From the NCBI GenBank assembly GCA_027080775.1, contig JALWPV010000042.1, forward strand, positions 1 to 62,065: 62,065 nt of DNA, read 5' to 3'. The notes beneath the pieces were generated by a model. The model saw only the letters and a list, made by a program, of their open reading frames with translations, was not told the DNA's origin and ran no database searches. Within the stretch, counting starts at the first letter, position 1. Each line of letters opens with the position of its first letter. Both the position numbers and the translations under genes were made by a program. Shown here one piece after another: positions 1 through 62,065 of the stretch. Origin of the DNA: Acidilobaceae archaeon (lineage in GTDB: Archaea > Thermoproteota > Thermoprotei_A > Sulfolobales > Acidilobaceae).

Positions 1-25
1 CTCCTAGGCCCCGGGGTGCCCCTGT

Positions 26-373
26 GTGGGGGTGCTGGTTAGGGAGGACTACTTCGACGGCCACTACAGGGTCGTCCTAGTGGATAACGGGTCTGAGAGG
101 ATCTACTCCATAGACGTCTACAGGAGGCTCCCCCGAGAGCCCGGCGGGTGCCACTCGACGCTAGACGTGGGAGGCCCGGCGAGGCTCTGCTACCTGCCGC
201 TGGGCAGCGACTGCGAGGCAGTCATAGTCGTGGCTGGCGAGAGGGTGGAGGTGGTGAACCTCAGGCTCAGGGTGCCAGCCAGCAGCGACCCCCACGGGGG
301 CGACACGGCTAAGGCTAGGAGCGCCTGCCTCGCCAGGCTGGAGGAGGCCCTCAGGGGGGCTGGTACGGGTTGA
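26..373 (+). CDS. hypothetical protein, 115 aa
   Basis: An open frame from a GTG, with an in-frame stop at 5-7, so the gene is complete; a second GTG six bases on is an equally possible start. The protein is soluble, rich in beta-prone segments in its first 80 residues, has three cysteines and ends in a charged helix. I do not recognise a family. Its stop overlaps the TTG start of asnS (TTGA at 370-373), which suggests co-transcription and translational coupling with the tRNA synthetase. Codon use matches the neighbours. Confidence 0.6.
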   Translation: MGVLVREDYFDGHYRVVLVDNGSERIYSIDVYRRLPREPGGCHSTLDVGGPARLCYLPLGSDCEAVIVVAGERVEVVNLRLRVPASSDPHGGDTAKARSACLARLEEALRGAGTG

Positions 374-1680
374 GAGCCGAGCTGCCCCAGCTCGTGAAGA
401 CGCGGGAAGCGCTCCGCATGCCCGAGGGCTCCGAGGCCCGGGTCAGGGGGTGGGTTTACAGGAAGAGGGACCTCGGGGGCAAGATATTCGTAGTGGTGAG
501 GGACTCGGAGGGCATAATCCAGGTCGTAGTAGACCGCTCCACAGCCCCGAGGGAGGCGGTCCAGGCCGCCGAGGAGGCCACTATAGAGTCCGCGGTCGAG
601 GCATGGGGCCGCGTCGCCCCCGACCCCAGGGCCCCGGGTGGCGCCGAGCTCAGGGCGGAGGGCTTCGTGCTCCACAGCAGGGCCGAGGACTTCCCCATCA
701 AGGGAGGGGAGGGCGTGGACTACCTCCTGGACGTCAGGCACCTCTGGATTAGGAGCAGGAGGCTCACGGCCGTCTGGAGGATAAGGCACACAGTCCTCAA
801 GGCGATGAGGGAGTACCTCGAGTCCAACGGGTGGTGGGAGGTTAGCCCCCCGATACTAACCCAGAGCGCCGTGGAGGGTGGGGCGACGCTCTTCGAGGTC
901 AACTTCTTCGGGAAGAAGGCCTACCTAAGCCAGAGCGCCCAGTTCTACCTCGAGGCCCTCATCTACAGCCTCGAGAGGGTGTGGAGCCTCACCACGAGCT
1001 TCAGGGCGGAGAGGAGCAGGACCAGGAGGCACCTCTACGAGTACTGGCACCTCGAGACCGAGGAGGCCTGGGCCCGCATGAGGGACTCGATGAGGGTAGC
1101 CGCCGAGCTCACGGCGGCAGCCGTCCGGGGTGTGCTCGAGGAGAGGCTCGAGGAGCTCTCACTACTCAAGAGGGACACCGAGAGGCTCGAGGCCGCCGCG
1201 AGGCCCGACTACCCCAGCATTACCTACGACGAGGCGATAGAGCTCCTCAAGAGGAGGGGCGTCAGCATAGAGTGGGGCGACGACCTGGGCGCCGACGAGG
1301 AGAGGGTGCTCACCGAGTACTTCGATACCCCATTCTTCGTGACCCACTTCCCCAAGCACATCAAGAGCTTCTACATGAAGATAGACCCCGGGAGGCCCGA
1401 GGTAGTCCTGGGCTTCGACCTCCTAGCGCCGGAGGGCTACGGGGAGATCATAGGTGGGAGCGAGAGGGAGGACCGCTACGAGGTCCTGCTAGCCCGCATA
1501 AGGGAGGAGGGCCTAGACCCCCGCGACTACGAGTGGTACCTAGACCTCAGGAGGTACGGGAGCGTGCCGCACAGCGGCTTCGGCCTCGGCGTCGACAGGC
1601 TGGTCATGTGGGTAGCCGGGCTCGACCACATAAGGGACTCAATACCCTTCCCACGCTTCAGGGACAGGATCTACCCCTAG
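370..1680 (+). CDS. asnS: asparaginyl-tRNA synthetase
   Basis: Class IIb aminoacyl-tRNA synthetase that charges tRNA-Asn with asparagine. An N-terminal OB-fold anticodon-binding domain spans about residues 20-105. Motif 2 is visible as FRAERSRTRRHLYEYWHLE near residue 212, and motif 3 as GFGLGVDRLVMW near residue 404. The stretch HFPKHIKSFYMK (near residue 325) is typical of AsnRS rather than AspRS. Length (436 aa) is normal for archaeal AsnRS. Translation starts at a TTG overlapping the previous stop. The gene is followed by a convergent MoaD-like gene that overlaps its stop by 4 bases. Confidence 0.93.
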   Translation: MRAELPQLVKTREALRMPEGSEARVRGWVYRKRDLGGKIFVVVRDSEGIIQVVVDRSTAPREAVQAAEEATIESAVEAWGRVAPDPRAPGGAELRAEGFVLHSRAEDFPIKGGEGVDYLLDVRHLWIRSRRLTAVWRIRHTVLKAMREYLESNGWWEVSPPILTQSAVEGGATLFEVNFFGKKAYLSQSAQFYLEALIYSLERVWSLTTSFRAERSRTRRHLYEYWHLETEEAWARMRDSMRVAAELTAAAVRGVLEERLEELSLLKRDTERLEAAARPDYPSITYDEAIELLKRRGVSIEWGDDLGADEERVLTEYFDTPFFVTHFPKHIKSFYMKIDPGRPEVVLGFDLLAPEGYGEIIGGSEREDRYEVLLARIREEGLDPRDYEWYLDLRRYGSVPHSGFGLGVDRLVMWVAGLDHIRDSIPFPRFRDRIYP

Positions 1681-1940
1681 CCACCCGCCAGGGGAGGGAA
1701 GACGTCTATCTCATCGCCCTCCCCCAGCCTAGCCCCGAGGCCGCCCACGAAGTCGATGTCACGCCCGTTAAGGAGCACCTTATAGAACCTCCTAACCCTA
1801 CCCCCACTAGTGACTACATCGTAGAGGCTCACGGCCCTCAGGGCGTCAGCCACGCTAGCCCCCTCGGGGAGGTCGAGCCTATGGATCCTACCCCCGGCGA
1901 CCCGAATCAAGGTGGCGTAAACCCTCACGGTGACCCTCAA
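1677..1940 (-). CDS. MoaD/ThiS/SAMP-family ubiquitin-like protein
   Basis: A small beta-grasp sulfur carrier or ubiquitin-like modifier of 87 aa ending in Gly-Gly, the hallmark of MoaD, ThiS and archaeal SAMPs. The pattern near the end, GEGDEIDVFPPLAGG, is the classical MoaD C-terminus. The terminal glycine would be adenylated by an E1-like enzyme and thiocarboxylated for molybdopterin/tungstopterin synthesis, or conjugated to proteins. An AOR-family pterin enzyme is encoded in this window, which would need such a carrier. The start is a TTG; a GTG 12 bases downstream is an alternative. Which of MoaD or SAMP it is cannot be decided from sequence alone. Confidence 0.82.
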   Translation of the reverse strand: MRVTVRVYATLIRVAGGRIHRLDLPEGASVADALRAVSLYDVVTSGGRVRRFYKVLLNGRDIDFVGGLGARLGEGDEIDVFPPLAGG

Positions 1941-1978
1941 GCCCCCAAGGCCCCGCGGGAGGTGTACTTGCCCCTACT

Positions 1979-1985
1979 CTTATAG
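1979..1985 (+). promoter_or_regulatory. TATA box for the lactate/glycolate oxidation operon
   Basis: CTTATAG stands 38 bases before the likely TTG start at 2023. A transcription start about 25 bases downstream would leave a leader of roughly 15 bases containing the G-rich ribosome-binding stretch near 2005-2011. Lies in the divergent gap between the MoaD-like gene and the FAD oxidase. Confidence 0.5.
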
Positions 1986-2022
1986 ACGCCCGGCCCCAGG
2001 GGCCCGGGGGGATAGTGCCGCC

Positions 2023-3456
2023 TTGCCTCCGAGGGCGTCGCGCTCGGCTGTGCTCAGGGCCCTGAGGGAGGCCCTGGGGCCGGGGAAGGTAGTCGAGGAC
2101 GAGGAGATAGTGAGGCTCTACTCCAGGGAGCCTGAGGGCCTCGAGGCGCCGGAGAGGCCGTGGGCCGTTGTCTTCCCCGAGGAGCCCCGGGACGTTAGCG
2201 CCGTTGCGAGGCTCGCCTACAAGCTCGAGTTCCCCATCTACCCCCAGGGCTCCACCACGAGCCTCTCGGGCTCCGCCTACCCCCTCGAGGGCGGCGTGGT
2301 AGTCAGCATGGAGAGGCTCCGTAGGATACGCTCCGTGAGCCTCGTGGATAGCAGCGTCTGGGTCGAGGCGGGCGTGAGGATCGATGACCTGAACCTAGAG
2401 TTGGCCAGGAGGGGCTACATGTTCCCCGTCGACCCCGCGAGCAGCGCTGTCGCCACAGTTGGCGGTGCGATCAACAGTGGGGCCGGGGGCATGAGGGGGG
2501 CCAAGTACGGCACCATGAGGGACTGGGTCCTGGGCCTCCACGCCGTTCTCGTGGACGAGGAGGGCACGACGATGTTCCTCGGGTGCAGGACCCTCAAGTG
2601 CAGGCAGGGCTACGACCTGGTGAGGCTCATAGTCGGCTCCGAGGGCACCCTAGCCCTGGTGCCTGACGCGTACCTCAAGATAACCCCCCTACCGGAGAAC
2701 ATAGTGACCGCCGTCGCCTTCTACAGGAGCCTAGGCGACCTTATGGAGACCGTAGTCGACATCAAGGCCAGGGGGATCCAGCCCTACATAATGGAGTTCA
2801 TGGGTGAGAACTCAGTCAAGCTGGCGGCATCCTACGCCAGGGCCCCCATAGAGGCCGAGGGTAGCATGCTCCTCGTAAGCGTGGACGTTAACAGGGAGGC
2901 CACCGAGAGGGTCCTCGGGGAGCTCTCGGGGATCATGGGCTCAAGGGCCCTCAGGGTCTACACCGCAAGGAGCCTCGAGGAGGCGGAGGAGAAGAAGCTC
3001 TTCCAGGTCAGGAGGGGCCTATTCCCAGCGCAGGTCGAGCACGCCAGGAGGACCCTCGGCAAGGATAGGGTGCTAGTGATAATAGAGGACATAGCAGTCC
3101 CGCCCTCGAGGCTCGTCGAGGCGGTAGAGCTGATCAGGGAGGCCAGCGAGAGGCTGGGCTTCAGCGTAGCCGTGGGCGGCCACGTAGGCGATGGGAACCT
3201 CCACCCCGCCATAGGCGTGGACCCCGAGGACCCGGAGATGACTAGGAGGGCGAGGGAGTGGTTCACCGAGGTGATGAGGATAGCGATAAAGCTCGGCGGC
3301 ACCGTGAGCGCGGAGCACGGCATAGGCACCCTGAAGAGGGAGGGCCTCAGGATGGAGCTGGAGGCCAACAACGCCCTCAAGGCCCTAGACATCATGAGGG
3401 CCATCAAGAGGGCCTTCGACCCGAAGGGCCTGCTGAACCCGGGCAAGGTGGTGTAG
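2023..3456 (+). CDS. FAD-linked oxidase (GlcD / D-lactate dehydrogenase type)
   Basis: Flavoprotein of the VAO/GlcD family, expected to oxidise D-lactate, glycolate or another 2-hydroxyacid. The FAD-binding PCMH domain carries PQGSTTSLSGSAYP and GGAINSGAGGMRGAKYGTMRDWV; the C-terminal oxidase domain ends with GGHVGDGNLHP, AEHGIGTLKREGL and the family ending FDPKGLLNPGKVV. An open frame extends upstream to 1930, but TTG 2023 fits better: it follows a G-rich ribosome-binding site and a TATA box, and the extra upstream residues look non-conserved. First gene of a four-gene operon with two Fe-S proteins and a LUD protein, which together would pass electrons onward. The substrate is inferred, not shown. 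Confidence 0.85.
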   Translation: MPPRASRSAVLRALREALGPGKVVEDEEIVRLYSREPEGLEAPERPWAVVFPEEPRDVSAVARLAYKLEFPIYPQGSTTSLSGSAYPLEGGVVVSMERLRRIRSVSLVDSSVWVEAGVRIDDLNLELARRGYMFPVDPASSAVATVGGAINSGAGGMRGAKYGTMRDWVLGLHAVLVDEEGTTMFLGCRTLKCRQGYDLVRLIVGSEGTLALVPDAYLKITPLPENIVTAVAFYRSLGDLMETVVDIKARGIQPYIMEFMGENSVKLAASYARAPIEAEGSMLLVSVDVNREATERVLGELSGIMGSRALRVYTARSLEEAEEKKLFQVRRGLFPAQVEHARRTLGKDRVLVIIEDIAVPPSRLVEAVELIREASERLGFSVAVGGHVGDGNLHPAIGVDPEDPEMTRRAREWFTEVMRIAIKLGGTVSAEHGIGTLKREGLRMELEANNALKALDIMRAIKRAFDPKGLLNPGKVV

Positions 3457-3462
3457 CCCGCC

Positions 3463-3795
3463 TTGACGCCCGAGGAGGCCGCCGAGTGGGTCTCGAGGGA
3501 GTCCTCCAGGTGCATGTTCTGCGGCTTCTGCGAGGCAGCCTGCCCCACGCTACCCCTGGGGCCCCACAGGGCCTACGGGCCCCGGGGCCGCGTGTACCTG
3601 GCGGGCCTCGCCGCCAGGAGGGGGGAGCTCGGGGCTGAGGGCGCTGCGGGGATATACTCGTGCCTCCTCTGCGCGGCGTGCGTTGAGAGGTGCCCCGCCC
3701 GGATAGACATACCGGGCCTCGTCAGGGCGGCCCGCATGCTTTTAGCCGAGGGGTACGCGAGGGCGCCGGGGATGGTGCCCGTCAGGGTCCTCTGA
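3463..3795 (+). CDS. 4Fe-4S ferredoxin-type subunit (GlcF N-terminal half)
   Basis: 110-residue protein with two [4Fe-4S] motifs, CMFCGFCEAACP near residue 19 and CLLCAACVERCP near residue 65, the layout of the N-terminal part of GlcF/LldF-type subunits. It starts at a TTG six bases after the FAD subunit stop. In most bacteria this ferredoxin domain is fused to the cysteine-rich CCG domains; here the next gene carries those separately, so the subunit is split in two. Likely relays electrons from the flavoprotein. Confidence 0.85.
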   Translation: MTPEEAAEWVSRESSRCMFCGFCEAACPTLPLGPHRAYGPRGRVYLAGLAARRGELGAEGAAGIYSCLLCAACVERCPARIDIPGLVRAARMLLAEGYARAPGMVPVRVL

Positions 3796-3806
3796 GGTGG
3801 TAACCC

Positions 3807-4769
3807 TTGGCCAGCGTCAGGGCGGTCCTAGAGTTCCTCGCCGACAGCACCCTCAAGACGGGGCTGCCGGTCCCCGTGCCCATGGAGGAGGTGTACTCCT
3901 GGGCCATACCCCTCGGCCTCCCTAGGAGCGGCAGGGTCCACCTCTACACTGGGGCCCTATACCAGCTCATGCCCTACATTGAGAGGCTGGGGAGGTACCT
4001 CGAGTCCCTCGAGGGCTCGAGGAGCGCGGCCGCTATACTAAGGCTGGCCAGGGCACTGATAGCGGCGCCCCGCTTCACCAGGACCCTCCTCTCACCCGAG
4101 CCCCAGGCCCTGGAGAGGCCCCGGGCGATACTCTCGAGGATAGCCCGCTTTCTCGGGGCGGCTGGCTACTACGTGGCCTACCCCTACGAGGGGGACCTCT
4201 ACAGCGGCGTGCTACTCTACGACATGGGCCTCGACGACGCCTTCGCTGAGGTCGCCTCCAGGGTCTACAGGGTCCTCAAGGAGGCTGGGGCCGAGGAGAT
4301 AGTCACCGTGGATCCCCATACAACCCACGTCATGAGGAGCGTCTACCCCAAGTACGTCGACGGCTACGACCTCGAGGTGAGGAACTACCTCGAGGTACTA
4401 GCAGAGGCCGTCGACTCCGGGAGGGTCAGGCTCCGCCCCCGCGTGAGGGAGGTAGTCATACACGACCCCTGCTTCTACGCCAGGTACGAGGGCATCATAG
4501 AGGAGCCCAGGAGGATCCTCAGGGCCGCCGGCGTGGAGGTCAGGGAGCCCAGGAGGAGCGGGCGCATGACGTACTGCTGCGGGGGGCCAGTAGAGTCCAT
4601 CTCACCCAGGCTGGCCTCCAAGATAGCCGAGACCAGGCTCTCGGAGCTGAGGGAGGAGTCCAAGACGGTGGTTGTGATGTGCCCGATATGCTACGCCAAC
4701 CTCTCGAGGGCTAACAGGCTCGGCCTCAGGATAATCGATATAGCCGAGGCGTTCGACGTAGAGGTGTAG
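3807..4769 (+). CDS. CCG-domain (heterodisulfide reductase-like) Fe-S protein
   Basis: 320-residue protein resembling the C-terminal half of GlcF/HdrB. The second half has an intact cysteine-rich motif: HDPCFYARYEG near residue 215, CCGGPVES near 258 and MCPICYANL near 291. The first half has the same fold outline (YTGALYQLMPYIERLG; TVDPHTTHVMRSVYPKY) but the expected cysteines are replaced, so only one CCG centre seems functional. Starts at TTG preceded by GAGGTGG at 3794-3800, 11 bases after the ferredoxin subunit. Probable electron-transfer subunit of the hydroxyacid oxidase. Confidence 0.8.
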   Translation: MASVRAVLEFLADSTLKTGLPVPVPMEEVYSWAIPLGLPRSGRVHLYTGALYQLMPYIERLGRYLESLEGSRSAAAILRLARALIAAPRFTRTLLSPEPQALERPRAILSRIARFLGAAGYYVAYPYEGDLYSGVLLYDMGLDDAFAEVASRVYRVLKEAGAEEIVTVDPHTTHVMRSVYPKYVDGYDLEVRNYLEVLAEAVDSGRVRLRPRVREVVIHDPCFYARYEGIIEEPRRILRAAGVEVREPRRSGRMTYCCGGPVESISPRLASKIAETRLSELREESKTVVVMCPICYANLSRANRLGLRIIDIAEAFDVEV

Positions 4770-4774
4770 AGGGC

Positions 4775-5983
4775 TTGGACCCCCTGGAGAGGGCCCTCAG
4801 GGACATAGAGAGGGCCCTTGGGGACGAGGCCTTCCAGGAGGGCGTGAAGAGGGCTGCGAGGCACGCCGAGGAGAGGGTGCCCCACATACTCGAGGAGCAC
4901 CCCTACCTCAGGGAGCTGGCCCGCGAGGTCAGGAGGGTGAAGGAGGAGGTCCTATCGAACCTCGACCACTACATAGAGGAGGCCATGGAGTCCCTCGGGA
5001 GGATGGGGGCTAGGGCTTACCTCGCGGGCGACGCCTCTGAGGCGAGGGAGATAGTCGCCGGGATAGTGGGCACAGGCAAGACCGTCGTGCTATCCAAGAG
5101 CATGACCGCCGAGGAGCTGGGCCTCAGGGAGTACCTGGAGAGCCTCGGGAACGAGGTCTGGGAGACCGACCTCGGCCAGCTCCTAATACAGCTCGAGGGC
5201 GGGAAGCCCATGCACAGCGTGGCCCCCGCAGTCCACCTAACAAGGGAGAGGGTCGCCGCCCTCCTCAGGGAGAAGCTCGGCCTCAGGGTGCCGCCGGGGA
5301 CGAGCCCCGAGGAGATGGTCAGGCTCGTGAGGGGCTTCCTGAGGGAGAAGTTCACGAGCGCCGACGTCGGCATAAGCGGCGCCAACGCCATAGCGGCTGA
5401 GACGGGCTCCATAGTCCTCGTCGAGAACGAGGGCAACATAAGGCTCGTGACGGGCCTGCCGCCAGTACACATAGCGGTCGCGGGGGTCGAGAAGATAGTG
5501 CCCACGCTCCTAGACGCCCTGAAGGTGGCGATAGTACAGGCGGCCTACGACGGCCTCTACCCGCCGAACTACATAAACGTCATCTCCGGCCCCAGCGCCA
5601 CGGCCGACATAGAGCACAAGAGGGTCCGGGGCGCCCACGGCCCCCTCGAGGTCCACGTAGTCCTAGTCGACAACGGCCGCCGCGCCGCCCTGCGGGACCC
5701 CCTACTCTCGGAGCAGCTGAGGTGCATAAGGTGCGGCCGCTGCCAGTGGGAGTGCCCCGTTTGGCAGCACACAGCCAACCTCTGGGGGGGCCCATCCTAC
5801 GGGGGCCCGATGGGTGTTGTATGGACAGCCATAACCCGGGGGGTAGAGGAGGCCTCGGGCCTGGCCCTCCTATGCCTGGGGTGCGCCCGGTGCGACTACG
5901 TGTGCCCCGTCGAGATACCGATATCCAGGATACTCAGGAGCCTGAAGGCCAGGTACTCCAAGAGGATAACCCGGGGGGTCTAA
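4775..5983 (+). CDS. LutB-like LUD-domain iron-sulfur protein
   Basis: 402-residue protein of the lactate utilisation LutB/YkgF family. A LUD domain covers about residues 65-300, with GISGANAIAAETGSIVLVEN and GLPPVHIAVAGVEKIVPT; a C-terminal di-cluster ferredoxin segment has CIRCGRCQWECPVW and CLGCARCDYVCPVEIP. TTG start five bases after the CCG gene. Finding LutB beside a GlcD-type flavoprotein and split GlcF points to oxidation of lactate (or glycolate) to pyruvate (or glyoxylate) with electrons leaving through Fe-S clusters. Last gene of the operon. Confidence 0.85.
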   Translation: MDPLERALRDIERALGDEAFQEGVKRAARHAEERVPHILEEHPYLRELAREVRRVKEEVLSNLDHYIEEAMESLGRMGARAYLAGDASEAREIVAGIVGTGKTVVLSKSMTAEELGLREYLESLGNEVWETDLGQLLIQLEGGKPMHSVAPAVHLTRERVAALLREKLGLRVPPGTSPEEMVRLVRGFLREKFTSADVGISGANAIAAETGSIVLVENEGNIRLVTGLPPVHIAVAGVEKIVPTLLDALKVAIVQAAYDGLYPPNYINVISGPSATADIEHKRVRGAHGPLEVHVVLVDNGRRAALRDPLLSEQLRCIRCGRCQWECPVWQHTANLWGGPSYGGPMGVVWTAITRGVEEASGLALLCLGCARCDYVCPVEIPISRILRSLKARYSKRITRGV

Positions 5984-5987
5984 CGCA

Positions 5988-6060
5988 TTTATACCATGCC
6001 CCCGCGGGGGCTCCCGAGGTGATGCCGGCTTTGCTCGGAGCCCCGTAGGCGGGGGTCACT
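5988..6060 (+). promoter_or_regulatory. leuS upstream region: TATA box and nested hairpin
   Basis: TTTATA at 5988-5993 is a plausible TATA box. It is followed by a two-part inverted repeat: an outer arm CCCCCGC (about 6000-6006) matching GCGGGGG (about 6049-6055), and an inner arm GGGGCTCCCGAG (from about 6007) matching CTCGGAGCCCC (6034-6044), with a GTGATGCCGGCTTTG loop. Whether it lies inside the transcript depends on the start site, because a start 25 bases after the TATA box would cut off the 5' arms. The leader to the leuS TTG is about 100 bases, long for this organism. Confidence 0.4.
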
Positions 6061-6122
6061 CGAGCCCAGGGGCCCGGGTAGCCGCTCCTAGTGGCACCGC
6101 CAGCCTGGGGGGTGCTGTAGTC

Positions 6123-9029
6123 TTGCCTAGGCAGCCTGCCTTGGAGCCTAGGGTGGATCCCTCCCTGGTCGCGAGGATCAAGGCCATCGAGGAGAAGTGG
6201 CAGGCCCGCTGGAGGGAGGCGGGGGTATTCGAGGCCGACCCAGACCCTTCAAGGCCGAAGTTCTTCGTGACCTTCCCCTACCCATACGTCAACGCCCTGC
6301 CCCACCTGGGGAGCGCATTCACCGTCCTCAGGGTCGACGTCACCGCCCGCTACAAGAGGATGAGGGGCTACAACGTGCTCTTCGCCCAGGGGTGGCACGC
6401 CACTGGGGGGCCGATAGTCGCCTCGGCCCTCAGGCTTAGGGAGGGCGACGAGAGGATCCGGAGGCTACTCATCGAGATGGGTGTGCCCGAGGAGGAGATA
6501 CCGAAGTTCCACGACCCAGCCCACTGGGTGAGGCACTTCACCAGGGAGTGGAGGAGGGACTTCGAGAGGTACGGGCTGAGCATAGACTGGAGGAGGGAGT
6601 TCCACACTACCAGCCTCAACCCGCCCTACAGCAGGTTCGTGGAGTGGCAGTACCTCAAGCTCAGGGAGAAGGGCCTCATAGGCAAGGGGGAGCACCCCGT
6701 GGTCTGGTGCCCCAAGGAGAGGAAGGTCGTCGGTGACCACGACAGGCCCGACGAGTACGCCGGCATAAGCCCCGAGAGGGCCGTCATAATAAAGTTCCGG
6801 GGCGACGACGGCCTAGTCTACCCGGCCCTCACCTACAGGCCCGAGACGGTATACGGCGTGACCAACCTCTGGGTGCACCCGGAGGCGGAGTACCTCATAG
6901 CTAGGGTCGACGGTGAGAGGTGGGTCCTGAACAGCTACATGGCCGAGGAGCTGGCGGACCAGAAGCACGAGGTCGAGGTTGAGGGGAGGATCCACGCTAG
7001 GAGCCTGATAGGCAGGACAGCCGAGAACCCCGTGACAGGCGAGAGGGTCCCAGTGCTGCCAGCCTCCTTCGTCGACCCGGAGCTCGGCACGGGCGTGGTC
7101 ATGAGCGTCCCCGCCCACGCCCCCTTCGACTACGTCGCCCTCGAGGAGCTCAGGGCTAACCCGGAGGCCCTCAGGGAGTACGGCGTCGAGCCCGGGGTGG
7201 TCGAGTCCCTAAAGCCGAGGCCCCTCATCAGGGTCGAGGGCTACAGCGAGCTACCGGCCAGGGACGCCGTCGAGAGGAGGGGCATCAAGAGCCAGGCGGA
7301 GAGGGAGAAGCTCGAGGAGGCGACGAGGGAGGTCTACAGCAGGGAGTACCACACGGGCGTCCTAACGGAGGCAACGGGCCCCTGGGCCGGTAGGAGGGTG
7401 AGCGAGGCCAAGGAGGAGATAATCAAGTGGCTCGTAGAGAAGGGCTACGCGGTAGAGGTCTACACCCTACCCCAGAGGGTCTACTGCCGCTGCGGCGCCA
7501 GGACCCACGTGAAGATCGTTAGCAACCAGTGGTTCCTACTCTACAGCAAGCCCGAGTGGAAGAGGCTCGCCCACGAGGCTGTCGATAGGATGAGCTTCTA
7601 CCCCGAGCAGCTCCGGGGGGAGTTCCACAGGCTCATAGACTGGTACAAGGACTGGGCCTGCACCCACCAGAGGGAGCTGGGCACCCCGCTCCCATGGGAC
7701 CCGGAGTGGGTCGTGGAGAGCCTGAGCGACTCCACCATATACATGGCCTACTACACGATAGCGAAGTACACCCAGCACCCGGAGGTCTACGGCATCAAGC
7801 CCGAGCAGCTGGAGCCCGAGGTGTTCGACTATGTCTTCCTAGGCCGCGGCGACCCCGGCGAGGTCGAGGCGAGGACTGGCATACCCAGGGGGCTCCTAGA
7901 GGAGATGAGGAGGGAGTTCCTCTACTGGTACCCCGTCGACCTCAGGATAAGCGGGAAGGACCTGATACAGAACCACCTCGTCTTCTACATATTCCACCAC
8001 ACCGCCATATTCGAGCCCCGCCACTGGCCCCGCGGCATAGGGGTCAACGGCTGGATCCTCGTTGGAGGCGAGAAGATGAGCAAGAGCAAGGGGAACTTCA
8101 TACTCCTACGCCAGGCCCTCGAGTGGTGGGGGGCCGACGCCACGAGGTGGGCCGAGATACTGGCGGGGGCCGACCCGGGCCTGGATGACGCGAACTTCGA
8201 GCCCTCCGTGGCCGATAAGGCTGTCGAGGAGCTGCTGGGCTGGCTAGACTTCGTCAGGAGGAGCTATGGCTCGGGCAGGGAGGAGAGGCTGGCCGTGGAC
8301 GACTGGTTCGAGAGCGTCCTGGAGAGGACGATAGCCGAGGTTACGGAGCACATGGAGAGGCTGGAGTACAGGACGGCTCTAGTCAAGGCTTACTACGGCC
8401 TCCAGGTGGCCTACAGGTGGTACCTCAAGAGGGCGGGCGAGCCTAGGAGGGACCTCCTGGCGAGGTACATCGAGGCCGTAACCCTCATGATAGCCCCCGT
8501 CGCGCCCCACATCGCCGAGGAGGCCTGGGAGGCCATGGGCAAGGAGGGATTCGCGAGCCTCGCCCCCTGGCCGGAGGCCAGGCTCGACAGGGTGAGGGAG
8601 GAGGCCCTCAGGGCCGAGGAGATAGTCAAGGCCACCCTAGAGGATGCCAGGGAGGTCCTCAAGTTCGCCCCCAGCGCCGAGAGGCTCCACGTGATAGTGG
8701 CGGCGGAGTGGAAGTACGGCTTCCTCCAAGCCGTAGCGGGCGCCCTAGGGGAGTCGAGGGCCCTCAGGGACGCCATTAGGAGGGCCATGGCCGCCCTCGA
8801 CCCCAAGGCTAGGAGCCGCGCGGGCAGGCTGGTGCCCCTCGTAACCAGGAACCCCGAGGTGCTATCGAGGCTGGTCCCCAGGGAGGTGGAGCTGGAGGCC
8901 CTCAGGGATGCGGCCGGCTTCCTCTCGAGGGAGCTCGGCGTCGAAGTCGTGGTGGAGGCCGAGGAGGATAGCAGCGCCCCCAAGAGGGCCCAGGCACTCC
9001 CGGGCAAGCCGGCTCTCTACGCCGAGTAG
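6123..9029 (+). CDS. leuS: leucyl-tRNA synthetase
   Basis: Archaeal-type class Ia LeuRS, 968 aa, the usual archaeal length. The HIGH-equivalent motif is PYVNALPHLGS (residues 54-64), and KMSKS lies at residues 651-655 followed by KGN. The CP1 editing domain sits between, with TYRPETVYGVTNLW near residue 238 and an editing-site aspartate region near SVPAHAPFDYVA. The C-terminal anticodon-binding and archaeal-specific extension follow. Starts at TTG. Its 3' end overlaps the convergent dph6 gene by 13 bases. No internal frame damage is seen. Confidence 0.96.
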   Translation: MPRQPALEPRVDPSLVARIKAIEEKWQARWREAGVFEADPDPSRPKFFVTFPYPYVNALPHLGSAFTVLRVDVTARYKRMRGYNVLFAQGWHATGGPIVASALRLREGDERIRRLLIEMGVPEEEIPKFHDPAHWVRHFTREWRRDFERYGLSIDWRREFHTTSLNPPYSRFVEWQYLKLREKGLIGKGEHPVVWCPKERKVVGDHDRPDEYAGISPERAVIIKFRGDDGLVYPALTYRPETVYGVTNLWVHPEAEYLIARVDGERWVLNSYMAEELADQKHEVEVEGRIHARSLIGRTAENPVTGERVPVLPASFVDPELGTGVVMSVPAHAPFDYVALEELRANPEALREYGVEPGVVESLKPRPLIRVEGYSELPARDAVERRGIKSQAEREKLEEATREVYSREYHTGVLTEATGPWAGRRVSEAKEEIIKWLVEKGYAVEVYTLPQRVYCRCGARTHVKIVSNQWFLLYSKPEWKRLAHEAVDRMSFYPEQLRGEFHRLIDWYKDWACTHQRELGTPLPWDPEWVVESLSDSTIYMAYYTIAKYTQHPEVYGIKPEQLEPEVFDYVFLGRGDPGEVEARTGIPRGLLEEMRREFLYWYPVDLRISGKDLIQNHLVFYIFHHTAIFEPRHWPRGIGVNGWILVGGEKMSKSKGNFILLRQALEWWGADATRWAEILAGADPGLDDANFEPSVADKAVEELLGWLDFVRRSYGSGREERLAVDDWFESVLERTIAEVTEHMERLEYRTALVKAYYGLQVAYRWYLKRAGEPRRDLLARYIEAVTLMIAPVAPHIAEEAWEAMGKEGFASLAPWPEARLDRVREEALRAEEIVKATLEDAREVLKFAPSAERLHVIVAAEWKYGFLQAVAGALGESRALRDAIRRAMAALDPKARSRAGRLVPLVTRNPEVLSRLVPREVELEALRDAAGFLSRELGVEVVVEAEEDSSAPKRAQALPGKPALYAE

Positions 9030-9763
9030 CCCCGGCCCTGGGGCTCCACCAGCTCCACCCGGCCGTCCCCCTTCTCACCCGTTAGGCCGGCCTCGAGTAC
9101 TTGGAGCTCGCACTCGAACTCGGAGAGCCTGAGGGGGCGCCCCCTGAGCCATAGGCTCCCCCTCTCGTAGAGGGGCTGCCAGAGCACGAGGGTCTCGCCC
9201 TCCCCGCCCTCGAGGGCCGGGTGGAAGCCGTGCCTCCTAGCGAGGGATAGGAGCTCCTCTAGGAGGGGCCCCTCGAGGATCCTGCCGAGGAGCCTGCACG
9301 GCAGGCCCATAGTCGCTATCCTCACTAGGGTGAACCTGAAGCCCTCCGCCACGAGGCGCCTCATGTACTCCTCGGGGTCCACGCCCCACTGGGGCGAGTA
9401 GAGCCTGACCCCCAGCCTCTCGGCTATCAGTCTGAACCTCCTCTCCTGGTAGCGGCTCGCTATGCCCCCGACGACTAGGGCGTCGAAGCCATAGCGCCTC
9501 TTGAGGGGCTCGAGGGCCCTGGCGAGCTCCTCGACCTCCCTCTCCTTGACCCCGGAGACGGCTATGCGCTCGTGGCGGTCCTCGAGGCCCATGGCTCGGG
9601 CCTGGAGGGCTACGAGGTCCACGGCGGGCACGTGGAACATCCAGCTATCACTCCTGGCGGGCCTCACGCTGGCTATGCAGGCGACCTCGTGGCCATCCCT
9701 CACGGCCCTGTAGAGGGCGTAGTTGCTATCCTTCCCCCCACTCAGGAGCGAGCAGACCCTCAC
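9017..9763 (-). CDS. dph6: diphthine--ammonia ligase (Dph6 family)
   Basis: 248-residue N-type ATP pyrophosphatase of the MJ0570/Dph6 family. The PP-loop SGGKDSNYAL is at residues 8-17, and the family-specific VVGGIASRYQERR lies near residue 96. It would carry out the last amidation of diphthine to diphthamide on elongation factor 2. The diphthine synthase gene dphB lies 16 kb away in this window, supporting the role. A TATA-like CTTATAG on this strand near 9800 suggests its own promoter. Confidence 0.88.
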   Translation of the reverse strand: MRVCSLLSGGKDSNYALYRAVRDGHEVACIASVRPARSDSWMFHVPAVDLVALQARAMGLEDRHERIAVSGVKEREVEELARALEPLKRRYGFDALVVGGIASRYQERRFRLIAERLGVRLYSPQWGVDPEEYMRRLVAEGFRFTLVRIATMGLPCRLLGRILEGPLLEELLSLARRHGFHPALEGGEGETLVLWQPLYERGSLWLRGRPLRLSEFECELQVLEAGLTGEKGDGRVELVEPQGRGYSA

Positions 9764-9841
9764 CCCAGGAGCACACCACAGCCACCCACCCGGCGGCCCC
9801 CTATAAGGCGCCCTAGGAGGGGCGGAGACTCCGGGGGGCTT

Positions 9842-10117
9842 CTAGCCCCGGCCCCCGAGCCTGAGGGCGGCCTCGGGGCACTCGTAGACGACGCGGTACT
9901 TGACGCCGAGCTCGTCCTCCTCGAGTAGCTCGGCGAAGAGCCTCGTGCAGTTGTCGAGGGACTCGAGCACCTCCTCGACGCCCCTGCAGGAGCCGCCGAG
10001 GCAGTTCTCCCACTCATCAAAGGCAGCCACGAGGCCGCCCCTCGGCGTCTCGACCCTCACGGACTTCCTGTAGCCCCAGTACGTGATTGCCTCCTCGACG
10101 ACTATCGAGACCTGCAA
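9842..10117 (-). CDS. hypothetical protein, 91 aa
   Basis: Small acidic ORF with an ATG start, four cysteines (two within NCLGGSCRGVEE) and a mostly helical middle. I recognise no family. It has its own promoter candidate: the palindrome CCTAATTAGG at 10143-10152, about 30 bases upstream, would give a nearly leaderless transcript. Codon use and frame preservation look like a real gene, but the function is unknown. Confidence 0.55.
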   Translation of the reverse strand: MQVSIVVEEAITYWGYRKSVRVETPRGGLVAAFDEWENCLGGSCRGVEEVLESLDNCTRLFAELLEEDELGVKYRVVYECPEAALRLGGRG

Positions 10118-10142
10118 TCCGGCAAGCAGGTGGGCGGGGAGG

Positions 10143-10152
10143 CCTAATTAGG
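10143..10152. promoter_or_regulatory. palindromic TATA-like element
   Basis: CCTAATTAGG is a perfect 10-bp palindrome in otherwise GC-rich DNA. On the minus strand it sits at TATA distance from the 10117 start. On the plus strand it is at TATA distance from the candidate small RNA beginning near 10171. It may work as a bidirectional core promoter. Confidence 0.4.
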
Positions 10153-10170
10153 AGGGGTCCAGGCGCGTGG

Positions 10171-10247
10171 GTGTGGGGGATGAAGTGTAGCGAACCATGA
10201 GACCCCCAGGCGGGTGTGATCGGGGGCTCTCGCTTCCTACTGACCCC
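10171..10247 (+). ncRNA. candidate C/D box small RNA
   Basis: A near-consensus C box GGGATGA (10177-10183, one mismatch to RTGATGA) pairs with an exact D box CTGA (10240-10243). Internal D'-like ATGA (10197-10200) and a weak C'-like GTGATCG (10216-10222) lie between, leaving guide-length spacers of about 13 and 17 bases. A TATA-like element lies about 26 bases before the first base. Against it: the C box is imperfect, the internal boxes are weak and the D'-C' spacing is long, and the 3' end overlaps the end of the convergent Lrp gene. Confidence 0.28.
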
Positions 10248-10737
10248 CGGCCCGGGTGGCCCAGTACTTGTAGATGCTCGTGACCCTCACGTCGCTGACT
10301 AGGGTCTGGAGCACCACTATGCTGGTGTAGTCCTTGACGCCCTCTATCCTGGTTATCATCTCGAGGGCCTCGGCGGCCTCCCTGTGGGTTGGGGCGGCTA
10401 TCTTGGCTAGGAGCTGGTAGTCCCCCGCCACCTCGTATGCCTCGGCCACGAAGGGCAGCTCCTTCAGCTTCTCCCTCGCCTCACCCATCCTCGAGGGGTC
10501 GACCTTGAGGAGGACGAACATCAGGGAGGAGAGCCCCATCCTCGAAGCGTCTATCCTCGCCGTGAAGCCCTTGAGGATCCCGAGCTCCTCGAGCCTCCTT
10601 ATCCTGAGGTATATTGTGGCCTCGCTCACGCCCAGCATCTTGGCTAAGCGCCTCCACGGCAGCCTGGCATTACCCTCCAGGGCCTCCAGTATGCGGAGGT
10701 CCTTCTCGTCTACCTCGAGGCCCTGCATACCCGTCAT
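10237..10737 (-). CDS. Lrp/AsnC-family transcriptional regulator
   Basis: A winged helix-turn-helix (LRILEALEGNARLPWRRLAK, then a recognition helix in SEATIYLRIRRLEELG) is followed by a RAM/ligand-binding domain with AYEVAGDYQLLAKI. Such proteins bind DNA as dimers or octamers and respond to amino acids. The open frame reaches ATG 10752, but a TATA box at 10766-10772 predicts transcription starting near 10743, so the ATG at 10737 (or 10728) is more likely and the mRNA nearly leaderless. The targets are unknown; the adjacent flavoprotein gene on the same strand is a candidate, as is self-regulation. Confidence 0.88.
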   Translation of the reverse strand: MTGMQGLEVDEKDLRILEALEGNARLPWRRLAKMLGVSEATIYLRIRRLEELGILKGFTARIDASRMGLSSLMFVLLKVDPSRMGEAREKLKELPFVAEAYEVAGDYQLLAKIAAPTHREAAEALEMITRIEGVKDYTSIVVLQTLVSDVRVTSIYKYWATRAGGQ

Positions 10738-10765
10738 GCACCCGCATAGCACGAGGCCGGGGTGG

Positions 10766-10772
10766 TTTATAA
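10766..10772 (-). promoter_or_regulatory. TATA box for the Lrp-family gene
   Basis: TTATAAA on the minus strand. Its distance places the transcript start at about 10743, which decides against the outermost ATG at 10752 as translation start. Confidence 0.55.
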
Positions 10773-10818
10773 CATGTCAAACTATCGCAGGCGAGTATTC
10801 CCAGGAGGGATCCCCGCC

Positions 10819-11901
10819 CTAGCCCCCGAAGACTAGCCTGAGGAGCCTAGCAGCGAGCCCGGGCCTCCGGGCCAGCTCCCTCGCTATAACGGACCTGCGG
10901 AGGGTCCCCAGGGCCACCTCGGCGTGGACCCTAGCCGGTATAGACTTTAATAGCTCCCCCCTCCTAGCCGGGCTCATTGCCTTGACTCTCTCGAGGATCC
11001 TCCGCTGGACCCCCACGGCCCTAGCCAGGGGGAGGCGCTCCTGCGCCTTGAGGGGGTCCCGCCCCGAGGCTAGTGCCTCCCCGGCGGCGTAGCCGCTGGC
11101 AAGGGAGGGCCTGATGCCCTCGCCGGTCAGCGGGAGCACGAACCCGGCCGCCTCCCCGGCGAGGGGGTAGCCGTCTAGCCTCCCGAGCCTGAGGCCCCCC
11201 ACGGCGAGCCTGGCGCCCCTCGGGGCTGTGAGCCTCTCGTGCCTGCAGGGGAGCCTCTGGGCCGCCCAGCGCTCGAGGCGCTCGAGCAGCTCCCGGGGCC
11301 CGGCGTAGCCCCCCGCTCCGAGTTGGAAGCGGTCGCCGCCCCGGGGGAAGGCCCAGTAGTAGCCTATGAGACCCGTGTCGAAGTCTATGTGGAGTATGTC
11401 CTCCCTCAGGCAGCCCTCGGGGAGGCGGGCCTCGTACTCCACGGCCACTATGGTCTCGCCCTCGTAGAATGGGTGGCCCCCGGCCACTATGACCCTCGAG
11501 CCCAGGTCCACGGGGCCCCTACCCGGGATCCTGGCGGCCTTCCTGCCGGGGAGGTAGGGGGCCCTGTAGTAGATGTCGGCCCCCGCCTCGCTGGCGACGG
11601 CCTCTATGAAGGCCGCCTTATCTACGACGTACCCCTCGACCCAGCCCTCAGCCCTCACGGCGGGCGCCCCGTCAACTGCGAGGTGGAGGCCCCTAACCCT
11701 GACCAGCACGGTCTCGGGTGGCACCCTCAAGGGGAGGCCGGGTGCCTCGGGTATGCCCCACCCGCAGGGCTTCAACGCAGGCCTGGGGGCGGCCTCGAGG
11801 ACCGCCACCCTGAGGCCACGCCTGGCCATCGCCGCCGCGGCGGCCACCCCAGCAGGCCCGGCGCCTACCACGACCGCGTCGTAGCCCGGGAGACCAGCCA
11901 C
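10819..11901 (-). CDS. geranylgeranyl reductase-family FAD oxidoreductase
   Basis: 360-residue flavoprotein with an N-terminal Rossmann dinucleotide motif VVVGAGPAGVAAA (near residue 10), the family KPCGWGIP segment after beta-2, and the second FAD motif LDGYPLAGEAAGFVLPLTGEGI near residue 240. Relatives hydrogenate geranylgeranyl chains of archaeal membrane lipids, but the family also includes other oxidoreductases. At 360 aa it is somewhat shorter than the best known lipid reductases, so the substrate is left open. ATG start; a weak TATA-like ATTCAA lies on this strand at about 11938-11945. Confidence 0.75.
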   Translation of the reverse strand: MAGLPGYDAVVVGAGPAGVAAAAAMARRGLRVAVLEAAPRPALKPCGWGIPEAPGLPLRVPPETVLVRVRGLHLAVDGAPAVRAEGWVEGYVVDKAAFIEAVASEAGADIYYRAPYLPGRKAARIPGRGPVDLGSRVIVAGGHPFYEGETIVAVEYEARLPEGCLREDILHIDFDTGLIGYYWAFPRGGDRFQLGAGGYAGPRELLERLERWAAQRLPCRHERLTAPRGARLAVGGLRLGRLDGYPLAGEAAGFVLPLTGEGIRPSLASGYAAGEALASGRDPLKAQERLPLARAVGVQRRILERVKAMSPARRGELLKSIPARVHAEVALGTLRRSVIARELARRPGLAARLLRLVFGG

Positions 11902-11972
11902 GAGCGCGTCCCGGGGGAGGCGCTGGTGGGCGGTGGGGATTGAATAGCTGCGCGGGGCCTCGTGGTAGTCGA

Positions 11973-11978
11973 TTTAAG
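11973..11978 (+). promoter_or_regulatory. TATA box for the HD phosphohydrolase gene
   Basis: TTTAAG followed by a start site expected near 12002; consistent with translation beginning at 12015, 12021 or 12033 rather than at the upstream in-frame ATG at 11940. Confidence 0.45.
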
Positions 11979-12032
11979 TGTTGCGGCTCTCGGTGCTGTG
12001 GGCCGCGGAAGGGCGTGAGGGTGCACTGGGTC

Positions 12033-13592
12033 ATGGCTGAGAAGCTGGCGCTGTACAGCTACAGGGCGGTGTTCCTGGACTCGGTTCACAGGTTCATACC
12101 CGTTAACACCGCCGAGTACGCCCTCCTCCAGACCCCCTTCCTCAGGAGGCTCCACGACGTCAGGCAGCTAGGCTTCGTCTTCCTTGTATTCCCTTCAGCG
12201 AAGCACTCCCGCTTCGAGCACACCCTAGGCGTCATGCACGTCGCCGGCAGGATAGCGGAGAGGCTACTCCGCAACGGCGCCATGACCCTGGTCTCGGGGA
12301 GGAGGGGGGCTGACGCCTTCGTCGAGCTCGCCAGGCTCGCGGGGCTGGTCCACGACCTCGGCCACCCGCCCTATAGCCACACGCTCGAGAAGGGCCTCGA
12401 GATGGCCGTGCTCCACCCCGAGGAGTTCGGCCTCGACCCCTCGAGGGTGCCCAGGCCGGACTGGTCACGCCACGGGAAGTACCACGAGTTCATAGGGGAG
12501 AGGTTCGCCTCCGAGCTGGCGGGGCTGGCTTCGAGGCTCAGGCTCCCGGAGGAGGTCAACGGGGAGGAGCTGGCCGGCCTCCTGGAGGCAGCCAGCTCGG
12601 CAGTATTCGGCTCTCCCCCCACCCGGAGGGCCCTGGAGGTCCTCGAGGACCTAGGGCTCAGCCCCGCGGCCCTCGGGGTCGTCTCCCAGGTTATATCGCA
12701 TAGGTTCGTCGACGCCGATAGGATAGACTACCTCATAAGGGACGCCTACAACACGGGGGTAGTCTTCGGCTACATAGACATTGAGAGGCTGCTCGACGAC
12801 GTGAAGGTTGTGAGGGCCAGCGACTCCTACGAGGTGACCTACGGGCCCAAGAGCATACCGGCCATAGAGGACCTATACGACGCCCGCTTCAAGATGTATA
12901 GGAGCGTCTACCTCCACCACAAGGTAGTGGCGCTGGCGACCGCGATAATCAGGGTGCTCAGGAGCCTATTCCAGAGCTGGGCCGAGGCCCGGGGCCCCCT
13001 GGCCCCGGGTTGCCTGGAGAGGCCTGAGGACTTCCTCGACCCCGACAGGCTCGCCCCCTGCATAGCGGGGGGCCGCATGTACTGGGACGACTCCGAGTTC
13101 AACGCCATGCTCAGGAGCCTCGCCCGCATGCAGGGCGCCCCCTCGAGGTGGGCGAGGGCCCTCGCACACGAGAGGAGGCTCCTACCGATAAGCCTGGTGA
13201 AGAGGCCCGACAGGATAGTCTCGATGGTGGCCGAGAGGGTGGGCCCCACCCAGGCGCCCGAGGCCATAGAGGCCGCCGTGGGGGCACTGAAGTCTGAGGG
13301 GGTCGTGAGTGAGTGGTACAGGATCCACGGCGTCGACAGGGTGGAGCAGGACGCCGTCATAGAGAGGATAACGCACGGCCAAGCCGGCGAGAAGCCCCAC
13401 CTACCCGGGGGATCCTACAGCCTCTACCTCGAGGGCATAATAGCGATGGCCTCGGCCCCCCTACCCTTCGTGTACGCCTTCTCCGAGGACGAGCGCTCCC
13501 ACCTAGACGCCTCGAGGCTAGCCGGGGAGGCAAGGAGGTTCGTCGAGGACTGGATAGTAGGCAGGGCCATAGAGGTGGCCCGCAGGCAATAG
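12033..13592 (+). CDS. HD-domain phosphohydrolase (dGTPase/SAMHD1-like)
   Basis: 519-residue metal-dependent phosphohydrolase. HSRFEHTLGVMHVAG contributes the first metal histidine, and GLVHDLGHPPYSHTLE near residue 104 is the HD doublet; SHRFVDADRIDYLIRDAYNTG near residue 225 is the third conserved block of the dGTPase/SAMHD1 group. The probable role is dNTP or other nucleotide hydrolysis, not established. The frame is open back to 11940, but that stretch is cysteine/arginine rich and precedes the predicted transcript start; ATG 12033 has GAGGGTG at 12017-12023. Monocistronic, next to a convergent small gene. Confidence 0.85.
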   Translation: MAEKLALYSYRAVFLDSVHRFIPVNTAEYALLQTPFLRRLHDVRQLGFVFLVFPSAKHSRFEHTLGVMHVAGRIAERLLRNGAMTLVSGRRGADAFVELARLAGLVHDLGHPPYSHTLEKGLEMAVLHPEEFGLDPSRVPRPDWSRHGKYHEFIGERFASELAGLASRLRLPEEVNGEELAGLLEAASSAVFGSPPTRRALEVLEDLGLSPAALGVVSQVISHRFVDADRIDYLIRDAYNTGVVFGYIDIERLLDDVKVVRASDSYEVTYGPKSIPAIEDLYDARFKMYRSVYLHHKVVALATAIIRVLRSLFQSWAEARGPLAPGCLERPEDFLDPDRLAPCIAGGRMYWDDSEFNAMLRSLARMQGAPSRWARALAHERRLLPISLVKRPDRIVSMVAERVGPTQAPEAIEAAVGALKSEGVVSEWYRIHGVDRVEQDAVIERITHGQAGEKPHLPGGSYSLYLEGIIAMASAPLPFVYAFSEDERSHLDASRLAGEARRFVEDWIVGRAIEVARRQ

Positions 13593-13598
13593 AGGGGG

Positions 13599-13889
13599 CT
13601 AGGAGGGGAGGAGGCCCGCGGCCCTAGCCCTCGCGAGCACCTCAGCGGCGATGGCCTCGACGGGGCCCCCGTCCACCCTGGCGGCCTCAACGGCCCTCTC
13701 CAGGGCCTCGGGCCTCGCGAGCAGGTAGCCAGCAAGCCTCCCAGGCCAGCCCTCCAGCCTGGCTAGGAGCCTGAGGCCCCTCCTCACCGCCTCTAGGTCA
13801 CCCGGCTCGGAGCCAGCGATCCTAGCGGCTGCTACCACGAGGGCCGCGGGCCTCTCCCTGCCAAGGACCCACAGGGTCAGCTCTCCCAT
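13599..13889 (-). CDS. hypothetical helical protein, 96 aa
   Basis: Alanine, leucine and arginine rich, predicted almost entirely helical, no cysteine or recognisable motif. ATG start, converging on the HD gene with a 6-base gap. No family recognised; composition alone could arise by chance in GC-rich DNA, but no competing frame is better and it fills the gap neatly. Confidence 0.45.
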   Translation of the reverse strand: MGELTLWVLGRERPAALVVAAARIAGSEPGDLEAVRRGLRLLARLEGWPGRLAGYLLARPEALERAVEAARVDGGPVEAIAAEVLARARAAGLLPS

Positions 13890-13958
13890 GAACCAGCACC
13901 TCCCAGCTCCACCACACCCCAGGGGAGGCTGGGGCGGGGGGCTTCCTATGCAATCACT

Positions 13959-14050
13959 CCTTGGAGCCCCCGGTTAGGCTAGGATTCCAAGTGCTAGCGC
14001 GGTAGTACCGCCCGGTGGGGAGGGGGAAGACTGAAAGTCTTGGAGGCCCG
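13959..14050 (+). other. repeat-containing region upstream of the aminopropyltransferase gene
   Basis: This gap holds three short symmetric elements: GCGGTAGTACCGC (near 13999-14011), AAGACTGAAAGTCTT (14027-14041) and a pair of direct repeats CTTGGAG(C/G)CCC at 13960 and 14039 (the first also inversely matched by TCCAAG near 13986). No clear TATA box is visible. It may be a structured leader or operator region for the polyamine gene; it does not fold into a tRNA. Confidence 0.3.
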
Positions 14051-14073
14051 GATGGCGGGTGCGGCGAGCCAGC

Positions 14074-14997
14074 ATGGCGGGCCCCCTGTGGAACTGGTAT
14101 GTGGAGTGGGAGTTCCCCTGGAGCGGCCACCTGTTCCACAAGAAGGAGGTGCTCTGCCACTGTAGGAGCGAGTACCAGGACATAGAGGTGGCCGTGCTCG
14201 AGCCGGTGGGTAAGGCCTTGATCCTGGATGGGAAGATACAGAGCGCCCTCCTAGACGAGCACGTCTACCACGAGGCCCTCGTGCACCCGGCCATGATACT
14301 CCACGGCTCCCCCAGGAGGGTACTCATACTCGGCGGCGGCGAGGGCGCCACGGCCAGGGAGGTCCTCCGCTTCCGGACCGTCGAGAGCGTCGTGATGGTC
14401 GACATTGATAGGGACGTCATAGAGGCGGCCAAGAGGTACCTGCCGGAGTGGCACCGCGGCTCCTTCGAGGACCCCAGGCTGAGGCTGGTAATAATGGATG
14501 GCCTGAGGTACGTGGAGGAGGCCCTCGGCCGCGGGGAGAAGTACGACGTGATCATAGCGGACCTAGCCGACCCCACGGAGGGGGGCCCCGCCTACAAGCT
14601 CTACGTGAAGGAGTTCTACGAGAAGCTCAAGGGCCTCCTGGCTGAGGGGGGAGTCTTCGTTACCCAGGCCACGAGCCTCTCCTACGACGTTACCACACAC
14701 GCAGTCATAAGGAACACGATAGCGTCAATATTCAAGTACACGGCCAGCTACAGCGTCTTCATAAAGAGCTTCGACGACGAGTGGAGCTTCGTCCTCGCCA
14801 GCGACCACAAGGACCCCGCGGCCCTCACACCGGAGAGGGTGGACGAGGCCGTAAAGGAGCTGGTAATCGGGGAGAACAGGTTCTACGACGGCGAGAGCCA
14901 TAGGAGGATGTTCAGCCTCCCACGCTACGCCAGGGACATACTGGCGAGGGAGAAGAGGATAGCAACACTGGACAACCCGGTCTACGTACCAGTCTAG
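14074..14997 (+). CDS. speE: polyamine aminopropyltransferase (spermidine synthase family)
   Basis: 307-residue SpeE-family enzyme that transfers aminopropyl from decarboxylated S-adenosylmethionine to a polyamine acceptor and releases methylthioadenosine. The glycine-rich motif LILGGGEGATAREVL lies near residue 85, VVMVDIDRDVIEAAKRYLPE follows, and IADLADPTEGGPAYKLY near residue 160 is the acceptor-side loop. In hyperthermophilic archaea such enzymes may prefer agmatine or longer polyamines. ATG 14074 is chosen over the frame's 14059 start because family proteins begin near WNWYVEW. An MTA phosphorylase gene at 37 kb would recycle the by-product. Confidence 0.92.
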   Translation: MAGPLWNWYVEWEFPWSGHLFHKKEVLCHCRSEYQDIEVAVLEPVGKALILDGKIQSALLDEHVYHEALVHPAMILHGSPRRVLILGGGEGATAREVLRFRTVESVVMVDIDRDVIEAAKRYLPEWHRGSFEDPRLRLVIMDGLRYVEEALGRGEKYDVIIADLADPTEGGPAYKLYVKEFYEKLKGLLAEGGVFVTQATSLSYDVTTHAVIRNTIASIFKYTASYSVFIKSFDDEWSFVLASDHKDPAALTPERVDEAVKELVIGENRFYDGESHRRMFSLPRYARDILAREKRIATLDNPVYVPV

Positions 14998-15497
14998 CCG
15001 GGCCCCCCAGCCTCGAGGAGGACCCCCGTGGGGGGCAGGGGCTCCCCGTAGCCCACCCTCAAGCCATAGCCTCGGGGCTCCAGAGTGCAGGATCCCAGCG
15101 GCTCCAGGGCCTCATCCTCGCCGGAGAGGAGGCGGGCCCACTCCCTCAGGAGGCCCTCAAGGCCTAGCTCGGGGGGCCTGCAGGATCCCCGGGGCTCCAG
15201 GGCCACGGGGGAGGAGGGCATGGCCCTCGACACGAGCACCGGGGCCTCCCCGCCAACGTAGAAGAGTGTGACCCCACCATAGACTAGCGCCAGGGCCTTG
15301 ACGAGGTCCCCCCAGGAGGCGTCGAGATCCCGGGGCTCGCGGCCAGCGAGCAACGCGCAGACGAGCCTCCTAAGGCCATCATCTCGCACCTCCCCCTGCA
15401 CAACGGTTGCCGCAACCAGAGGACCCGCGCGGGCCAGCACGACGGGTCTCAGGAGCCTTATTGTGGAGCAGGCTAAACCCTCTAAATCTCCGCTCAT
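14994..15497 (-). CDS. hypothetical protein
   Basis: 167 residues from the ATG at 15497 (a longer start at 15527 would run into the divergent gene's region). Mixed alpha/beta with no recognised motif; proline and glycine rich at the C-terminus. Convergent with and overlapping the aminopropyltransferase stop by 4 bases. TTTAAG on this strand near 15537-15543 could be its TATA box. Function unknown. Confidence 0.55.
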   Translation of the reverse strand: MSGDLEGLACSTIRLLRPVVLARAGPLVAATVVQGEVRDDGLRRLVCALLAGREPRDLDASWGDLVKALALVYGGVTLFYVGGEAPVLVSRAMPSSPVALEPRGSCRPPELGLEGLLREWARLLSGEDEALEPLGSCTLEPRGYGLRVGYGEPLPPTGVLLEAGGPG

Positions 15498-15514
15498 ACC
15501 GTCGCCCCTCGGGT

Positions 15515-16462
15515 GTGGCAGGCACATTGAAGCCCCTTAAAGAAGACAGCATCAGAAACCCCGGCGAGGAAGGAGAGGCTTCTAGGAATTCTGAAAGGAC
15601 GCCTTTAGCTGGTGGGGAGGGTGGCTTCGACCCGACGCTCGCCGAGGTAATAGGCCCCGGCGAGGTCGCCTATGTGGTTGACGCCGAGCTGGTTGACAGG
15701 CCCGGCTCCCTCCTCGAGTTCGCGGCGCCCATCGTTAGGATGGAGGCCAACATACTCAAGCTCCACGTGAACCGGACCACCAAGGGAAGGGGCAGGGTGC
15801 TGGCGATCATAGCATTCACCCCCGAGAGGGCCCCCGACAGCCCCGAGGACATAAAGAGGACCATAGAGTCCCTCGCCTCCAGCGTCATCAACCTCAGGGT
15901 CTACGGGCCATACCACGGGCCCAGGATAGTGGCTCCGCCTCCCGCGGGCTACCTCGCCAGCCCCCCGAGATCGGGGGCTGGGAGGATACTCCTGATGAGG
16001 ACCGACACTATCCAGTACCTCTTCGACACCCTCTACTGGGCCATGCCCCAGTCAATGAGGCCCCTGGGCCTGCAGGTGCTCTACATGCTGGGCCGCTTCA
16101 TAGGGGCGTACATGGCCTCCCTGGCATCCAAGATAGTGGGCGACGAGGGCGGCAGGAGGCTGGTGGAGGAGGCCCTCTCAATACTCGTGGCTGGGGGCTG
16201 GGCGAGGGAGTACCAGGTCGAGGCGACCCAGGGAGGCCCCGGGGAGGCTACGTGCACCGTGACCCTCAGGGGCTACTGGCTCAGGCCCCTCGAGATCCAG
16301 CCGGGCAGCCACACCGACCCCCTAACGGCCGGCATGCTGGAGGAGATCCTAGAGGAGGCCTGGGGTGGAACCTGGAACGCCACGCTGGAGGAGTGGCGCC
16401 CCGGGGGCCCCGGGTCCTCCCGGTTCTCGCTCCACCGCTACAAGGCCCTCAGAGTCGAGTAG
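15515..16462 (+). CDS. ACT-like plus V4R-like domain protein
   Basis: After a polar lead of about 35 residues, an ACT-like domain (VVDAELVDRPGSLLEFAAPI, then ILKLHVNRTTKGRGRVLAII) is followed by a linker and a C-terminal domain resembling V4R (ARILLMRTDT-type entry, then MYMLGRFIGAYMASL-like helix and an EYQVEATQGGPGEATCTV strand pair). ACT domains bind small ligands such as amino acids; V4R domains bind hydrophobic or other small molecules. No DNA-binding domain is seen. GTG 15515 and TTG 15527 are both possible starts; the longer open frame upstream is antisense to the neighbour. A ligand sensor is inferred. Confidence 0.6.
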   Translation: MAGTLKPLKEDSIRNPGEEGEASRNSERTPLAGGEGGFDPTLAEVIGPGEVAYVVDAELVDRPGSLLEFAAPIVRMEANILKLHVNRTTKGRGRVLAIIAFTPERAPDSPEDIKRTIESLASSVINLRVYGPYHGPRIVAPPPAGYLASPPRSGAGRILLMRTDTIQYLFDTLYWAMPQSMRPLGLQVLYMLGRFIGAYMASLASKIVGDEGGRRLVEEALSILVAGGWAREYQVEATQGGPGEATCTVTLRGYWLRPLEIQPGSHTDPLTAGMLEEILEEAWGGTWNATLEEWRPGGPGSSRFSLHRYKALRVE

Positions 16463-16470
16463 CCCCGGGG

Positions 16471-19400
16471 CTAGCGGGGGCCCACTAGCTCCTCGTAGGG
16501 CGGGAGCTCCTCGGCCTCCCCCCGCTCGGGGGGGCGGCGCGGGGCTAGCCTCCAGCCGGCGTAGAGGCCCGCTGCCAGGGCCGCGGCGGCTGCCCCCGCT
16601 ATGAGGGCGTATGGGGGCCCGGCGCTGGCCTGGGTTTGGATGAACACGATGCCGGGGCTGTTGATTACTATGTGGGTTGCGTAGACCCTGCCCTTGTAGG
16701 TTATGAGGGCCTTGTAGGGCCCCGCTGGCAGGATGGCGCTCGCCCCCGCTGGTAGGGTTAGCTTGAGTGCGCCGCTGGAGAGGGTGATCCTCGCCCCCCG
16801 GAGTAGCTTGCCCTTGCGTGATAGCGGCATGAGGGTCACGTTGTAGGATGGCCTGGTGACGCCGAGGGCTAGGGTGTAGGTCTCGTTCCCCACCGGTATG
16901 GTGGCTCTGGTGGTTAGGGGCTTGTAGTAGGGCTCAAGGGGCGTCACCGTTATGGTGTAGGTCATGCCCTGGAGCAGGGCGAGCCTCGCGGTGCCCTGGG
17001 TGGCGTTGGCCACGGTGATGTAGCCGTAGAGTGGGTTGAAGGCCTTGACTACACTCGGCACTAGGGCGCCCGTGGCCTTATCGTAGACCACGACCGTCAC
17101 CTGGGAGTAGAGCCTGGCCAACCTCAGGGTTAGGGTGGTGGCGGCGTTCAGCGTCACGCTAGCCGTTGCGGGTGCGTGGCCCGGGGCCCGCGCCGTGATG
17201 TTGTAGACGCCGGCCGGGAGGGCCAGGGTTAGGGTGCCGCTGGTGTTGTAGGAGCGCCTCACAGCACCCCCCAGGGGCCCCCAGACAACTACGGTTGCTG
17301 GGAGCGGCTGCCCGTTTGCGGAGTCCACCACGCTTATCTTCAGGGTTGCGATGGGCCTGTGGAGGATTATGGTGTAGTGCAGCACCGGCAGCACTGGGGA
17401 GACCCTGAGGGCCTCCCTCGCGGTGGCGTGGTAGGGGGCTGACACGGTTAGCGTGTAGACCCCCCAGGGTACGAGGATCCTCGCGTGCCCCCCGGGGCCC
17501 GTCGTGAGGCTCGTGTTGTAGAGGCTCGACGCGACCTCGACCCTCGCACCGGCTATGGGGGCGCGGGTTATGGAGTCCGTCACCACTAAGTCTAGGACTA
17601 CCCTGACCCTCTCGAGTGCGAGCCTCAGGGTAGAGGGGGCCGAGAGGGGGCCGACGCTGGCGTTCGCGGGCGCGTAGCCGGGGGCCTCTATGACTAGGTT
17701 GTACTCCTCCCCGGCCCTGAGGCGCAGAACCGCCGTCCCGTTGCCCGTGGCCCTCACGCTATCGCCGCTGGACTCGGACCAGGCCCTTACGGTGAAGCCA
17801 ACCGGCTCCCCCGTGAGGTGGTCCGTCACCACCAGCTCCAGGGTGACCCTCTTCCTCTCGAGGTGCACCACAACCGAGAGCGTCTTGTTGGGCTGCACGA
17901 GTATCGTGGAGGTGTAGGCCTCATAGTAGGGGGCCCGCACGCTGAGCGTGTAGACCCCCCAGGGTAGGCTAGCCTCCTCCCCCTGCCTGAGCGGGATGGC
18001 CCTGGACTCGTTGTAGAGGGGCCTCAGCTCCAGCGTGGCGCCGGGCACGGGCGCCCCTGTCTCGCTGTCCCGGACCACGACGACGACCGTGCCCTCGAGC
18101 CTCTCCAGGGCGAGCGTGAGCCTCGAGCCAGCCTGGATCGTGGCGGTGGCCGGCTTGTAGCCCGTTGATGTGACCCTCAACACTAGCCTCCAGGGCTCTG
18201 GGAGGGCTAGGAGCGCCTCCCCCCGGGCCTGGCCCGCCTCTAGGAGCAGGGGGCCCCCGGGGGTGAGGGCCTCTATGGTGTAGTTGAATGCTAGGGGCTT
18301 CCCGGTTAGGGCGTCAGCCACGGCTATACTAGTGTTGGCGTAGACCGGCTCGAGCCTGAGGAGGAGCGTGGACCTCGACCCCGGCTCCAGCGTAGCGTTC
18401 AGGGCCTCCACCCTATAGCCCGGGGCGCCCGCGAGGATCCTGTAGGACCCCCATGGCAGGCTCAGTACCACCCGGCCCCCGGGCGCCGAGGCGTCCAGCC
18501 TGTAGCTGCCTGGGCCTAGGAGCCTCAGGGTGGCGTTGACTGGCAGGCCGAATAGGCCATCCACGACCCTGACCTCCAGGGTGGCGTTGAGCCTCTCCAG
18601 CCGGGCCACATACACGCCGGGGCCCGGCGCCGGGATTGCTGCGGGCTCGTAGCCGGGGGCCTCAACTACTATCGTGGCGTTCCAGGGCCTGAGCGCCAGA
18701 GTTGCCTCGCCAGTGGCGTTCACCGCTCCAAGGTAGACCCTGCCCCTGGGGGTGTAGGCGTAGGCCCTCGCTGTGAAGCCCAGGGGGGCCCCCGTTAGGG
18801 CGTCCCTAACCACGATGGTGGCATTATACCTCGCCGGCTCCAGGTAGACGGTGCAGGCCAGCGTGGCGTTGGCCTCAAGCCGCAGGGAGGCCTCGTAGGC
18901 CCTGTAGCCCGGGGCCTCGACGACTAGCCTGTAGGATCCCCAGGGGAGCCTCACCACGGCCTCCCCGTTGGGGAGGCTGACGTTCACCAGGCCCTGGGGG
19001 CCCCTGAGGGTTGCGGTAGCGTTGACTGGGAACCCGTAGTCGGCGTCGACTACCCTCAGGTCTAGGGCGCCCTCGAGCCTCTCGAGGCCCGCCACCAGGC
19101 TCGTGGGCCCCGACACGTTGGCCTCCGCCGCCCATAGGGCGTAGCCTGGGGCCCTCAGCGTCACCCTATAGTGGCCCGGGGGTAGCTGGAGGGTGACGCT
19201 TCCGTTAGGGGCCTCTATCCCCGCGGTGCGGCCCGTCGCCCCGAGCGTTAGTGTAACGTTGAACCCCACGGGGGCCCCCGTTAGCTTGTCGCGGGCCTCC
19301 AGCACTACCCTGTAGAGGATGGGCTCTAGGGTCACGTTGGCCAGGCCGCCCCTATAGGGCTCGTAGCCCCCCAGCGAGACGGCCATGGTGTAGGAGGCCT

Positions 19401-21252
19401 CGAGCCCCGCCCTAACCGGGATCCCGGGGGCCCACGAGAGGTAGGGGGGAAGCAGTGCCTCGAGGAGGCCATTCTGGGCCACTCTGGCTTCGACCCTGCC
19501 CCACGGGCTCTCCACGTAGCCAGTAGCCCCGGCGGCAGGGCCCCTGGGCAGGAGTCCTAGGGGGTCGGGGGCCCTCGAGACCTCCACCCTGACAGTTACC
19601 ATGTTATACTCTATAGTGGCGCTGGAGAGTAGGCCCCCAGCCGTAAGGTAGGTGCTCGAAGGCCCCAGGAGGGCGTCCCTAGTGCTCGCCTGGTAGCGGC
19701 CTGGGGGCACCCAGAACCTCGCAACCCCCTCGGGGTCCGTTTTGGCGGAGTATGAGCCGCCCGCGAGCCCTGTTAGGGTGACCGTGAGGCCGGGGCCCAG
19801 GGGCCTGCCGGAGGCTGTGGCCGCTATGTCGACCTCGACGAGCCTCCCGGGCTCTAGAACAGCCACCAGGCCCCCGGGGCCGGCCTCAAGGAGGCCCCAG
19901 CCAGCGCTAGCCAGGTGGGCCCCGGGTAGGGGTATCCCTGGGGGCCGGCCCCAGAGGGGCTCCCCTGTACTGTAGTCTAGTAGCTCGAGGCCCCCGGGGC
20001 CGGCGGCGGCTAGCCCGCCCGTCCAGGGTGAGAGGGCCTCCACCCCACCCTGGGGGGATGGCTGGGAGGCCCAGGCTAGTGTTGAGCCCTGGGGCCTGTA
20101 CCTGTAGTAGTACACGGCTACACCATCGGTGAGCGCTAGGGCTGGCTCCCCGCTCGCGGGGTCTAGGAGAGCCACTATACCATGGGGGGCCGGGGCCCTG
20201 GGGAGTATGGGTGAGTCCCTCAGGCTGGCATTCAGCGGCGCCCCCTCGGCTGCGTAGACCTCGAGCCTCCACTGGCCCCCCGCCCCCACTAGGGCGGCTA
20301 GGATGCCCTCCCGGAGCGCGGGGTTCCAGGAGCCGACGAGGTAGCGGGGCAGGGGCTCGGCCCCGGGGCCCCACTGCTGGTACGCCCCTGCCACTTCGTC
20401 GGAGACTAGGTCTAGGAGTAGCACGGCCGTGGAGTTGAGTGTCACCGTGAAGTTCACCCTCGACCCCCCGACCTCGAGTTCGACCCAGGCGCTTGCCTCC
20501 TCGGCGGCGGCCGCGGGCACCATGGAGGGGCTGGGGGTCGAGGAGCCGGGGGTCACGTTATAGATGGCGCCGGTCCAGAGGATCCTCGGGGCCCCCATGG
20601 CGCGGGCCCCCATGGCTATGATGGCTGCTCCGGGGTGCTGGTGGAGGGCCTGGGTGAGGGCGTAGTCGAGCGCCCTCTGGACTAGGATGCGTGAGACCTC
20701 CCGGGTCAGGGGCTCGCCGGGGGCCGCGGGGCCCGCCTTGATGCTCCAGGCGCCGCCGGGGTGGCCCGTGTAGAGGTTGCCGTCAGCATCTACAACCCAG
20801 AGGGTGCCCGTGGCGGGGTCTAGCCACAGGCTCCCCGGCCTGGGGGTTGAGTAGAGGGCTGAGAGCCAGAGCCTGGTCTCGTTGTCCTCGTACACGAGGG
20901 AGCCGCACATCCTGGGCGGGGCTACGAGTACGGCCCCGGGGCGCTCACCCCAGGCTGTCTGGGCTAGGTAGGCGAGGCCCTCGGGGGCTCCCTGGAGGGG
21001 CCCCGCCCCCTCCCTAGTGATTAGCAGGAGCGTGCCGTCCTCGAGGAGGGCGGCTACCCTGCCGCCCCCTATGGCTGCGAGGGCCTCCACCCTGGGGGTC
21101 TGGGTGGTGTTGAGGGCCTCGCAGGGGCACCAGGATAGCCTGGCCCACGCCGCCTTGGCCTGGTAGTGGCTCCCAGAGCCGCCTAGGGCCTGGGGGGCTA
21201 GGGCTACTGCCGCCAGGAGGGCCGCCGCTAGGGCTGCTGTTAAGGCCTTCAA
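16471..21252 (-). CDS. giant secreted membrane-anchored repeat protein, 1593 aa
   Basis: A signal peptide (ALTAALAAALLAAVALAPQA) is followed by an N-terminal region of about 450 residues with beta-propeller-like strands (DGTLLLI, GTLWVVDADGNLY), then about 12-13 tandem beta-sandwich repeats of about 80-95 residues (residues about 475-1540) of the carboxypeptidase-regulatory/PEGA type. Each has a D-x-x-T/F-G-x-P start and a PWGSY or PAGVY turn before an APGY strand. A C-terminal transmembrane helix (near residues 1545-1563) and a short charged tail follow. Many Asn-x-Ser/Thr sites suggest N-glycosylation. It probably projects from the cell surface, as an S-layer-associated or adhesive protein; function unproven. 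A TATA-like element lies at about 21287. Confidence 0.8.
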   Translation of the reverse strand: MKALTAALAAALLAAVALAPQALGGSGSHYQAKAAWARLSWCPCEALNTTQTPRVEALAAIGGGRVAALLEDGTLLLITREGAGPLQGAPEGLAYLAQTAWGERPGAVLVAPPRMCGSLVYEDNETRLWLSALYSTPRPGSLWLDPATGTLWVVDADGNLYTGHPGGAWSIKAGPAAPGEPLTREVSRILVQRALDYALTQALHQHPGAAIIAMGARAMGAPRILWTGAIYNVTPGSSTPSPSMVPAAAAEEASAWVELEVGGSRVNFTVTLNSTAVLLLDLVSDEVAGAYQQWGPGAEPLPRYLVGSWNPALREGILAALVGAGGQWRLEVYAAEGAPLNASLRDSPILPRAPAPHGIVALLDPASGEPALALTDGVAVYYYRYRPQGSTLAWASQPSPQGGVEALSPWTGGLAAAGPGGLELLDYSTGEPLWGRPPGIPLPGAHLASAGWGLLEAGPGGLVAVLEPGRLVEVDIAATASGRPLGPGLTVTLTGLAGGSYSAKTDPEGVARFWVPPGRYQASTRDALLGPSSTYLTAGGLLSSATIEYNMVTVRVEVSRAPDPLGLLPRGPAAGATGYVESPWGRVEARVAQNGLLEALLPPYLSWAPGIPVRAGLEASYTMAVSLGGYEPYRGGLANVTLEPILYRVVLEARDKLTGAPVGFNVTLTLGATGRTAGIEAPNGSVTLQLPPGHYRVTLRAPGYALWAAEANVSGPTSLVAGLERLEGALDLRVVDADYGFPVNATATLRGPQGLVNVSLPNGEAVVRLPWGSYRLVVEAPGYRAYEASLRLEANATLACTVYLEPARYNATIVVRDALTGAPLGFTARAYAYTPRGRVYLGAVNATGEATLALRPWNATIVVEAPGYEPAAIPAPGPGVYVARLERLNATLEVRVVDGLFGLPVNATLRLLGPGSYRLDASAPGGRVVLSLPWGSYRILAGAPGYRVEALNATLEPGSRSTLLLRLEPVYANTSIAVADALTGKPLAFNYTIEALTPGGPLLLEAGQARGEALLALPEPWRLVLRVTSTGYKPATATIQAGSRLTLALERLEGTVVVVVRDSETGAPVPGATLELRPLYNESRAIPLRQGEEASLPWGVYTLSVRAPYYEAYTSTILVQPNKTLSVVVHLERKRVTLELVVTDHLTGEPVGFTVRAWSESSGDSVRATGNGTAVLRLRAGEEYNLVIEAPGYAPANASVGPLSAPSTLRLALERVRVVLDLVVTDSITRAPIAGARVEVASSLYNTSLTTGPGGHARILVPWGVYTLTVSAPYHATAREALRVSPVLPVLHYTIILHRPIATLKISVVDSANGQPLPATVVVWGPLGGAVRRSYNTSGTLTLALPAGVYNITARAPGHAPATASVTLNAATTLTLRLARLYSQVTVVVYDKATGALVPSVVKAFNPLYGYITVANATQGTARLALLQGMTYTITVTPLEPYYKPLTTRATIPVGNETYTLALGVTRPSYNVTLMPLSRKGKLLRGARITLSSGALKLTLPAGASAILPAGPYKALITYKGRVYATHIVINSPGIVFIQTQASAGPPYALIAGAAAAALAAGLYAGWRLAPRRPPERGEAEELPPYEELVGPR
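16640..19830 (-). repeat. tandem beta-sandwich repeats within the giant surface protein
   Basis: Roughly 12-13 units of about 240-280 bases. Units tend to alternate between one form reading D-x-LTGxPxGF and another reading D-xx-FGxPVNA or with PWGSY, implying duplication of a two-unit block. The copies are diverged at DNA level, so this is old duplication held by protein selection rather than a fresh tandem repeat. Confidence 0.7.
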
Positions 21253-21304
21253 TGGGGGCCCCAGGGTATTGTCTGGTTGGCTAGGGTCTTTATGTTAGGA
21301 TGGC

Positions 21305-24064
21305 CTAGGGCGCGCCGCCTTCCTCGAGGACCGCCCCGGCTAGGGCCTCCTCGAGGCTCTCGGGGTCTATGCTGGGGAGTGTGAGGCTCGCCCTAGGCCC
21401 CCTGCCCCCGCCCCTGCCTCCTAGCCTCGCGGCCAGCCTCCTGGCCAGGGCCCCGGCGTCGAGCCTCTCAGCGGCCTCCCTGCCGAGGGCTATCTCAGCC
21501 ACGCCGCCTGTGTCGCCGGGTATAATGGCGGCCGCCACGAGGTCTGGGTAGGCGCTGGTCAGCTTCCTGAGCATCTCCTGGGCGACGCGCCTATCCCGCT
21601 CTGGGACCCCGAAGGCCAGGATCCTGTAGGCCCCAGCCCTGCGGGCCCTTGAGGCCCTCTCGAGTAGCTGGGCGGTGTAGTGCTCCCTGTAGGCCTTGAG
21701 GCCCTCCTCCAGCCTCTCCTGGTGCTGGAGGGTGCTCCTGAGCCTCTGGGGGAGGTCCTCGCCGTGGCCGCCGAGTAGCTTGGATGCCTCCTCTATGATG
21801 CCCTGGAGCCTAGAGGCCTCCTCGGCGACCCTCGTGCCCGCCACGTATTCGAGCCTGACTACACCGTCCTGTATCCTCTCGGCCCTCACGATCTTGACAG
21901 CGCCGACCTCCCCAGTGTTGGTTAGGTGGGTGCCGAAGCACGCCTCGACGTCCCAGCCGTCTATCTCCACTATCCTCAGCCTAGCCTCCATGGGGACGCC
22001 GCCCTGGTAGATCCTGAAGCCGTACCTCTCCTCGGCCTCGTTCCTATCCATGATGAAGGCCCTCACGGGCCTCCTCTCGTCTACCACCCTGTTGGCTAGC
22101 TCCTCTATTCTCGCGAGCTCCTCCCGGGTCAGGGGCTTGTGGTGGGTGATGTCGAGCCTAGCCTTCTCCACCGTCTTCTCGGCCCCCGCCTGCCAGACGT
22201 GGTCCCCGAGGACCCTGCGGGCGGCGCCTAGTATGATGTGGGTCGCCGTGTGGTGCCTCATCAGCCTGTACCTCCTCGGCCAGTCTATCTCGCCCTCCAC
22301 AACAGCGCCGGGCTCGGCCTCGACGCTGCGGTCAAGCACGTGTACTATGACGCCCCCGACCTTGTAGGCCGCCTCCACCCTGGCCTCCCCCCAGGGGCCC
22401 CTTAGGACGCCCACGTCGTAGTCCTGGCCCCCGCCCTTTGGGTAGAAGGCCGTGGCCTCCAGCACGGCGTACCTGCCCTCGACCACTGCTAGGAGCTTGG
22501 TATGGAACCTCCTCATGTAGGGGTCCTCGTGGAAGAGCCTCCGGGTCTCGGGCATGCCCTTGACTGCCTCGACTACGCTCTGCGGTAGGGGCGCCTTCTC
22601 CTCGACCCTCCTCACCCTCTCCGGGGCCTGGTGGCGGCCCGCGACTATACTGTAGAAGTTGTGGGGCACCTCGACCCTGACGCCCCTCTTGGCCGCCTCC
22701 TCGGCCACTATCTCGGGCGGCACGCCATGGCTGTCGTAGAGCACAATCAAGTCGTCGAGGCTGAGGGCCTTCTTCCTCTTGAGGAGCCTCGCTGTGAGCT
22801 TCGAGCCCCTCCTGAGCGTCTCGGCGTACCTCCTCTCCTCGAGCTCCACCGCCTCGAGTATGTAGTCCCTATGCTCCCTGAGCTGCGGGAAGTCCCCGGA
22901 CCAGTAGTCGATCTGGAGGTCCACAAGCTCCGCGAGCCCAGCCTCGGCGCCTAGGAGGGCCAGCTGCCTCATAGCCCTCCTGGCCACGAGCCTCGCCAGG
23001 TAGCCCTCCCCACTGTTGCTCGGCACAACGCCGTCGGCGAGCATGAGGGCTATAGTCTTGGTGTGGTCTAGCACGCTGTAGAGCCTAGCCTCCCTCTCGA
23101 GGGCAGCGCGGGCCTCCCCAGGGTCGAGGCCAGAGGAGCTGGCGACCCTGGAGTAGTAGGCCTCAACGCTCGAGGGGTCCTCGGGATCCAGCCTCCCCGC
23201 CGCCCTGAAGGCTGCCCAGAGCAGCTCCCCAGGGGGCTCCTCGACTCCTAGCCTCGACCTGAACTCGCCGAGGAGGCGCCCGTAGATGGCGTGGAAGGCT
23301 GTGGGGGTCTTCTGGGTGAACCAGGCCATCCTCTCAACGCCGTAGCCCGTGTCGACTATCTTGAGTGGTATGGGCTCGTAGCGCCCCTCCCCCGCTACCC
23401 TGTACTGCATGAAGACCAGGGTCGCCAGCTCGAGGCCCCCGACTGTGACCTCGAAGCTGGGGCCAGCGTTGCCCCCTCCCTCCCACCAGCTCTCCTTAAA
23501 TACTATGAGGTCCCCGGGTATCCCTAGCTCCCTCGTGAAGAACTCGAATGCGAGCCTCACAGTCTCGTCCTTCCAGTAGACGCGCTTGTCGGGGTAGTTG
23601 AAGGCGTGGTGCGCCGCCATCTCGAATGTGGTGAGGTGCCTCCCAATCGTTAGGCCCACGTTGTCTATGTCCTCGAGCCTGATACTCGGCTGACTGATAA
23701 CCAGGGGGTTGGCGGGCGGGGGCACGAGGCCGCTGGTGACGTGGGGCTGGAAGACCACGATGCTTGCTATCGTGAGGTAAAGGTCCTCCCTCCACCTGGC
23801 GACGACGGGCCTCGGCTTGACGGGCGTGTGGCCGTGCCTCTCGAAGAAGCCTATGAAGGCCCTCCGGGCCTCGGAGACGCTCATGGGGGGCCTCGAGGGT
23901 ATCTTGTCGAACCAGTACTCCACGCAGGGGGCGTCCTGGCACGTGTCGAGGTCGGGGTTGAGGGTCCAGAAGTACTCGCCCCCCACCCTGCACCTCTTCC
24001 TGGTGAAGCCCTCCTCCCTGAAGAAGTCGAGCCTATACTCCTCCTCGCCGGCCCTACCGCTCAC
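21305..24064 (-). CDS. alaS: alanyl-tRNA synthetase (archaeal type)
   Basis: 919-residue archaeal AlaRS. The archaeal N-terminal extension REEGFTRKRCRVGGEYFWTL...DTCQDAPC is present, then the class II catalytic core (YRVAGEGRYEPIPLKIVDTG, GVERMAW). The editing domain has HHTATHIILGAARR and the second zinc half-motif CFGTHLTNTGEVG, and a C-Ala oligomerisation domain ends with glycine-rich sequence. The usual first CxxC of the N-terminal knuckle reads CRVG here. ATG start. A separate AlaX editing protein is encoded at 53 kb. Confidence 0.95.
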   Translation of the reverse strand: MSGRAGEEEYRLDFFREEGFTRKRCRVGGEYFWTLNPDLDTCQDAPCVEYWFDKIPSRPPMSVSEARRAFIGFFERHGHTPVKPRPVVARWREDLYLTIASIVVFQPHVTSGLVPPPANPLVISQPSIRLEDIDNVGLTIGRHLTTFEMAAHHAFNYPDKRVYWKDETVRLAFEFFTRELGIPGDLIVFKESWWEGGGNAGPSFEVTVGGLELATLVFMQYRVAGEGRYEPIPLKIVDTGYGVERMAWFTQKTPTAFHAIYGRLLGEFRSRLGVEEPPGELLWAAFRAAGRLDPEDPSSVEAYYSRVASSSGLDPGEARAALEREARLYSVLDHTKTIALMLADGVVPSNSGEGYLARLVARRAMRQLALLGAEAGLAELVDLQIDYWSGDFPQLREHRDYILEAVELEERRYAETLRRGSKLTARLLKRKKALSLDDLIVLYDSHGVPPEIVAEEAAKRGVRVEVPHNFYSIVAGRHQAPERVRRVEEKAPLPQSVVEAVKGMPETRRLFHEDPYMRRFHTKLLAVVEGRYAVLEATAFYPKGGGQDYDVGVLRGPWGEARVEAAYKVGGVIVHVLDRSVEAEPGAVVEGEIDWPRRYRLMRHHTATHIILGAARRVLGDHVWQAGAEKTVEKARLDITHHKPLTREELARIEELANRVVDERRPVRAFIMDRNEAEERYGFRIYQGGVPMEARLRIVEIDGWDVEACFGTHLTNTGEVGAVKIVRAERIQDGVVRLEYVAGTRVAEEASRLQGIIEEASKLLGGHGEDLPQRLRSTLQHQERLEEGLKAYREHYTAQLLERASRARRAGAYRILAFGVPERDRRVAQEMLRKLTSAYPDLVAAAIIPGDTGGVAEIALGREAAERLDAGALARRLAARLGGRGGGRGPRASLTLPSIDPESLEEALAGAVLEEGGAP

Positions 24065-24103
24065 CTAGAGGCGCACCCCGGCCACGGCGGCGCCGCTGGG
24101 GGG

Positions 24104-24931
24104 TTAGATATCACGCCCCCCAGGGGGGAGGCCTAGGAGGTCCCTCCTTAGGAGCCTGAGTATGGGGAGGCTCCTCCTGGCCTCCTCGAGCCTCCAGGCC
24201 TCGAGCCTAGCCTCGGCGTAGGCCTCCATGGGCCCGGCGTCGAGGAGCTGGACCCCCATAGGGTCCACTATGGTGGAGCGCCCCGTGAACCTGGGCCCGG
24301 CGAGGGCCGCTACGACTGTGTAGAGGGTGTTCTCGTGGGCCCGGGCCCTGGCTAGCACGTGGAGGGCCTCCTCCTTCAGGGGCCCCCTGTACCACGCCGC
24401 CGGGGCCACGAGCACCTCCGCCCCCTGGAGCGCCTGGAGCCTGGCGAGCTCGCACACCCTCAGCTCGAAGCATATCATGAGGCCTAGCCTGGCCCCGCAG
24501 GCCTCGACTGGCCTGAAGACCTCGCCTCCCGGGGCTATCTTCTCGCTCTCCCTGTAGCCGTAGGCGTCGAATAGGTGGGTCTTCCTGTAGACCCCGAGGA
24601 CCCCACCGCCCGGCTCTATCACCGCGGCTGAGTTGTAGACCCTGCCGTCGGGGGCCGGCTCGAAGAATGTAGCGACGACGCAGGCGGAGTGCTCCGCCGC
24701 CAGCCTCTCGGCCGCCCTGAGCCAGGGCCCTGGCTCGCCGGGGCTCTCGGCCTCCCGGCGGAGGATCTCGAGGGGGGCGTCGGTTGGGTCGATCATGGAG
24801 TACTCGGGCATGACTATTAGGTCCGCTTCCCTCACCCTCCGGGATAGCCTGGCTAGCCTCTCGAGGGCCTCCGCCTTGCCCCGGCTGGAGTGTAGCTGGA
24901 GTATGCCAACTGTGAGGTCCCTCAGGGCCAC
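24104..24931 (-). CDS. carbon-nitrogen hydrolase (nitrilase superfamily)
   Basis: 275-residue hydrolase with the full Glu-Lys-Cys triad: E43 in VMPEYS, K117 in VYRKTHLF and C154 in LMICFELR. Members hydrolyse amides, ureido acids or nitriles; the substrate here cannot be read from the sequence. The start overlaps the end of the upstream MBL-fold gene by 10 bases, so the two are co-transcribed. Confidence 0.86.
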   Translation of the reverse strand: MALRDLTVGILQLHSSRGKAEALERLARLSRRVREADLIVMPEYSMIDPTDAPLEILRREAESPGEPGPWLRAAERLAAEHSACVVATFFEPAPDGRVYNSAAVIEPGGGVLGVYRKTHLFDAYGYRESEKIAPGGEVFRPVEACGARLGLMICFELRVCELARLQALQGAEVLVAPAAWYRGPLKEEALHVLARARAHENTLYTVVAALAGPRFTGRSTIVDPMGVQLLDAGPMEAYAEARLEAWRLEEARRSLPILRLLRRDLLGLPPGGRDI

Positions 24932-25848
24932 TCACCCCTCTCTATGGCGTCGAGCATCCCCCATACCGTCTCGTAGAGGAAGAAGTCCCTCACCGGGCCC
25001 CCGGCCCTCATTATGAGTGAGGCCTCGGGGTCCCTGAGGGCGAGCCTCTTCGCCGCCTCCCCGGGGGTCCTGACTCCCTCGGAGTGTATCTCTGCTAGGA
25101 GGTTCATCCACCTGACGAATATCTCCCTCTGCCTCTCCAGCTCCTGGGGGCCGTTGGGCCATATGCCGAAGTGTGTTGGGGCCACGGCTCTGGGCTGGAG
25201 CTTCATCATCTTCTCGAGGCTCTCCAGGTAGAGGCGGGGCTTCAGCCTAGGCGGCGTCGTGGGGGCCCTCACCACGCCGACCGTGGTCTCCATTATTATC
25301 CCGGCCGAGTCGCCCGTGTAGAGGACCCCCGTGGAGTCCTCGTAGAAGCTCTGGTGGTGGCTGGCGTGGCCGGGGGTGTGGAGGATCCTCAGCACCCTAC
25401 CGCCGGGCAGCTCTACCTCCTGGCCGTCCTCGGTGGCGATGAGCCTCTCCCTCGGGGCTGGTACGGGCCTTCCGTAGGCCTCGGCGGCGTCCCCCATGAC
25501 CTGCTTGGAGGACTCCCAGAGCCTGCTGGGATCCGCAAGGTGCGGCAGGCCCCGGGGGTGGACGTACGCCACTGCCTCGGGGTACTTCTCGAGCAGCGCG
25601 CCGGTCGCCCCCGCGTGGTCGAGGTGGACGTGTGTGACCAGGACGGCGTGGAGCTTGAGGCCGAGGGCGTTGAGGGCCTCCACGAGCCTCCCCGCGCCGG
25701 TGGCGGGCCCCGGGTCTATGACCGCGGCGAGGCCCCCGGGTAGGGGTAGCACGTACGCCGCCACGACGCCCCTGAGGACCTGGGCCCACGGGTCCACAAT
25801 GTAGGCCATGGCCTCCCTGTCATAGGCGGGCGGCTTCAAGCACTCCAC
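24922..25848 (-). CDS. metallo-beta-lactamase-fold hydrolase
   Basis: 308-residue zinc hydrolase. The THVHLDHAG motif supplies H73, H75, D77 and H78, a further ligand lies in LHTPGHASHHQ, and GDSAG and APTHFG complete the set. The closest general type is the glyoxalase II-like/hydroxyacyl hydrolase branch; substrate unknown. GTG 25848 is used because AATTAA at 25878-25883 places the transcript start just before it; TTG 25839 and ATG 25809 are alternatives. Operon with the nitrilase-like gene. Confidence 0.83.
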   Translation of the reverse strand: MECLKPPAYDREAMAYIVDPWAQVLRGVVAAYVLPLPGGLAAVIDPGPATGAGRLVEALNALGLKLHAVLVTHVHLDHAGATGALLEKYPEAVAYVHPRGLPHLADPSRLWESSKQVMGDAAEAYGRPVPAPRERLIATEDGQEVELPGGRVLRILHTPGHASHHQSFYEDSTGVLYTGDSAGIIMETTVGVVRAPTTPPRLKPRLYLESLEKMMKLQPRAVAPTHFGIWPNGPQELERQREIFVRWMNLLAEIHSEGVRTPGEAAKRLALRDPEASLIMRAGGPVRDFFLYETVWGMLDAIERGEWP

Positions 25849-25877
25849 CCCGGGGGCCGGGGTGGCTGGGTAAGGGG

Positions 25878-25909
25878 AATTAACGGGGGAGGACTTGAAA
25901 GCATTATAT
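25878..25909. promoter_or_regulatory. divergent promoters for the MBL-fold gene and dphB
   Basis: AATTAA at 25878-25883 (read TTAATT on the minus strand) serves the MBL gene; TTATAT at 25904-25909 serves dphB on the plus strand. The two core elements are about 20 bases apart in the only AT-rich stretch of the gap, so the two transcription complexes may compete. Confidence 0.5.
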
Positions 25910-25960
25910 GCCCGGGGCCCCCGGGGCCGACGGTTAGCGCCTCGAGCGGGTGTGCGTGGC

Positions 25961-26827
25961 GTGACGCTGGTCCTCGCTGGGGCAGGCCTGCACCCCGGGA
26001 ATGTTACGAGCGAGGTCGCCGAGCTGGTCCGGGGTGCTAGTAGGGTCTACGTCGACACCTACACAATGCCCGGGTCGTCCTGGCTGCTCGAGTGGGCTAG
26101 GAGCGTGGGAGGGAGCAAGGTAGTCGAGGCGACCAGGGACGTCCTGGAGGCCGGGTCGTCGAGGATAGTGGAGGAGGCCCGGGGCTCCCTCGTAGTGGTC
26201 CTAGTGCCCGGCGACCCCCTCGTTGCCACTACCCACATCTCCCTGATAGTGGAGGCCGCCGAGAGGGGGGTCCCCTGGAGGGTGGCCCCCGGCATATCTG
26301 GGGTGGTGTCCTCGAAGACGATAACTGGCCTTCAGTACTACAGGTTCGGCCGCACCATAACCATACCCGGCCCCTGGAGGGGCGTCACCGCGGTGAGCAT
26401 AGTCTCCCAGCTCTACGGCAACCTCTGCGTCGGCCTCCACACCCTAGCGCTCCTAGACGTCTCCGAGGGGGGCAGGCAGCTCAAGCCCGACGAGGGGGCC
26501 AGGCAGCTGCTAGCCCTAGAGGACAGGCTCGCCGGCGACATGGCCTTCGACCCCGTGCTCAGGGGCCTCCTGGCGGTCGCCGTGGAGAGGGCTGGGAGCG
26601 AGAGGCCCAGGGTCGTCTGGGGGCCCCTCCACTCGATAGCCGAGGGCCTGGGAGCGCCCTGGGGCGAGCCCTCCAGCATAGTAGTGCCGGGCCTCATACA
26701 CCCCACGGAGGCCGACGTCGTCTCGAGGCTCTACAGCCTCGACAGGGAGGTGCTCGAGGCCCACAACAGGGCGGTGAGGGCCTCCAGGCTCAGGACCTGC
26801 AGGATATACGAGGCCCTCAGCCTCTAG
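25961..26827 (+). CDS. dphB: diphthine synthase
   Basis: SAM-dependent methyltransferase of the tetrapyrrole-methylase fold that trimethylates the modified histidine of elongation factor 2. Family signatures: TLVLAGAGLHPGN at the start, VLVPGDPLVATTH near residue 85, AAERGVPWRVAPGISGV, and TIPGPWRGVTAVSIV. The frame extends to 25895, but the TATA box at 25904 rules that out; GTG 25961 aligns with the usual family start and GTG 25952 is the alternative. Pairs functionally with dph6. Confidence 0.92.
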   Translation: MTLVLAGAGLHPGNVTSEVAELVRGASRVYVDTYTMPGSSWLLEWARSVGGSKVVEATRDVLEAGSSRIVEEARGSLVVVLVPGDPLVATTHISLIVEAAERGVPWRVAPGISGVVSSKTITGLQYYRFGRTITIPGPWRGVTAVSIVSQLYGNLCVGLHTLALLDVSEGGRQLKPDEGARQLLALEDRLAGDMAFDPVLRGLLAVAVERAGSERPRVVWGPLHSIAEGLGAPWGEPSSIVVPGLIHPTEADVVSRLYSLDREVLEAHNRAVRASRLRTCRIYEALSL

Positions 26828-27498
26828 CCGCCGAGCCTCCTAGCGATGGCCCACGCGGCGGCCTCCACGTAGGCCAGGGGCCCGGGGAGGCCCGGCGTGG
26901 GCCTCACGCGCCCCCTCCTAATGGCCTCCACGAGCCCCCCGGGATCCTCGGAGTCAGGGGCAACGATGCTGGGGCTCACGCAGACCTCCCTTGGTACGTG
27001 GGCATCGCTCCCACTCGTGCCGGGGAGGCCGAGCCTGGAGGCGGCGCGCACCGCTGGGATGTTGAACTGGGGCAGCCCCCTGCTGTTCCACACCTCCACG
27101 GCGTCCCAGAGGCCTGCCCTGGCGCCCTCCTCTAGGTGGCGGCCCCCCAGGCTGTGGCGGCCCGGGTGGTAGGGGTGTGCCGCCACGAGTATGCATCCCT
27201 CGGCGTCCGCCCAGTCCCTCAGGGCCTCGGGGTCCCTCGGGGGCTCGACCCCGGCTGGCGAGGCGCAGAGGGCTAGGACGTCGCCCCAGGATGTCCTGAC
27301 CTCGACGCCTGGCACCACCACTATGGGGACGCCGAGGCGCCTGGCGGCCTTGTAGGCCCTCAGGCCCCCCTCGACGGTGTCGTGGTCCGTCACGGCGACT
27401 GCGTCGCATCCCCTGCGGGCGGCGAGGCGTATGAGCTGGAGGGGCGTCAACATGCCGTCGCTTACCCTCGTGTGGGTGTGGGTCTCTAGGCGGATCAA
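26824..27498 (-). CDS. PHP-domain metal-dependent phosphoesterase
   Basis: 224-residue PHP protein. ETHTHTRVSDG gives H7 and H9, then AVTDHDTVEG, VPGVEVRTSWGDVLAL, AAHPYHPGR and the final GSDAHVPREV, all five metal-binding blocks. The likely activity is on phosphate monoesters or nucleotides. The TTG start at 27498 overlaps the upstream AOR-gene stop (TTGA), so translation is probably coupled; the longer open frame further upstream is shadow sequence of that gene. Confidence 0.85.
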   Translation of the reverse strand: MIRLETHTHTRVSDGMLTPLQLIRLAARRGCDAVAVTDHDTVEGGLRAYKAARRLGVPIVVVPGVEVRTSWGDVLALCASPAGVEPPRDPEALRDWADAEGCILVAAHPYHPGRHSLGGRHLEEGARAGLWDAVEVWNSRGLPQFNIPAVRAASRLGLPGTSGSDAHVPREVCVSPSIVAPDSEDPGGLVEAIRRGRVRPTPGLPGPLAYVEAAAWAIARRLGG

Positions 27499-29399
27499 AC
27501 CTCGAGCCCCGCCGCCCTCAGCCTCTCCTCCACGGCCCTGAGGGCCCTCTCGGCGTCTCCCCGGGCCCAGGGGATCCCGAGCCTCTCCATGGTCTCGGGG
27601 GTTGGGACGCCTAGGGTCGGGTGCCAGCCCCTCACCCTGTAGTACTCGCGTATGGCCTCCCTCTTGTCCTCCTCGCTGAGGAAGGCTGCGACTCCCTTGA
27701 GGGGCCCCGTGGGCTGGCCCTTCATCCACTTGGGGGGCACGTCGTCGTGTATCGGCGGCACGAGCCAGTCGAGGGCCGCGTGGATCCTCGCTAGGGCCTC
27801 GGCCCTCTGGGGTGCCCGGTAGAGGTCGTCCAGGCTCCTCTCGAGGCCCGTCACGAGCTTGTAGAGGCCTGGTATCTCCCTGCTGGGGTAGGAGACGAAC
27901 CTGCAGAGGCTTAGGCTGTCGCGGAGGGCGTCGTCGTCCCTGTTCCTCGCGAGGCCGGGCACCACCTCCTTAGCGGGCCCGGCGCTCGGGGGCTCGGTCG
28001 TGGGGGGCCAGCCCCTGAGGTGGCTCGCCCCGACGTCGGCTGTGGCGTAGCTCACGGCGAAGCCCCTCCTACCACGGGGGTCCCAGGCTGGGGCCTCGAG
28101 GCCCTTGACGTGAACAGCCAGCTCGGCCCCCCGGCCCAGGATCTCGGAGGCCCTCTTCACGCCCTCCGCTAGCACGGCGCCTATGCCCCTCCTCTCGGCT
28201 ATGAGGCGTATGAGCCTCTCCACGGCCTCGGCGTCCCCGAATCCCTTGACCTTGAAGCCTACCTCCTCCTCCCCTATGAGGCCCCTCTCGGCTAGCTCGA
28301 GTAGCCAGGCTATAGTGTTGCCTGTGCTTATGCTGTCGAGTCCCAGGTCGTCGACTAGCCTGTTGAAGTAGAGCACTGCCTCTCTATCGAAGACGCCCGT
28401 GGCGGCCCCGAGCATCGCCAGGTTCTCGTACTCGGGCTTGACCCTGAAGCGCCTCCCCTTGTACTCGGCCTCGGCGTAGCGGGCGCACTTTATCGGGCAG
28501 CTCGCCCCGTGGATGTACCACGGAGGGTCGACCTCGACCTCCTTGATGGCGTCGCCGGAGATCTTGGCGGCGAGGTCCACCGGTATGCCGGGGGTCTCGA
28601 AGTTGTAGGAGGGGCTCATGCCTATCGAGGCGCTGTAGACCAGGGCGTTGGTCGTCCCGTAGGTCCTCAGGTCGCCGTAGCGGGGGCTTGTGGCGAAGTA
28701 GTTGTACCACTTCTCGCCCTCAGCCCTCAGGCCCTCGGGGTCGGCGGGCTCGGGGGGCCTCCCATCGCCTAGGACGGCTATTGCCTTCAGCTTCTTGGAG
28801 CCCATAACGGCCCCAAGGCCGCCCCTGCCGGCGGCCCTCTCCTCGTCGAAGATTATGTTGGCTATCCTCACTAGCCTCTCCCCCGCGGGTCCTATGGCGG
28901 CGACGCTCGCCCTCTCGCTGGTCTCGCGGCGTATGGCCCGCGTAGCCTCCCTCGTCGTGGAGCCCCATATCCTCGAGGCGTCCCTCACCTCGACCGTGCG
29001 TGAGTCTATGTAGATGTAGACGGGGTCCCGGGAGGCGCCCTCAACCACGAGGGCATCGTAGCCTGCCTTCCTCAGGCTGGGGCCGAAGTAGTCCCCCGCG
29101 TGGCTGTCGTTGAGGAGCCTAGTCAGGGGGCTCTTAGCGAGCACCGTCACCTTACTCGCGCCGGGGACCAGGGCGCTGAAGGGGCCCGTAACGAAGTAGA
29201 GCCTATTGGAGGGGCTAAGGGGGTCCGTGCCCGGGGGTATCTCCCTGTAGGCCATGAGGTACGCGAGCGCCTTCCCGCCTATGAAGAGCTCGAGGTCCTC
29301 CTCACCGGGCTCCTCGACCCTCCACCTCCCAGTGGAGAGGTTGACACGCAGGATCCTCCAGTGATAGCCGCGGAGCCGCAACCCCCGACCCCCAGCCAT
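27495..29399 (-). CDS. aldehyde:ferredoxin oxidoreductase-family protein
   Basis: AOR-family tungsten/molybdenum bis-pterin enzyme, 634 aa from ATG 29399. Visible signatures: GRILRVNLSTG-like start (WRILRVNLSTGRW), the pterin-binding GRGGLGAVMGSKKLKAI near residue 195, and [4Fe-4S] cysteines in CPIKCARY near residue 305 plus a late cysteine in LSLCRF. It would oxidise aldehydes with ferredoxin as acceptor; the substrate is unknown. A GTG at 29411 is another possible start. TATA-like elements on this strand lie near 29415-29421 and 29465-29470; the nearer one would begin transcription inside the ORF, so the farther one is more consistent. Co-transcribed with the PHP gene. Confidence 0.88.
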   Translation of the reverse strand: MAGGRGLRLRGYHWRILRVNLSTGRWRVEEPGEEDLELFIGGKALAYLMAYREIPPGTDPLSPSNRLYFVTGPFSALVPGASKVTVLAKSPLTRLLNDSHAGDYFGPSLRKAGYDALVVEGASRDPVYIYIDSRTVEVRDASRIWGSTTREATRAIRRETSERASVAAIGPAGERLVRIANIIFDEERAAGRGGLGAVMGSKKLKAIAVLGDGRPPEPADPEGLRAEGEKWYNYFATSPRYGDLRTYGTTNALVYSASIGMSPSYNFETPGIPVDLAAKISGDAIKEVEVDPPWYIHGASCPIKCARYAEAEYKGRRFRVKPEYENLAMLGAATGVFDREAVLYFNRLVDDLGLDSISTGNTIAWLLELAERGLIGEEEVGFKVKGFGDAEAVERLIRLIAERRGIGAVLAEGVKRASEILGRGAELAVHVKGLEAPAWDPRGRRGFAVSYATADVGASHLRGWPPTTEPPSAGPAKEVVPGLARNRDDDALRDSLSLCRFVSYPSREIPGLYKLVTGLERSLDDLYRAPQRAEALARIHAALDWLVPPIHDDVPPKWMKGQPTGPLKGVAAFLSEEDKREAIREYYRVRGWHPTLGVPTPETMERLGIPWARGDAERALRAVEERLRAAGLEV

Positions 29400-29535
29400 C
29401 TGGGGGTGCACGCGTTAAAAGCCGCCCCTACGGTGAAGCCTTGGAGGGCGGCCAGCTGGCTACACGTTAAATGGGACGCCCGCCACTAGCCCCTTTGGGG
29501 CGTGTGCTGAAAGTAGGCTCCCGGGGGGTGCTAGG

Positions 29536-30282
29536 GTGTCCTCACCCGACACGGTGAACGTGGATAGGAGGTGGATCCTCCCGTACCGCGTCATAAGAGA
29601 GAAGCTCGAGAGGAGCGGTAGGGTCAGGGTGCTCCTGAGCGGCGAGGGGGAGGCGACGGACCTTATCTTCTGGGCCCAGACGAGGGGCTACAGGGTGGCG
29701 AGGCACCTCAGGACCGCCGCCGGCATAGAGGTGGTCATCGAGGCCCCTCCAAAGCCGAAGCCCAAGCCAGCCCAGCCCCCGGAGGCGCAGGCCCAGGCAG
29801 CGCCGGAGGCCGCCCCTGCAAGGCTCGCCGCCCAGCCCGCGGCCCCCGCGACCCCCACAGCAGCGGCGAGGCCAGCTCCAGCGCAGGCCGCCGCCCCGGC
29901 CGCGCGTACCGGGACGCTTGACGTGGTGAGCGAGAGGATGGCCGACCCTCTCTTCAGGGTGGACCTACTGCTGGCTAGCACCTCCACGAAGGCCGGCGAG
30001 ACCAAGACCCCCACGACCCTAGAGGCCCTGGCGAGGCTGGCGAGCGAGGCCTCCTCGAGCGGCTGCGCCTACATGGAGGCCACCCACTCCAGCGGAGTGA
30101 GGCTCGAGCTACTAGCCTGCAGGGGATCCCTGGAGGGCGTCATACTCTACGGGGCCAACGAGGAGAGGGTCGTGGGCTCCAAGGCCCTCGAGGAGGCCTC
30201 CAAGGCCCTCTCCGGCGATGGGAGGCTCGAGTATAGAGTTATGAGTGTTGACAAGTCGTTCGTGGACAAGCTGAAGGCCTGA
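29536..30282 (+). CDS. TusA-like N-terminal domain fused by an Ala/Pro linker to an unknown domain
   Basis: Residues about 10-70 resemble the TusA/SirA sulfur-relay fold (ILPYRVIREKLERSGRVRVL, then DLIFWAQTRGYRV), but the CPxP cysteine motif of true TusA is absent (LPYR instead), so sulfur transfer is doubtful. A linker of about 55 residues made almost only of Ala, Pro and Gln follows. The C-terminal 115 residues form an alpha/beta domain I do not recognise, with two cysteines (SGCAYMEATHSSG, LLACRG). GTG start after GGGGGGTG; TTAAATG near 29467 may be its TATA box. Confidence 0.6.
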   Translation: MSSPDTVNVDRRWILPYRVIREKLERSGRVRVLLSGEGEATDLIFWAQTRGYRVARHLRTAAGIEVVIEAPPKPKPKPAQPPEAQAQAAPEAAPARLAAQPAAPATPTAAARPAPAQAAAPAARTGTLDVVSERMADPLFRVDLLLASTSTKAGETKTPTTLEALARLASEASSSGCAYMEATHSSGVRLELLACRGSLEGVILYGANEERVVGSKALEEASKALSGDGRLEYRVMSVDKSFVDKLKA

Positions 30283-30396
30283 GGGGCTCAGGGGGCTCCT
30301 AGTCTTCACCCAGCCGCTCCTCAGCGGCGGCCGTTCTGTGTCCACCACACACATCACAGCCCTGAGGCTAGGCCCCGCCGCCGGGTGTATTAGGCG

Positions 30397-30581
30397 TTAG
30401 CCGCTCGCCTGGCGGGCCTGCCCCTGGGGCTGCTCCTCCTCGCCGCTCGTCGCCTTCCTGAACTCGTGTATAGCCTGGCCTATACCTCGGGCTAGGACTG
30501 GAGCTTCGTGGACGCTAGTATGAGTATCACAACTATGAGGCCCAAGATTATTAGCTCGTCTCCCTGGAAGAACGCTCCTAC
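30397..30581 (-). pseudogene. tatA: tatA-like gene, frameshifted and lacking a standard start
   Basis: Two reading frames together spell a TatA-type protein: FFQGDELIILGLIVVILIL (membrane helix) plus ASTKL in one frame, then PVLARGIGQAIHEFRKATSG and an EEEQPQGQ tail in the next. The break lies at the CC of CTCCAG (30500-30501); one extra C would restore STKLPVLARG, the usual TatA hinge. The first in-frame codon at the expected start is GTA, one base from GTG, and no ATG, GTG or TTG precedes the helix. So either the gene is decayed or the assembled sequence has two errors. TatA forms the pore of twin-arginine export. It fills most of the 347-base gap between 30283 and 30629. Confidence 0.65.
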
Positions 30582-30614
30582 GGGGGTCTCCGTGGCTCCG
30601 CGTGTAGCCAGTGG

Positions 30615-30622
30615 TATATAAG
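30615..30622 (-). promoter_or_regulatory. TATA box upstream of the tatA-like gene
   Basis: CTTATATA on the minus strand, predicting a transcript start near 30592, about 10 bases before the GTA codon that occupies the expected TatA start. An intact promoter argues that the gene is or recently was expressed. Confidence 0.5.
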
Positions 30623-30629
30623 CGGCCCC

Positions 30630-31490
30630 CTAGACCCCGCCGCGGGCTATGAACCAGTATATCCTCGAGTAGTCCCTCCCCGCGAGGCCACTGTGGGCGG
30701 CGAGCTTGAATGCCTCCGCGGCGGCGGAGGTCACGGGGGCTGCGAGGCCCCTGCTCCAGGCAGCCCTCCGGGCGTAGTCGAGGTCCTTGGCGGCCAGCTC
30801 TATCCTGAAGCTCGTCGGCCACTCGGGGCTCGCTAGCCTCTTGAGGTACTTGGAGGCTAGGGCCTCGAAGACCGTGCCCCTGTAGACCTCCTCGAGCGCC
30901 TCGAGGGGGGCGCCGTGGGCCTGGGCCATGGCCATGGCCTCGCTTAGGACTGCGAGGCTCGATATGAGGAGCTGGTTGAAGGCGAGCTTGAGGGCCTGCG
31001 CCACCCTGGGATCCTCGCCTGCGTCGACCACCCTCTCGGCCAGCGCCTCTATGTAGGGGCGGGCGAGCCTCTTGCAGTGCCCCCTCCCAGCCTCTATGAC
31101 GACTAGCCTCCCCTCCCTGACGGCGTTGGGGCCGCCGAGGACGGGGGCCTCCACGTAGCAGGCCCCGCGGCCCTCCAGGTACTCGGCCACCCTCGAGGCG
31201 GCCTCGGGCGTCACGGTGGAGGAGTCTATGAAGACTAGGCCGTCGGCCCTCCCTATCCTAGCGGCGACGCTCATGAGGGCCTCGTCGTCGGCCAGGAAGG
31301 CTATAGCCGCCTCCGCGTTTGAGACGGCCTCCTCGACGCTACCCGCGACCCTGGCTCCAGCCCTCCCAGCGGCCTCCTCGGCCTTGCTCCTAGTCCTATT
31401 CCACACTACGACCTCAAAGCCCTGGGAGGCGAGCCTCTCGACGGCGGCGGAGCCCATGAGGCCCGCCCCGAGGACTGCGACCCTAGCCAC
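30630..31490 (-). CDS. beta-hydroxyacid dehydrogenase (3-hydroxyisobutyrate dehydrogenase family)
   Basis: 286-residue NAD(P)-dependent enzyme. The N-terminal Rossmann motif VAVLGAGLMGSAAVERL is followed by WNRTRSKAEE, in which the Arg-Thr-Arg after beta-2 favours NADP. FIDSSTVTPEAA, VEAPVLGGPNAVREGRL and catalytic-lysine region ALKLAFNQLLIS match the family, which includes glyoxylate/succinic semialdehyde reductases. The substrate is not determined. ATG start; the tatA-like gene follows on the same strand with its own TATA box. Confidence 0.87.
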   Translation of the reverse strand: MARVAVLGAGLMGSAAVERLASQGFEVVVWNRTRSKAEEAAGRAGARVAGSVEEAVSNAEAAIAFLADDEALMSVAARIGRADGLVFIDSSTVTPEAASRVAEYLEGRGACYVEAPVLGGPNAVREGRLVVIEAGRGHCKRLARPYIEALAERVVDAGEDPRVAQALKLAFNQLLISSLAVLSEAMAMAQAHGAPLEALEEVYRGTVFEALASKYLKRLASPEWPTSFRIELAAKDLDYARRAAWSRGLAAPVTSAAAEAFKLAAHSGLAGRDYSRIYWFIARGGV

Positions 31491-31571
31491 ACCTCACACC
31501 CGCCGGGGAGGGGTGGCTCGAGTCTAATAGGCCGCCCCCGCCACTGGGCGGGGGTGGGGAAAGGCAGGGTC

Positions 31572-32678
31572 ATGGTGAGGGTGTGCCCGGTCTGCGGTAG
31601 GACCAGCGATGAGGTCCCCTTCATAGGGGGGCTCTGCAGGGACTGCTACGTCGAGAGGGTTGGAGTAGCGGTTGTCCCGAGGAGGATACGCTTCGTCTAC
31701 TGCCAGTACTGCGGCTCCTACAAGTACCAGGGGGGCTGGAATAGGGGGCTCGGCACGGTGGAGGAGACCCTCCTAGAGTACGCCCACATAGTGCTCAGCA
31801 AGCGCCTCAAGCCCACGAGGGACATAGCGGAGGCTTGGATAGAGGGCATACGCCTCGACAGGCCCTTCACGGGCCCGGGGCTCTACAGGCTCCTCGTTAG
31901 CATCGCGGGCAGGAGCAGGGATGGGGTAGAGGCGAGGCAGGAGGTCGTGGTCGAGGTGAGGGCCGACGCCAGCGTGTGCCCGGCCTGCACGGCGAGGCTC
32001 ACGAAGAGGGGCTACGAGGCGATAGTCCAGATCAGGGGCTCAACGGGGAGGCTAGGCGAGAAGTACAGGAGGGAGGTGAGGGGGTTCCTGGAGGGCCTCG
32101 ACCCCCACCTGAGGGAGGCGATAGTCAAGACCGAGGAGGGGAGGGACGGCATCGACCTCTACGTCCTCGACCACACGAGCGCGAGGGTGATAGCCAGCAA
32201 GGTGAGGGCGGCATTCATGGGGAGGACCATTGATACCTACAAACTCGTTGGGAGGAGGCCGGACGGCAAGAGGAGGGGCAGGCTGACAGTCTCCGTCAGG
32301 ATCCCGGAGATAGAGCCGGGCCAGGTCCTCCTAGTGGGCGGCAGGGAGACACTATTCCTAGGCCGCACCAGGAGGGGGGGCCTATTCGTCGACATGAGGA
32401 GCGGCGAGCAGTTCGAGCTGGACGCTGAGGCCCTCTGGGAGAGGGGCTTCACCCCCCACCCCGGCGGGGCCCCCGAGAGGAGGCTCATGCTCCTCAGCAG
32501 GTCTGGGGGCACCTACGTCTTCCTCGACGCCGAGACGGGCTACCAGAGGGTCCTAGAGTACCCCGGGGAGTACGTGCACGTCTACACCGACACCCTCGAG
32601 GAGGGGAGGCTCTACAGGGCCTTCCAGGCTGGGAGGAGGCTCTACATACTGGGAGAGGCCGTGGAGGAGGGCGAGTAG
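31572..32678 (+). CDS. NMD3-family ribosome biogenesis protein
   Basis: Archaeal NMD3 homologue, 368 aa from ATG 31572 (GTG 31554 is possible, but the ATG follows GGCAGGGT and puts VCPVCGR at the usual distance). Zinc cysteine pairs occur at CPVCGR, CRDCYVE, CQYCGS and CPACTAR. In eukaryotes NMD3 is the 60S export adaptor; archaeal forms are presumed to act in large-subunit assembly. It heads a ribosome/translation cluster with aIF1A, RIO1 and a Dim2-like protein. Confidence 0.88.
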   Translation: MVRVCPVCGRTSDEVPFIGGLCRDCYVERVGVAVVPRRIRFVYCQYCGSYKYQGGWNRGLGTVEETLLEYAHIVLSKRLKPTRDIAEAWIEGIRLDRPFTGPGLYRLLVSIAGRSRDGVEARQEVVVEVRADASVCPACTARLTKRGYEAIVQIRGSTGRLGEKYRREVRGFLEGLDPHLREAIVKTEEGRDGIDLYVLDHTSARVIASKVRAAFMGRTIDTYKLVGRRPDGKRRGRLTVSVRIPEIEPGQVLLVGGRETLFLGRTRRGGLFVDMRSGEQFELDAEALWERGFTPHPGGAPERRLMLLSRSGGTYVFLDAETGYQRVLEYPGEYVHVYTDTLEEGRLYRAFQAGRRLYILGEAVEEGE

Positions 32679-32739
32679 CTCCTCCCGCCGCCCCCTTATT
32701 ACCTTCCACCCCCCAAGCCCCGGGGGGTGCGAGTAGGGA

Positions 32740-33081
32740 TTGGCTAGGAAGAGGAGGGGCCGCGAGCAGTCGAGGAAGGGCGAGATGCCCCTGCCCAGCG
32801 ATGAGGAGGGCACGATGCTCTGCGTCATCCAGAGGCTCCTAGGAGCCGGGTTCCTGGAGGTAGTCTGCACCGACGGCAACACCTACAAGGCCTGGATACC
32901 GGGGAAGATGAGGAGGAGGGTCTGGATGAGGGAGGGGGACGTGATACTCTTCCTCCCATGGGGCACTAGGGACATGAAGGGGGAGGTCGTCTACCGCTAC
33001 GCCCGCGACGAGGTGAGGAAGCTCATAGAGTCCGGCCTCCTGCCCGAGGAGTTCCTGGAGGAGGTCGGAGAGGAGCTTTGA
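32740..33081 (+). CDS. eif1A: translation initiation factor aIF-1A
   Basis: 113-residue S1/OB-fold factor: basic N-terminal tail (ARKRRGREQSRKGEMPLP), then GAGFLEVVCTDGNTYKAWI, the family stretch IPGKMRRRVWMREGDVIL and a C-terminal acidic helix. It binds the small-subunit A site during initiation. TTG start. Its stop overlaps the rio1 start by 4 bases. Confidence 0.95.
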   Translation: MARKRRGREQSRKGEMPLPSDEEGTMLCVIQRLLGAGFLEVVCTDGNTYKAWIPGKMRRRVWMREGDVILFLPWGTRDMKGEVVYRYARDEVRKLIESGLLPEEFLEEVGEEL

Positions 33082-33879
33082 GGAGGAGGGCCCGCTGGCT
33101 CAAGAGGCTCCGCGACGAGGAGGAGAGGCTGAAGGACCGCGACCTCTTCAAGACGGTCGAGGAGGTCCTAGACCCCACCACCATGGGCCACATCTACAGG
33201 CTCCAGCTCCGGGGGGTCATATGGGAGTTGAAGGGCGCGATAAGCGCTGGCAAGGAGGCGAGGGTCTACTGGGCCCGCGACAGGGGGGGCAGGGACCTCG
33301 CAGTCAAGATATACCTCTCCTTCACCGCCGAGTTCAGGAAGGGTATAAGGAAGTACATCCTAGGCGACCCCAGGTTCGACAGGATACCCTCGGGCAACTT
33401 CAGGAGGCTCATCTACGAGTGGACCCGGAAGGAGTATAGGAACCTCCAGAGGATGAGGGCGGCAGGCGTTAGGGTCCCGGAGCCCATAGCGTTCCAGGGG
33501 AACGTGCTGGTCATGGAGTTCCTCGGCGAGGAGGGCTACAGGGCCCCACTACTCGTGGAGGCGGTCGACGAGATGACCCGGGGCGAGGTCCTCGAGGCCT
33601 GGAGGGGGGCGGCCGAGCAGCTCCGGAGGATAGTCTGCCAGGCGAGGCTCGTGCACGCCGACTACAGCGAGTACAACCTCATGCTCTGGAGGGGGGGGCG
33701 TGTGGGTGATAGACGTCGCCCAGGCCGTCAGCCACGAGCACCCCTACGCCGAGGAGTTCCTGGTGAGGGATATCCGTAATATCGCGGGCTTCTTCGAGGA
33801 GCACCTGGGAGAGGAGCCCCCGGGCCTGGGGGAGTTGAGGGGTGAGCTGCTGGGATGCCTGAGGAGAGGCCTCCAGTGA
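33078..33879 (+). CDS. rio1: RIO1-type serine protein kinase, interrupted by a frameshift in a G8 run
   Basis: Residues 1-205 are a typical RIO1 kinase: nucleotide-binding region GAISAGKEARVYWARD, lysine in DLAVKIY, and catalytic loop LVHADYSEYNLM near residue 192. The frame then shifts at the eight-G run 33691-33698. As written, the protein ends in unrelated sequence at 33779. In the next frame the missing end reads VWVIDVAQAVSHEHPYAEEF, containing the metal-binding Asp, and then RDIRNIAGFFEEHLGE up to the stop at 33877-33879. Seven Gs would give the normal LMLWRGGVWVIDVAQ. RIO1 acts in late 40S/30S maturation. A sequencing error is most likely, slippage possible. Confidence 0.87.
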
Positions 33880-34463
33880 GGCCTAGGATGTACGTGAGGG
33901 TGCCCCCGGAGAGGCTGGGGGCTGTCATAGGCGAGGGCGGGAGGAACAAGCTGGAGATCATGAGGAGGACCGGCACGGTGATAACCGTTGACTCCGAGAA
34001 CTCTATGGTGATAATAGAGCCCGAGTCCCCCGCGACCCCCCCATACAACGTGATGAAGGCCGCCGAGGTGGTGAAGGCGGTGGCCCTCGGGTTCCCGCTC
34101 GAGAAGGCGCTCCGCCTGCTCGAGGAGGACCAGGTGCTAGTCGTTATAGACCTCAAGCAGAGGGTGGGGGACGCCCCGAACCACCTCAGGAGGGTGAAGG
34201 CCCGCATAATAGGCGAGGGCGGGAGGGCCAGGAGGACCATAGAGCAGATGGCGGGCGTCGACATGGTGATAGGCGACTACCACGTGGCGATAATAGGGGA
34301 GTACGAGAGGGCCATGGCCGCCAAGGAGGCGGTCGAGATGCTTATAGATGGTAGGATGCACAGCACCGTCTACAGGCACCTCGATAGGATGCTCAGGGAG
34401 ATAAAGAGGAGGGAGCGCCTCCGCCTCTGGGGCCTCGGGGGGGAGCCCTACGACTTGGGGTAG
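33855..34463 (+). CDS. KH-domain RNA-binding protein (archaeal Dim2/Pno1-like)
   Basis: 202 residues with two KH domains: GAVIGEGGRNKLEIMRRTG near residue 22 and ARIIGEGGRARRTIEQMAGVD near residue 115. Archaeal Dim2-like proteins bind the 3' end of 16S rRNA and are commonly encoded beside RIO1 and aIF1A, as here. ATG 33855 overlaps the restored rio1 end by 25 bases. It converges on a DJ-1 gene with a 16-base overlap. Confidence 0.9.
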   Translation: MPEERPPVRPRMYVRVPPERLGAVIGEGGRNKLEIMRRTGTVITVDSENSMVIIEPESPATPPYNVMKAAEVVKAVALGFPLEKALRLLEEDQVLVVIDLKQRVGDAPNHLRRVKARIIGEGGRARRTIEQMAGVDMVIGDYHVAIIGEYERAMAAKEAVEMLIDGRMHSTVYRHLDRMLREIKRRERLRLWGLGGEPYDLG

Positions 34464-34984
34464 GGGGCCAGCAGGCCCCTCCTCTCGAGCAGCCTCATGA
34501 ACTCCCTCATCCAGAACGGTATATCCGGCGGGTACCTGGCAGTCACCAGGTTGCCGTCCACGACCACCCGCTCGTCCACCCACTGGGCGCCAGCCGCCAC
34601 GAGGTCGTCCCTTATGCCCCAGTAGCTCGTCAGCCTCCTACCCCTAACCACGCCAGCCGTTATCAGCAGCTGCGGCCCATGGCATATGGCGGCGACGGGC
34701 TTGCCCTCCTCGAAGAAGCTCCTCACGACCACGCCAGCCCTCGGGTGCACCCTAGCCCTCTCCGGCCCCCTACCCCCGGGTAGCACTAGGAGGTCGTAGC
34801 CCGTGGGGTCCACCTCGTCGAGGCCCACCGTGGCGTCGACCTCGTAGCCGTGCTTGCCCCTCACCCTCCCCTTCGAGGGGGCGGCTATGTCGACGTAGAA
34901 GCCGGCCTCGACCAGCCTGTAGTAGGGGTAGAGCAGCTCTACGTCCTCGAAGCCCTCCCCCGTGATTATCAGGGCCCTCGGCAA
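34448..34984 (-). CDS. DJ-1/PfpI-family protein
   Basis: 178 residues of the PfpI/DJ-1 class I glutamine amidotransferase-like fold. The nucleophile elbow AAICHGPQLL gives C101 and H102; GEGFEDVELLYPYYRL contains the family Glu, and VLPGGRGPERAR follows. Family members act as proteases or as glyoxalase/deglycase enzymes; which applies here is open. ATG start. Confidence 0.9.
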   Translation of the reverse strand: MPRALIITGEGFEDVELLYPYYRLVEAGFYVDIAAPSKGRVRGKHGYEVDATVGLDEVDPTGYDLLVLPGGRGPERARVHPRAGVVVRSFFEEGKPVAAICHGPQLLITAGVVRGRRLTSYWGIRDDLVAAGAQWVDERVVVDGNLVTARYPPDIPFWMREFMRLLERRGLLAPYPKS

Positions 34985-35082
34985 CCCAGGCTAGCACCCC
35001 CGGCGACGGGGTGGGCGTCTAGGAGCTATTAGCGGCTCCCCTGGCTGGGGCCCCCGGGGATGGCCTGGGGGCTCGGGGGGCT

Positions 35083-35820
35083 TTGGAGGCCGCAGTGGAG
35101 CTCGTAGGAGTCAGGAAGAGGTACCCCGGGGGCGTCGAGGCCCTTAGGGGCGTGAGCCTGAGGGTCGACCCCGGGGAGGTCGTTGCCCTAGTCGGCCCTA
35201 ACGGGGCCGGGAAGACGACTACCATGAGGATAATCGTGGGGCTCCTCAGGCCCGACTCTGGCACGGTGAGGGTGGCCGGCGTAGACCCCAGGGAGGGTGG
35301 GGTGCGGCTCAGGAGGATCCTAGGCTACCTGCCGGAGGACGCCGGGGTCTATAGGAGGATGAGCGGCATCGAGTTCCTCCGCTTCACCGCCAGCCTCTAC
35401 GCTGGGACCGCGGAGGAGGCCGGGGAGATCGTTGAGAGGGGCGTGAGGCTCTCGGGGCTCTCCCTGGAGCAGCTCTCGAGGCCCATGGGCTCCTACAGCA
35501 AGGGGATGAAGAGGAGGATACTCGTGGCCAGGGTCCTCATGACGGAGCCCAGGATCCTGGTAATGGACGAGCCGACCGCCGGTGTGGATGTGGAGCACGC
35601 CGTGGCTATCAGGAGGATCCTGAGGGACTGGGCCCACAGGCGCGGCGCCGCCGTGATCGTCTCGAGCCACAACATGATGGAGACCGAGGTTCTAGCGGAT
35701 AGGGTCTACATCATCAGCGGTGGGAGGATAGTCGCGGAGGGCAGGCCCGGGGAGCTGAAGGAGCGCTACAACGCGGAGAGCCTGGAGGAGGTGTACCTCA
35801 AGGCCGTGGGGGCGATGTAG
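35083..35820 (+). CDS. ABC transporter ATP-binding protein
   Basis: 245 residues. Walker A GPNGAGKTT at about 38-46, Q-loop region LGYLPEDAGVY, signature YSKGMKRR (a degenerate form of LSGGQ), Walker B RILVMDEPTAG and H-loop SSHNM. The type resembles NatA/drug-exporter ATPases. TTG 35083 or GTG 35095 can start it. One base separates its stop from the GTG of the permease, forming an exporter pair. Confidence 0.93.
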   Translation: MEAAVELVGVRKRYPGGVEALRGVSLRVDPGEVVALVGPNGAGKTTTMRIIVGLLRPDSGTVRVAGVDPREGGVRLRRILGYLPEDAGVYRRMSGIEFLRFTASLYAGTAEEAGEIVERGVRLSGLSLEQLSRPMGSYSKGMKRRILVARVLMTEPRILVMDEPTAGVDVEHAVAIRRILRDWAHRRGAAVIVSSHNMMETEVLADRVYIISGGRIVAEGRPGELKERYNAESLEEVYLKAVGAM

Positions 35821-35821
35821 C

Positions 35822-37123
35822 GTGAGCAGGCTCAGAGCGCTCATAGCGAAGGAGGTGAGGGAGCTCCTCAGGGAGAGGCTCGTCCTTGTGGGCATGATAA
35901 TAATGCCAGCGCTCATAATGGCCTTCATGGGGGGCCTCCAGGGGGTCGCAGTTAAGAAGACCGTCCAGCAGGCCGCCAGGCCGCTCCGAGTGCTCATAGT
36001 CTTCGACTCCGAGCCCACTGCGAATGATACTAGGCTAGCCTCCATCCTGGCGGGGGAGATGGGTGCAACCCTCGAGGCCCGCCCCTACAGGGGCGACCCG
36101 GCCGAGCTGCTCTCCAGCGGGGACTACTCCGCGGTCGTGGTGCTCCACAGGGGCTTCGCCGAGAACTTCACTGAGGGCCTCCCCGTGGAGGCGGGGGTCT
36201 ACGTGGCCATACCCTCCCCCACCCCCATGGCTCAGGCCTTCGTTGAGAAGGTCACGGCACAGCTCACGGGGGCTCTGAGGGCTCTCATAGCCTCGAGGGT
36301 CCACAAGGTCTTCCCCAAGGCGAGCGCGTCCTTCCTAGTCGAGCCCCTCAAGGCCGAGACGACGATAGTGGTGTGGGGCAGGGAGGTCCCCGCCCACAAG
36401 TATACCGGGTACATCCTCTCCCTCTACGGGGTCCCCCTGGCGCTCCTCATACTCCTGACATCCGCCACCCAGGTGGGAGCGATAAGCATGGGCCTCGAGA
36501 GGGAGGCCAAGACCCTCGAGATGCTCCTAGCCTCGCCCGTGACTGCGAGGGACGTGGTGCTATCGAAGATCCTCGGCGTCCTAGCCGTGACCCTCATAGG
36601 GGGCGCGAGCTTCGCCCTCGGCTTCCTGGTTTACAGCGAGTCCCTCAGGAGCGCCATGGGGGCCGCTGTGCCGGGCCTCACGGGTGGCCTCACGCCTGGG
36701 GCCACGGCGGTTGCCCTCGCAACCCTGGTGATGGACCTCTACATAGCGGCGGTGCTGGGCCTCATACTAGGCCTGGGGGCCCAGGACGTCAAGGGGGCCC
36801 AGATGGTGGCCAACTACTTCTCCTTCCTCCTCCTCATACCATACCTAGCGGTATTCATAGGCTTCGTGCCCTCGCCCACGGGGCCTCTGGGGGCAGCGCT
36901 GCTGGCGGACCCCCTCTACCCCCCGCTGATAGCCCTCTTGGGGGCCCAGTTCGGCAGGCCCGGCGTTGCCCTGGCGGCCCTCGCAGTCCAGGCCGGCCAC
37001 CTAGCGCTCTGGAGCCTCGTGGCCCTCAGGCTCCTCGAGCCAGAGAGGCTGGTCGCCGGCATACCGCTCCTCTCGAGGCTCGCGCGGAGGCGCCTCCCCG
37101 GGGCTGGGGGTGGAAGCGCCTAA
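35822..37123 (+). CDS. ABC-2 type transporter permease
   Basis: 433-residue membrane protein with the NatB/ABC-2 layout: one N-terminal helix (LVGMIIMPALIMAFMGG), a large extracytoplasmic domain (about residues 45-190), then five or six helices, for example YGVPLALLILLTSATQVGA, VLAVTLIGGASFALGFLV and NYFSFLLLIPYLAVFIGFV. EREAKTLEMLLASPVTARDVVLSK is the coupling segment seen in this family. Export substrate unknown. GTG start. Confidence 0.9.
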   Translation: MSRLRALIAKEVRELLRERLVLVGMIIMPALIMAFMGGLQGVAVKKTVQQAARPLRVLIVFDSEPTANDTRLASILAGEMGATLEARPYRGDPAELLSSGDYSAVVVLHRGFAENFTEGLPVEAGVYVAIPSPTPMAQAFVEKVTAQLTGALRALIASRVHKVFPKASASFLVEPLKAETTIVVWGREVPAHKYTGYILSLYGVPLALLILLTSATQVGAISMGLEREAKTLEMLLASPVTARDVVLSKILGVLAVTLIGGASFALGFLVYSESLRSAMGAAVPGLTGGLTPGATAVALATLVMDLYIAAVLGLILGLGAQDVKGAQMVANYFSFLLLIPYLAVFIGFVPSPTGPLGAALLADPLYPPLIALLGAQFGRPGVALAALAVQAGHLALWSLVALRLLEPERLVAGIPLLSRLARRRLPGAGGGSA

Positions 37124-37892
37124 ACCCCCGCCCGGGGGCATCCCCCGCTGGGTGGGCCAGGTGGCTGGCGGGCACATCACGCCCCAGCACATAAGGGCGG
37201 GGCCGGGCGACGTCGCTGAGAGGGTCGTGCTCGTGGGGGACCCGGCGAGGGCTAGGATGATAGCGGGAATGCTCGCCGACGCGAGGCTGGTCAACGAGAA
37301 TAGGGGCCTCCTAGTCTACACCGGCTCCTACAGGGGCGCGAGGGTAAGCGTTGCGGTGCACGGCATAGGCGCCCCGAGCGCCGCCATAGTGATCGAGGAG
37401 CTGATAGCCCTCGGGGCCCGCTACCTGGTGAGGCTGGGCACCTGCGGGGGCCTCGTGGAGGACCTAGACATAGGCGACTACGTCGCCGCGAGCGGCGCCG
37501 CCTACAACCCTGGGGGGGCGATGGGCCAGTACTTCGGGGGCATATGCCCCCCGGCGAGCCCGGATCCCGAGCTGCTGCTAGCGGTCTACAGGGAGGCCTC
37601 TAGGAGGGGCAGGGCCATATTGGCCCCCGTGTATAGTAGCGATGCCTTCTACGCGGAGGACCCCGGCATGGCTAGGAGGCTCTCATCCATGGGGCTCAAG
37701 GCTGTCGAGATGGAGGTAGCCATACTCTACGCCCTAGCCAACATGAGGGGGGCCCGCGCGGCCGCCCTCCTGGTGGTCTCTGATAACCTCGTCGTGCCGG
37801 GGAAGGAGAGGCTGAGGAGCCACGAGGAGCTGGAGGCCCACGTGCGCGGCGCCGCCGAGGCCGTCCTGGAGGCGCTGGCATCCATGGGGTGA
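37110..37892 (+). CDS. purine nucleoside / methylthioadenosine phosphorylase
   Basis: 260-residue PNP/UDP-phosphorylase family protein (hexameric type). Phosphate-site VVLVGDPARARMIA, then NENRGLLVYTGSYRGARVSV, VHGIGAPSAAIVIEEL, and the purine and ribose site SSDAFYAED ... LKAVEMEVAILYAL with VVSDNLV. It closely follows the pattern of the Sulfolobus 5'-methylthioadenosine phosphorylase, so MTA recycling from polyamine synthesis is likely, although inosine and guanosine may also be substrates. The GTG start overlaps the permease end by 14 bases; the start could be a little later. Confidence 0.88.
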   Translation: MEAPKPPPGGIPRWVGQVAGGHITPQHIRAGPGDVAERVVLVGDPARARMIAGMLADARLVNENRGLLVYTGSYRGARVSVAVHGIGAPSAAIVIEELIALGARYLVRLGTCGGLVEDLDIGDYVAASGAAYNPGGAMGQYFGGICPPASPDPELLLAVYREASRRGRAILAPVYSSDAFYAEDPGMARRLSSMGLKAVEMEVAILYALANMRGARAAALLVVSDNLVVPGKERLRSHEELEAHVRGAAEAVLEALASMG

Positions 37893-37895
37893 GGG

Positions 37896-38579
37896 GTGCA
37901 GTTGAGCGACACCAGCAGGGACTACAGGATACTCATGGCCCTCCACGCCGTGGACCTCCTCGAGAGGAGGGTGAGGCAGTGGGGCATGCCCTGGCCCGTC
38001 AAGAGGCAGGCCGCCCTCCAGGAGGTAGCCGAGGCCAGGAAGGCCCTCCTGAGGGCCCGCTACAGCTTCCTCCCAGCTAGGATGCTAGCCGAGAGCCAGG
38101 AGGTGGCAAGGGTAGCCGAGGCGGCCACTAAGCTCATAGCAATGCTGGTGCCCCAGCAGAGGCCCAGGCTCACGGGAAGCCAGGCGCTCGCCTTCGCCGA
38201 GATAAGGTGGGCCCTCGCCATACTCAAGGGCCTCAAGTCCAGGCTCCTCCTGGGCGATGAGAACAGGCCCGAGTACGCAGTCGACGTAGTCGGCGTGGAG
38301 GTCGTCAGGGTCGAGCCCATAAGGGGCACGAGGCTCTACGCCACCAGGGCCTCAGCAGGAAGCGTGGCGTTCACGATAGTGACGAACATAGAGGGGATAA
38401 GGCAGGGGGAGGTGAGGGCAGCCGCAGTCCTGCCGCCCCAGGAGTTCTCCGGGGTCATAAGCGAGGCGATGTACGCCAGCGAGCCCATAGACAGGGGGTA
38501 CCTAGGCAAGAGGGTGCCCCCGAGGCTCCTCTCGGGGGAGGTGGCGGCGATAGTCAGGAGGATAACCGAGGGCCGCTAG
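37896..38579 (+). CDS. unknown protein with possible tRNA-binding-like C-terminal domain
   Basis: 227 residues. The N-terminal 120 residues are helical and basic; the C-terminal 90 (RLYATRASAGSVAFTIVTNI ... VRAAAVLPPQEFSGVISEAM) have the strand pattern of an EMAP-II/CsaA-like OB fold, but this is only a resemblance. The TTG start lies 3 bases after the phosphorylase stop, so it is in that operon. No catalytic motif is visible. I do not assign a function. Confidence 0.55.
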   Translation: MQLSDTSRDYRILMALHAVDLLERRVRQWGMPWPVKRQAALQEVAEARKALLRARYSFLPARMLAESQEVARVAEAATKLIAMLVPQQRPRLTGSQALAFAEIRWALAILKGLKSRLLLGDENRPEYAVDVVGVEVVRVEPIRGTRLYATRASAGSVAFTIVTNIEGIRQGEVRAAAVLPPQEFSGVISEAMYASEPIDRGYLGKRVPPRLLSGEVAAIVRRITEGR

Positions 38580-38606
38580 GGGGCCCTAGGGGAGGGGGCC
38601 GCGCCG

Positions 38607-38966
38607 ATGCCCCGCGCTGGCTCCAATAGGGAGAGGGGGCCGCTGGAGAGGCTCGACAGGAAGACGAGCGTGGAGACCCTCTGGCTCTACGTCATAGCAG
38701 CGCTCGCCGTGGAGGGGCCGACCTACGCATACAATGTTAGGAAGATAATAGAGAGGAGGTTCGGCTTCAAGCCCTCAACTATGACGCTCTACACGGTGAT
38801 CTACAGGCTCGAGAGGAGCGGCTTCCTGAGGAGGAGGGACAACCTCTACGAGGTCACACCCGAGGGCCTCGCCCTCCTCGAGAGGGGCCTCGAGATGCTC
38901 GAGGGCAGGCTCTCCCTCCTAAGGGGCGCGCTCCAGGAGGCCCGGCGGCGGGGGGCCGAGGGTTAA
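38607..38966 (+). CDS. PadR-family transcriptional regulator
   Basis: 119 residues with a winged helix: TYAYNVRKIIERRFGFKPSTMT, then LYTVIYRLERSGFLRRRDNLYEVTPEGLALLE, the PadR signature. Typical PadR proteins repress stress or transport genes on binding small ligands. It stands directly before the encapsulin gene, whose TATA box overlaps this gene's stop codon, so encapsulin is a natural candidate target. ATG start. Confidence 0.85.
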   Translation: MPRAGSNRERGPLERLDRKTSVETLWLYVIAALAVEGPTYAYNVRKIIERRFGFKPSTMTLYTVIYRLERSGFLRRRDNLYEVTPEGLALLERGLEMLEGRLSLLRGALQEARRRGAEG

Positions 38967-38969
38967 TAG
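38963..38969 (+). promoter_or_regulatory. TATA box for the encapsulin gene
   Basis: TTAATAG overlaps the PadR stop codon (38964-38966). The predicted transcript start near 38992 makes the encapsulin mRNA leaderless, beginning at or next to the GTG codons at 38991/38995. Confidence 0.5.
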
Positions 38970-38994
38970 CGGAGGGGCCCCTTCCTTACCGTGG

Positions 38995-40044
38995 GTGCTG
39001 GGCTTGCTATCAAAGCACCCCCTCGAGGTTGCGGGGGCCGGGAAGCTAGGCCCCCAGGGGCTCGCCGAGGCCCTCAGGCTCGCCATTATAGCGGAGCTGG
39101 ACGCTGTGAACCTCTACCTCCAGCTCGCCAGGGCTGTTGAGGACGAGGAGGCCAGGAAGGTCTTCGAGGACATTGCGAGGGAGGAGAAGACCCACGTGGG
39201 CGAGTTCCTGGCGCTACTCAAGAAGATTGACCCCGAGCAGGTCAAGGAGCTCGAGGCGGGGGAGGCCGAGGTAAGGGAGCTGACCGGCGGCGACCCCCCG
39301 GCCACCCCGGAGACCAAGGCCGACCCCCCTGCTGGCCTCGAGGAGCTGGTGAAGTTGAGGGTTCTCTCGGTGGTGAGGGCCTCGAGGAGGCTCCGCGGGA
39401 TCCTCGAGGCCGTTGAGGCCCCTGGGGTGGAGGGGGTCCTCGTTCAGGCCGACCCCACGGGTAGGGCGGTGCTGAGCGGGCTCTACGAGATCAGCGAGTC
39501 ATTCTCCCTGCCAGCCAGGATCCTGGCGTACTGGTCAGCGACGGGCATCGAGCCCCCGATGCCCCAGCTCTACAGGGCCGCCCGAAGGCTCGCTGCGAGG
39601 GAGGACGAGCTGATAGTTGAGGCCCTCAAGTCCGCGGGCGAGGCGCATAGGCTGGAGATGAGCGACTGGTCCCAGCCAGGCGCCGCCGTGGAGGATGTAG
39701 CCAGGGCCCTGGCGGAGCTGGAGTCCAACGCCGTCCCCAGGCCCTACGTGCTCCTAGTCAGCCCCGCGAGGTACGCGGGGCTCGTGAGGTATAGCGAGAG
39801 GAGCGGTGTCATGGACCTCCACAGGGTCAAGGCCCTAGTCCACAAGGTTGTAATAGAGCCGCACGTGCCCGATAATGCAGCGATCCTCTTCTCAGCGGAC
39901 CCCAGCGTGGTCGACCTCCTCGTAGGCAGGGACGCTACGGTCAGCGTGATAGGCGAGAACGCTGAGGGCAACGTGGAGTTCAGGGTATACGAGGCCATAC
40001 TACCCAGGGTCAAGGACCCCAACGGCATCGCCATACTATCCTAG
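38995..40044 (+). CDS. encapsulin shell protein fused to an N-terminal ferritin-like domain
   Basis: 349 residues. About 20-97 form a two-helix encapsulated-ferritin-like domain (LRLAIIAELDAVNLYLQLAR, AREEKTHVGEFLALLKKIDP) with likely iron ligands E34, E64 and H67, spaced as in EncFtn. A Pro-rich linker (GGDPPATPETKADPPAG) leads to an HK97-fold shell domain (about 115-349) ending RVYEAILPRVKDPNGIAILS. The arrangement and many residues match the Pyrococcus furiosus fusion, whose shells mineralise iron. Cargo and capsid are thus one polypeptide, with the ferritin facing inward. TTG 39004 gives MLSKHP, like the Pyrococcus start; GTG 38995 fits leaderless transcription. Confidence 0.93.
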   Translation: MLGLLSKHPLEVAGAGKLGPQGLAEALRLAIIAELDAVNLYLQLARAVEDEEARKVFEDIAREEKTHVGEFLALLKKIDPEQVKELEAGEAEVRELTGGDPPATPETKADPPAGLEELVKLRVLSVVRASRRLRGILEAVEAPGVEGVLVQADPTGRAVLSGLYEISESFSLPARILAYWSATGIEPPMPQLYRAARRLAAREDELIVEALKSAGEAHRLEMSDWSQPGAAVEDVARALAELESNAVPRPYVLLVSPARYAGLVRYSERSGVMDLHRVKALVHKVVIEPHVPDNAAILFSADPSVVDLLVGRDATVSVIGENAEGNVEFRVYEAILPRVKDPNGIAILS

Positions 40045-40078
40045 ACCAGCCGCCGAGGCCTCGGGGCCGGGGGGCCGC

Positions 40079-41041
40079 ATGGAGGCCTGCATAGGCGCCG
40101 CCGACGTGGGGGCCTCGAAGATAAGGGTGGCCCTCTTCAGGGGCCCCCGCCTCATAGCTAGGAGGGCCTCGCCATTCCCAGCCGCAGGCGGCCCCATGGC
40201 GCCCTCCAGGCTGATACTAGAGATGCTCGAGTCCCTCCTCGCCGGCACGCCCGGCTGCGGGGGCATAGAGGCCCTCGGCGTCGCCTCGATAGGCCCCCTA
40301 GACCCCCGGAGGGGCGTTGTGGAGGGGACCCCGAACGCCCCCATCAAGAGCTTCCCCCTACGCCGCCCCCTGGAGGAGGCGCTTGGCGTCCCGGTGGTGG
40401 TGGCGAACGACTGCAACGCTGGCGCCTGGGCTGAGTACACGCTTGGGAGGGGCTCCGGCCTCGATAGCCTGGCGTACATCGCCGTCGGCACGGGCATAGG
40501 CGGTGGCGTGGTCATAGGGGGCAGGCTCCTCGTCGGCCCCCGCGGCCTCGGCGCCGAGGTCGGCCACCTCGTCCTGGAGGCCTCCTCCCGGGCTAGGTGC
40601 GGCTGCGGGGGCAGGGGCCACTGGGAAGCCCTGGCCTCGGGCTCCGCGATACCCAGGACCGCCAGGATCCTGGCCCGCGGGTGGAGGGGCCCCGAGACGC
40701 AGGCCCTCCGCGAGGCCCTCAGGGCCCGCCTGGGGGCGGAGGCCCTCTACGCCTACGCCCGTGGGGGCGACGCCTTCGCCCTCCACGTCGTGGACTACCT
40801 CGCCGGGATCCACGCGGCGGGCATAGCGAGCGTCACGGTCGCATACGACGCTCAGGCGGTCTTCCTGGGCGGGGGCGCCCTCCTGGGGGGCTGGGACCTC
40901 CTCGCCCCCAGGATCCGGGCCGCCCTCGGGGAGTACCTGGGCTACAGCGTGGACGTGAGGGTTGAGAGGTGTATGTTCGGGGAGGACCAGCAGCTCTACG
41001 GCGCGGCATCCCTCGTGCTTAGGAGGCCCGAGACCCTCTAG
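40079..41041 (+). CDS. ROK-family sugar kinase
   Basis: 320-residue ROK kinase, probably glucokinase/hexokinase. Phosphate-1 region GAADVGASKIRVALF, catalytic Asp in VVANDCNAGAWAE, phosphate-2 AVGTGIGGGVVIGGRLL, and EVGHLVLE followed by CGCGGRGHWE. The last is the ROK zinc motif CxCGxxGCxE with the third cysteine replaced by His, still a possible zinc ligand. ATG start 35 bases after encapsulin. Archaeal ROK enzymes commonly phosphorylate glucose and other hexoses with ATP; specificity is not readable. Confidence 0.88.
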   Translation: MEACIGAADVGASKIRVALFRGPRLIARRASPFPAAGGPMAPSRLILEMLESLLAGTPGCGGIEALGVASIGPLDPRRGVVEGTPNAPIKSFPLRRPLEEALGVPVVVANDCNAGAWAEYTLGRGSGLDSLAYIAVGTGIGGGVVIGGRLLVGPRGLGAEVGHLVLEASSRARCGCGGRGHWEALASGSAIPRTARILARGWRGPETQALREALRARLGAEALYAYARGGDAFALHVVDYLAGIHAAGIASVTVAYDAQAVFLGGGALLGGWDLLAPRIRAALGEYLGYSVDVRVERCMFGEDQQLYGAASLVLRRPETL

Positions 41042-41457
41042 GACTCCCTGGCCCCAGCCGCTAGGAGGGCCTCCCTGAGCTCGCGGGGGATCTCGACGGC
41101 CCTCCCCAGCCTCGGGTCGAAGGTGACCGTCACTATCTTGCAGCGAGCCGCCAGGAGCCCCCGGTCCAGGTTGTGGACCTCGAAGGTGTACTCTATGCTC
41201 TTCCTGCCGAGCCTCACATCGACTATGTCGACCCTCCACCTCTCATGCGGCGCGAGTGGCGCCTCGTAGTCGCACTCAACGTGCACCCTCGGGAAGACTA
41301 TGGTGCCGGGCCTCCAACCCCTGCCAGCGAGGCTTATGAGGAACTCCTCCTCGGCCCTCGAGCAGTAGAGGAGGACGCTCGCGAAGTGGACTAGCTGCGC
41401 AGCGTCGGTCTCGTCCCAGTAGACCCTCCCCTCAACACTGTAGAGCGCCACCGCCAC
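41038..41457 (-). CDS. acyl-CoA thioesterase (4HBT hot-dog family)
   Basis: 139-residue single hot-dog-fold protein. VYWDETDAAQLVHFASVLLYCSRAEEEFL is the 4-hydroxybenzoyl-CoA thioesterase/YbgC signature with its catalytic Asp, and PLAPHERWRVDIVDVRLGRKSIEYTFEV follows. It likely hydrolyses an acyl-CoA. TATATC on this strand near 41484 would give a near-leaderless transcript. It overlaps the ROK gene end by 4 bases, convergent. Confidence 0.85.
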   Translation of the reverse strand: MAVALYSVEGRVYWDETDAAQLVHFASVLLYCSRAEEEFLISLAGRGWRPGTIVFPRVHVECDYEAPLAPHERWRVDIVDVRLGRKSIEYTFEVHNLDRGLLAARCKIVTVTFDPRLGRAVEIPRELREALLAAGARES

Positions 41458-41526
41458 CGACCCGCCCTCAGGGCTGGGGGAGGCGATATACTAGGAGGGT
41501 ACATCACCGCTCATGGACCCGGGCTT

Positions 41527-43527
41527 TTATTGGGGTGATATTTGCGGTTGCGGGGAGCGCCTGGCGAGGGCGCACACCACTATTGCTGCCAGAGCCGCCC
41601 CAAGCGCTGCGGCCGAGAGGGCCTCTGCCCCCCTGCCGCCCAGGGGCCCGGGGGAGGCCGTGGGGCTCGCGGGGCTTCTCGTCGTCGTGCCTGTGGCCTG
41701 GCGCTGGGCGCCGCCCGCCTGGCTAGTGGCTGTGTGGCTCCCTGTGTTGCCCGCGTTGCTGGCTGTGGTTATGGGCGCCGGGGGCTTCCCCTGGGACTCG
41801 CTGAGGATCCTCTCGAGCCAGGAGTAGAGGACGGCCTTGCTGGCGGCGATGAGCCTCACCTCGGGGCTCCCGGCTGACTCGGCAAGGCCTAGGAGGGCCC
41901 TCGAGACCGCCCCGAGGTCTCCGGAGGGCTGGAGGGCCCCGGCTATGAGTGTGAGCTGCCTGGCCGTCCTCGAGGGCTCGAGCGTGAATGTCTCGTGTAT
42001 CACCCGGGTGGAGGCCGCTATAGACTCTATGGAGAGGCCTATCACCGCCGCCGGATCCCTCGAGGCTAGGGCCTCCCCCGCAAGGGCCTCAGCTAGGCCT
42101 GCCCTCGAGACAGGGGCCCCGGCCTCGCCCAGGAGGGTCTCGAGGTACGCCACCGTGGTCCTGGCCTGGGCCTCGAGGAGCGATGCCAGCCTGGCGAGCC
42201 TCTCCCTCGAGACCGGGGGTCCCGGGGGCGCTATCCTGGTGAGGTTAGCCCAGAAGGAGGCCCAGTAGGCCGTGGCCCCCGCCTGGGCCAGCGTCTCGAC
42301 CCCGCGGGTGTCGAGGCCGGAGAGGAGGGTGTAGGGTATGTAGTAGCGGCCCCCACTATGGTCTAGGAGCCTGAGCGCGGCCTTGTAGTAGTAGGCGGCG
42401 ACGCCCAGCATCCCGTAGGCCCTCGCCGCCAGCAGGTACCCGAGGGCGCCCCCGGCGCTGGAGCTGGCGTTGGCGGCCTCGTCCCAGGCCCTTATGATGC
42501 TCGAGTTAACCGCCTCCACCACGCCGGTCACGTCGAGCCTGTGCCTGAGGCCCCAGGTGAGGTAGCTGGCCTCGAGTGCGTCGGCGTAGGCCTGCACGGC
42601 CGTTATTGCAGCGTCGTAGGGCCTCCCCTCGCCCAGGAGCCTGAGGGCCTCGCGGGCCTCGCTGGTGGCGTTCGCTGCCAGGGCCGCTATGAAGCCGTAT
42701 CCCCGGGCGGCGCCCTCGAGGGTCTCGTTGACCCTGCGGGCCGTGAGCCTCACGTAGACCCCGAGGGCGTCGGTGAACCAGCCGGGCAGCTCGGTCGTGG
42801 CCGGCCTCACCTCGAGGCTCCTGTTCGTGGCGAGCTCATACTCCTCGAGGAGGGTGGCGGCCGTGGCGACGCGTACCCCCAGCTTCTCACCGTAGGCAGT
42901 GAGGTTCACCGTGACGGGCTCCCTGACGACCCACACGAAGGGGCCCAGGGTCTTGTAGACCGTCTTGTAGTAGGTGTAGACCTCCTGGCCGGCCGGCACT
43001 ATGAAGAGCCTCGCGCCCCCGCGGGCCGCCGCCTCTAGCTTCTCCTTCAACCCGCCCACGGGCCCTATGCTGGCGTCGGGCTGTATCATGCCCGTCACGT
43101 CGACCCTGGGGTTGCAGGTTGCGTTGGTTAGGAGGTCCAGCGTCGCGAGAGCCATGGCCGCCCCGGCGCTTGGGCCCCCGACTATTATGCTCGGCACCTC
43201 TATGGCGTAGTAGAAGTCGTACCTCATCATGTCAACACCCGCGAGGAGGCTCGCGGCGAACGCCGCCAGCCTCGCGCTCCCCTGCGTGTCAATCTCCGCG
43301 GCGGGGCTAGTGGAGATGTACACCCTACCCGAGCCGGGGTAGCGGATGGTAACAGTCAGGTTACCCAGCACCCCACCCCCAGCGCTCGAGACAGCCACGA
43401 TGTGGATAGTGCAGCTCCTAACCCAGCCCCCACCCCCAGCGGGGGAGGCCGCAGCCACGGCTCCCGGGGGCAGGGAGGCGGCCAGGAGGGCAACCACAAG
43501 CGCCAGGGCGGCGGGGCGGAGCCTCAC
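41527..43527 (-). CDS. secreted, membrane-anchored Lon-type (S16) serine protease
   Basis: 666 residues. Signal peptide (LALVVALLAASLPPGAVA), then an S16 domain over about residues 38-185 with the Ser-Lys dyad: S120 in IVGGPSAGAAMA and K161 in IGPVGGLKEKLEAA, 41 residues apart, close to the Lon spacing. No AAA+ ATPase module is present. A long helical domain with several N-glycosylation sites follows, then a Thr/Ser/Pro-rich stalk (about 595-635) and a C-terminal transmembrane helix (ALSAAALGAALAAIVVCAL). The protease should face the outside of the cell and work without ATP. Substrate unknown. Confidence 0.85.
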   Translation of the reverse strand: MRLRPAALALVVALLAASLPPGAVAAASPAGGGGWVRSCTIHIVAVSSAGGGVLGNLTVTIRYPGSGRVYISTSPAAEIDTQGSARLAAFAASLLAGVDMMRYDFYYAIEVPSIIVGGPSAGAAMALATLDLLTNATCNPRVDVTGMIQPDASIGPVGGLKEKLEAAARGGARLFIVPAGQEVYTYYKTVYKTLGPFVWVVREPVTVNLTAYGEKLGVRVATAATLLEEYELATNRSLEVRPATTELPGWFTDALGVYVRLTARRVNETLEGAARGYGFIAALAANATSEAREALRLLGEGRPYDAAITAVQAYADALEASYLTWGLRHRLDVTGVVEAVNSSIIRAWDEAANASSSAGGALGYLLAARAYGMLGVAAYYYKAALRLLDHSGGRYYIPYTLLSGLDTRGVETLAQAGATAYWASFWANLTRIAPPGPPVSRERLARLASLLEAQARTTVAYLETLLGEAGAPVSRAGLAEALAGEALASRDPAAVIGLSIESIAASTRVIHETFTLEPSRTARQLTLIAGALQPSGDLGAVSRALLGLAESAGSPEVRLIAASKAVLYSWLERILSESQGKPPAPITTASNAGNTGSHTATSQAGGAQRQATGTTTRSPASPTASPGPLGGRGAEALSAAALGAALAAIVVCALARRSPQPQISPQ

Positions 43528-43615
43528 CTCGGGGCACCAGTGGGCTCTAGGGCCTGGGGGGATAGGCTATACGCGTTAGCCACCCCCAAGCACTCCCCTG
43601 GAGGGGCCTGCTGCC

Positions 43616-44161
43616 TTGAGGGCCGAGCCTAGGGGGAGGGTCTACACTATAGGCCACTCCACAAGGAGCCTCGAGGAGCTCCTCGGCCTCCTCGTGGAGC
43701 GCGGCGTCGAGGTGGTGGTTGACGTTAGGAGGTGGCCTAAGAGCAGGAGGTACCCCTGGTTCAACAGGGAGCACCTCGAGGAGGCCCTCCGCTCGGCTGG
43801 GATCGAGTACACCTGGCTAGGCGGCCCCCTGGGGGGTAGGAGGAGGCTCGGCGTCGACGCCCCCGACACCGGTGGGGCAACGTGCTTCGAGTCCCCCGGC
43901 TTCAGGGCCTACGCCATCTACCTGACGACGAACCCCACCGCCATACAGGCCATGCAGGAGCTCGAGGCCCTGGCCTCCCGGAGGCTCGTGGCCATACTAT
44001 GCGCTGAGAGGCTCCCCTGGAGGTGCCACCGCAAGATAATAGCCGACTGGCTGGCCCTCAAGGGCTTCGAGGTCATCCACATAATAGACAAGCACCGCGA
44101 GACCCGCCACAAGCCCAGCAAGTGCGCAACAATCAGGGACGGCAGGGTGACCTACACCTAG
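43616..44161 (+). CDS. DUF488-family protein
   Basis: 181 residues of the DUF488 family: RVYTIGHSTRSLEELLGLL at the start, VVDVRRWPKSRRYPWFNRE, and the cysteine block LCAERLPWRCHRKIIADWL near residue 125. The biochemical role of the family is not established. TTG start after GGAGGGG. A long GC-rich hairpin (44171-44259) follows the stop. Confidence 0.82.
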   Translation: MRAEPRGRVYTIGHSTRSLEELLGLLVERGVEVVVDVRRWPKSRRYPWFNREHLEEALRSAGIEYTWLGGPLGGRRRLGVDAPDTGGATCFESPGFRAYAIYLTTNPTAIQAMQELEALASRRLVAILCAERLPWRCHRKIIADWLALKGFEVIHIIDKHRETRHKPSKCATIRDGRVTYT

Positions 44162-44170
44162 ACCCCGAGA

Positions 44171-44259
44171 GGGGGAGACCCCGCTGCGCGCCCGCGGTCA
44201 TCCCAGGCGCCCCGGAGACCCGGGGGCGTCCCGCGGGCGGGGAGCGCGGAGCCTCCCCC
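44171..44259 (+). other. nested GC-rich hairpin, candidate structured RNA
   Basis: Three nested arms: GGGGGAG 44171-44177 with CTCCCCC 44253-44259; GCCCGCGG 44190-44197 with CCGCGGGC 44231-44238; GGCGCCCC 44206-44213 with GGGGCGTC 44223-44230, extended by two more pairs around a small loop. An eight-base bulge TCATCCCA sits on one side. There is no T-run, so it is not a standard terminator. It lies between two plus-strand genes, 27 bases before a TATA-like AATTAA (44287-44292). Confidence 0.4.
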
Positions 44260-44331
44260 GCCTCCCAGAGGGGTGGTGTGCCGCGGAATTAACCCGGAGC
44301 AGTCCAGCGGGCCGGGGCGGGGCTGGCGTTC

Positions 44332-45033
44332 GTGGCTGGCGGGGAGTGCCCTAGCGGTGAGGGCCTGCTCGTGGTGTCCGGCGACGCCGCTGGGCTCGGC
44401 GTGAGGGTTGCCTACTGTGCCTACGCGGGGCCGCTGGTGTCGAGCCTGGACCCCGGGCTACTCGACGGTGAGGTGGAGGCCCTCCGGGAGCTGGTGGCCT
44501 CGAGGTACACCCTGGAGGCCCTCAGGGGCGACCCGGTGGTGAGGGCGTATAGGAGCTTCTACTGGAGGATAGGCGTTGACCCAACGAAGACCAGGCCGAG
44601 CGGTGAGGCCCTGATGAGGAGGATCCTCCGGGGGAGGTTCCCCAGGATAAACCCCATCGTCGACGCGGGCAACATAGCGAGCGCCTCTACCCTGGTGCCC
44701 ATAGGCCTCTACGACCTAGACAAGGCCAGGCCCCCGCTCACGCTCCGCCTCTCCCGGGGCGGGGAGGAGTTCCACCCCATAGGCGGCAAGCCCGAGGCCC
44801 TCCCCCGCGGGGTGCCCGTGCTAGTGGACTCCCGGGGGGTAGTGATGCACCTATACCCCCACAGGGACAGCGTGCACACCGCCGTGGGGCCCTCGACGAC
44901 GAGGATCCTGGCCGTCGCCGCGGGGGTCCCGGGGGTGGCAGACGGCCTCCTCGTGGGGGCGCTTGAGAGGCTCTCAGGCCTCCTAGGGAGGCTGGGCTGG
45001 AGGCCCTGCTGGCCCCCCAGGCTGGCCCCCTAG
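44332..45033 (+). CDS. B3/B4 tRNA-binding-domain protein (PheRS beta-like)
   Basis: 233 residues carrying a free-standing B3/B4 domain as found in the PheRS beta subunit editing region: YRSFYWRIGVDPTKTRPSGE near residue 73, then NPIVDAGNIASASTLVPIGL and YDLDK. Stand-alone proteins of this kind may deacylate mischarged tRNA, but the function is not proven. GTG start, with AATTAA 40 bases upstream as a likely TATA box. It overlaps the convergent aIF2-beta gene by 4 bases. Confidence 0.8.
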   Translation: MAGGECPSGEGLLVVSGDAAGLGVRVAYCAYAGPLVSSLDPGLLDGEVEALRELVASRYTLEALRGDPVVRAYRSFYWRIGVDPTKTRPSGEALMRRILRGRFPRINPIVDAGNIASASTLVPIGLYDLDKARPPLTLRLSRGGEEFHPIGGKPEALPRGVPVLVDSRGVVMHLYPHRDSVHTAVGPSTTRILAVAAGVPGVADGLLVGALERLSGLLGRLGWRPCWPPRLAP

Positions 45034-45467
45034 AATGGGGGCACTGGCTGCTCGGCGCCGCAGGCCAGGCAGACGAGCACCCAGGTGCGGCCCCTTCTCT
45101 CGAGGCGGGTGTGGTAGCTCCCGCAGGTGGGGCAGCGCACATAGGTGTTGAGGAAGACGTTCAGGAACTGCTTTATCACCTTCCTCGAGACCTTAATGTT
45201 GAGTACCAGCTGCCCGCTGTTGGGGTCGTAGCTCCCGCCGGTGGCGAGCTCCTTCTGGAGGAACCTCGCGAGGAGCTGTGGGTCCCTGTTGAGCTTCTCA
45301 GCTATCTCCCTGAAGTTCCTTATGACGGTCTGGCTCCCAATCCTTATGACGGCGGGCTCGGGTATCTCGTAGACGTCCTCGCTACTCTTTGGGGGCACCT
45401 TCTCGTAGAGCCTCTGCAGCAGGTACTCGTAGTCCCTCAGCTTCTCCCTAACCCCACTCAAGCCCAA
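45030..45467 (-). CDS. eif2B: translation initiation factor aIF2 beta subunit
   Basis: 145 residues. The central alpha/beta domain has IRNFREIAEKLNRDPQLLARFLQ-type sequence and LNTYVRCPTCGS; a zinc ribbon follows with the cysteine pairs CPTC and CLAC. aIF2 (alpha-beta-gamma) delivers initiator Met-tRNA. ATG start. Length and order are typical for archaeal aIF2-beta. Confidence 0.95.
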   Translation of the reverse strand: MGLSGVREKLRDYEYLLQRLYEKVPPKSSEDVYEIPEPAVIRIGSQTVIRNFREIAEKLNRDPQLLARFLQKELATGGSYDPNSGQLVLNIKVSRKVIKQFLNVFLNTYVRCPTCGSYHTRLERRGRTWVLVCLACGAEQPVPPF

Positions 45468-45540
45468 GCCACCTCTACGTAGCCCGGGGCGGGTGGGCTA
45501 ATAAGGTCGCATAACACCCAAGTCCCCTGCTGGCGGGGGC

Positions 45541-45628
45541 GCCGGGGTGCCCGAGCGGCCCAAGGGGGCGGGCTTGAGACCCGTTGCCCCACGGGGGCGC
45601 GTGGGTTCGAATCCCACCCCCGGCGCCA
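45541..45628 (+). tRNA. tRNA-Ser(UGA)
   Basis: Acceptor stem GCCGGGG (45541-45547) pairs with CCCCGGC (45618-45624), discriminator G at 45625, and CCA is encoded at 45626-45628. The anticodon stem GCGGG/CCCGT encloses the loop CTTGAGA, giving anticodon TGA, which reads UCA serine codons. A long variable arm (GCCCC/GGGGC) makes it type II, and the T arm GTGGG-TTCGAAT-CCCAC is intact. No intron. Confidence 0.95.
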
Positions 45629-45667
45629 CCTCCCCTCAGAGCCCTAACGTTATGCTGGGGGCCAACG

Positions 45668-45674
45668 TATAAAG
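45668..45674 (+). promoter_or_regulatory. TATA box for the 45737 gene
   Basis: TATAAAG after the tRNA, with an AT-rich tail (CATATACATAAAAAC) downstream; predicted transcript start near 45697 and a leader of about 40 bases. Confidence 0.5.
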
Positions 45675-45736
45675 CCTCTCATATACATAAAAACCCTCCC
45701 ACACACGGGCCGAAACAGTTTCCACCGGGGTGACTG

Positions 45737-46705
45737 GTGTTGAGCGGCTACGAGCCAGTGACACGCGGGGAGACCATAGCCTTCGTAAGGGCCGGGGAGG
45801 CCCAGAGGATCCCCCTGGTAATAGGGGATCCCCGTGGCTTCACGGGTAGGCTCAGCGGCTACCTCGAGGGCGACGGCTTCAAGGGCGAGTTCCAGCTCCT
45901 CGTGAGCGGGGGTAGGGTCAGGCTCTCCCTGTTCTCGGCGGAGCCCGTGGAGCCCTCGAGGCTGGCGAGGATGATTGCTGAGGCGAGGGATGGCTTCGTG
46001 GAGGTCGAGGTCCTAGACGAGGCTAAGGTCTCCATGGAGCTTGAGTACGCCTCCGAGGCCGGCCTGGAAGCCGTGGACGAGCCCCTGGAGGACCTCATGA
46101 GCGTGCTCTCCGGGGCCCTTGAGGCTGTCGAGCCCCAGCCTGCCATGCACGGCGATGTGGAGCCCGCTGGGGCCACCGGGGCCCCCGCCTCCCCCGAGCC
46201 TGTCGAGCCCCGCCGCGAGGCCTCGGAGGCCCCCGTGGATAGACTCGGCGTGCTCCTGGGGTTGCTCGAGTACAACCCCCGGAGGGTGGAGCGCCTCGGT
46301 AAGGTCTACTACAGCAAGTACCCCGAGATCGTGCGCCTCGCTGAGGAGCGCGCGGTCGACAAGAGGAAGCTGAGGCCCTACAGCGTGGACACGCTGCTCA
46401 ACGACCTAGCCCTGAGGCTAGGGCCCGACAGGTACCTCGTGGCCAGGATATTCTACACGAGGGAGGAGGTGCTCCTAGTCGCCAGGGGCAGAACCCTCTG
46501 CCTCCTACTCGAGAAGGAGAGGGGCGGCTCCAGCTATAGGGTTACCGGGATAGAGAGGCTCGCCCGCGAGACGCCCGACGAGTACAGGCTCTACACCCTA
46601 CCCGCCGGGGTCCTGGATGGGGTGCTCGGCCTCTGCAGGCCCCGCGGCGGTGGCAGCGGGGGCAGGCTCGGGCTCCCGGGCCTCGTTGGGAGATTCTTCA
46701 AGTAG
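45737..46705 (+). CDS. unknown two-part protein upstream of a roadblock gene
   Basis: 322 residues. An N-terminal domain of about 110 residues (GFTGRLSGYLEGDGFKGEF, then GRVRLSLFSAEPVEPSRLAR, VEVEVLDEAKVSMELEY) resembles the DUF2226/DUF4388-like modules often found with small GTPases or roadblock proteins in prokaryotes. A Pro/Ala/Glu linker (about 135-175) and a C-terminal alpha/beta domain follow. The assignment is by pattern only. TTG start after GGGGTGA. The next gene downstream is a roadblock/LC7 protein, so a shared regulatory or polarity role is possible. Confidence 0.55.
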   Translation: MLSGYEPVTRGETIAFVRAGEAQRIPLVIGDPRGFTGRLSGYLEGDGFKGEFQLLVSGGRVRLSLFSAEPVEPSRLARMIAEARDGFVEVEVLDEAKVSMELEYASEAGLEAVDEPLEDLMSVLSGALEAVEPQPAMHGDVEPAGATGAPASPEPVEPRREASEAPVDRLGVLLGLLEYNPRRVERLGKVYYSKYPEIVRLAEERAVDKRKLRPYSVDTLLNDLALRLGPDRYLVARIFYTREEVLLVARGRTLCLLLEKERGGSSYRVTGIERLARETPDEYRLYTLPAGVLDGVLGLCRPRGGGSGGRLGLPGLVGRFFK

Positions 46706-46840
46706 AGAATAAAAGCTATTATATCTTTCTTAAATGATAATAAGTTAAAAGGTTAATATACTCCCTAAAGAGAATGCATATGCCGTTTTACTAACAAGCT
46801 TATCACCCGAACCAACTGCGGCCTCCCCGGTGCCAGAGAG
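46706..46840 (+). promoter_or_regulatory. AT-rich promoter region of the roadblock gene
   Basis: About the first 110 of these 135 bases are strongly AT-rich in a GC-rich genome, with T-rich TATCTTTCTT near its left end (possible terminator of the preceding gene) and several TATA-like elements (TTAAATG, TTAATATA, CTTATCA near 46798). CTTATCA is best placed for a transcript beginning just before ATG 46841. Confidence 0.5.
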
Positions 46841-47203
46841 ATGGCAGCCGCAAACCCCGTGAGGAGAATCCTGGGCGAGATAGCGAAGATAGAGGGAGTT
46901 CAGGGAGCCCTACTCGTCAGCAAGGACGGCTTCATAATAGACGCCGTCATACCATCCGCCGAGATCAATAAGGATGCTGTGGCTGCTATGGTTACTTCCA
47001 TGTTTGACGCCGCAACCAACTTCTCGAGGGAGTTCGGCCTGGGCGACCTCAGCCTAATGACTATAGAGTATAAGAATAGCATGGCTCTGGGCGCCCCTAT
47101 CGGCGACGCCTACCTAGTGGTGCTAGCGGAGAGCGGCGCAACCATAGGCAGGATACGCTACGAAATACAAAAACAAAAAGACAGACTAAAGGCCGCACTC
47201 TAA
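46841..47203 (+). CDS. roadblock/LC7-domain protein
   Basis: 120 residues spanning a single roadblock/LC7 fold: ILGEIAKIEGVQGALLVSKDGF, AAMVTSMFDAATNFSREF, LSLMTIEYKNSMALGAPIGD and AYLVVLAESGATIGRIR. Prokaryotic relatives such as MglB regulate small Ras-like GTPases. Codons are noticeably less GC-rich than in neighbours near the end, and the promoter is AT-rich, which suggests strong expression. No GTPase gene is visible in the window. Confidence 0.88.
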   Translation: MAAANPVRRILGEIAKIEGVQGALLVSKDGFIIDAVIPSAEINKDAVAAMVTSMFDAATNFSREFGLGDLSLMTIEYKNSMALGAPIGDAYLVVLAESGATIGRIRYEIQKQKDRLKAAL

Positions 47204-47288
47204 GGAGCCCCGGAGAAGGCCCTGTCCGGCTGCCCCTCCTCCCTATAGGCTCGGCTCCTAGGCTTGGGAGCGCTTCTTTTCCTCTGGA

Positions 47289-47317
47289 GTCCTTGGAGAA
47301 CAATTGTCCCCGAGGAC
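47289..47317. promoter_or_regulatory. dyad-symmetric candidate operator of the nad operon
   Basis: GTCCTTGG (47289-47296), ACAATTGT (47300-47307) and CCGAGGAC (47310-47317) form one imperfect dyad centred at 47303; the centre is a perfect 8-bp palindrome and the outer arms match 7 of 8. It sits about 9 bases upstream of the nadA TATA box, where archaeal activators usually bind. Confidence 0.45.
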
Positions 47318-47325
47318 CGAGTGCG

Positions 47326-47333
47326 TATTAAGG
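47326..47333 (+). promoter_or_regulatory. TATA box of the nad operon
   Basis: TATTAAGG, with a transcript start expected near 47354 and the nadA TTG at 47365. Confidence 0.5.
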
Positions 47334-47364
47334 TACGCTGGGCTCGCTGGGTTGGGTGTAGTGG

Positions 47365-48291
47365 TTGCCCGGCTATGTAGAGGGGCTCCTGGAGAGGATC
47401 CGGGAGCTGAAGAGGCAGAGGAGGGCCGTGATACTGGCGCATAACTATCAGCTGCCGGAGGTGCAGGATGTCGCTGACTTCGTTGGGGATAGCCTGGAGC
47501 TAGCCAGGAAGGCTATGAATGTGGATGCCGACGTCATAGTTTTCGCCGGCGTCTCCTTCATGGCCGAGATGGTCGCCGCCCTGAACCCCGATAAGGTAGT
47601 CCTCCACCCCGACCCCACGGCCGGGTGCCCCCTCGCGGACTTCGCCACGCCCCAGCTCGTGCGCCGCTACAAGGAGAAGCACCCGCAGGCCCCGGTTGTG
47701 CTCTACGTGAACTCCCTCACGGCAGCGAAGGCGCTGGCTGACTACGTTGTTACCAGCTCCTCGGCGGCGAGGCTGATTAGTAGGATAGGTGCTGAGGAGG
47801 TGCTCTTCGGCCCCGATAGCAACCTCGCGGACCACGTGCAGAGGTCAACGGGTGTCAGGGTGATACCCCTGCCCGGCCACGGGCACTGCCCGGTGCACCA
47901 GTACCTAATAGACGAGTACCACCTCATGAAGGCCCTGGACGAGCACCCCAACGCTAAGGTGCTCGTCCACCCCGAGGCCCCGAGGGAGGTCCGCGAGAGG
48001 GCCGACTTCATAGGGAGCACCAGCCAGATGCTCAGGGCCGTGGGGGAGATGGATGCGGAGGAGTTCATACTCGGCACCGAGGAGGGCCTGGCCTACAGGG
48101 CGAGGAGGCTCTACCCCAACAAGAGGGTCTACCCCCTCAACCCGAGGGCTATATGTATAGACATGAAGAAGATAACCCCACTCAAGATCCTCAGGTCCCT
48201 CGAGACCCTCAAGCCCAGGGTAACCCTAGACCCCGAGGTCTCAAGGAGGGTCCGCGAGGTCATCGAGAGGTCCCTCCAGCTCCTAGGGTGA
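47365..48291 (+). CDS. nadA: quinolinate synthase
   Basis: 308-residue [4Fe-4S] enzyme condensing iminoaspartate with dihydroxyacetone phosphate to quinolinate. The N-terminus has ILAHNYQLPEVQDVADFVGDS, and the three cluster cysteines appear in DPTAGCPLADF, GHGHCPVHQ and NPRAICIDMKKITP. TTG start. First gene of a nadA-nadC-nadB operon, with a candidate operator just upstream. Confidence 0.96.
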   Translation: MPGYVEGLLERIRELKRQRRAVILAHNYQLPEVQDVADFVGDSLELARKAMNVDADVIVFAGVSFMAEMVAALNPDKVVLHPDPTAGCPLADFATPQLVRRYKEKHPQAPVVLYVNSLTAAKALADYVVTSSSAARLISRIGAEEVLFGPDSNLADHVQRSTGVRVIPLPGHGHCPVHQYLIDEYHLMKALDEHPNAKVLVHPEAPREVRERADFIGSTSQMLRAVGEMDAEEFILGTEEGLAYRARRLYPNKRVYPLNPRAICIDMKKITPLKILRSLETLKPRVTLDPEVSRRVREVIERSLQLLG

Positions 48292-48297
48292 GCGGGG

Positions 48298-49155
48298 TTG
48301 AGCTACTGCCTGGCCACCCTCCAGCGCAGGCTCCTGGAGTGGCTCGCCGACGACGCCCCCCACGGCGACCTGACGAGCGAGCTCGTGGTCCCACGAGGCC
48401 TGAGGGCCGAGGCCGTGGTACTAGCCAAGAGCCGGGGGGTGGCGGCTTGCACCTGGGAGCTGGCCGAGGCCCTCGAGGGCCTAGGGGTCGAGGCCGAGGC
48501 CCTCGTTGCTGACGGCTCCGAGGTGGGGCCCGGCGACGTCGTGATGAGGCTCCGCGGCGAGGCGCGCAGGATCCTGCTAGTGGAGAGGACCCTCCTCAAC
48601 CTACTCATATACCTCTACGGCGTCGCCACCACCACGAGGCTCTACGTGGAGAGGGCCAGGAGCGTTAACCCCCGAATCAGGGTGGCGGCGACCCGCAAGT
48701 ACCCCCCGGGGCTGGGGTGCCTGGCCAAGAGGGCCGTGAGGGCCGGGGGCGGGGACACGCACCGCTTCAGCCTCAGCGACGCCATACTCATCAAGGACAA
48801 CCACATCCGCCTAGCCGGCTCGGTCGAGGAGGCCCTCAGGAGGGCCCTCGCTGGGAGGGGTTTCATGCATAGGGTCGAGGTCGAGGTAAGCACCGTGGAG
48901 GACGCCGTGAGGGCGGCGGAGGCCGGCGCGGACGTAGTGATGTTCGACAACATGAGTCCCGGGGAGATAGGGGAGGCCATAGAGGCCCTCAGGGCCCGCG
49001 GCCTCAGGGGGAGGGTTGTCCTGGAGGCGAGCGGGGGCATAGACCTCGATAACATAGTGGAGTACGCCAGGCTCGACCTGGACGTGGTGAGTACTAGCAG
49101 GATCACGATGAACCCCGTCAGGGTCGACCTGAGCCTCGAGGTGGTGAAGCCTTGA
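48298..49155 (+). CDS. nadC: nicotinate-nucleotide pyrophosphorylase (carboxylating)
   Basis: 285-residue quinolinate phosphoribosyltransferase. AATRKYPPGLGCLAKRAVRA and GGGDTHRFSLSDAILIKDNH are the substrate-binding signatures, and VEVEVSTVEDAVRAAEAGAD with MFDNMSPGEI completes the barrel. The TTG start lies 6 bases after nadA; the stop overlaps the nadB TTG (TTGA at 49152). Confidence 0.95.
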   Translation: MSYCLATLQRRLLEWLADDAPHGDLTSELVVPRGLRAEAVVLAKSRGVAACTWELAEALEGLGVEAEALVADGSEVGPGDVVMRLRGEARRILLVERTLLNLLIYLYGVATTTRLYVERARSVNPRIRVAATRKYPPGLGCLAKRAVRAGGGDTHRFSLSDAILIKDNHIRLAGSVEEALRRALAGRGFMHRVEVEVSTVEDAVRAAEAGADVVMFDNMSPGEIGEAIEALRARGLRGRVVLEASGGIDLDNIVEYARLDLDVVSTSRITMNPVRVDLSLEVVKP

Positions 49156-50618
49156 GGGCCAGGGTCGGCGTGGTGGGCGCTGGCCTAGCGGGCCTCACGG
49201 CGGCCCTAAGGCTGGCAGTGAAGGGCTTCGAGGTCACCGTGCTGCACCTGGGCGGCCTCGGGGGCTCCAACTCCTACAGGATACAGGCTGGCATAGCGCT
49301 GCCCCTGGGCGAGGGGGATAGCATAGCGCTCCACGTAGCCGACACACTGAGGGTTGGCTGGTTCACGAACGACCCCGAGGCGGTGTGGAGCATAATATCC
49401 AAGGCCGGCGAGGCCCATGAGTTCCTCACGAGCCTGGGGGTCAGGTTCGAGGGCGTCGAGCTTGAGGGTGGCCACAGCAGGCCGAGGGTCCACACGATAC
49501 GGGGCGAGACGGGGCGCCACATAATGGAGGCCTTATGGAGCCGCGCCGAGGGGGAGGGCGTCGAGCTGGTCGAGGACCAGGCGGTCGAGCTTCTAATCCA
49601 TGAGGGGGAGTGCCTCGGGGTCGCCGCCGCCAGCGGGAGGGTCTACGAGTTCGACGCCACCATCGTAGCCGCGGGGGGCTACACGGGCCTCTACAAGTAC
49701 ACCTCGGGCTCGGGCTACGACACGGGCGTGCTCCTCGGGGACTACATAAGGAAGGGGGGCCCCGCCCGCGACCTGGAGTTCATCCAGTTCCACCCCACAG
49801 CCTACATAGCCCCCGACGGCAGCGTGGTTCTCCTAAGCGAGGCGCTCAGGGGGAGAGGCGCCAAGATAATAGACGAGGGGGGCTCGAGGTTCGTCAACGA
49901 GCTGGCCCCGAGGGACGAGGTCTCACGGGCCATCTACAGGAAGCTCCGCAGCGGCTCCAAGGTCTACCTGGACGCCAGGGGCATCGAGGGCGTGGAGAGG
50001 CTCTTCCCCGGGATATACGAGGCCCTCCTAGAGAAGGGGGTCGACATGGCCAGGGAGCCCGTGCCCATAACGCCCGTGGCCCACTACAGCATAGGGGGCT
50101 TCCCCGTGGACGCCTACTGGAGGACCCCCACGAGGAGGCTCTACGCCATAGGCGAGGCCGCCGCCTCGGGGCTGCATGGGGCGAACAGGCTCCCAAGCAA
50201 CTCCTCCCTAGAGTGCGTCGTAAGCGGCCTCGAGTCCGCCCGCACCGTGGCGAGGGACCTCGAGTCCCTGGGGCCAGCGAGCCGCGGCCCCCCAGAGCCC
50301 CTGGGCCCCCCGGGCAGGGTGGAGGCCCACCCGGGCCTCGCGGAGGTGCTCTGGAGCCTCGTGGGTATAGAGAGGAGCGGCGAGGGCCTAGAGAGGGCTA
50401 TCGAGGCCATCAAGGGCCTGGAGGGCGTGCCCGGGCAGCTGAGGAGCCTAGCCCTGGGCATAGCGCTCTGCGCCCTCGAGAGGAGGGAGTCGCGGGGAGT
50501 CCACTACAGGGTCGACTACCCCTACATGGACGCCCGCTACAGCGGCCCCTCCCTCCTCGAGGGCGGGGCCTGCAGGATCCCCGCCCCAGGGCCCCGCCTA
50601 GCTTTAGCTGGTGGGTAA
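49152..50618 (+). CDS. nadB: L-aspartate oxidase
   Basis: 488-residue flavoprotein converting aspartate to iminoaspartate, of the fumarate reductase/SdhA fold. FAD motif VGVVGAGLAGLTAALRLA at the start, LEFIQFHPTAY near residue 212, SRFVNELAPRDEVSRAIY, and GLHGANRLPSNSSLECVVSG near residue 340. The C-terminal helical domain is present but somewhat short. It completes the de novo NAD route with NadA and NadC. Confidence 0.92.
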   Translation: MRARVGVVGAGLAGLTAALRLAVKGFEVTVLHLGGLGGSNSYRIQAGIALPLGEGDSIALHVADTLRVGWFTNDPEAVWSIISKAGEAHEFLTSLGVRFEGVELEGGHSRPRVHTIRGETGRHIMEALWSRAEGEGVELVEDQAVELLIHEGECLGVAAASGRVYEFDATIVAAGGYTGLYKYTSGSGYDTGVLLGDYIRKGGPARDLEFIQFHPTAYIAPDGSVVLLSEALRGRGAKIIDEGGSRFVNELAPRDEVSRAIYRKLRSGSKVYLDARGIEGVERLFPGIYEALLEKGVDMAREPVPITPVAHYSIGGFPVDAYWRTPTRRLYAIGEAAASGLHGANRLPSNSSLECVVSGLESARTVARDLESLGPASRGPPEPLGPPGRVEAHPGLAEVLWSLVGIERSGEGLERAIEAIKGLEGVPGQLRSLALGIALCALERRESRGVHYRVDYPYMDARYSGPSLLEGGACRIPAPGPRLALAGG

Positions 50619-50637
50619 TACATGGGCGCACCCAACA

Positions 50638-50644
50638 GTTAAAG
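50638..50644 (+). promoter_or_regulatory. TATA box for the CBS-domain gene
   Basis: GTTAAAG just after the nadB stop; it predicts a transcript start near 50666 and therefore a translation start at TTG 50680 rather than the upstream ATG at 50611. Confidence 0.45.
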
Positions 50645-50679
50645 TCCTCCCCGCCCCCAGGGTCTCCCCGGGTGCCGTC

Positions 50680-51087
50680 TTGGCCCTCGTGACTGTGGGC
50701 GAGATCGTTTCGAGGCACGTTGTAAGCGTTAAGCCCTCCACGACCGTCAGGGAGGCCTCGGCCATAATGAGGGAGCACAGGATAGGCAGCGTGCTAGTCA
50801 TGGACGAGTCCGAGAACCTCCAGGGCATACTCACCGAGAGGGACATAGTCTACAGGGTCGTAGCCGAGGGCAAGGGCCCCGAGACGCTGGTAGAGGAGGT
50901 CATGACCCGGGACATCATAACAGTCAGGGAGGACGCCACGCTCGCGGAGGCCGCCAGGATGATGCTAGGCTTCGGGGTCCGCCACCTACCCGTGGTCGAC
51001 AGGTCAGGGAGGGTTATTGGAGTGATAAGCCTGAGAGACCTAGCAAAGGCCATATGGGGCTCCTACGAGCCCCCCATGACCCCATAG
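50680..51087 (+). CDS. CBS-domain pair protein
   Basis: 135 residues, two CBS domains only: IVSRHVVSVKPSTTVREASA with GILTERDIVYRVV, then VMTRDIITVREDATLAEAARMM with GVRHLPVVDRSGRVIGVISL. CBS pairs (Bateman modules) bind adenine nucleotides such as AMP, ATP, NAD or SAM. The ORF opens at 50611 but the extra residues overlap the nadB end and precede the predicted transcript start. It directly follows the NAD operon. A paralogue lies at 58750-59136. Confidence 0.88.
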   Translation: MALVTVGEIVSRHVVSVKPSTTVREASAIMREHRIGSVLVMDESENLQGILTERDIVYRVVAEGKGPETLVEEVMTRDIITVREDATLAEAARMMLGFGVRHLPVVDRSGRVIGVISLRDLAKAIWGSYEPPMTP

Positions 51088-51162
51088 CGAGGCCAGAGAG
51101 GCGGGGGGTTCTTAGGGGGCTCAGCGCCGCCACCTAGCTAGCCGTGGGTGTAGGATGCCCTC

Positions 51163-51176
51163 CGAGTAATTACTCG
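51163..51176. promoter_or_regulatory. 14-bp perfect palindrome upstream of the radical SAM gene
   Basis: CGAGTAATTACTCG reads the same on both strands. It lies 24 bases before the TATA box TTAAATTT, a position typical of an activator site. It is AT-centred in a GC-rich genome. Confidence 0.45.
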
Positions 51177-51199
51177 CCTGGGGCTCTTAGGGTCATAGC

Positions 51200-51207
51200 T
51201 TAAATTT
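51200..51207 (+). promoter_or_regulatory. TATA box of the radical SAM gene
   Basis: TTAAATTT, followed by a strong GGGAGG ribosome-binding site at 51235-51240 that fixes the ATG at 51248. Confidence 0.55.
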
Positions 51208-51247
51208 CTCTCCAAGGCCGTAGAGTCTATAGTAGGGAGGCGATAAG

Positions 51248-52858
51248 ATGGCGGTTCTGGGCAACGGCAGGAACGGCCACTGGAGAGTGAAGAAGCCCAG
51301 GAAGAGGCTAGACGTCGACTTCATAATCAGCGTTGACAGGTGCCTCATGAGTGATCACCACGGGAAGGTCTTCATAGGCTTCGCCGCCACGGGGCCCGCC
51401 ATAGGGGTCCCCGAGAGGGTGTGGAAGTGGATCTGCTGCCCGGCCCCCAAGGTTGACGAGTACGGGAGGCCCTTCGTGGCGCCATACGCCCTGAGGAAGC
51501 TGGAGGCCGCCCTCCAGGACGCTGGCTTCAAGGCCTACGTCATAGACCCGGACTACGTGCCGTACTACGCGCTCCAGGGCGCGAAGGCCCTGATGATAGG
51601 GCACCACGACTACTTCGCTATGGGGCCGCCGAGCAATGAGTGGTGGCTCCTCACCGGGAGGGAGCCTGTGAACAGGAAGACCTTCAAGGCCTTCATCAGC
51701 CACCCGGCCATATGGGAGGCCAAGAGGAGGCACGGCATGAGGATAGTGGTCGGGGGCCCCTCGGTTTGGCAGTGGGAGGCCTGCAGGGAGGCTAGGAAGA
51801 GGTGGCCCGTCGACACGCTGGTGGACGGCGAGGCGGATAAGGTGATAGTGGAGATAGCGGAGAAGATCCTCAACGGGGAGGAGCTGCCCCCCAAGATAGT
51901 CATCCCGCCCCAGGAGAGCCCGAGGATAGAGGAGATACCGGACATCAAGAAGCCCAGCGTTGGCGGGCTGGTAGAGATAATGAGGGGGTGCCCCCGGGGC
52001 TGCAAGTTCTGCAGCGTGACCCTCAGGCCCCTCAGGTTCATGCCCCTCGATAAGATCGAGAGGGAGATACTGGTCAACCTGAGGGCCGGCAATAGGAACG
52101 TGCTACTCCACAGCGAGGACGTCCTCCTATACGGTGCCGACGTCGTGAGGCCCCGGGAGGAGCCCCTCATAAAGCTCCACAAGATGGTCGCTAGGCACCT
52201 CGAGGAGTACGAGGCTGGCTTCGCATGGAGCCACGCGAGCCTCGCGGCGGTGAAGTATGCGCAGGAGCATGGTAGGATAGTCTCGAAGATAGTGGACATA
52301 GTCCTGGACGGCGACGTTAGGAAGTTCTTCGGCGTCGAGGTCGGGATAGAGACTGGCAGCGTTAGGCTCGCCAAGAAGATAATGCCCGCCAAGGCCGCCC
52401 CCTACCCGGCGGAGAAGTGGCCCGACATAGTTGAGGACGCCTTCGCCATACTCACTGATAACAACATCATACCAGCGGCCACCTACATACTAGGCCTCCC
52501 CGAGGAGACCGAGGACGACGTCTACGCCACTATAGAGCTCATAGAGAGGCTCAAGCCCTACCCGAGCCTCATAGTCCCGATGTTCTTCGTGCCCATGGGG
52601 GCCCTCAAGGATAGGGAGGGCTTCAAGAGGGCCCACCTGAAGCCGTACCACGTAGAGGCCATGGTCGTGTCGGCCAAGCACTCGATACGCTGGGCTAAGT
52701 GGATAATAAACCATGGATACCTCAACAAGCCCCAGCACGCCCCCCTACGCCTGGCCCTGAGCTACTTCGTGAGGTACGCCGAGAGGAGGATAGAGGACTA
52801 CATAAGGAAGCACGCCGCCGAGCTGGGCGTGGACGCCTCCACCGTGCTCAGAGCCTAG
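51248..52858 (+). CDS. radical SAM protein with N-terminal B12-binding-like domain
   Basis: 536 residues. The first 200 have a Rossmann-like layout (LEAALQDAGFKAYVIDPDYV, KALMIGHHDYFAMG, MRIVVGGPSVWQWE) as in cobalamin-binding radical SAM enzymes, but without an obvious DxHxxG base-off motif. The radical SAM cluster site is RGCPRGCKFCSV (CxxxCxxC) near residue 254, followed by EVGIETGSVRLAKKIMP and AATYILGLPEETEDDV. The general type is that of YgiQ-like and archaeal lipid- or cofactor-modifying enzymes; the reaction is unknown. It is alone on its transcript with a strong promoter and ribosome-binding site, so it is probably well expressed. Confidence 0.82.
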   Translation: MAVLGNGRNGHWRVKKPRKRLDVDFIISVDRCLMSDHHGKVFIGFAATGPAIGVPERVWKWICCPAPKVDEYGRPFVAPYALRKLEAALQDAGFKAYVIDPDYVPYYALQGAKALMIGHHDYFAMGPPSNEWWLLTGREPVNRKTFKAFISHPAIWEAKRRHGMRIVVGGPSVWQWEACREARKRWPVDTLVDGEADKVIVEIAEKILNGEELPPKIVIPPQESPRIEEIPDIKKPSVGGLVEIMRGCPRGCKFCSVTLRPLRFMPLDKIEREILVNLRAGNRNVLLHSEDVLLYGADVVRPREEPLIKLHKMVARHLEEYEAGFAWSHASLAAVKYAQEHGRIVSKIVDIVLDGDVRKFFGVEVGIETGSVRLAKKIMPAKAAPYPAEKWPDIVEDAFAILTDNNIIPAATYILGLPEETEDDVYATIELIERLKPYPSLIVPMFFVPMGALKDREGFKRAHLKPYHVEAMVVSAKHSIRWAKWIINHGYLNKPQHAPLRLALSYFVRYAERRIEDYIRKHAAELGVDASTVLRA

Positions 52859-52877
52859 AGCCCGGGCATCCGAGGGG

Positions 52878-53354
52878 CTAGTCCGGCGGGGTGTACCTGC
52901 GCACGGGTATCGGCTTCTCCAGGGGGAGCATGCCCCCCCTTATCTTCCATATCAGCCCCCTCGTGGACGCTGTGAGCGGGAGCTTGAGGGCCTCGTCCAT
53001 GGTGTAGTATGCTGCCTCCACGGCGTCCCCGCCCGGCCTCGGCTCGGCGCCGGGGTCCCTCGGCTCTAGAAGGACTGTAACCAGGACGTAGTGGTACCTG
53101 ACCCCCCTCGAGTCAACCTTTATCAGGTCATCAACGTTAACGACGCCGAGGGGCCTAGCCTCGACCCCCGTCTCCTCGAGGGTCTCCCTGGCGGCGGCCT
53201 CGAGAACCCCCTCGCCAAGCTCCACGTGGCCCCCGGGTATGCTCCAGTAGCCCCTGCTGGGAGGGTAGCCCCTCTTGACGAGCAGGATCCTATCCCCAAC
53301 CAGAACCAGGCCGCCCACGCCCACGAGGGGCTTCTCGGGGTAGAGGTGAACCAC
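52878..53354 (-). CDS. Nudix hydrolase
   Basis: 158 residues. The Nudix box is complete: GGHVELGEGVLEAAARETLE then ETGVE, fitting Gx5Ex7REUxEExGU. The preceding ILLVKRGYPPSRGYWSIPGG resembles ADP-ribose pyrophosphatase or general house-cleaning Nudix enzymes. It would cleave nucleoside diphosphate derivatives; exact substrate unknown. Convergent with the radical SAM gene. Confidence 0.9.
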   Translation of the reverse strand: MVHLYPEKPLVGVGGLVLVGDRILLVKRGYPPSRGYWSIPGGHVELGEGVLEAAARETLEETGVEARPLGVVNVDDLIKVDSRGVRYHYVLVTVLLEPRDPGAEPRPGGDAVEAAYYTMDEALKLPLTASTRGLIWKIRGGMLPLEKPIPVRRYTPPD

Positions 53355-53438
53355 TAGCCCGGCACCCCACGGCCAATCCAGGCCCCGCTAGGGGTTTTAC
53401 CCTGGGGGAGCCCGGGGTTATGGTCGGCTGATGCGGGC

Positions 53439-54191
53439 TTGCCCGGGACCAGGCTCCTCTACCAGGAGGACAGCTACCTGAGGGAGTTCGACGCCACCGT
53501 GGTCGAGGTCCGGGGGGACGAGGTGGCACTCGACGCCACGGCCTTCCACCCCGGGCCCCACGGGGGCCTCGATACTGACACCGGCTACCTAGTAGGCCGG
53601 GGGGGTAGGTGGAGGGTCGAAGCCGCCAGGCTTGAGGGGGACACGGTCTACCATAGGGTCCCCGGCCACTCCCTGGGGCCGGGCGAGAGGGTGCACGGCG
53701 TCATAGACTGGCCTAGGAGGTACGCCATGATGAGGCTCCACACGTTCAGCCACATACTAGCGGCCGTGCTCTACGAGCGCTACGGGGCCCTCGTCACGGG
53801 CGGCCACATAAGCCCGGAGGGGGCCAGGGACGACTTCGACCTATCCAAGGCCGGCGGCGAGTGGAGGAGGGCCCTCCTAGAGGGCTTCGAGGAGGCCAGG
53901 AGGATAGCGGCTAGGTGCATAGAGGTAAAGGTCTACTGGCTCCCCCGCGAGGAGGCACTCAAGATACCCGGCCTCGTCAAGCTGGCCTCGAGGCTCCCAC
54001 CAGAGGTCGAGAGGCTGAGGATAGTAGAGATACCCGGCGTCGACATACAGGCCGACGGGGGCCCCCACGTCTCTAACACCTGTGAGATAGGCGAGGTCGA
54101 GCTTGTGGGCGTGGAGAGCAAGGGCAGGAGGAGGCGCAGGATCTACTACAGGCTCGCTGGGGGTGGCGGCGCTGGGGGAGGAGAGGCCTAG
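53439..54191 (+). CDS. alaX: alanyl-tRNA editing protein AlaX
   Basis: 250-residue trans-editing protein related to the editing domain of AlaRS; it removes Ser (or Gly) from tRNA-Ala. The N-terminal glycine motif FHPGPHGGLDTDTGYL, the zinc half-site RLHTFSHIL and the second half DIQADGGPHVSNTCEIGEV are present. In the second half-site the AlaRS cysteine (CFGTH) is replaced by Asp (DGGPH), leaving three His/other ligands. TTG start. Its end overlaps the dTMP kinase start. Confidence 0.85.
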   Translation: MPGTRLLYQEDSYLREFDATVVEVRGDEVALDATAFHPGPHGGLDTDTGYLVGRGGRWRVEAARLEGDTVYHRVPGHSLGPGERVHGVIDWPRRYAMMRLHTFSHILAAVLYERYGALVTGGHISPEGARDDFDLSKAGGEWRRALLEGFEEARRIAARCIEVKVYWLPREEALKIPGLVKLASRLPPEVERLRIVEIPGVDIQADGGPHVSNTCEIGEVELVGVESKGRRRRRIYYRLAGGGGAGGGEA

Positions 54192-55065
54192 GGAGCCGGG
54201 GGCCGAGGCGGACCTCAGGCCCCGCGCTATAGCAGGCCTGGCCCTGGGCGAGGCCCGGAGGCTATGCGGCGGCCCCTACAGGCTCCAGCGCGGGATCCTG
54301 GTGGCCGTGGAGGGCATAGACGGCGCCGGGGTCTCCACGACGGCCGAAGCCCTCGCCCGGGTGCTCGACTCGATGCTCGAGGCTGGGGGGGCCTGCTACA
54401 CGAAGGAGCCCACCTACGGGCCCGTCGGGTTCCTCATCTGGCAGGCCCTCAGCGGGGGCTACATGGAGCCCCTCAGGCTCCCCCAGATGCTAGGCCTCCT
54501 ATTCGCCGCCGACAGGCTCTGGCACCTCACCGCCGAGGCCATCCAGGGGGCCCGGGGGGTGCTGGGGTGCCTGGCCAGGCCCGCCGTCGTGGTGAGCGAC
54601 CGCTACAAGTACAGTAGCCTAGCCTACCAGCAGGTCAGCGGACTCGTGGCTGATAGGAGGATCCCGGGGGCCCCGAGGGAGTGGCTCGAAGCCATCAACT
54701 CCTACGCGCCCCCAGCCCATTTCCTAGTATACGTGGACGTCCCCGTAGAGGTAGCCCTCTCCAGGGTGGAGGGTGAGAGGTGGGTGCTACACCTCTACGA
54801 GAGGAGGGCCTACCTCGAGGAGGTCAGGAGGCGCTTCGAGGACCTACTCGACTCCCTAGCTGGGAGGCCGGAGGCCCCAGCCAGAGCCCCCTGGGCGGCC
54901 CTCCTCGAGGCGTGGGGCCTAGACCCCAGCGAGGCCTACCCCGGGGGAGGCTACCCAATACTCCTACGCCTCGACGGCACCGGGTCCCCCGTGGAGAACG
55001 TTGCCAGGGCCGCCTGCGGGATCCTGAGGGTAGCTAGTGAGAGGGGGCTAGTGAGTAGCCTTTGA
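54163..55065 (+). CDS. tmk: thymidylate kinase-like P-loop kinase
   Basis: 300 residues from GTG 54163, about 90 more than standard Tmk because of a 45-residue N-terminal lead and a C-terminal extension (DPSEAYPGGGYPILLRLDG). Tmk features: VAVEGIDGAG at the P-loop, TKEPTYGPVG, the DRY motif in VVVSDRYKYSSLAYQ and YVDVPVEVALSR. The Walker A lysine is replaced: GIDGAGVST has V57 where K is expected. dTMP phosphorylation is likely but the substitution makes activity uncertain. A later start (GTG 54301) would trim the lead. Overlaps alaX by 29 bases. Confidence 0.78.
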   Translation: MAALGEERPREPGAEADLRPRAIAGLALGEARRLCGGPYRLQRGILVAVEGIDGAGVSTTAEALARVLDSMLEAGGACYTKEPTYGPVGFLIWQALSGGYMEPLRLPQMLGLLFAADRLWHLTAEAIQGARGVLGCLARPAVVVSDRYKYSSLAYQQVSGLVADRRIPGAPREWLEAINSYAPPAHFLVYVDVPVEVALSRVEGERWVLHLYERRAYLEEVRRRFEDLLDSLAGRPEAPARAPWAALLEAWGLDPSEAYPGGGYPILLRLDGTGSPVENVARAACGILRVASERGLVSSL

Positions 55066-55201
55066 TAGAACTTCCCCGAGCCTCCTTGCTCCGACACCTC
55101 TCCACCTAAGGCCCTGCACTCCCAACCCTGCCCTGAAGGCTGTAGAGGGGGAGGTCGGAGGGCCGTATGAAGAGGCTGGGCTTACTCCTCGGGGGGTCGC
55201 G

Positions 55202-55438
55202 ATGCCGGTACTATTTGTCGCCTCGCTCTTCTACAGCGCCGCCGCGGCCCTTGCCAGCGTCGCGGTTGCGGCCGCTCTGTGGGGCCTGGTTAGGAGGCTG
55301 GGCCTCCGCTTCCGCTCCCTCAACATAGAGGCGGCCTGGGCCTCCTGCAGGCTCACGCGCGGGGACCTCGAGAGGATTATAGCTGGGAGGGACCTGCCGA
55401 GCGCCGCCGAGATCTTCGGGGTGCCCCTGGGGCACTAG
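55202..55438 (+). CDS. small membrane protein, 78 aa
   Basis: One N-terminal transmembrane helix (LFYSAAAALASVAVAAALWGL) followed by a basic then mixed 50-residue cytoplasmic tail. ATG start after CTCGGGGGG. No family recognised. The 136 bases before it contain an inverted pair CTCCGAC-ACCTCTCC / GGGGGAGGTCGGAG (about 55098 and 55148) but no clear TATA box. Confidence 0.5.
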   Translation: MPVLFVASLFYSAAAALASVAVAAALWGLVRRLGLRFRSLNIEAAWASCRLTRGDLERIIAGRDLPSAAEIFGVPLGH

Positions 55439-55483
55439 CGCTATCCTCAATAGCCGCCCCCGGGGCCGGGAGGCCAGCGGCGT

Positions 55484-56680
55484 ATGGCCTTGCCCGTGGT
55501 TAGCGAGCCCTGGCTCGCGCTGCCTGGGAGCCCTACTAGGAGGCTTGACAGGGTGCTCGAGGGCCTCCGCGGCGTTGACATCGTGAACCTCGCCGCCGGG
55601 AGGCCCGGCCTGGCCCCTCCAGGGTGGCTCCTCGAGGCGTTCCACGAGAGGCTCATTAAGGGCGGCCTCGCCCCCTTCGGCTACACCCCCAGCGGGGGCC
55701 TCAGGGAGGCTAGGGAGGCCGTGGCCAGGGACATAGAGGAGACCGGCGGGCCCAGCCTGTCGTGGAGGGAGGTCGTCCTAACGGCTGGGGGGCAGAATGC
55801 CGTGGCGGCTGTCCTCCACGGCCTCCGGGGGAGGCATGGGAGGATCCTCCTTGTCGAGCCTGCCTGGTTTGCCTACGAGCCCCTGGCGAGGGCTATGGGC
55901 CTCGAGCCCCTCTACGTGGAGAGCAAGCCCCCCGATTACAGGATCCCCGAGGAGCCCCTCAAGGAGGCCGTGGAGCGCGGGGTCGATATGATCCTCCTGC
56001 CGGACCCCGATAACCCGACTGGGAGGCTCCTAACCGAGGGCGAGGCCAGGCTCCTCGCCGACCTGGCTGTTGACCACGACGCCTGGCTGGTGGTTGACGA
56101 GCCCTATAGGACCCTCGTCTACGAGGGCTCCAAGGTCTACCCGGCCAAGCTGGCCCCGGGCAACGTGGTTGGCCTCGGGGCCCTCAGCAAGGACCCGGGG
56201 GTCCCCGGGTGGAGGCTCGGCTACGCCTACGGCCCCGAGGAGGCGGTGAGGGCCCTTGAGAGGTTCGTGGAGTTCACGGTCTACTGCCCCCCGAGGGCGG
56301 CGCAGGAGCTCGCCATACTCTACTTCAACGATGAGAGGAAGTGGGAGTTCAGGAGGATCCTGCGGGAGGAGTATAGGAGGCGCAGGGACGCCCTCCTAGG
56401 AGCCCTCGAGAGGCTCCTCCCGAGGGCCCGGGTCCCGAGGGCGCCGGCGGGCATGTTCCTCTACGCCGACCTCACGGGCTACCTGGGCGGCGAGCGTGGC
56501 GTGACGGAGAGGCTGGCCGAGCACGCCCTGGCGAGGCACGCCGTCCTCGTGCTGCCCGGGGAGGCCTTCGGCCCCAGCCAGGCTGGCAGGCTCAGGCTTA
56601 CCTTCACCTATGAGCCCCCGGAGAGGCTCGTGGAGGGCGCCAGGAGGCTGGCCGAGGCCATCCAGGATTTTAAGGGGTAG
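55484..56680 (+). CDS. PLP-dependent aminotransferase class I/II
   Basis: 398 residues of the fold-type I aminotransferase family. NLAAGRPGLAPPGWLLEAF at the start, YTPSGGLREAREAVARDI, the substrate/PLP region DPDNPTGRLL, VVDEPYRTLVYEG and the PLP lysine in LGALSKDPGVPGWRLGYAY. The closest general group is aspartate/aromatic/alanine aminotransferases; amino-donor specificity cannot be read. ATG start. Confidence 0.9.
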   Translation: MALPVVSEPWLALPGSPTRRLDRVLEGLRGVDIVNLAAGRPGLAPPGWLLEAFHERLIKGGLAPFGYTPSGGLREAREAVARDIEETGGPSLSWREVVLTAGGQNAVAAVLHGLRGRHGRILLVEPAWFAYEPLARAMGLEPLYVESKPPDYRIPEEPLKEAVERGVDMILLPDPDNPTGRLLTEGEARLLADLAVDHDAWLVVDEPYRTLVYEGSKVYPAKLAPGNVVGLGALSKDPGVPGWRLGYAYGPEEAVRALERFVEFTVYCPPRAAQELAILYFNDERKWEFRRILREEYRRRRDALLGALERLLPRARVPRAPAGMFLYADLTGYLGGERGVTERLAEHALARHAVLVLPGEAFGPSQAGRLRLTFTYEPPERLVEGARRLAEAIQDFKG

Positions 56681-56698
56681 CGATCCATATTCCCTTGT

Positions 56699-57133
56699 GT
56701 GGAAGGTGGGGTGCAGGGGGTGCCGGATGCCGAGCCCAAGAGGTTCCTAGTAGTGGTGACGACGAACGAGGCCGAGAAGGTGCTCGAGGCACTCCTGCTA
56801 GCGGCCAATGCCCGGGAGATGGGGATGGACACCTACATGTACTTTACCCTCTCCGGGGTTGAGGCACTCATCAGGGGGCAGCTCAACAGGCTCAGGCCCG
56901 GCAGAGGCACAGTCGCCTCCAACCTGAGGAGGAGGGCCGATAGGATAGGCCTCCCCTCGAACCTCGAGGAGTTCTACGACGAGCTGAGGAGCCGCGGGGT
57001 CAAGGTCTACGTCGACGAGCCCAGCCTCCTAGCCGCGGGCCTAGCCCGCGGCGACCTCGTGCCCGTGGACGGCCTCGCGGGCCCCGGGTTCCCACTCGCC
57101 CTAGGCCCCGACACCTACACCCTAGTCATCTAG
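56699..57133 (+). CDS. DsrE-like family protein
   Basis: 144 residues with a DsrE/DsrF-like alpha/beta layout: FLVVVTTNEAEKVLEALLLA, MGMDTYMYFTLSGVEAL, and LEEFYDELRSRGVKVYV near the end. There is no conserved cysteine at the usual sulfur-carrying place, so it may belong to the non-sulfur branch. GTG start at 56699 with two further GTGs in the next 21 bases. Function unknown. Confidence 0.65.
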   Translation: MEGGVQGVPDAEPKRFLVVVTTNEAEKVLEALLLAANAREMGMDTYMYFTLSGVEALIRGQLNRLRPGRGTVASNLRRRADRIGLPSNLEEFYDELRSRGVKVYVDEPSLLAAGLARGDLVPVDGLAGPGFPLALGPDTYTLVI

Positions 57134-57157
57134 CCGTAGCGAGGGGAGGCTGGGGCA

Positions 57158-58741
57158 GTGGAGCTGCCCGTCGACCCCTGGAGCCTGGCCCTCCGCCTCT
57201 ACGGCTCCGGGGAGCCCCTCACCCCGGGGCTCAGCGACCGGGAGGCCCTCGACGCGGTGGAGGAGGCATTAGAGGAGGCCGCTGGCGGCCTAGGCGTCGA
57301 GGCGAGGAGGTTCCACCTCCCAACCCTATCCTGGCGACTCAGGGCGGCCTCCTGCGAGCCCTGCGGGCCCCTGCGCGTGGCCCCCTACGTGGAGGACGCC
57401 GATGTCGAGGGCAGGGTCGAGTGGCTCGGCTCCGACCCCTCCGAGCCCCACGCCTGGAGGGGCTACCGGGGCGCCCCCATAGTCGTGGCCCCCGAGCCCG
57501 GGGAGCCCGACGACCTCGGGAGGGCCGCCCTCCTAGCGGCTGAGAGCGGGGCCGAGGCGCTCCTCGTCTGCCCCCGGGGGGAGCCGAGGACCATCGTCAC
57601 AGTGGGATCCTGGGGCTACAGCTTCCACAGCGGCGCCCCCACCCCGGTGGCTGTCGGCTACCTCGAGTCCCCCAGGCCCTGCGGCCCCCACGCCCTCCCC
57701 GGGAGGGCTAGGGTCTACGTTGAGGCCCGCACCCTAGAGGCAACGGCGTGGGGGCTCGAGGCCAGGCTCCCCGGGAGGGGCAGGCCGTGGCTCCTGGGGG
57801 CCCACTGGGACAGGTGGCCCGGGGGCTTCCAGGACGATACCCTGGGGGTCGCACAGGCCATAGCGGCGGCCGTCGCCCTCGCCCGGAGGGGCCTCGAGGC
57901 CCGGGTGCTGGTGTTCCCGAGTGAGGAGCACGGCGCCCCGGGCTACGCTGGGTGGTACTGGGCGTGGGGGAGCAGGTTCTACAGCCGCCAGCTCGCCCAG
58001 GCGGGCCTCGGGGGCGAGTATGCTGGGTACATAAACTTCGACATGGCGGGCTCCACCCCCCTCGTGGCGAGCGGCTCCCCAGCCCTCCTCGGAGCCCTTG
58101 GGCCCGGGGGCTGGAGGGCTAGGCCCTGGGAGTGCCCGGAGTGCGATAGCATGCAGCTAGCCATGCTCGCGGGTATCCCCACGCTGTCGATCCACACCCT
58201 CTGGACCCCCAAGGCTGAGAGGGTGTACCACACGAGCCTTGACACCCCGGGGGCGGCCGAGCCCGGGGCCGCTAGGCTAGCCGTGAGGCTGGCTGTCGAG
58301 GCCGCCCTCAGGGGGCCCCAGTGGAGGCTCATGGACTGCATGGTCGAGGGCCTCCTGGGCCACGGGCCCCTCGAGGCTAGGAGGCTGGCCGTGCTCATAC
58401 TCCAAGCCGCCAGGAGGGCTGGCTGGGAGGCCCTCCACCCCCCACTGGCCCGGGCGGCCCTGAGGCCCATAGATTATGGCAGCAGGCGGTGGGGCCACGG
58501 GCCCCTCGAGGCGCACTGGTTCCCTGAGGCCTCCCTGCTACCCCGCCTCAGGTCCGACCTTAGGAGGGGCCGCGACCCCGGGGAGGTCTGGGTGGCCGGG
58601 TGGGAGGAGCCCCTCTACCAGACTAGGGCCTCACCCCGGGCTAGGGCCTGCGGGTTGCCCTGCCTGGCAGCGCAGGCCCGGGGGCTCCTGGAGGAGATGG
58701 CGTTCCGGGTCGAGGAGGCTGTTAGGAGCGTGGTAGCATAG
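57158..58741 (+). CDS. M28-family zinc peptidase-like protein
   Basis: 527 residues, no signal peptide, so probably cytoplasmic. Two-zinc ligands of M28 are all present: H in LLGAHWDRWP, D in GFQDDTLGVAQA, catalytic EE in FPSEEHGAPGYAGW, D in YINFDMAGS and H in VYHTSLDTPG. An inserted region before the catalytic part resembles a PA-type domain, and about 150 residues follow it. Likely an aminopeptidase. GTG start. Confidence 0.85.
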   Translation: MELPVDPWSLALRLYGSGEPLTPGLSDREALDAVEEALEEAAGGLGVEARRFHLPTLSWRLRAASCEPCGPLRVAPYVEDADVEGRVEWLGSDPSEPHAWRGYRGAPIVVAPEPGEPDDLGRAALLAAESGAEALLVCPRGEPRTIVTVGSWGYSFHSGAPTPVAVGYLESPRPCGPHALPGRARVYVEARTLEATAWGLEARLPGRGRPWLLGAHWDRWPGGFQDDTLGVAQAIAAAVALARRGLEARVLVFPSEEHGAPGYAGWYWAWGSRFYSRQLAQAGLGGEYAGYINFDMAGSTPLVASGSPALLGALGPGGWRARPWECPECDSMQLAMLAGIPTLSIHTLWTPKAERVYHTSLDTPGAAEPGAARLAVRLAVEAALRGPQWRLMDCMVEGLLGHGPLEARRLAVLILQAARRAGWEALHPPLARAALRPIDYGSRRWGHGPLEAHWFPEASLLPRLRSDLRRGRDPGEVWVAGWEEPLYQTRASPRARACGLPCLAAQARGLLEEMAFRVEEAVRSVVA

Positions 58742-58749
58742 CCTTGGGG

Positions 58750-59136
58750 CTAGTCGCCGCTTGGCTCGCCTAGGAGCCTCTGGCAGACGTCCCTGAGGCT
58801 TATGACGCCCACCAGCCTCCCGTCGTCGTCCAGTACCGGGAGGTGCCTCACGCCGAGGCGTATCATTAGATCCCCCGCCTCCAGTATCGGGGTGCCTGGC
58901 CTGACGCTGGCGACCTCCCGGGTCATGTACTCGTCCACGGGGGCGTCTAGGGGGGCGCCCTCGGCCACCGCCCTGACTAGATCCCTCTCCGTGAAGACCC
59001 CCACGAGCCTCCCGGCCTCGTCGAGGACCATCACGCTGCCCACGCCCGCCTCGTGCATGGCCTTGGCCGCCTCCCTTATCGAGTCCCCGCTCCTGACAGC
59101 GACCACCCACCTACTCATGGCGTCTGCGACCGACAA
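58750..59136 (-). CDS. CBS-domain pair protein
   Basis: 128 residues, two CBS domains: VRSGDSIREAAKAMHEAGVG with GVFTERDLVRAVAE, then SVRPGTPILEAGDLMIRLGV with RHLPVLDDDGRLVGVISLRD. Same architecture as the protein at 50680 and clearly its paralogue. It probably senses adenine nucleotides. ATG start; 9 bases separate it from the convergent M28 gene. Confidence 0.88.
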   Translation of the reverse strand: MSVADAMSRWVVAVRSGDSIREAAKAMHEAGVGSVMVLDEAGRLVGVFTERDLVRAVAEGAPLDAPVDEYMTREVASVRPGTPILEAGDLMIRLGVRHLPVLDDDGRLVGVISLRDVCQRLLGEPSGD

Positions 59137-59189
59137 GCCCTGGGCACCCCCATGCCTCAGCGTCTAGCCCCTCGTAGGGCCTTATAGGG

Positions 59190-61346
59190 CTATGAGGCCC
59201 CGGTGGGGGCCGTGCAGGCCTCTAGGAGCCTCCTGGCGGCCTGGGAGGCGGTGGCGTGGGCCTCGCTCATCGTGGTGGAGAGGGTGTAGGCTACATCGTT
59301 GAGGGGCTTTCCCTGGAGGATCCTGGCCGCGAGGGCCGTGGCCTCCCTCTGGGTTAGGCCTAGGCTGGAGGGGCTCCTGGATGCGAGGCAGTCCACCGCC
59401 GCTGCCCAGACTGCGTCGAAGGCCTGCTCGAGGTCCAGGCGGCCGGCTAGGAACTCCGAGAGCCTCCTCTCCATGTCGCCCGTCAGCGCTACGGGGCGGT
59501 GGTGGGAGGGGGCGGTGGCCTCGAGTATGAGTGGGACCCTCTCGGCGGCTAGGTCCCTGTAGATGCTCTGGAGGCTCAGGAGGAGCCTGACCCTGAATGC
59601 TGAGGAGGCCTCCTCCACGGCCCCACGCGCCCCGGGGGCCAGGGGCTTGGCGACGCAGACATTCTTCTCCCCCGTGGCCCTGTTGTAGCGGGGGCTGATG
59701 TAGGCCACGAGGTACCCATTCTCGACCCAGAAGCCAAGGACGTCGTGGCGGCTGAAGAGCGCGGTCACCACGAGGGCCCCATGCTTGGCTGCGTGGGCCT
59801 CTGCGCACCGGAGGATCCTGGTGCCGAGGCCCATCCTCTGGAGGGGCGGGGACACGGCTATCCTCACTATCCTAGCCCCCCGGAGCCCAGCCGCCTCGGG
59901 GGCGTGGGTCGAGAGGGCCTTCAGGCCCAGGCGGGCCGCCTCCTCCATCGAGGGATCCTCTATGGCAACGTCAGCGGCCGCCACGGGCTCGCCGCCGGGG
60001 GCCTCAAGGGCTATCAACTCGTGGTTCGAGGACTCGAGCGCCACCAGGATGTAATCGGGCTCGAACCTGTAGTGCGCCTGGGCCAGCACCCCCAGGAGCC
60101 GCGAGGTGTAAGCGTCCCAGGGCCCCAGCCTCCCCCGGGGGACCGTCCTGCAGGTGGCCCCGAGGGCCTTCTCCGGGGGGACGCTCGGGGGCTCGGCGTC
60201 GAGGTGGAACGCCCTGAGAACCCACTCCTCCAGGGGGTCGCCCCTCCTGTACCTGATGGGCTCCCCCAGCTCCACCCGTGCCAGGGGCCTGGGGAGGTCA
60301 GCCTCCAGCACGTGCACCAGAACCCTCCCGCTCCCCTCGTAGCCGTGCACCGTGGAAGCCACCATGACCCTCCCACTGCGCCAGGACAGCCTCCTGACCC
60401 TCGCGACCCCGACGGCGGCGGCCTCGTCAACAACCAGGAGGGGCGCCGGCTCGGCTGACTCGGGGCTCCTGTGGATGACGCTGAACCAGGGGCCCCAGAG
60501 CCTCGCCGTGTAGCCGGACTCGAGCCTCTCCCTGTAGAGGCCCCCGTAGCCGAGGGCCTCCAGGCCAGCCTTGAGGCCCCTGTAGAGGCTAGCCGCCGAG
60601 GCCGGGCTGGGGGCGACGACGTGCACCCTGCCAGCCTGGCGCTCGTGGATGGCGAGGGCTAGGGCTAGGCCTAGAAGGAAGCTCTTCCCCCGGCCCCTGT
60701 CCCCGAGGACCAGTAGGGTCCTCCCCCGGCCCCTGAGGAGCCTAGCCGCCGCCTCGAGGGCAGAGAGCTGGTCGGCCGTCGCCGCCAGCCTGGCGAGCCT
60801 CGCCGGGAGCCCCCGGGCCACCCGGGGCCCAGGGGACCTGGGGGGCGCTGGCTCCCGGGGGACGGCCTTGGAGTACACGGTGCCGGATTCGAGGTCTACT
60901 ATTATGTGGGATCGGCTCCTCCTGATAGACTCCAGAAGGTAGCCCCTGTAGAGCCCGAGTCCGCCGGGCGGCCCGGGGTTCCACTCGCCGGGCGGCCCGG
61001 CCGCTATGACTAGTAGGCCGCCCTCCACGACTGTCTCGGCAGTAGCCGCCAGTATGTTCGGCCTCACGAGGCCCCCGAGGGCTACGAGGGCTACGAGGGC
61101 CTCGGAGCCGAGTATCTCCTGGTACCTCGCCGGTGAGAGGATCCTCGAGCATAGCCCCTCCAGGGCCGCGCGGGCCCCCGAGTCGGCTATGGCGTGGCAC
61201 TCCCCGGGCTCGGCGCCTAGGGCTTCAAGGGCCGCGCGGGCGGCGTGGGCGTGGCTCCTATGGTGGACTAGGGCCAGGCCCCTCCAGCCGAGGCGCTGTA
61301 GGGCCTGGGCATAGCTGGCTAGCTCCTCCCCGGCCCTACCAGCCAC
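59190..61346 (-). CDS. tmcA: tRNA(Met) cytidine acetyltransferase TmcA
   Basis: 718-residue RNA cytidine acetyltransferase (TmcA/NAT10 family). The helicase-like ATPase core has Walker A LVLGDRGRGKSFLLGLALAL near residue 215, Walker B-like LLVVDEAAAVGV, and VHGYEGSGRVLVH. The family signature VELGEPIRYRRGDPLEEWVL is followed by a GNAT acetyltransferase domain with RIVRIAVSPPLQRMGLGTRI. The enzyme makes N4-acetylcytidine in tRNA and, in hyperthermophiles, in rRNA. ATG start; ribH lies 18 bases upstream on the same strand. Confidence 0.93.
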   Translation of the reverse strand: MAGRAGEELASYAQALQRLGWRGLALVHHRSHAHAARAALEALGAEPGECHAIADSGARAALEGLCSRILSPARYQEILGSEALVALVALGGLVRPNILAATAETVVEGGLLVIAAGPPGEWNPGPPGGLGLYRGYLLESIRRSRSHIIVDLESGTVYSKAVPREPAPPRSPGPRVARGLPARLARLAATADQLSALEAAARLLRGRGRTLLVLGDRGRGKSFLLGLALALAIHERQAGRVHVVAPSPASAASLYRGLKAGLEALGYGGLYRERLESGYTARLWGPWFSVIHRSPESAEPAPLLVVDEAAAVGVARVRRLSWRSGRVMVASTVHGYEGSGRVLVHVLEADLPRPLARVELGEPIRYRRGDPLEEWVLRAFHLDAEPPSVPPEKALGATCRTVPRGRLGPWDAYTSRLLGVLAQAHYRFEPDYILVALESSNHELIALEAPGGEPVAAADVAIEDPSMEEAARLGLKALSTHAPEAAGLRGARIVRIAVSPPLQRMGLGTRILRCAEAHAAKHGALVVTALFSRHDVLGFWVENGYLVAYISPRYNRATGEKNVCVAKPLAPGARGAVEEASSAFRVRLLLSLQSIYRDLAAERVPLILEATAPSHHRPVALTGDMERRLSEFLAGRLDLEQAFDAVWAAAVDCLASRSPSSLGLTQREATALAARILQGKPLNDVAYTLSTTMSEAHATASQAARRLLEACTAPTGAS

Positions 61347-61363
61347 GTGGCCGCCCTCTCCCC

Positions 61364-61828
61364 CTACTCTATCCTGACCGGCTCCCCCGTGTACCTGGCC
61401 TGCTCGGCTGCCCTGGAGCGCCTGGCGAGCTTGACAGCCGCCTCCACGGCCCTCCTGGCGTACTCCTCGGCCCTCTCGAGGGCCTGCATCCTCGAGGCGC
61501 CGGGGCCTATGATACCCATCGCCACGGGCTTGCCGTGCTCTATGCCGAGGTCCAGGAGCTTCCTCGCGGCCTGGTGCGCCACCACCTCGTCGTGCTTGGT
61601 CTCCCCTTGTATGACCGCGCCTATCACCGCAACGGCGTCTACGTCGTCCTTCCGAAGGAGCTGGGCCGCGGCGAAGGGGGAGTCGTAGATACCGGGGACC
61701 ATGTAGATGTACCTCACCTCCGCGCCCAGGAACCTGGCGTGGCTGACGGCCTTCTCGAGCATTATCCTAGTCACGTCATAGTTGAACTCGCCAACCACGA
61801 GCGCGAGCCTGACGGGCTCACCCGCCAT
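61364..61828 (-). CDS. ribH: 6,7-dimethyl-8-ribityllumazine synthase
   Basis: 154 residues from ATG 61828. The N-terminal LALVVGEFNYDVTRIMLEKA, VPGIYDSPFAAAQLL, AVIGAVIQGETKHDEVVAHQ (catalytic His) and GKPVAMGIIG match lumazine synthase, the penultimate step of riboflavin synthesis. The GTG at 61843 is also in frame, but the TATA box TTTAAA at 61863-61868 predicts a transcript start near 61840, favouring the ATG. Likely co-transcribed with tmcA. Confidence 0.94.
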   Translation of the reverse strand: MAGEPVRLALVVGEFNYDVTRIMLEKAVSHARFLGAEVRYIYMVPGIYDSPFAAAQLLRKDDVDAVAVIGAVIQGETKHDEVVAHQAARKLLDLGIEHGKPVAMGIIGPGASRMQALERAEEYARRAVEAAVKLARRSRAAEQARYTGEPVRIE

Positions 61829-61862
61829 GAACGCCACCGCCACGACCCTGGGGGCGGGGAGG

Positions 61863-61868
61863 TTTAAA
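61863..61868 (-). promoter_or_regulatory. TATA box of ribH-tmcA
   Basis: TTTAAA (self-complementary) 35 bases before ATG 61828 on the minus strand. Confidence 0.5.
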
Positions 61869-61957
61869 GCCGCCGGGAGGACCCGCCGCCTTGAAGCCGC
61901 CGTGCTACACGGGGATATTAGCTTGGGGCTCCCCGGCGACGAGCCCTGGTGGGCCTC

Positions 61958-62065
61958 TTGGGGAGTGGATGGGCTATCGAGGCGAGGGGCCTGAGGAAGG
62001 CCTACACCAGCCGTGAGGGGGGCCTGCTGCGGGGTAGGAGGGTTAGGGTTGAGGCCCTGCGGGGG
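61958..62065 (+). CDS. ABC transporter ATP-binding protein, N-terminal fragment
   Basis: An open frame from TTG 61958, with GGTGG at 61948 as ribosome-binding site and ATATTAG at 61915 as a likely TATA box, runs off the window. Its 36 residues read GWAIEARGLRKAYTSREG and end VRVEALRG, the standard ABC-ATPase opening before the Walker A motif, similar to the ATPase at 35083 (VELVGVRKRY ... VEALRGVS). The basic insert between is unusual but short. Truncated by the window edge. Confidence 0.65.
   Translation, partial: MGSGWAIEARGLRKAYTSREGGLLRGRRVRVEALRG

Follow-up and report, generated by a model that had tools for sequence, protein, structure and literature searches.

A giant membrane-anchored surface protein with a thirteen-unit rod in an Acidilobaceae archaeon: a possible stalked head of a TackOD1-type pilus system

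Proteins with CarboxypepD_reg (PF13620) and PEGA (PF08308) repeats occur in archaea and bacteria, and share the repeat family, the fold and the tandem surface array of the giant protein described here (hereafter A, a label that covers the protein, its gene and its orthologues). They differ from A in its 13 units, two-domain period, head of ~440 amino acids confined to three genera, type I anchor and acidic tail; the repeat family of A is already known, and its architecture is unusual. The Sulfolobus S-layer anchor SlaB likewise carries several beta-sandwiches on a membrane anchor and matches A structurally at the level of domains. The available portion of PMC10903991 describes SlaB as having three sandwiches and, at the membrane, a long trimeric coiled coil, whereas A has 13 sandwiches and a head, lacks the coiled coil and shows a very patchy distribution. 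Large predicted adhesins or S-layer-like components, C-terminally anchored or secreted, have been assigned to archaeal pilus loci (Makarova, Koonin and Albers, 2016; PMC4858521, available portion), and A is also large and C-terminally anchored. The same portion of that paper mentions neither carboxypeptidase, propeller, Aeropyrum nor TackOD1, and lists for Desulfurococcales only three to four untraceable extra components. Pilus-tip adhesins of the PilY1 type, represented in archaea by DUF2341 (PMC4858521, same portion), have the role that is proposed here for A, that of a pilus-associated binding head; in contrast to them, A sits in the membrane on a rod of its own and is devoid of DUF2341, which was not among its Pfam matches up to E 1. 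TackOD1 (PF18551), the partner of A in the locus proposed below, was seen earlier in thaumarchaeal pilus loci (PMC5847659, available portion); in our genomes it occurred in Acidilobaceae and other families of the order Sulfolobales, beside giant head-rod proteins. No description of A, or of CarboxypepD_reg giants at archaeal pilus loci, was found in the literature searched, including the available portions of PMC4858521, PMC11868833, PMC10903991, PMC2952790 and PMC5847659, although supplements may list an arCOG for the second giant family (B, see below).

The analysed DNA (the window) was a stretch of 62,065 nucleotides, contig JALWPV010000042.1 of assembly GCA_027080775.1, whose genome is referred to as G000. 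The initial annotation had placed a giant surface protein at 16471–21252, and exactly these coordinates were filled by one open frame of 1593 amino acids with a TTG start and Pfam repeat matches; this gene and all features given below for it lie on the minus strand. A signal peptide (residues about 1–24; 21181–21252) was detected by a hydropathy scan, with the cleavage point set by eye, and the N-terminus, likewise by eye, resembled an ordinary Sec signal; a type IV pilin would carry a class III signal peptide. It is followed by an all-beta head with a helical insertion (residues about 25–468; 19849–21180), which a low-confidence model and profile comparisons mark as a possible beta-propeller. 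Unit comparison and models divided the rod into two divergent sandwiches without alternation (R1–R2, residues 469–646; 19315–19848), ten clear CarboxypepD_reg/PEGA-type sandwiches (R3–R12, residues 647–1469; 16846–19314), which were also supported by Pfam and PDB matches, and a divergent last unit modelled with low confidence (R13, residues 1470–1547; 16612–16845). A hydrophobic segment (residues about 1548–1568; 16549–16611) was recognised by eye and in orthologues. The hydropathy scan that found the N-terminal signal did not flag it at a threshold of 1.7; a transmembrane stretch was obvious at its position in the orthologues of genomes G004 and G017, and the C-terminal membrane anchor of the initial annotation was retained. 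Residues 1569–1593 (16474–16548) form a presumed cytosolic tail, recognised in the sequence and compared with other tails, in which a region rich in R and P (by eye) separates the anchor from an acidic stretch. The architecture of head, 13-unit rod and membrane anchor is real and well defined, and A is very probably an extracellular protein, best explained as a cell-surface glycoprotein with type I membrane topology. Gene order and Pfam identified the same-strand gene 52 bp upstream (21305–24064) as alaS; its best matches, in MAGs named Acidilobaceae, were 76 and 77% identical over nearly the full length.

The rod comprised 13 units of 80–97 residues between residue 469 and about 1553, starting at residues 469, 550, 647, 728, 809, 889, 972, 1054, 1136, 1218, 1302, 1383 and 1470, close to the units of about 80–95 residues that had been annotated from residue about 475 to 1540. 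CarboxypepD_reg matched A with 173.5 bits in nine stretches (cut-off 32.3) and PEGA with 90.4 bits in four (cut-off 20.8). Most pairs among R3–R12 gave Z-scores of about 5 to 31 (lowest 0.6; 100 shuffles per pair), and R1, R2 and R13 were weakly similar to the remaining units. The self-comparison proposed with the initial annotation did reveal periodicity: its diagonals peaked at offsets of 327, 163, 164 and 162 residues, where scores clearly exceeded that at offset 82, and peaks at 163 and 327, i.e., twice and four times the unit, are expected from a two-unit block. The annotated alternation of two sequence types in R3–R12 was a trend without a clean rule, since pairs of the same parity were more alike on average (mean Z 12.1, n = 20) than pairs of opposite parity (8.5, n = 25), yet three of the 126 possible 5/5 splits ranked ahead of the alternating one, which came only fourth.

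The closest inner pairs were R4/R6 and R5/R7, each one block apart, and the orthologues of G004 and G017, from the sister genus to that of the window protein, were shorter by one two-unit block, an absence best placed at R6–R7. The suggestion that a two-domain block had been duplicated is therefore correct for at least one event. Unit comparison, orthologues and the unit tree (only 84 columns, and only 15 of 43 inner branches well supported) point to a rod partly built through such duplication, with R4–R5 (residues 728–888; 18589–19071) as the presumed source and R6–R7 (residues 889–1053; 18094–18588) as its nearest block. A recent homogenised repeat array was considered and rejected: several units have positional orthologues elsewhere, and R4/R6, the closest pair, is itself old.

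AlphaFold models of R1–R5 and R5–R12, based on input alignments of 4 and 5 sequences, reached pLDDT values of about 70–92 and 75–93, respectively. Beta-sandwich units, which had been anticipated from the sequence, were confidently predicted across R1–R12, with carboxypeptidase D domains as the top structural matches in the PDB (1qmu_A, carboxypeptidase D domain, Z 12.8, rmsd 1.4 Å over 78 residues; 5aq0_B, Z 12.9, rmsd 1.6 Å over 81 residues). Pfam, models and PDB matches agree in assigning the rod units to the carboxypeptidase-regulatory/PEGA type, with a transthyretin-like sandwich fold. Strands ran up to the anchor in the model and the only helix had 11 residues, the last unit and the anchor being of low confidence. 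Assuming 3.5–4 nm per domain, the head would be held tens of nanometres above the membrane by a rod estimated to be long enough to clear an S-layer of ~35 nm.

The annotated N-terminal propeller-like region gained weak support: the head showed hints of blades in sequence and fold, but its model, with blade-like strands, was mostly below pLDDT 50 and A matched no propeller family of Pfam up to E 1. The DDB1 propeller matched the head with Z 8.5–8.8 but with an rmsd of 12–13 Å. A PDB sequence search with A returned only two weak matches, the designed proteins Cake4 and Cake3; one of the two, which we take to be a designed propeller, matched residues 148–190 of the head at E 0.05. Resemblance to the heads of other giants was likewise restricted to the level of blades, and the head of A may, with low confidence, be called propeller-like.

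Of the 41 Asn residues of A, 31 lie in N-X-S/T sequons (5.1 expected; 0 of 500 shuffles as high), compared with 14 of 112 in 17 control proteins of the window, nine of the 14 in a single protein. An STT3 oligosaccharyltransferase gene is present in G000 (contig C11), and from sequon enrichment together with STT3 we predict that A is very probably N-glycosylated. Three g13 paralogues examined had one to two sequons each. Searches for STT3 found none in the six g13 genomes (G015, G023, G031, G064, G065 and G066) or in the four g5 genomes covered, and gave only one sub-threshold match in three g10 genomes. Exceptions were G008 and G027, with STT3 and without sequon enrichment, and G016, with the reverse. 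Aeropyrum pernix has been reported to lack an oligosaccharyltransferase (PMC2952790, available portion). Sequon density could serve as a reusable sign of N-glycosylation, for which Aeropyrum-like genomes without oligosaccharyltransferase would be a natural control. The control protein with nine sequons (9 of its 12 Asn) is a 666-aa Lon_C-domain protein (window 41527–43527, minus strand), probably a surface or membrane protease that may face outwards; a Lon_C protein also adjoins a giant at locus L117. In G050, an STT3-like gene lies directly upstream of a 1017-aa giant (L048:6448-8676).

A first search of the genome contigs with the whole A protein found no relatives, and further giants were recovered through the A repeats. 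Across the order's 214 genomes, the profile of the A head had five strong matches, all within one family and spread over three of its genera; the sole further match (E 6e-4) was the head of a family-B giant. The architecture was not restricted to the window, as a check proposed at the outset had asked: it recurred in A orthologues of three genera as well as in family B and other giants. In g1 and g2, A adjoined alaS at four orthologous loci, some of them partial, a common neighbour that we place outside the proposed system; of 41 alaS loci with at least 2.5 kb of downstream DNA, 37 lacked A. After alaS in G001 lies a decayed A copy (L037:7479-9720, contig C12), with the head lost, the frame broken and about five units left, a decay that could partly be an assembly error. 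In G003, a contig break inside the repeat array splits the A gene (L033:1-2838 and L034:26-1378).

Family B is paralogous to A and has the same architecture; its heads aligned with those of A with an hhalign probability of 76% (E 2e-5), against 0.1–0.2% for reversed decoys. G000 itself encodes a B protein of 1903 aa (L040:9066-14774, contig C28), divergent from an operon with pilus ATPase, TadC and pilin genes. B was found at 20 loci, spread over 19 of the family's 36 genomes, and two more genomes were matched only through A; in another test, the B profile was unmatched in four of five named genomes. T2SSE lay within 5 kb of the 5′ end of B, in divergent orientation, at 12 of the 16 loci with a usable flank, where about 0.02 would be expected per locus (left out, as cut by a contig end at a distance of 400 bp or less: G001, the first copy of G009, G028 and G031), and T2SSF followed T2SSE wherever the contig reached. 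The B genes not adjoining T2SSE were those of G015, G023, G030 and the second copy of G009; the short flank in G030 has the gene order of G014, where the ATPase is 4.2 kb away. The ATPases of B-type loci formed one clade in the tree, separate from those of TackOD1 loci (the row Blink_G016 was disregarded, being read in the wrong frame, interrupted by stops and placed on a spuriously long branch). Outside the family, T2SSE and/or T2SSF adjoined seven of ten giants found via the A repeats, and a Pyrodictium MAG had the same divergent ATPase/giant pair. Giants ranged from about 940 to 2140 aa. UpsX was set aside as a putative relative of the giants on the basis of pilus loci: no giant was seen at four of them in HS-7 or at one each in two other Sulfolobales genomes. 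The link to pili is strong for these relatives of A and suggestive for A itself.

For A, physical linkage was seen in a single orthologue, that of G013 (head E 1e-24 to A of G017), which adjoins T2SSF (TadC) and a TackOD1 protein at a contig end of a 55%-complete genome. Giants of G175 and G213 and the second giant of G051 also adjoin TackOD1-T2SSE-T2SSF loci, and the A head resembled TackOD1-linked giants of other families weakly (hhalign 58.7%, E 9e-5; pairwise E 0.001 to 0.3). G000 has a TackOD1-type locus with a pilin-like gene, T2SSE, two T2SSF halves and a divergent TackOD1 gene (L155:6779-12040, contig C28). No giant lies in this locus or in those of G002, G004 and G017; in G000, G004 and G017, the A gene adjoins alaS, away from the pilus locus. 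Homologues of T2SSE and T2SSF were not found in the window, nor in the available flanks of A in G000, G003, G004 and G017. TackOD1-pilus loci without a giant alongside were also seen in G148 and G149. Across the 36 genomes of the family, with TackOD1 called at E under 1e-100, four had both the A head and TackOD1 (G000, G004, G013 and G017) and 30 had neither; G003 (63% complete) had the head alone and G002 (66% complete) TackOD1 alone. The p-values for this co-occurrence (Fisher p 4e-4; at genus level both in 3 of 14 genera and none with only one, p 0.003; kinship uncorrected) serve only as a guide because the genomes are related. The three A genera may form one clade, in which case the co-occurrence could be a single event.

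We propose that A is the stalked head, either adhesin or docking partner, of a TackOD1-type type IV pilus system, with a probability of roughly 0.5. The signal peptide would export A and the C-terminal segment would fix it in the membrane, while the chain of 13 sandwiches would lift the N-terminal, probably propeller-like head clear of the S-layer. The pilus ATPase and TadC would assemble the pilus, beside which A would carry the binding head. Through its short cytosolic tail, A could be coupled to TackOD1, a zinc-ribbon protein, or to the machinery of pilus assembly; this tail is acidic and lacks the EEEYF-type end of pilus-linked B proteins, most B proteins ending in an acidic tail of EEYF type. 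The adhesin role named in the initial annotation is compatible with the pilus linkage and stays putative.

The co-occurrence of the A head with the TackOD1 locus and the linkage in G013 both weigh against A being a free-standing surface adhesin or receptor, which would be built like the pilus-linked giants but untied from the pilus, having moved to the alaS locus in g1 and g2. Such an untied protein is nevertheless what the g1/g2 loci would suggest, since alaS adjoins A in all four of them and no pilus genes were found in their examined flanks; moreover, the decay or loss of A in G001 would suit a surface protein that is dispensable. We regard this explanation as rather unlikely, though as the most serious competitor of a pilus-associated head. 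The decay in G001 counts against an S-layer-spanning stalk, also raised in the initial annotation, in which A would be a structural anchor functionally like SlaB. The row of beta-sandwiches on a membrane anchor would suit this role, as would the estimated rod length relative to a layer of ~35 nm (PMC10903991, available portion), and the PDB matches included SlaB (8qox_B; Z 10.7 and 10.9, 142 residues), where an rmsd of 13 Å means agreement domain by domain. However, the head family is rare (5 of 214 genomes) and mostly missing beside alaS, the model has no coiled coil, and G000 has a separate candidate for an S-layer stalk, G000:C48:3481-4470, part of a 1549-aa frame resembling the coiled-coil, membrane-anchored giant of G023. 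Owing to this rarity, the G001 decay, the architecture and the other coiled-coil candidate, the stalk is unsupported as the main role of A and appears improbable, even though rod length alone would fit.

Surface proteins related to carbohydrates commonly contain transthyretin-like and PEGA domains, and A might instead be an antenna for uptake that binds sugars or peptides, with carbohydrate bound by the sandwiches. Two ABC-type ATPase genes, identified from the sequence by eye, are found a few genes away from A in G004 and G017, but these do not adjoin A in g1, and genes for binding proteins, permeases or glycosidases are not conserved beside A across genera. An antenna is the least probable of these explanations, and very unlikely overall.

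We also offer a tentative and on balance doubtful generalisation. In the order Sulfolobales (sensu GTDB, including the former Desulfurococcales), each pilus machine might have its own giant stalked head, consisting of head, rod, membrane segment and short acidic cytosolic tail: B with one ATPase clade and A with TackOD1. Gaining or losing two-domain blocks would adjust the length of the rod, perhaps to envelope height, and TackOD1 together with the tail would act as a cytosolic switch. To our knowledge, the pilins of archaeal pili are known and the binding parts mostly are not; if, in hyperthermophiles, each pilus machine has such a giant as its fixed partner, the giants would be direct candidates for the missing adhesins. 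The divergent ATPase/giant gene pair would then, if true, be a simple way to find such giants in any genome. Block-wise change of rod length between orthologues is, beside sequon density, a second reusable check. The link of the giants to type IV pili is new and testable. CarboxypepD_reg units were also seen in a giant surface subtilase with a C-terminal anchor (L114:2637-7676 and G000:C74:1291-3108), which was present at least partly in four further genomes and may be an S-layer-associated protease.

Follow-up and report, generated by a model that had tools for sequence, protein, structure and literature searches.

The window analysed here, a stretch of 62,065 nucleotides from an Acidilobaceae archaeon, raises the question of whether a ferritin-like domain (FLP) and an encapsulin shell are encoded together in one polypeptide and, more broadly, of what the shell adds to such a domain. 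The preliminary description of this DNA had proposed a one-chain fusion of this kind, and Pfam, NCBIfam, phmmer, AlphaFold2 and Foldseek all bear it out (Table 1). We conclude with high confidence that the gene encodes a Flp-fusion encapsulin of family 1. In the current study, we also followed the two parts of the fusion through the order to which the window belongs, and the resulting pattern of fused and solo domains matters more than the window protein itself.

Table 1. Coordinates of the features discussed (window positions unless a locus is named; residues counted from GTG 38995).
Feature	Position	Strand	Evidence or remark
Phosphorylase	37110-37892		In co-directional run with encapsulin
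Helical-domain protein	37896-38579		In co-directional run with encapsulin
PadR-like winged-helix regulator	38607..38966	+	Directly upstream of encapsulin; PF03551 E 9.4e-7
Flp-fusion encapsulin gene	39004..40044	+	Initial reading 38995-40044 from GTG; likelier start TTG 39004
EncFtn-type two-helix ferritin-like domain (FLP), residues 20-97	39052..39285	+	PF02915, EncB_fam, 5n5e, model, invariant columns
Flexible linker GDPPATPETKADPPAGL, residues 98-114	39286..39336	+	pLDDT <50 over residues 97-112; varying length among relatives
HK97-fold family 1 encapsulin shell domain, residues 115-349	39337..40041	+	PF04454, encap_f1, 2e0z
ROK-family sugar kinase	40079..41041	+	34 nt downstream of encapsulin; PF00480 E 4.1e-47
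Rubrerythrin-family genes	L147 10440-10931; L145 9830-10324; L187 1459-1944 (G000:C66)		About a dozen further loci

Translation of 38995-40044 (+) gives one open frame of 349 codons, which begins with the codons GTG CTG GGC TTG CTA TCA AAG. The true start is probably the TTG at 39004, three codons downstream of the GTG at 38995, because most relatives start at the alignment column of codon 4, the family model alignment begins at 39004, and a GGTG lies six bases upstream of this TTG; for the aligned homologues the comparison is partly circular, since the distance to the EExxH motif guided the choice of their starts. The codon 4 position is also where solo relatives, e.g., L033-L037, begin when read from the first start codon. 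The frame of the preliminary description thus stands, but its start codon probably does not, and the protein would therefore have 346 rather than 349 amino acids, with the ligands discussed below as E34, E64 and H67 renumbered E31, E61 and H64.

Both domains were recognized by profile searches, as the preliminary description had anticipated. In Pfam, Linocin_M18 (PF04454, residues 157-335, E 1.3e-24) and Rubrerythrin (PF02915, residues 25-84, E 1.4e-9) scored above the cut-off, while EncFtn-like (PF22277, residues 30-87, E 4.7e-5) remained below it with 23.5 bits vs the cut-off of 27, a profile with which the solo relative L145 scores 27.0 bits. The NCBIfam models EncB_fam (E 6.7e-22) and encap_f1 (E 1.3e-26, 93.5 bits vs 100) were likewise just under their curated cut-offs. 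Such NCBIfam and PF22277 scores are what a diverged archaeal member would be expected to give. The best PDB match was the Pyrococcus furiosus virus-like particle 2e0z, found by phmmer over query residues 21-348 on chain residues 18-344 (E 1.2e-49), which agrees with the particle layout suggested earlier; the second, in the PDB sequence search, was the ferritin-like (EncFtn) domain of P. furiosus, 5n5e (E 6.5e-26). The FLP of the window also gave a weak direct match to the s-FLP of Nitrosomonas europaea (NE0167, PDB 3k6c, E 0.0015). Judged from these sequence comparisons, the matches to the FLP and to the shell are not attributable to chance. Named homologues are 33-56% identical and come from records of Thermoproteota, Thermococcus and Archaeoglobaceae, the nearest (L052, 56% identity) being that of an Acidilobaceae archaeon (G146:C205) in the window's own family group. 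The crenarchaeote origin suspected from the sequence is thus in line with a Thermoproteota archaeon.

An AlphaFold2 model built with 31 homologues reached a mean pLDDT of 85.9. Its FLP is predicted to consist of helices 20-47 and 51-78, which form a hairpin, and a third helix 80-97, followed by a disordered, Pro-containing linker (pLDDT <50 over residues 97-112) and then by the shell. The pTM of the model is only 0.65, probably because the arrangement of the domains is not fixed. With the shell part, Foldseek returned 2e0z as the top match (E 6.7e-20, TM 0.84 by target), and the 50 matches listed are without exception encapsulins, engineered ones included. An HK97 fold for residues 115-349, as first proposed, therefore finds its match in PF04454, in 2e0z and in Foldseek.

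The alignment of 31 homologues showed that E34, D36, Y41, E63, E64 and H67 are invariant, and E34, Y41, E64 and H67 can be assigned as di-iron ligands by homology. The string D59xxxE63E64xT66H67 matches DxxxEExTH, the signature variant that PMC11202242 gives for FLPs in archaeal fusions. In the EncFtn of Rhodospirillum rubrum, the residues corresponding to E34, E64 and H67 (i.e., E32, E62 and H65) are needed for full ferroxidase activity, with alanine at E62 abolishing the activity and alanine at E32 or H65 lowering it (PMC5012862). The preliminary description had required these residues to lie together. In the model, E34 and E64 are each 15 residues from the turn at 49 and would thus be level in the hairpin, as read off the secondary structure and not from distances, which places E34 in register with E64/H67.

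By analogy with the known particles, a working of the window protein may be proposed in which the C-terminal domain self-assembles to form an icosahedral shell of the HK97 type (that of P. furiosus being T=3), with the N-terminal FLP suspended inside it on the short flexible linker. Two FLPs would pair antiparallel to create one di-iron ferroxidase site, with E34, E64 and H67 from each chain and Y41 adjacent, and the pairs would stack in rings like those of the excised P. furiosus domain. Fe2+ would enter via the shell pores, be oxidized at the FLP sites and be stored in the cavity, and this storage may limit iron-driven oxidative damage. Storage may, however, not be the only role of the FLP, because shell-less relatives keep the domain.

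The HK97 fold also occurs in the capsids of tailed viruses, and the shell domain could in principle be a capsid protein from an archaeal virus integrated here, with an incidental FLP match, the more so as some contigs classified as viral contain related FLP pieces. These pieces are short and without a shell, however, whereas the window protein specifically matches family 1 encapsulins and the P. furiosus particle over its whole chain. Besides, no viral module was recognized among the surrounding genes examined, which are cellular, and the fusion is retained across the order. We regard a viral capsid as highly improbable, and the full-length fusion homology in effect refutes it. A decayed or inactive fusion, a reading suggested by the decay of the shell part in other genomes (G164 and G115, see below), is just as hard to sustain, given the 349 open codons, the retention of every ligand position and nearly all conserved shell positions, and the fold predicted with high confidence.

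The surroundings of the gene were compared with those of relatives. The encapsulin lies in a co-directional run with short gaps, in the order phosphorylase, helical-domain protein, PadR-like regulator, encapsulin and ROK kinase, and the PadR-like gene is possibly co-transcribed with it. No neighbour in this run was shared with any of the seven related loci compared (L052 and six others). As the PadR and ROK genes are not shared with these relatives, we give this context no weight for function. Further along, 41527-43527 (-) encodes what looks like a surface-anchored Lon-like protease, a protein of 666 aa in which a Lon-type protease domain (PF05362 E 1.3e-10) is accompanied by a signal-like stretch at the N-terminus and a hydrophobic segment at the C-terminus. 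The window's genome has one PF04454 gene, and three other, incomplete genomes of the same genus gave no match.

In a survey of 117 genomes of the order, searched with the window protein and with PF04454, the shell was present in 55 and an FLP without a shell gene in 22. The solo FLPs are mostly about 93-123 aa long and about 47-68% identical to the window's domain. No genome was in both lists, while about 10 would be expected under independence across the 117 genomes, counted ignoring kinship. A search of the wider class found one genome (G205) with a fusion and a second, broken FLP. Beyond the order, solo FLPs were found in a few bacteria as well as in many archaeal groups, with no shell detectable in the flanks fetched.

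Three genomes bear on how the solo domains arose. G041 carries a 105-aa FLP (L145 9516-9833) exactly where its congeners G009 (L146 9146-10222) and G030 (L147 9374-10450) have the 358-aa fusion, with about a dozen neighbouring genes in common, and the end of this FLP overlaps the next gene, a rubrerythrin. In G164, decayed shell sequence (L167 2255-2464; best E 3.7e-14, 41% identity) comes after an intact 103-aa FLP (L167 1618-1929). In G115, a 113-aa FLP (L036 1858-2199) is followed, past stop codons, by a recognizable linker and first shell helix, the stretch matching L076 with 73% identity across 137 residues that include the FLP. We count these as three separate losses of the shell in place; the G041 locus and the remnants in G164 and G115 therefore support repeated loss of the shell at its own locus, with the ferroxidase domain retained. 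A tree of the FLPs (95 columns) agrees in direction with shell loss and needs at least 14 changes between the fused and solo states, but it is poorly resolved. Because its starred branches force only one change, we base repeated loss on synteny and relics. Directly behind the decayed shell relic of G164, we also observed a CRISPR-like array (L167 2934-4345) of 22 repeats (GAAACAATAAATAAAAATTGAAAG) with a spacing of about 66 nt.

Many fused and some solo FLP genes are directly followed by a gene for a rubrerythrin-family protein of 155-165 aa (PF02915 E 6.3e-6) with a nearly constant C-terminal SPWHGxPGG (SPWHGTPGG). We considered whether this tail is a shell-targeting peptide, but shell-less genomes retain it too, which weakens this reading; the tail is thus not simply a targeting signal. 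A rival reading concerns the job of the window protein, not its identity. The partner would fit a main role in peroxide or oxygen defence, with rubrerythrin-like chemistry and a rubrerythrin partner, in which iron storage is secondary and the shell dispensable. Such a role would also suit the repeated loss of the shell with retention of the FLP, and a rubrerythrin-family relative with the tail VWHGTPGG is encoded in the window's genome on contig C66. On the other hand, this gene is not adjacent to the encapsulin, the FLP carries the EncFtn ferroxidase signature, and the EncFtn of R. rubrum acts as a ferroxidase that requires a shell for iron storage (PMC5012862). We hold a mainly defensive role to be possible but rather unlikely.

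Overall, and returning to the Flp-fusion encapsulin as a ferroxidase, we think it somewhat more probable than otherwise that in hyperthermophilic archaea a fusion encapsulin can shed its shell in place, repeatedly, and leave the EncFtn domain as a working shell-free protein, sometimes beside the SPWHGTPGG rubrerythrin. If true, the EncFtn domain has a shell-independent job, which contrasts with the rule derived from R. rubrum of shell housing for iron storage. Closely related species that differ in having or lacking the shell half at a shared locus are natural pairs for studying what an EncFtn ferroxidase gains from its shell. No description of in-place shell loss was found in the literature searched, the coverage of which was partial.

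With regard to known systems, the window protein has both features of the Flp-fusion class, i.e., a Linocin_M18-family HK97 shell and an N-terminal FLP in one chain, together with the two-helix hairpin and the E, Y, E and H ligands that are features of the EncFtn domain. Flp-fusion encapsulins are all archaeal, mostly from Crenarchaeota, and often encoded near rubrerythrins (PMC8346489), an occurrence that fits nearest relatives from Acidilobaceae and other Thermoproteota. No operon with a rubrerythrin or other ferritin-like protein was found beside the window gene, this being a frequent but not a defining feature of the class. The shells are T=3 in P. furiosus and Sulfolobus solfataricus (PMC8346489), and their 180 tethered domains would yield 18 decamers, which are unlikely to suit the shell symmetry (PMC11202242). 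The preliminary description had pointed to linker length and shell symmetry as limits on FLP pairing, the same problem as already stated there. Both the fusion architecture and this puzzle are thus published; the window protein is an added member, and a further sequence, of a class known from Pyrococcus and from numerous hot-spring archaea, in which the arrangement of the 180 domains in a T=3 shell is yet to be solved.

Compared with the P. furiosus particle (2e0z/5n5e), the window protein is alike in domain order, full-length homology, ferroxidase signature and shell fold, but it is clearly diverged in sequence and belongs to the Thermoproteota. It shares class and phylum with the crenarchaeal Flp-fusion encapsulins, including that of S. 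solfataricus (PMC8346489), although its gene is flanked by the PadR-like regulator and the ROK kinase instead of an adjoining rubrerythrin or ferritin. The two-helix domain with E, Y, E and H ligands is common to R. rubrum EncFtn and Myxococcus xanthus EncB/EncC, which are separate cargo proteins with a C-terminal targeting peptide, while the FLP of the window is part of the shell chain. Finally, s-FLPs such as that of N. europaea resemble the shell-less archaeal FLPs of our survey, being short and without a recognized targeting peptide, in contrast to the window FLP, which is fused to its shell.
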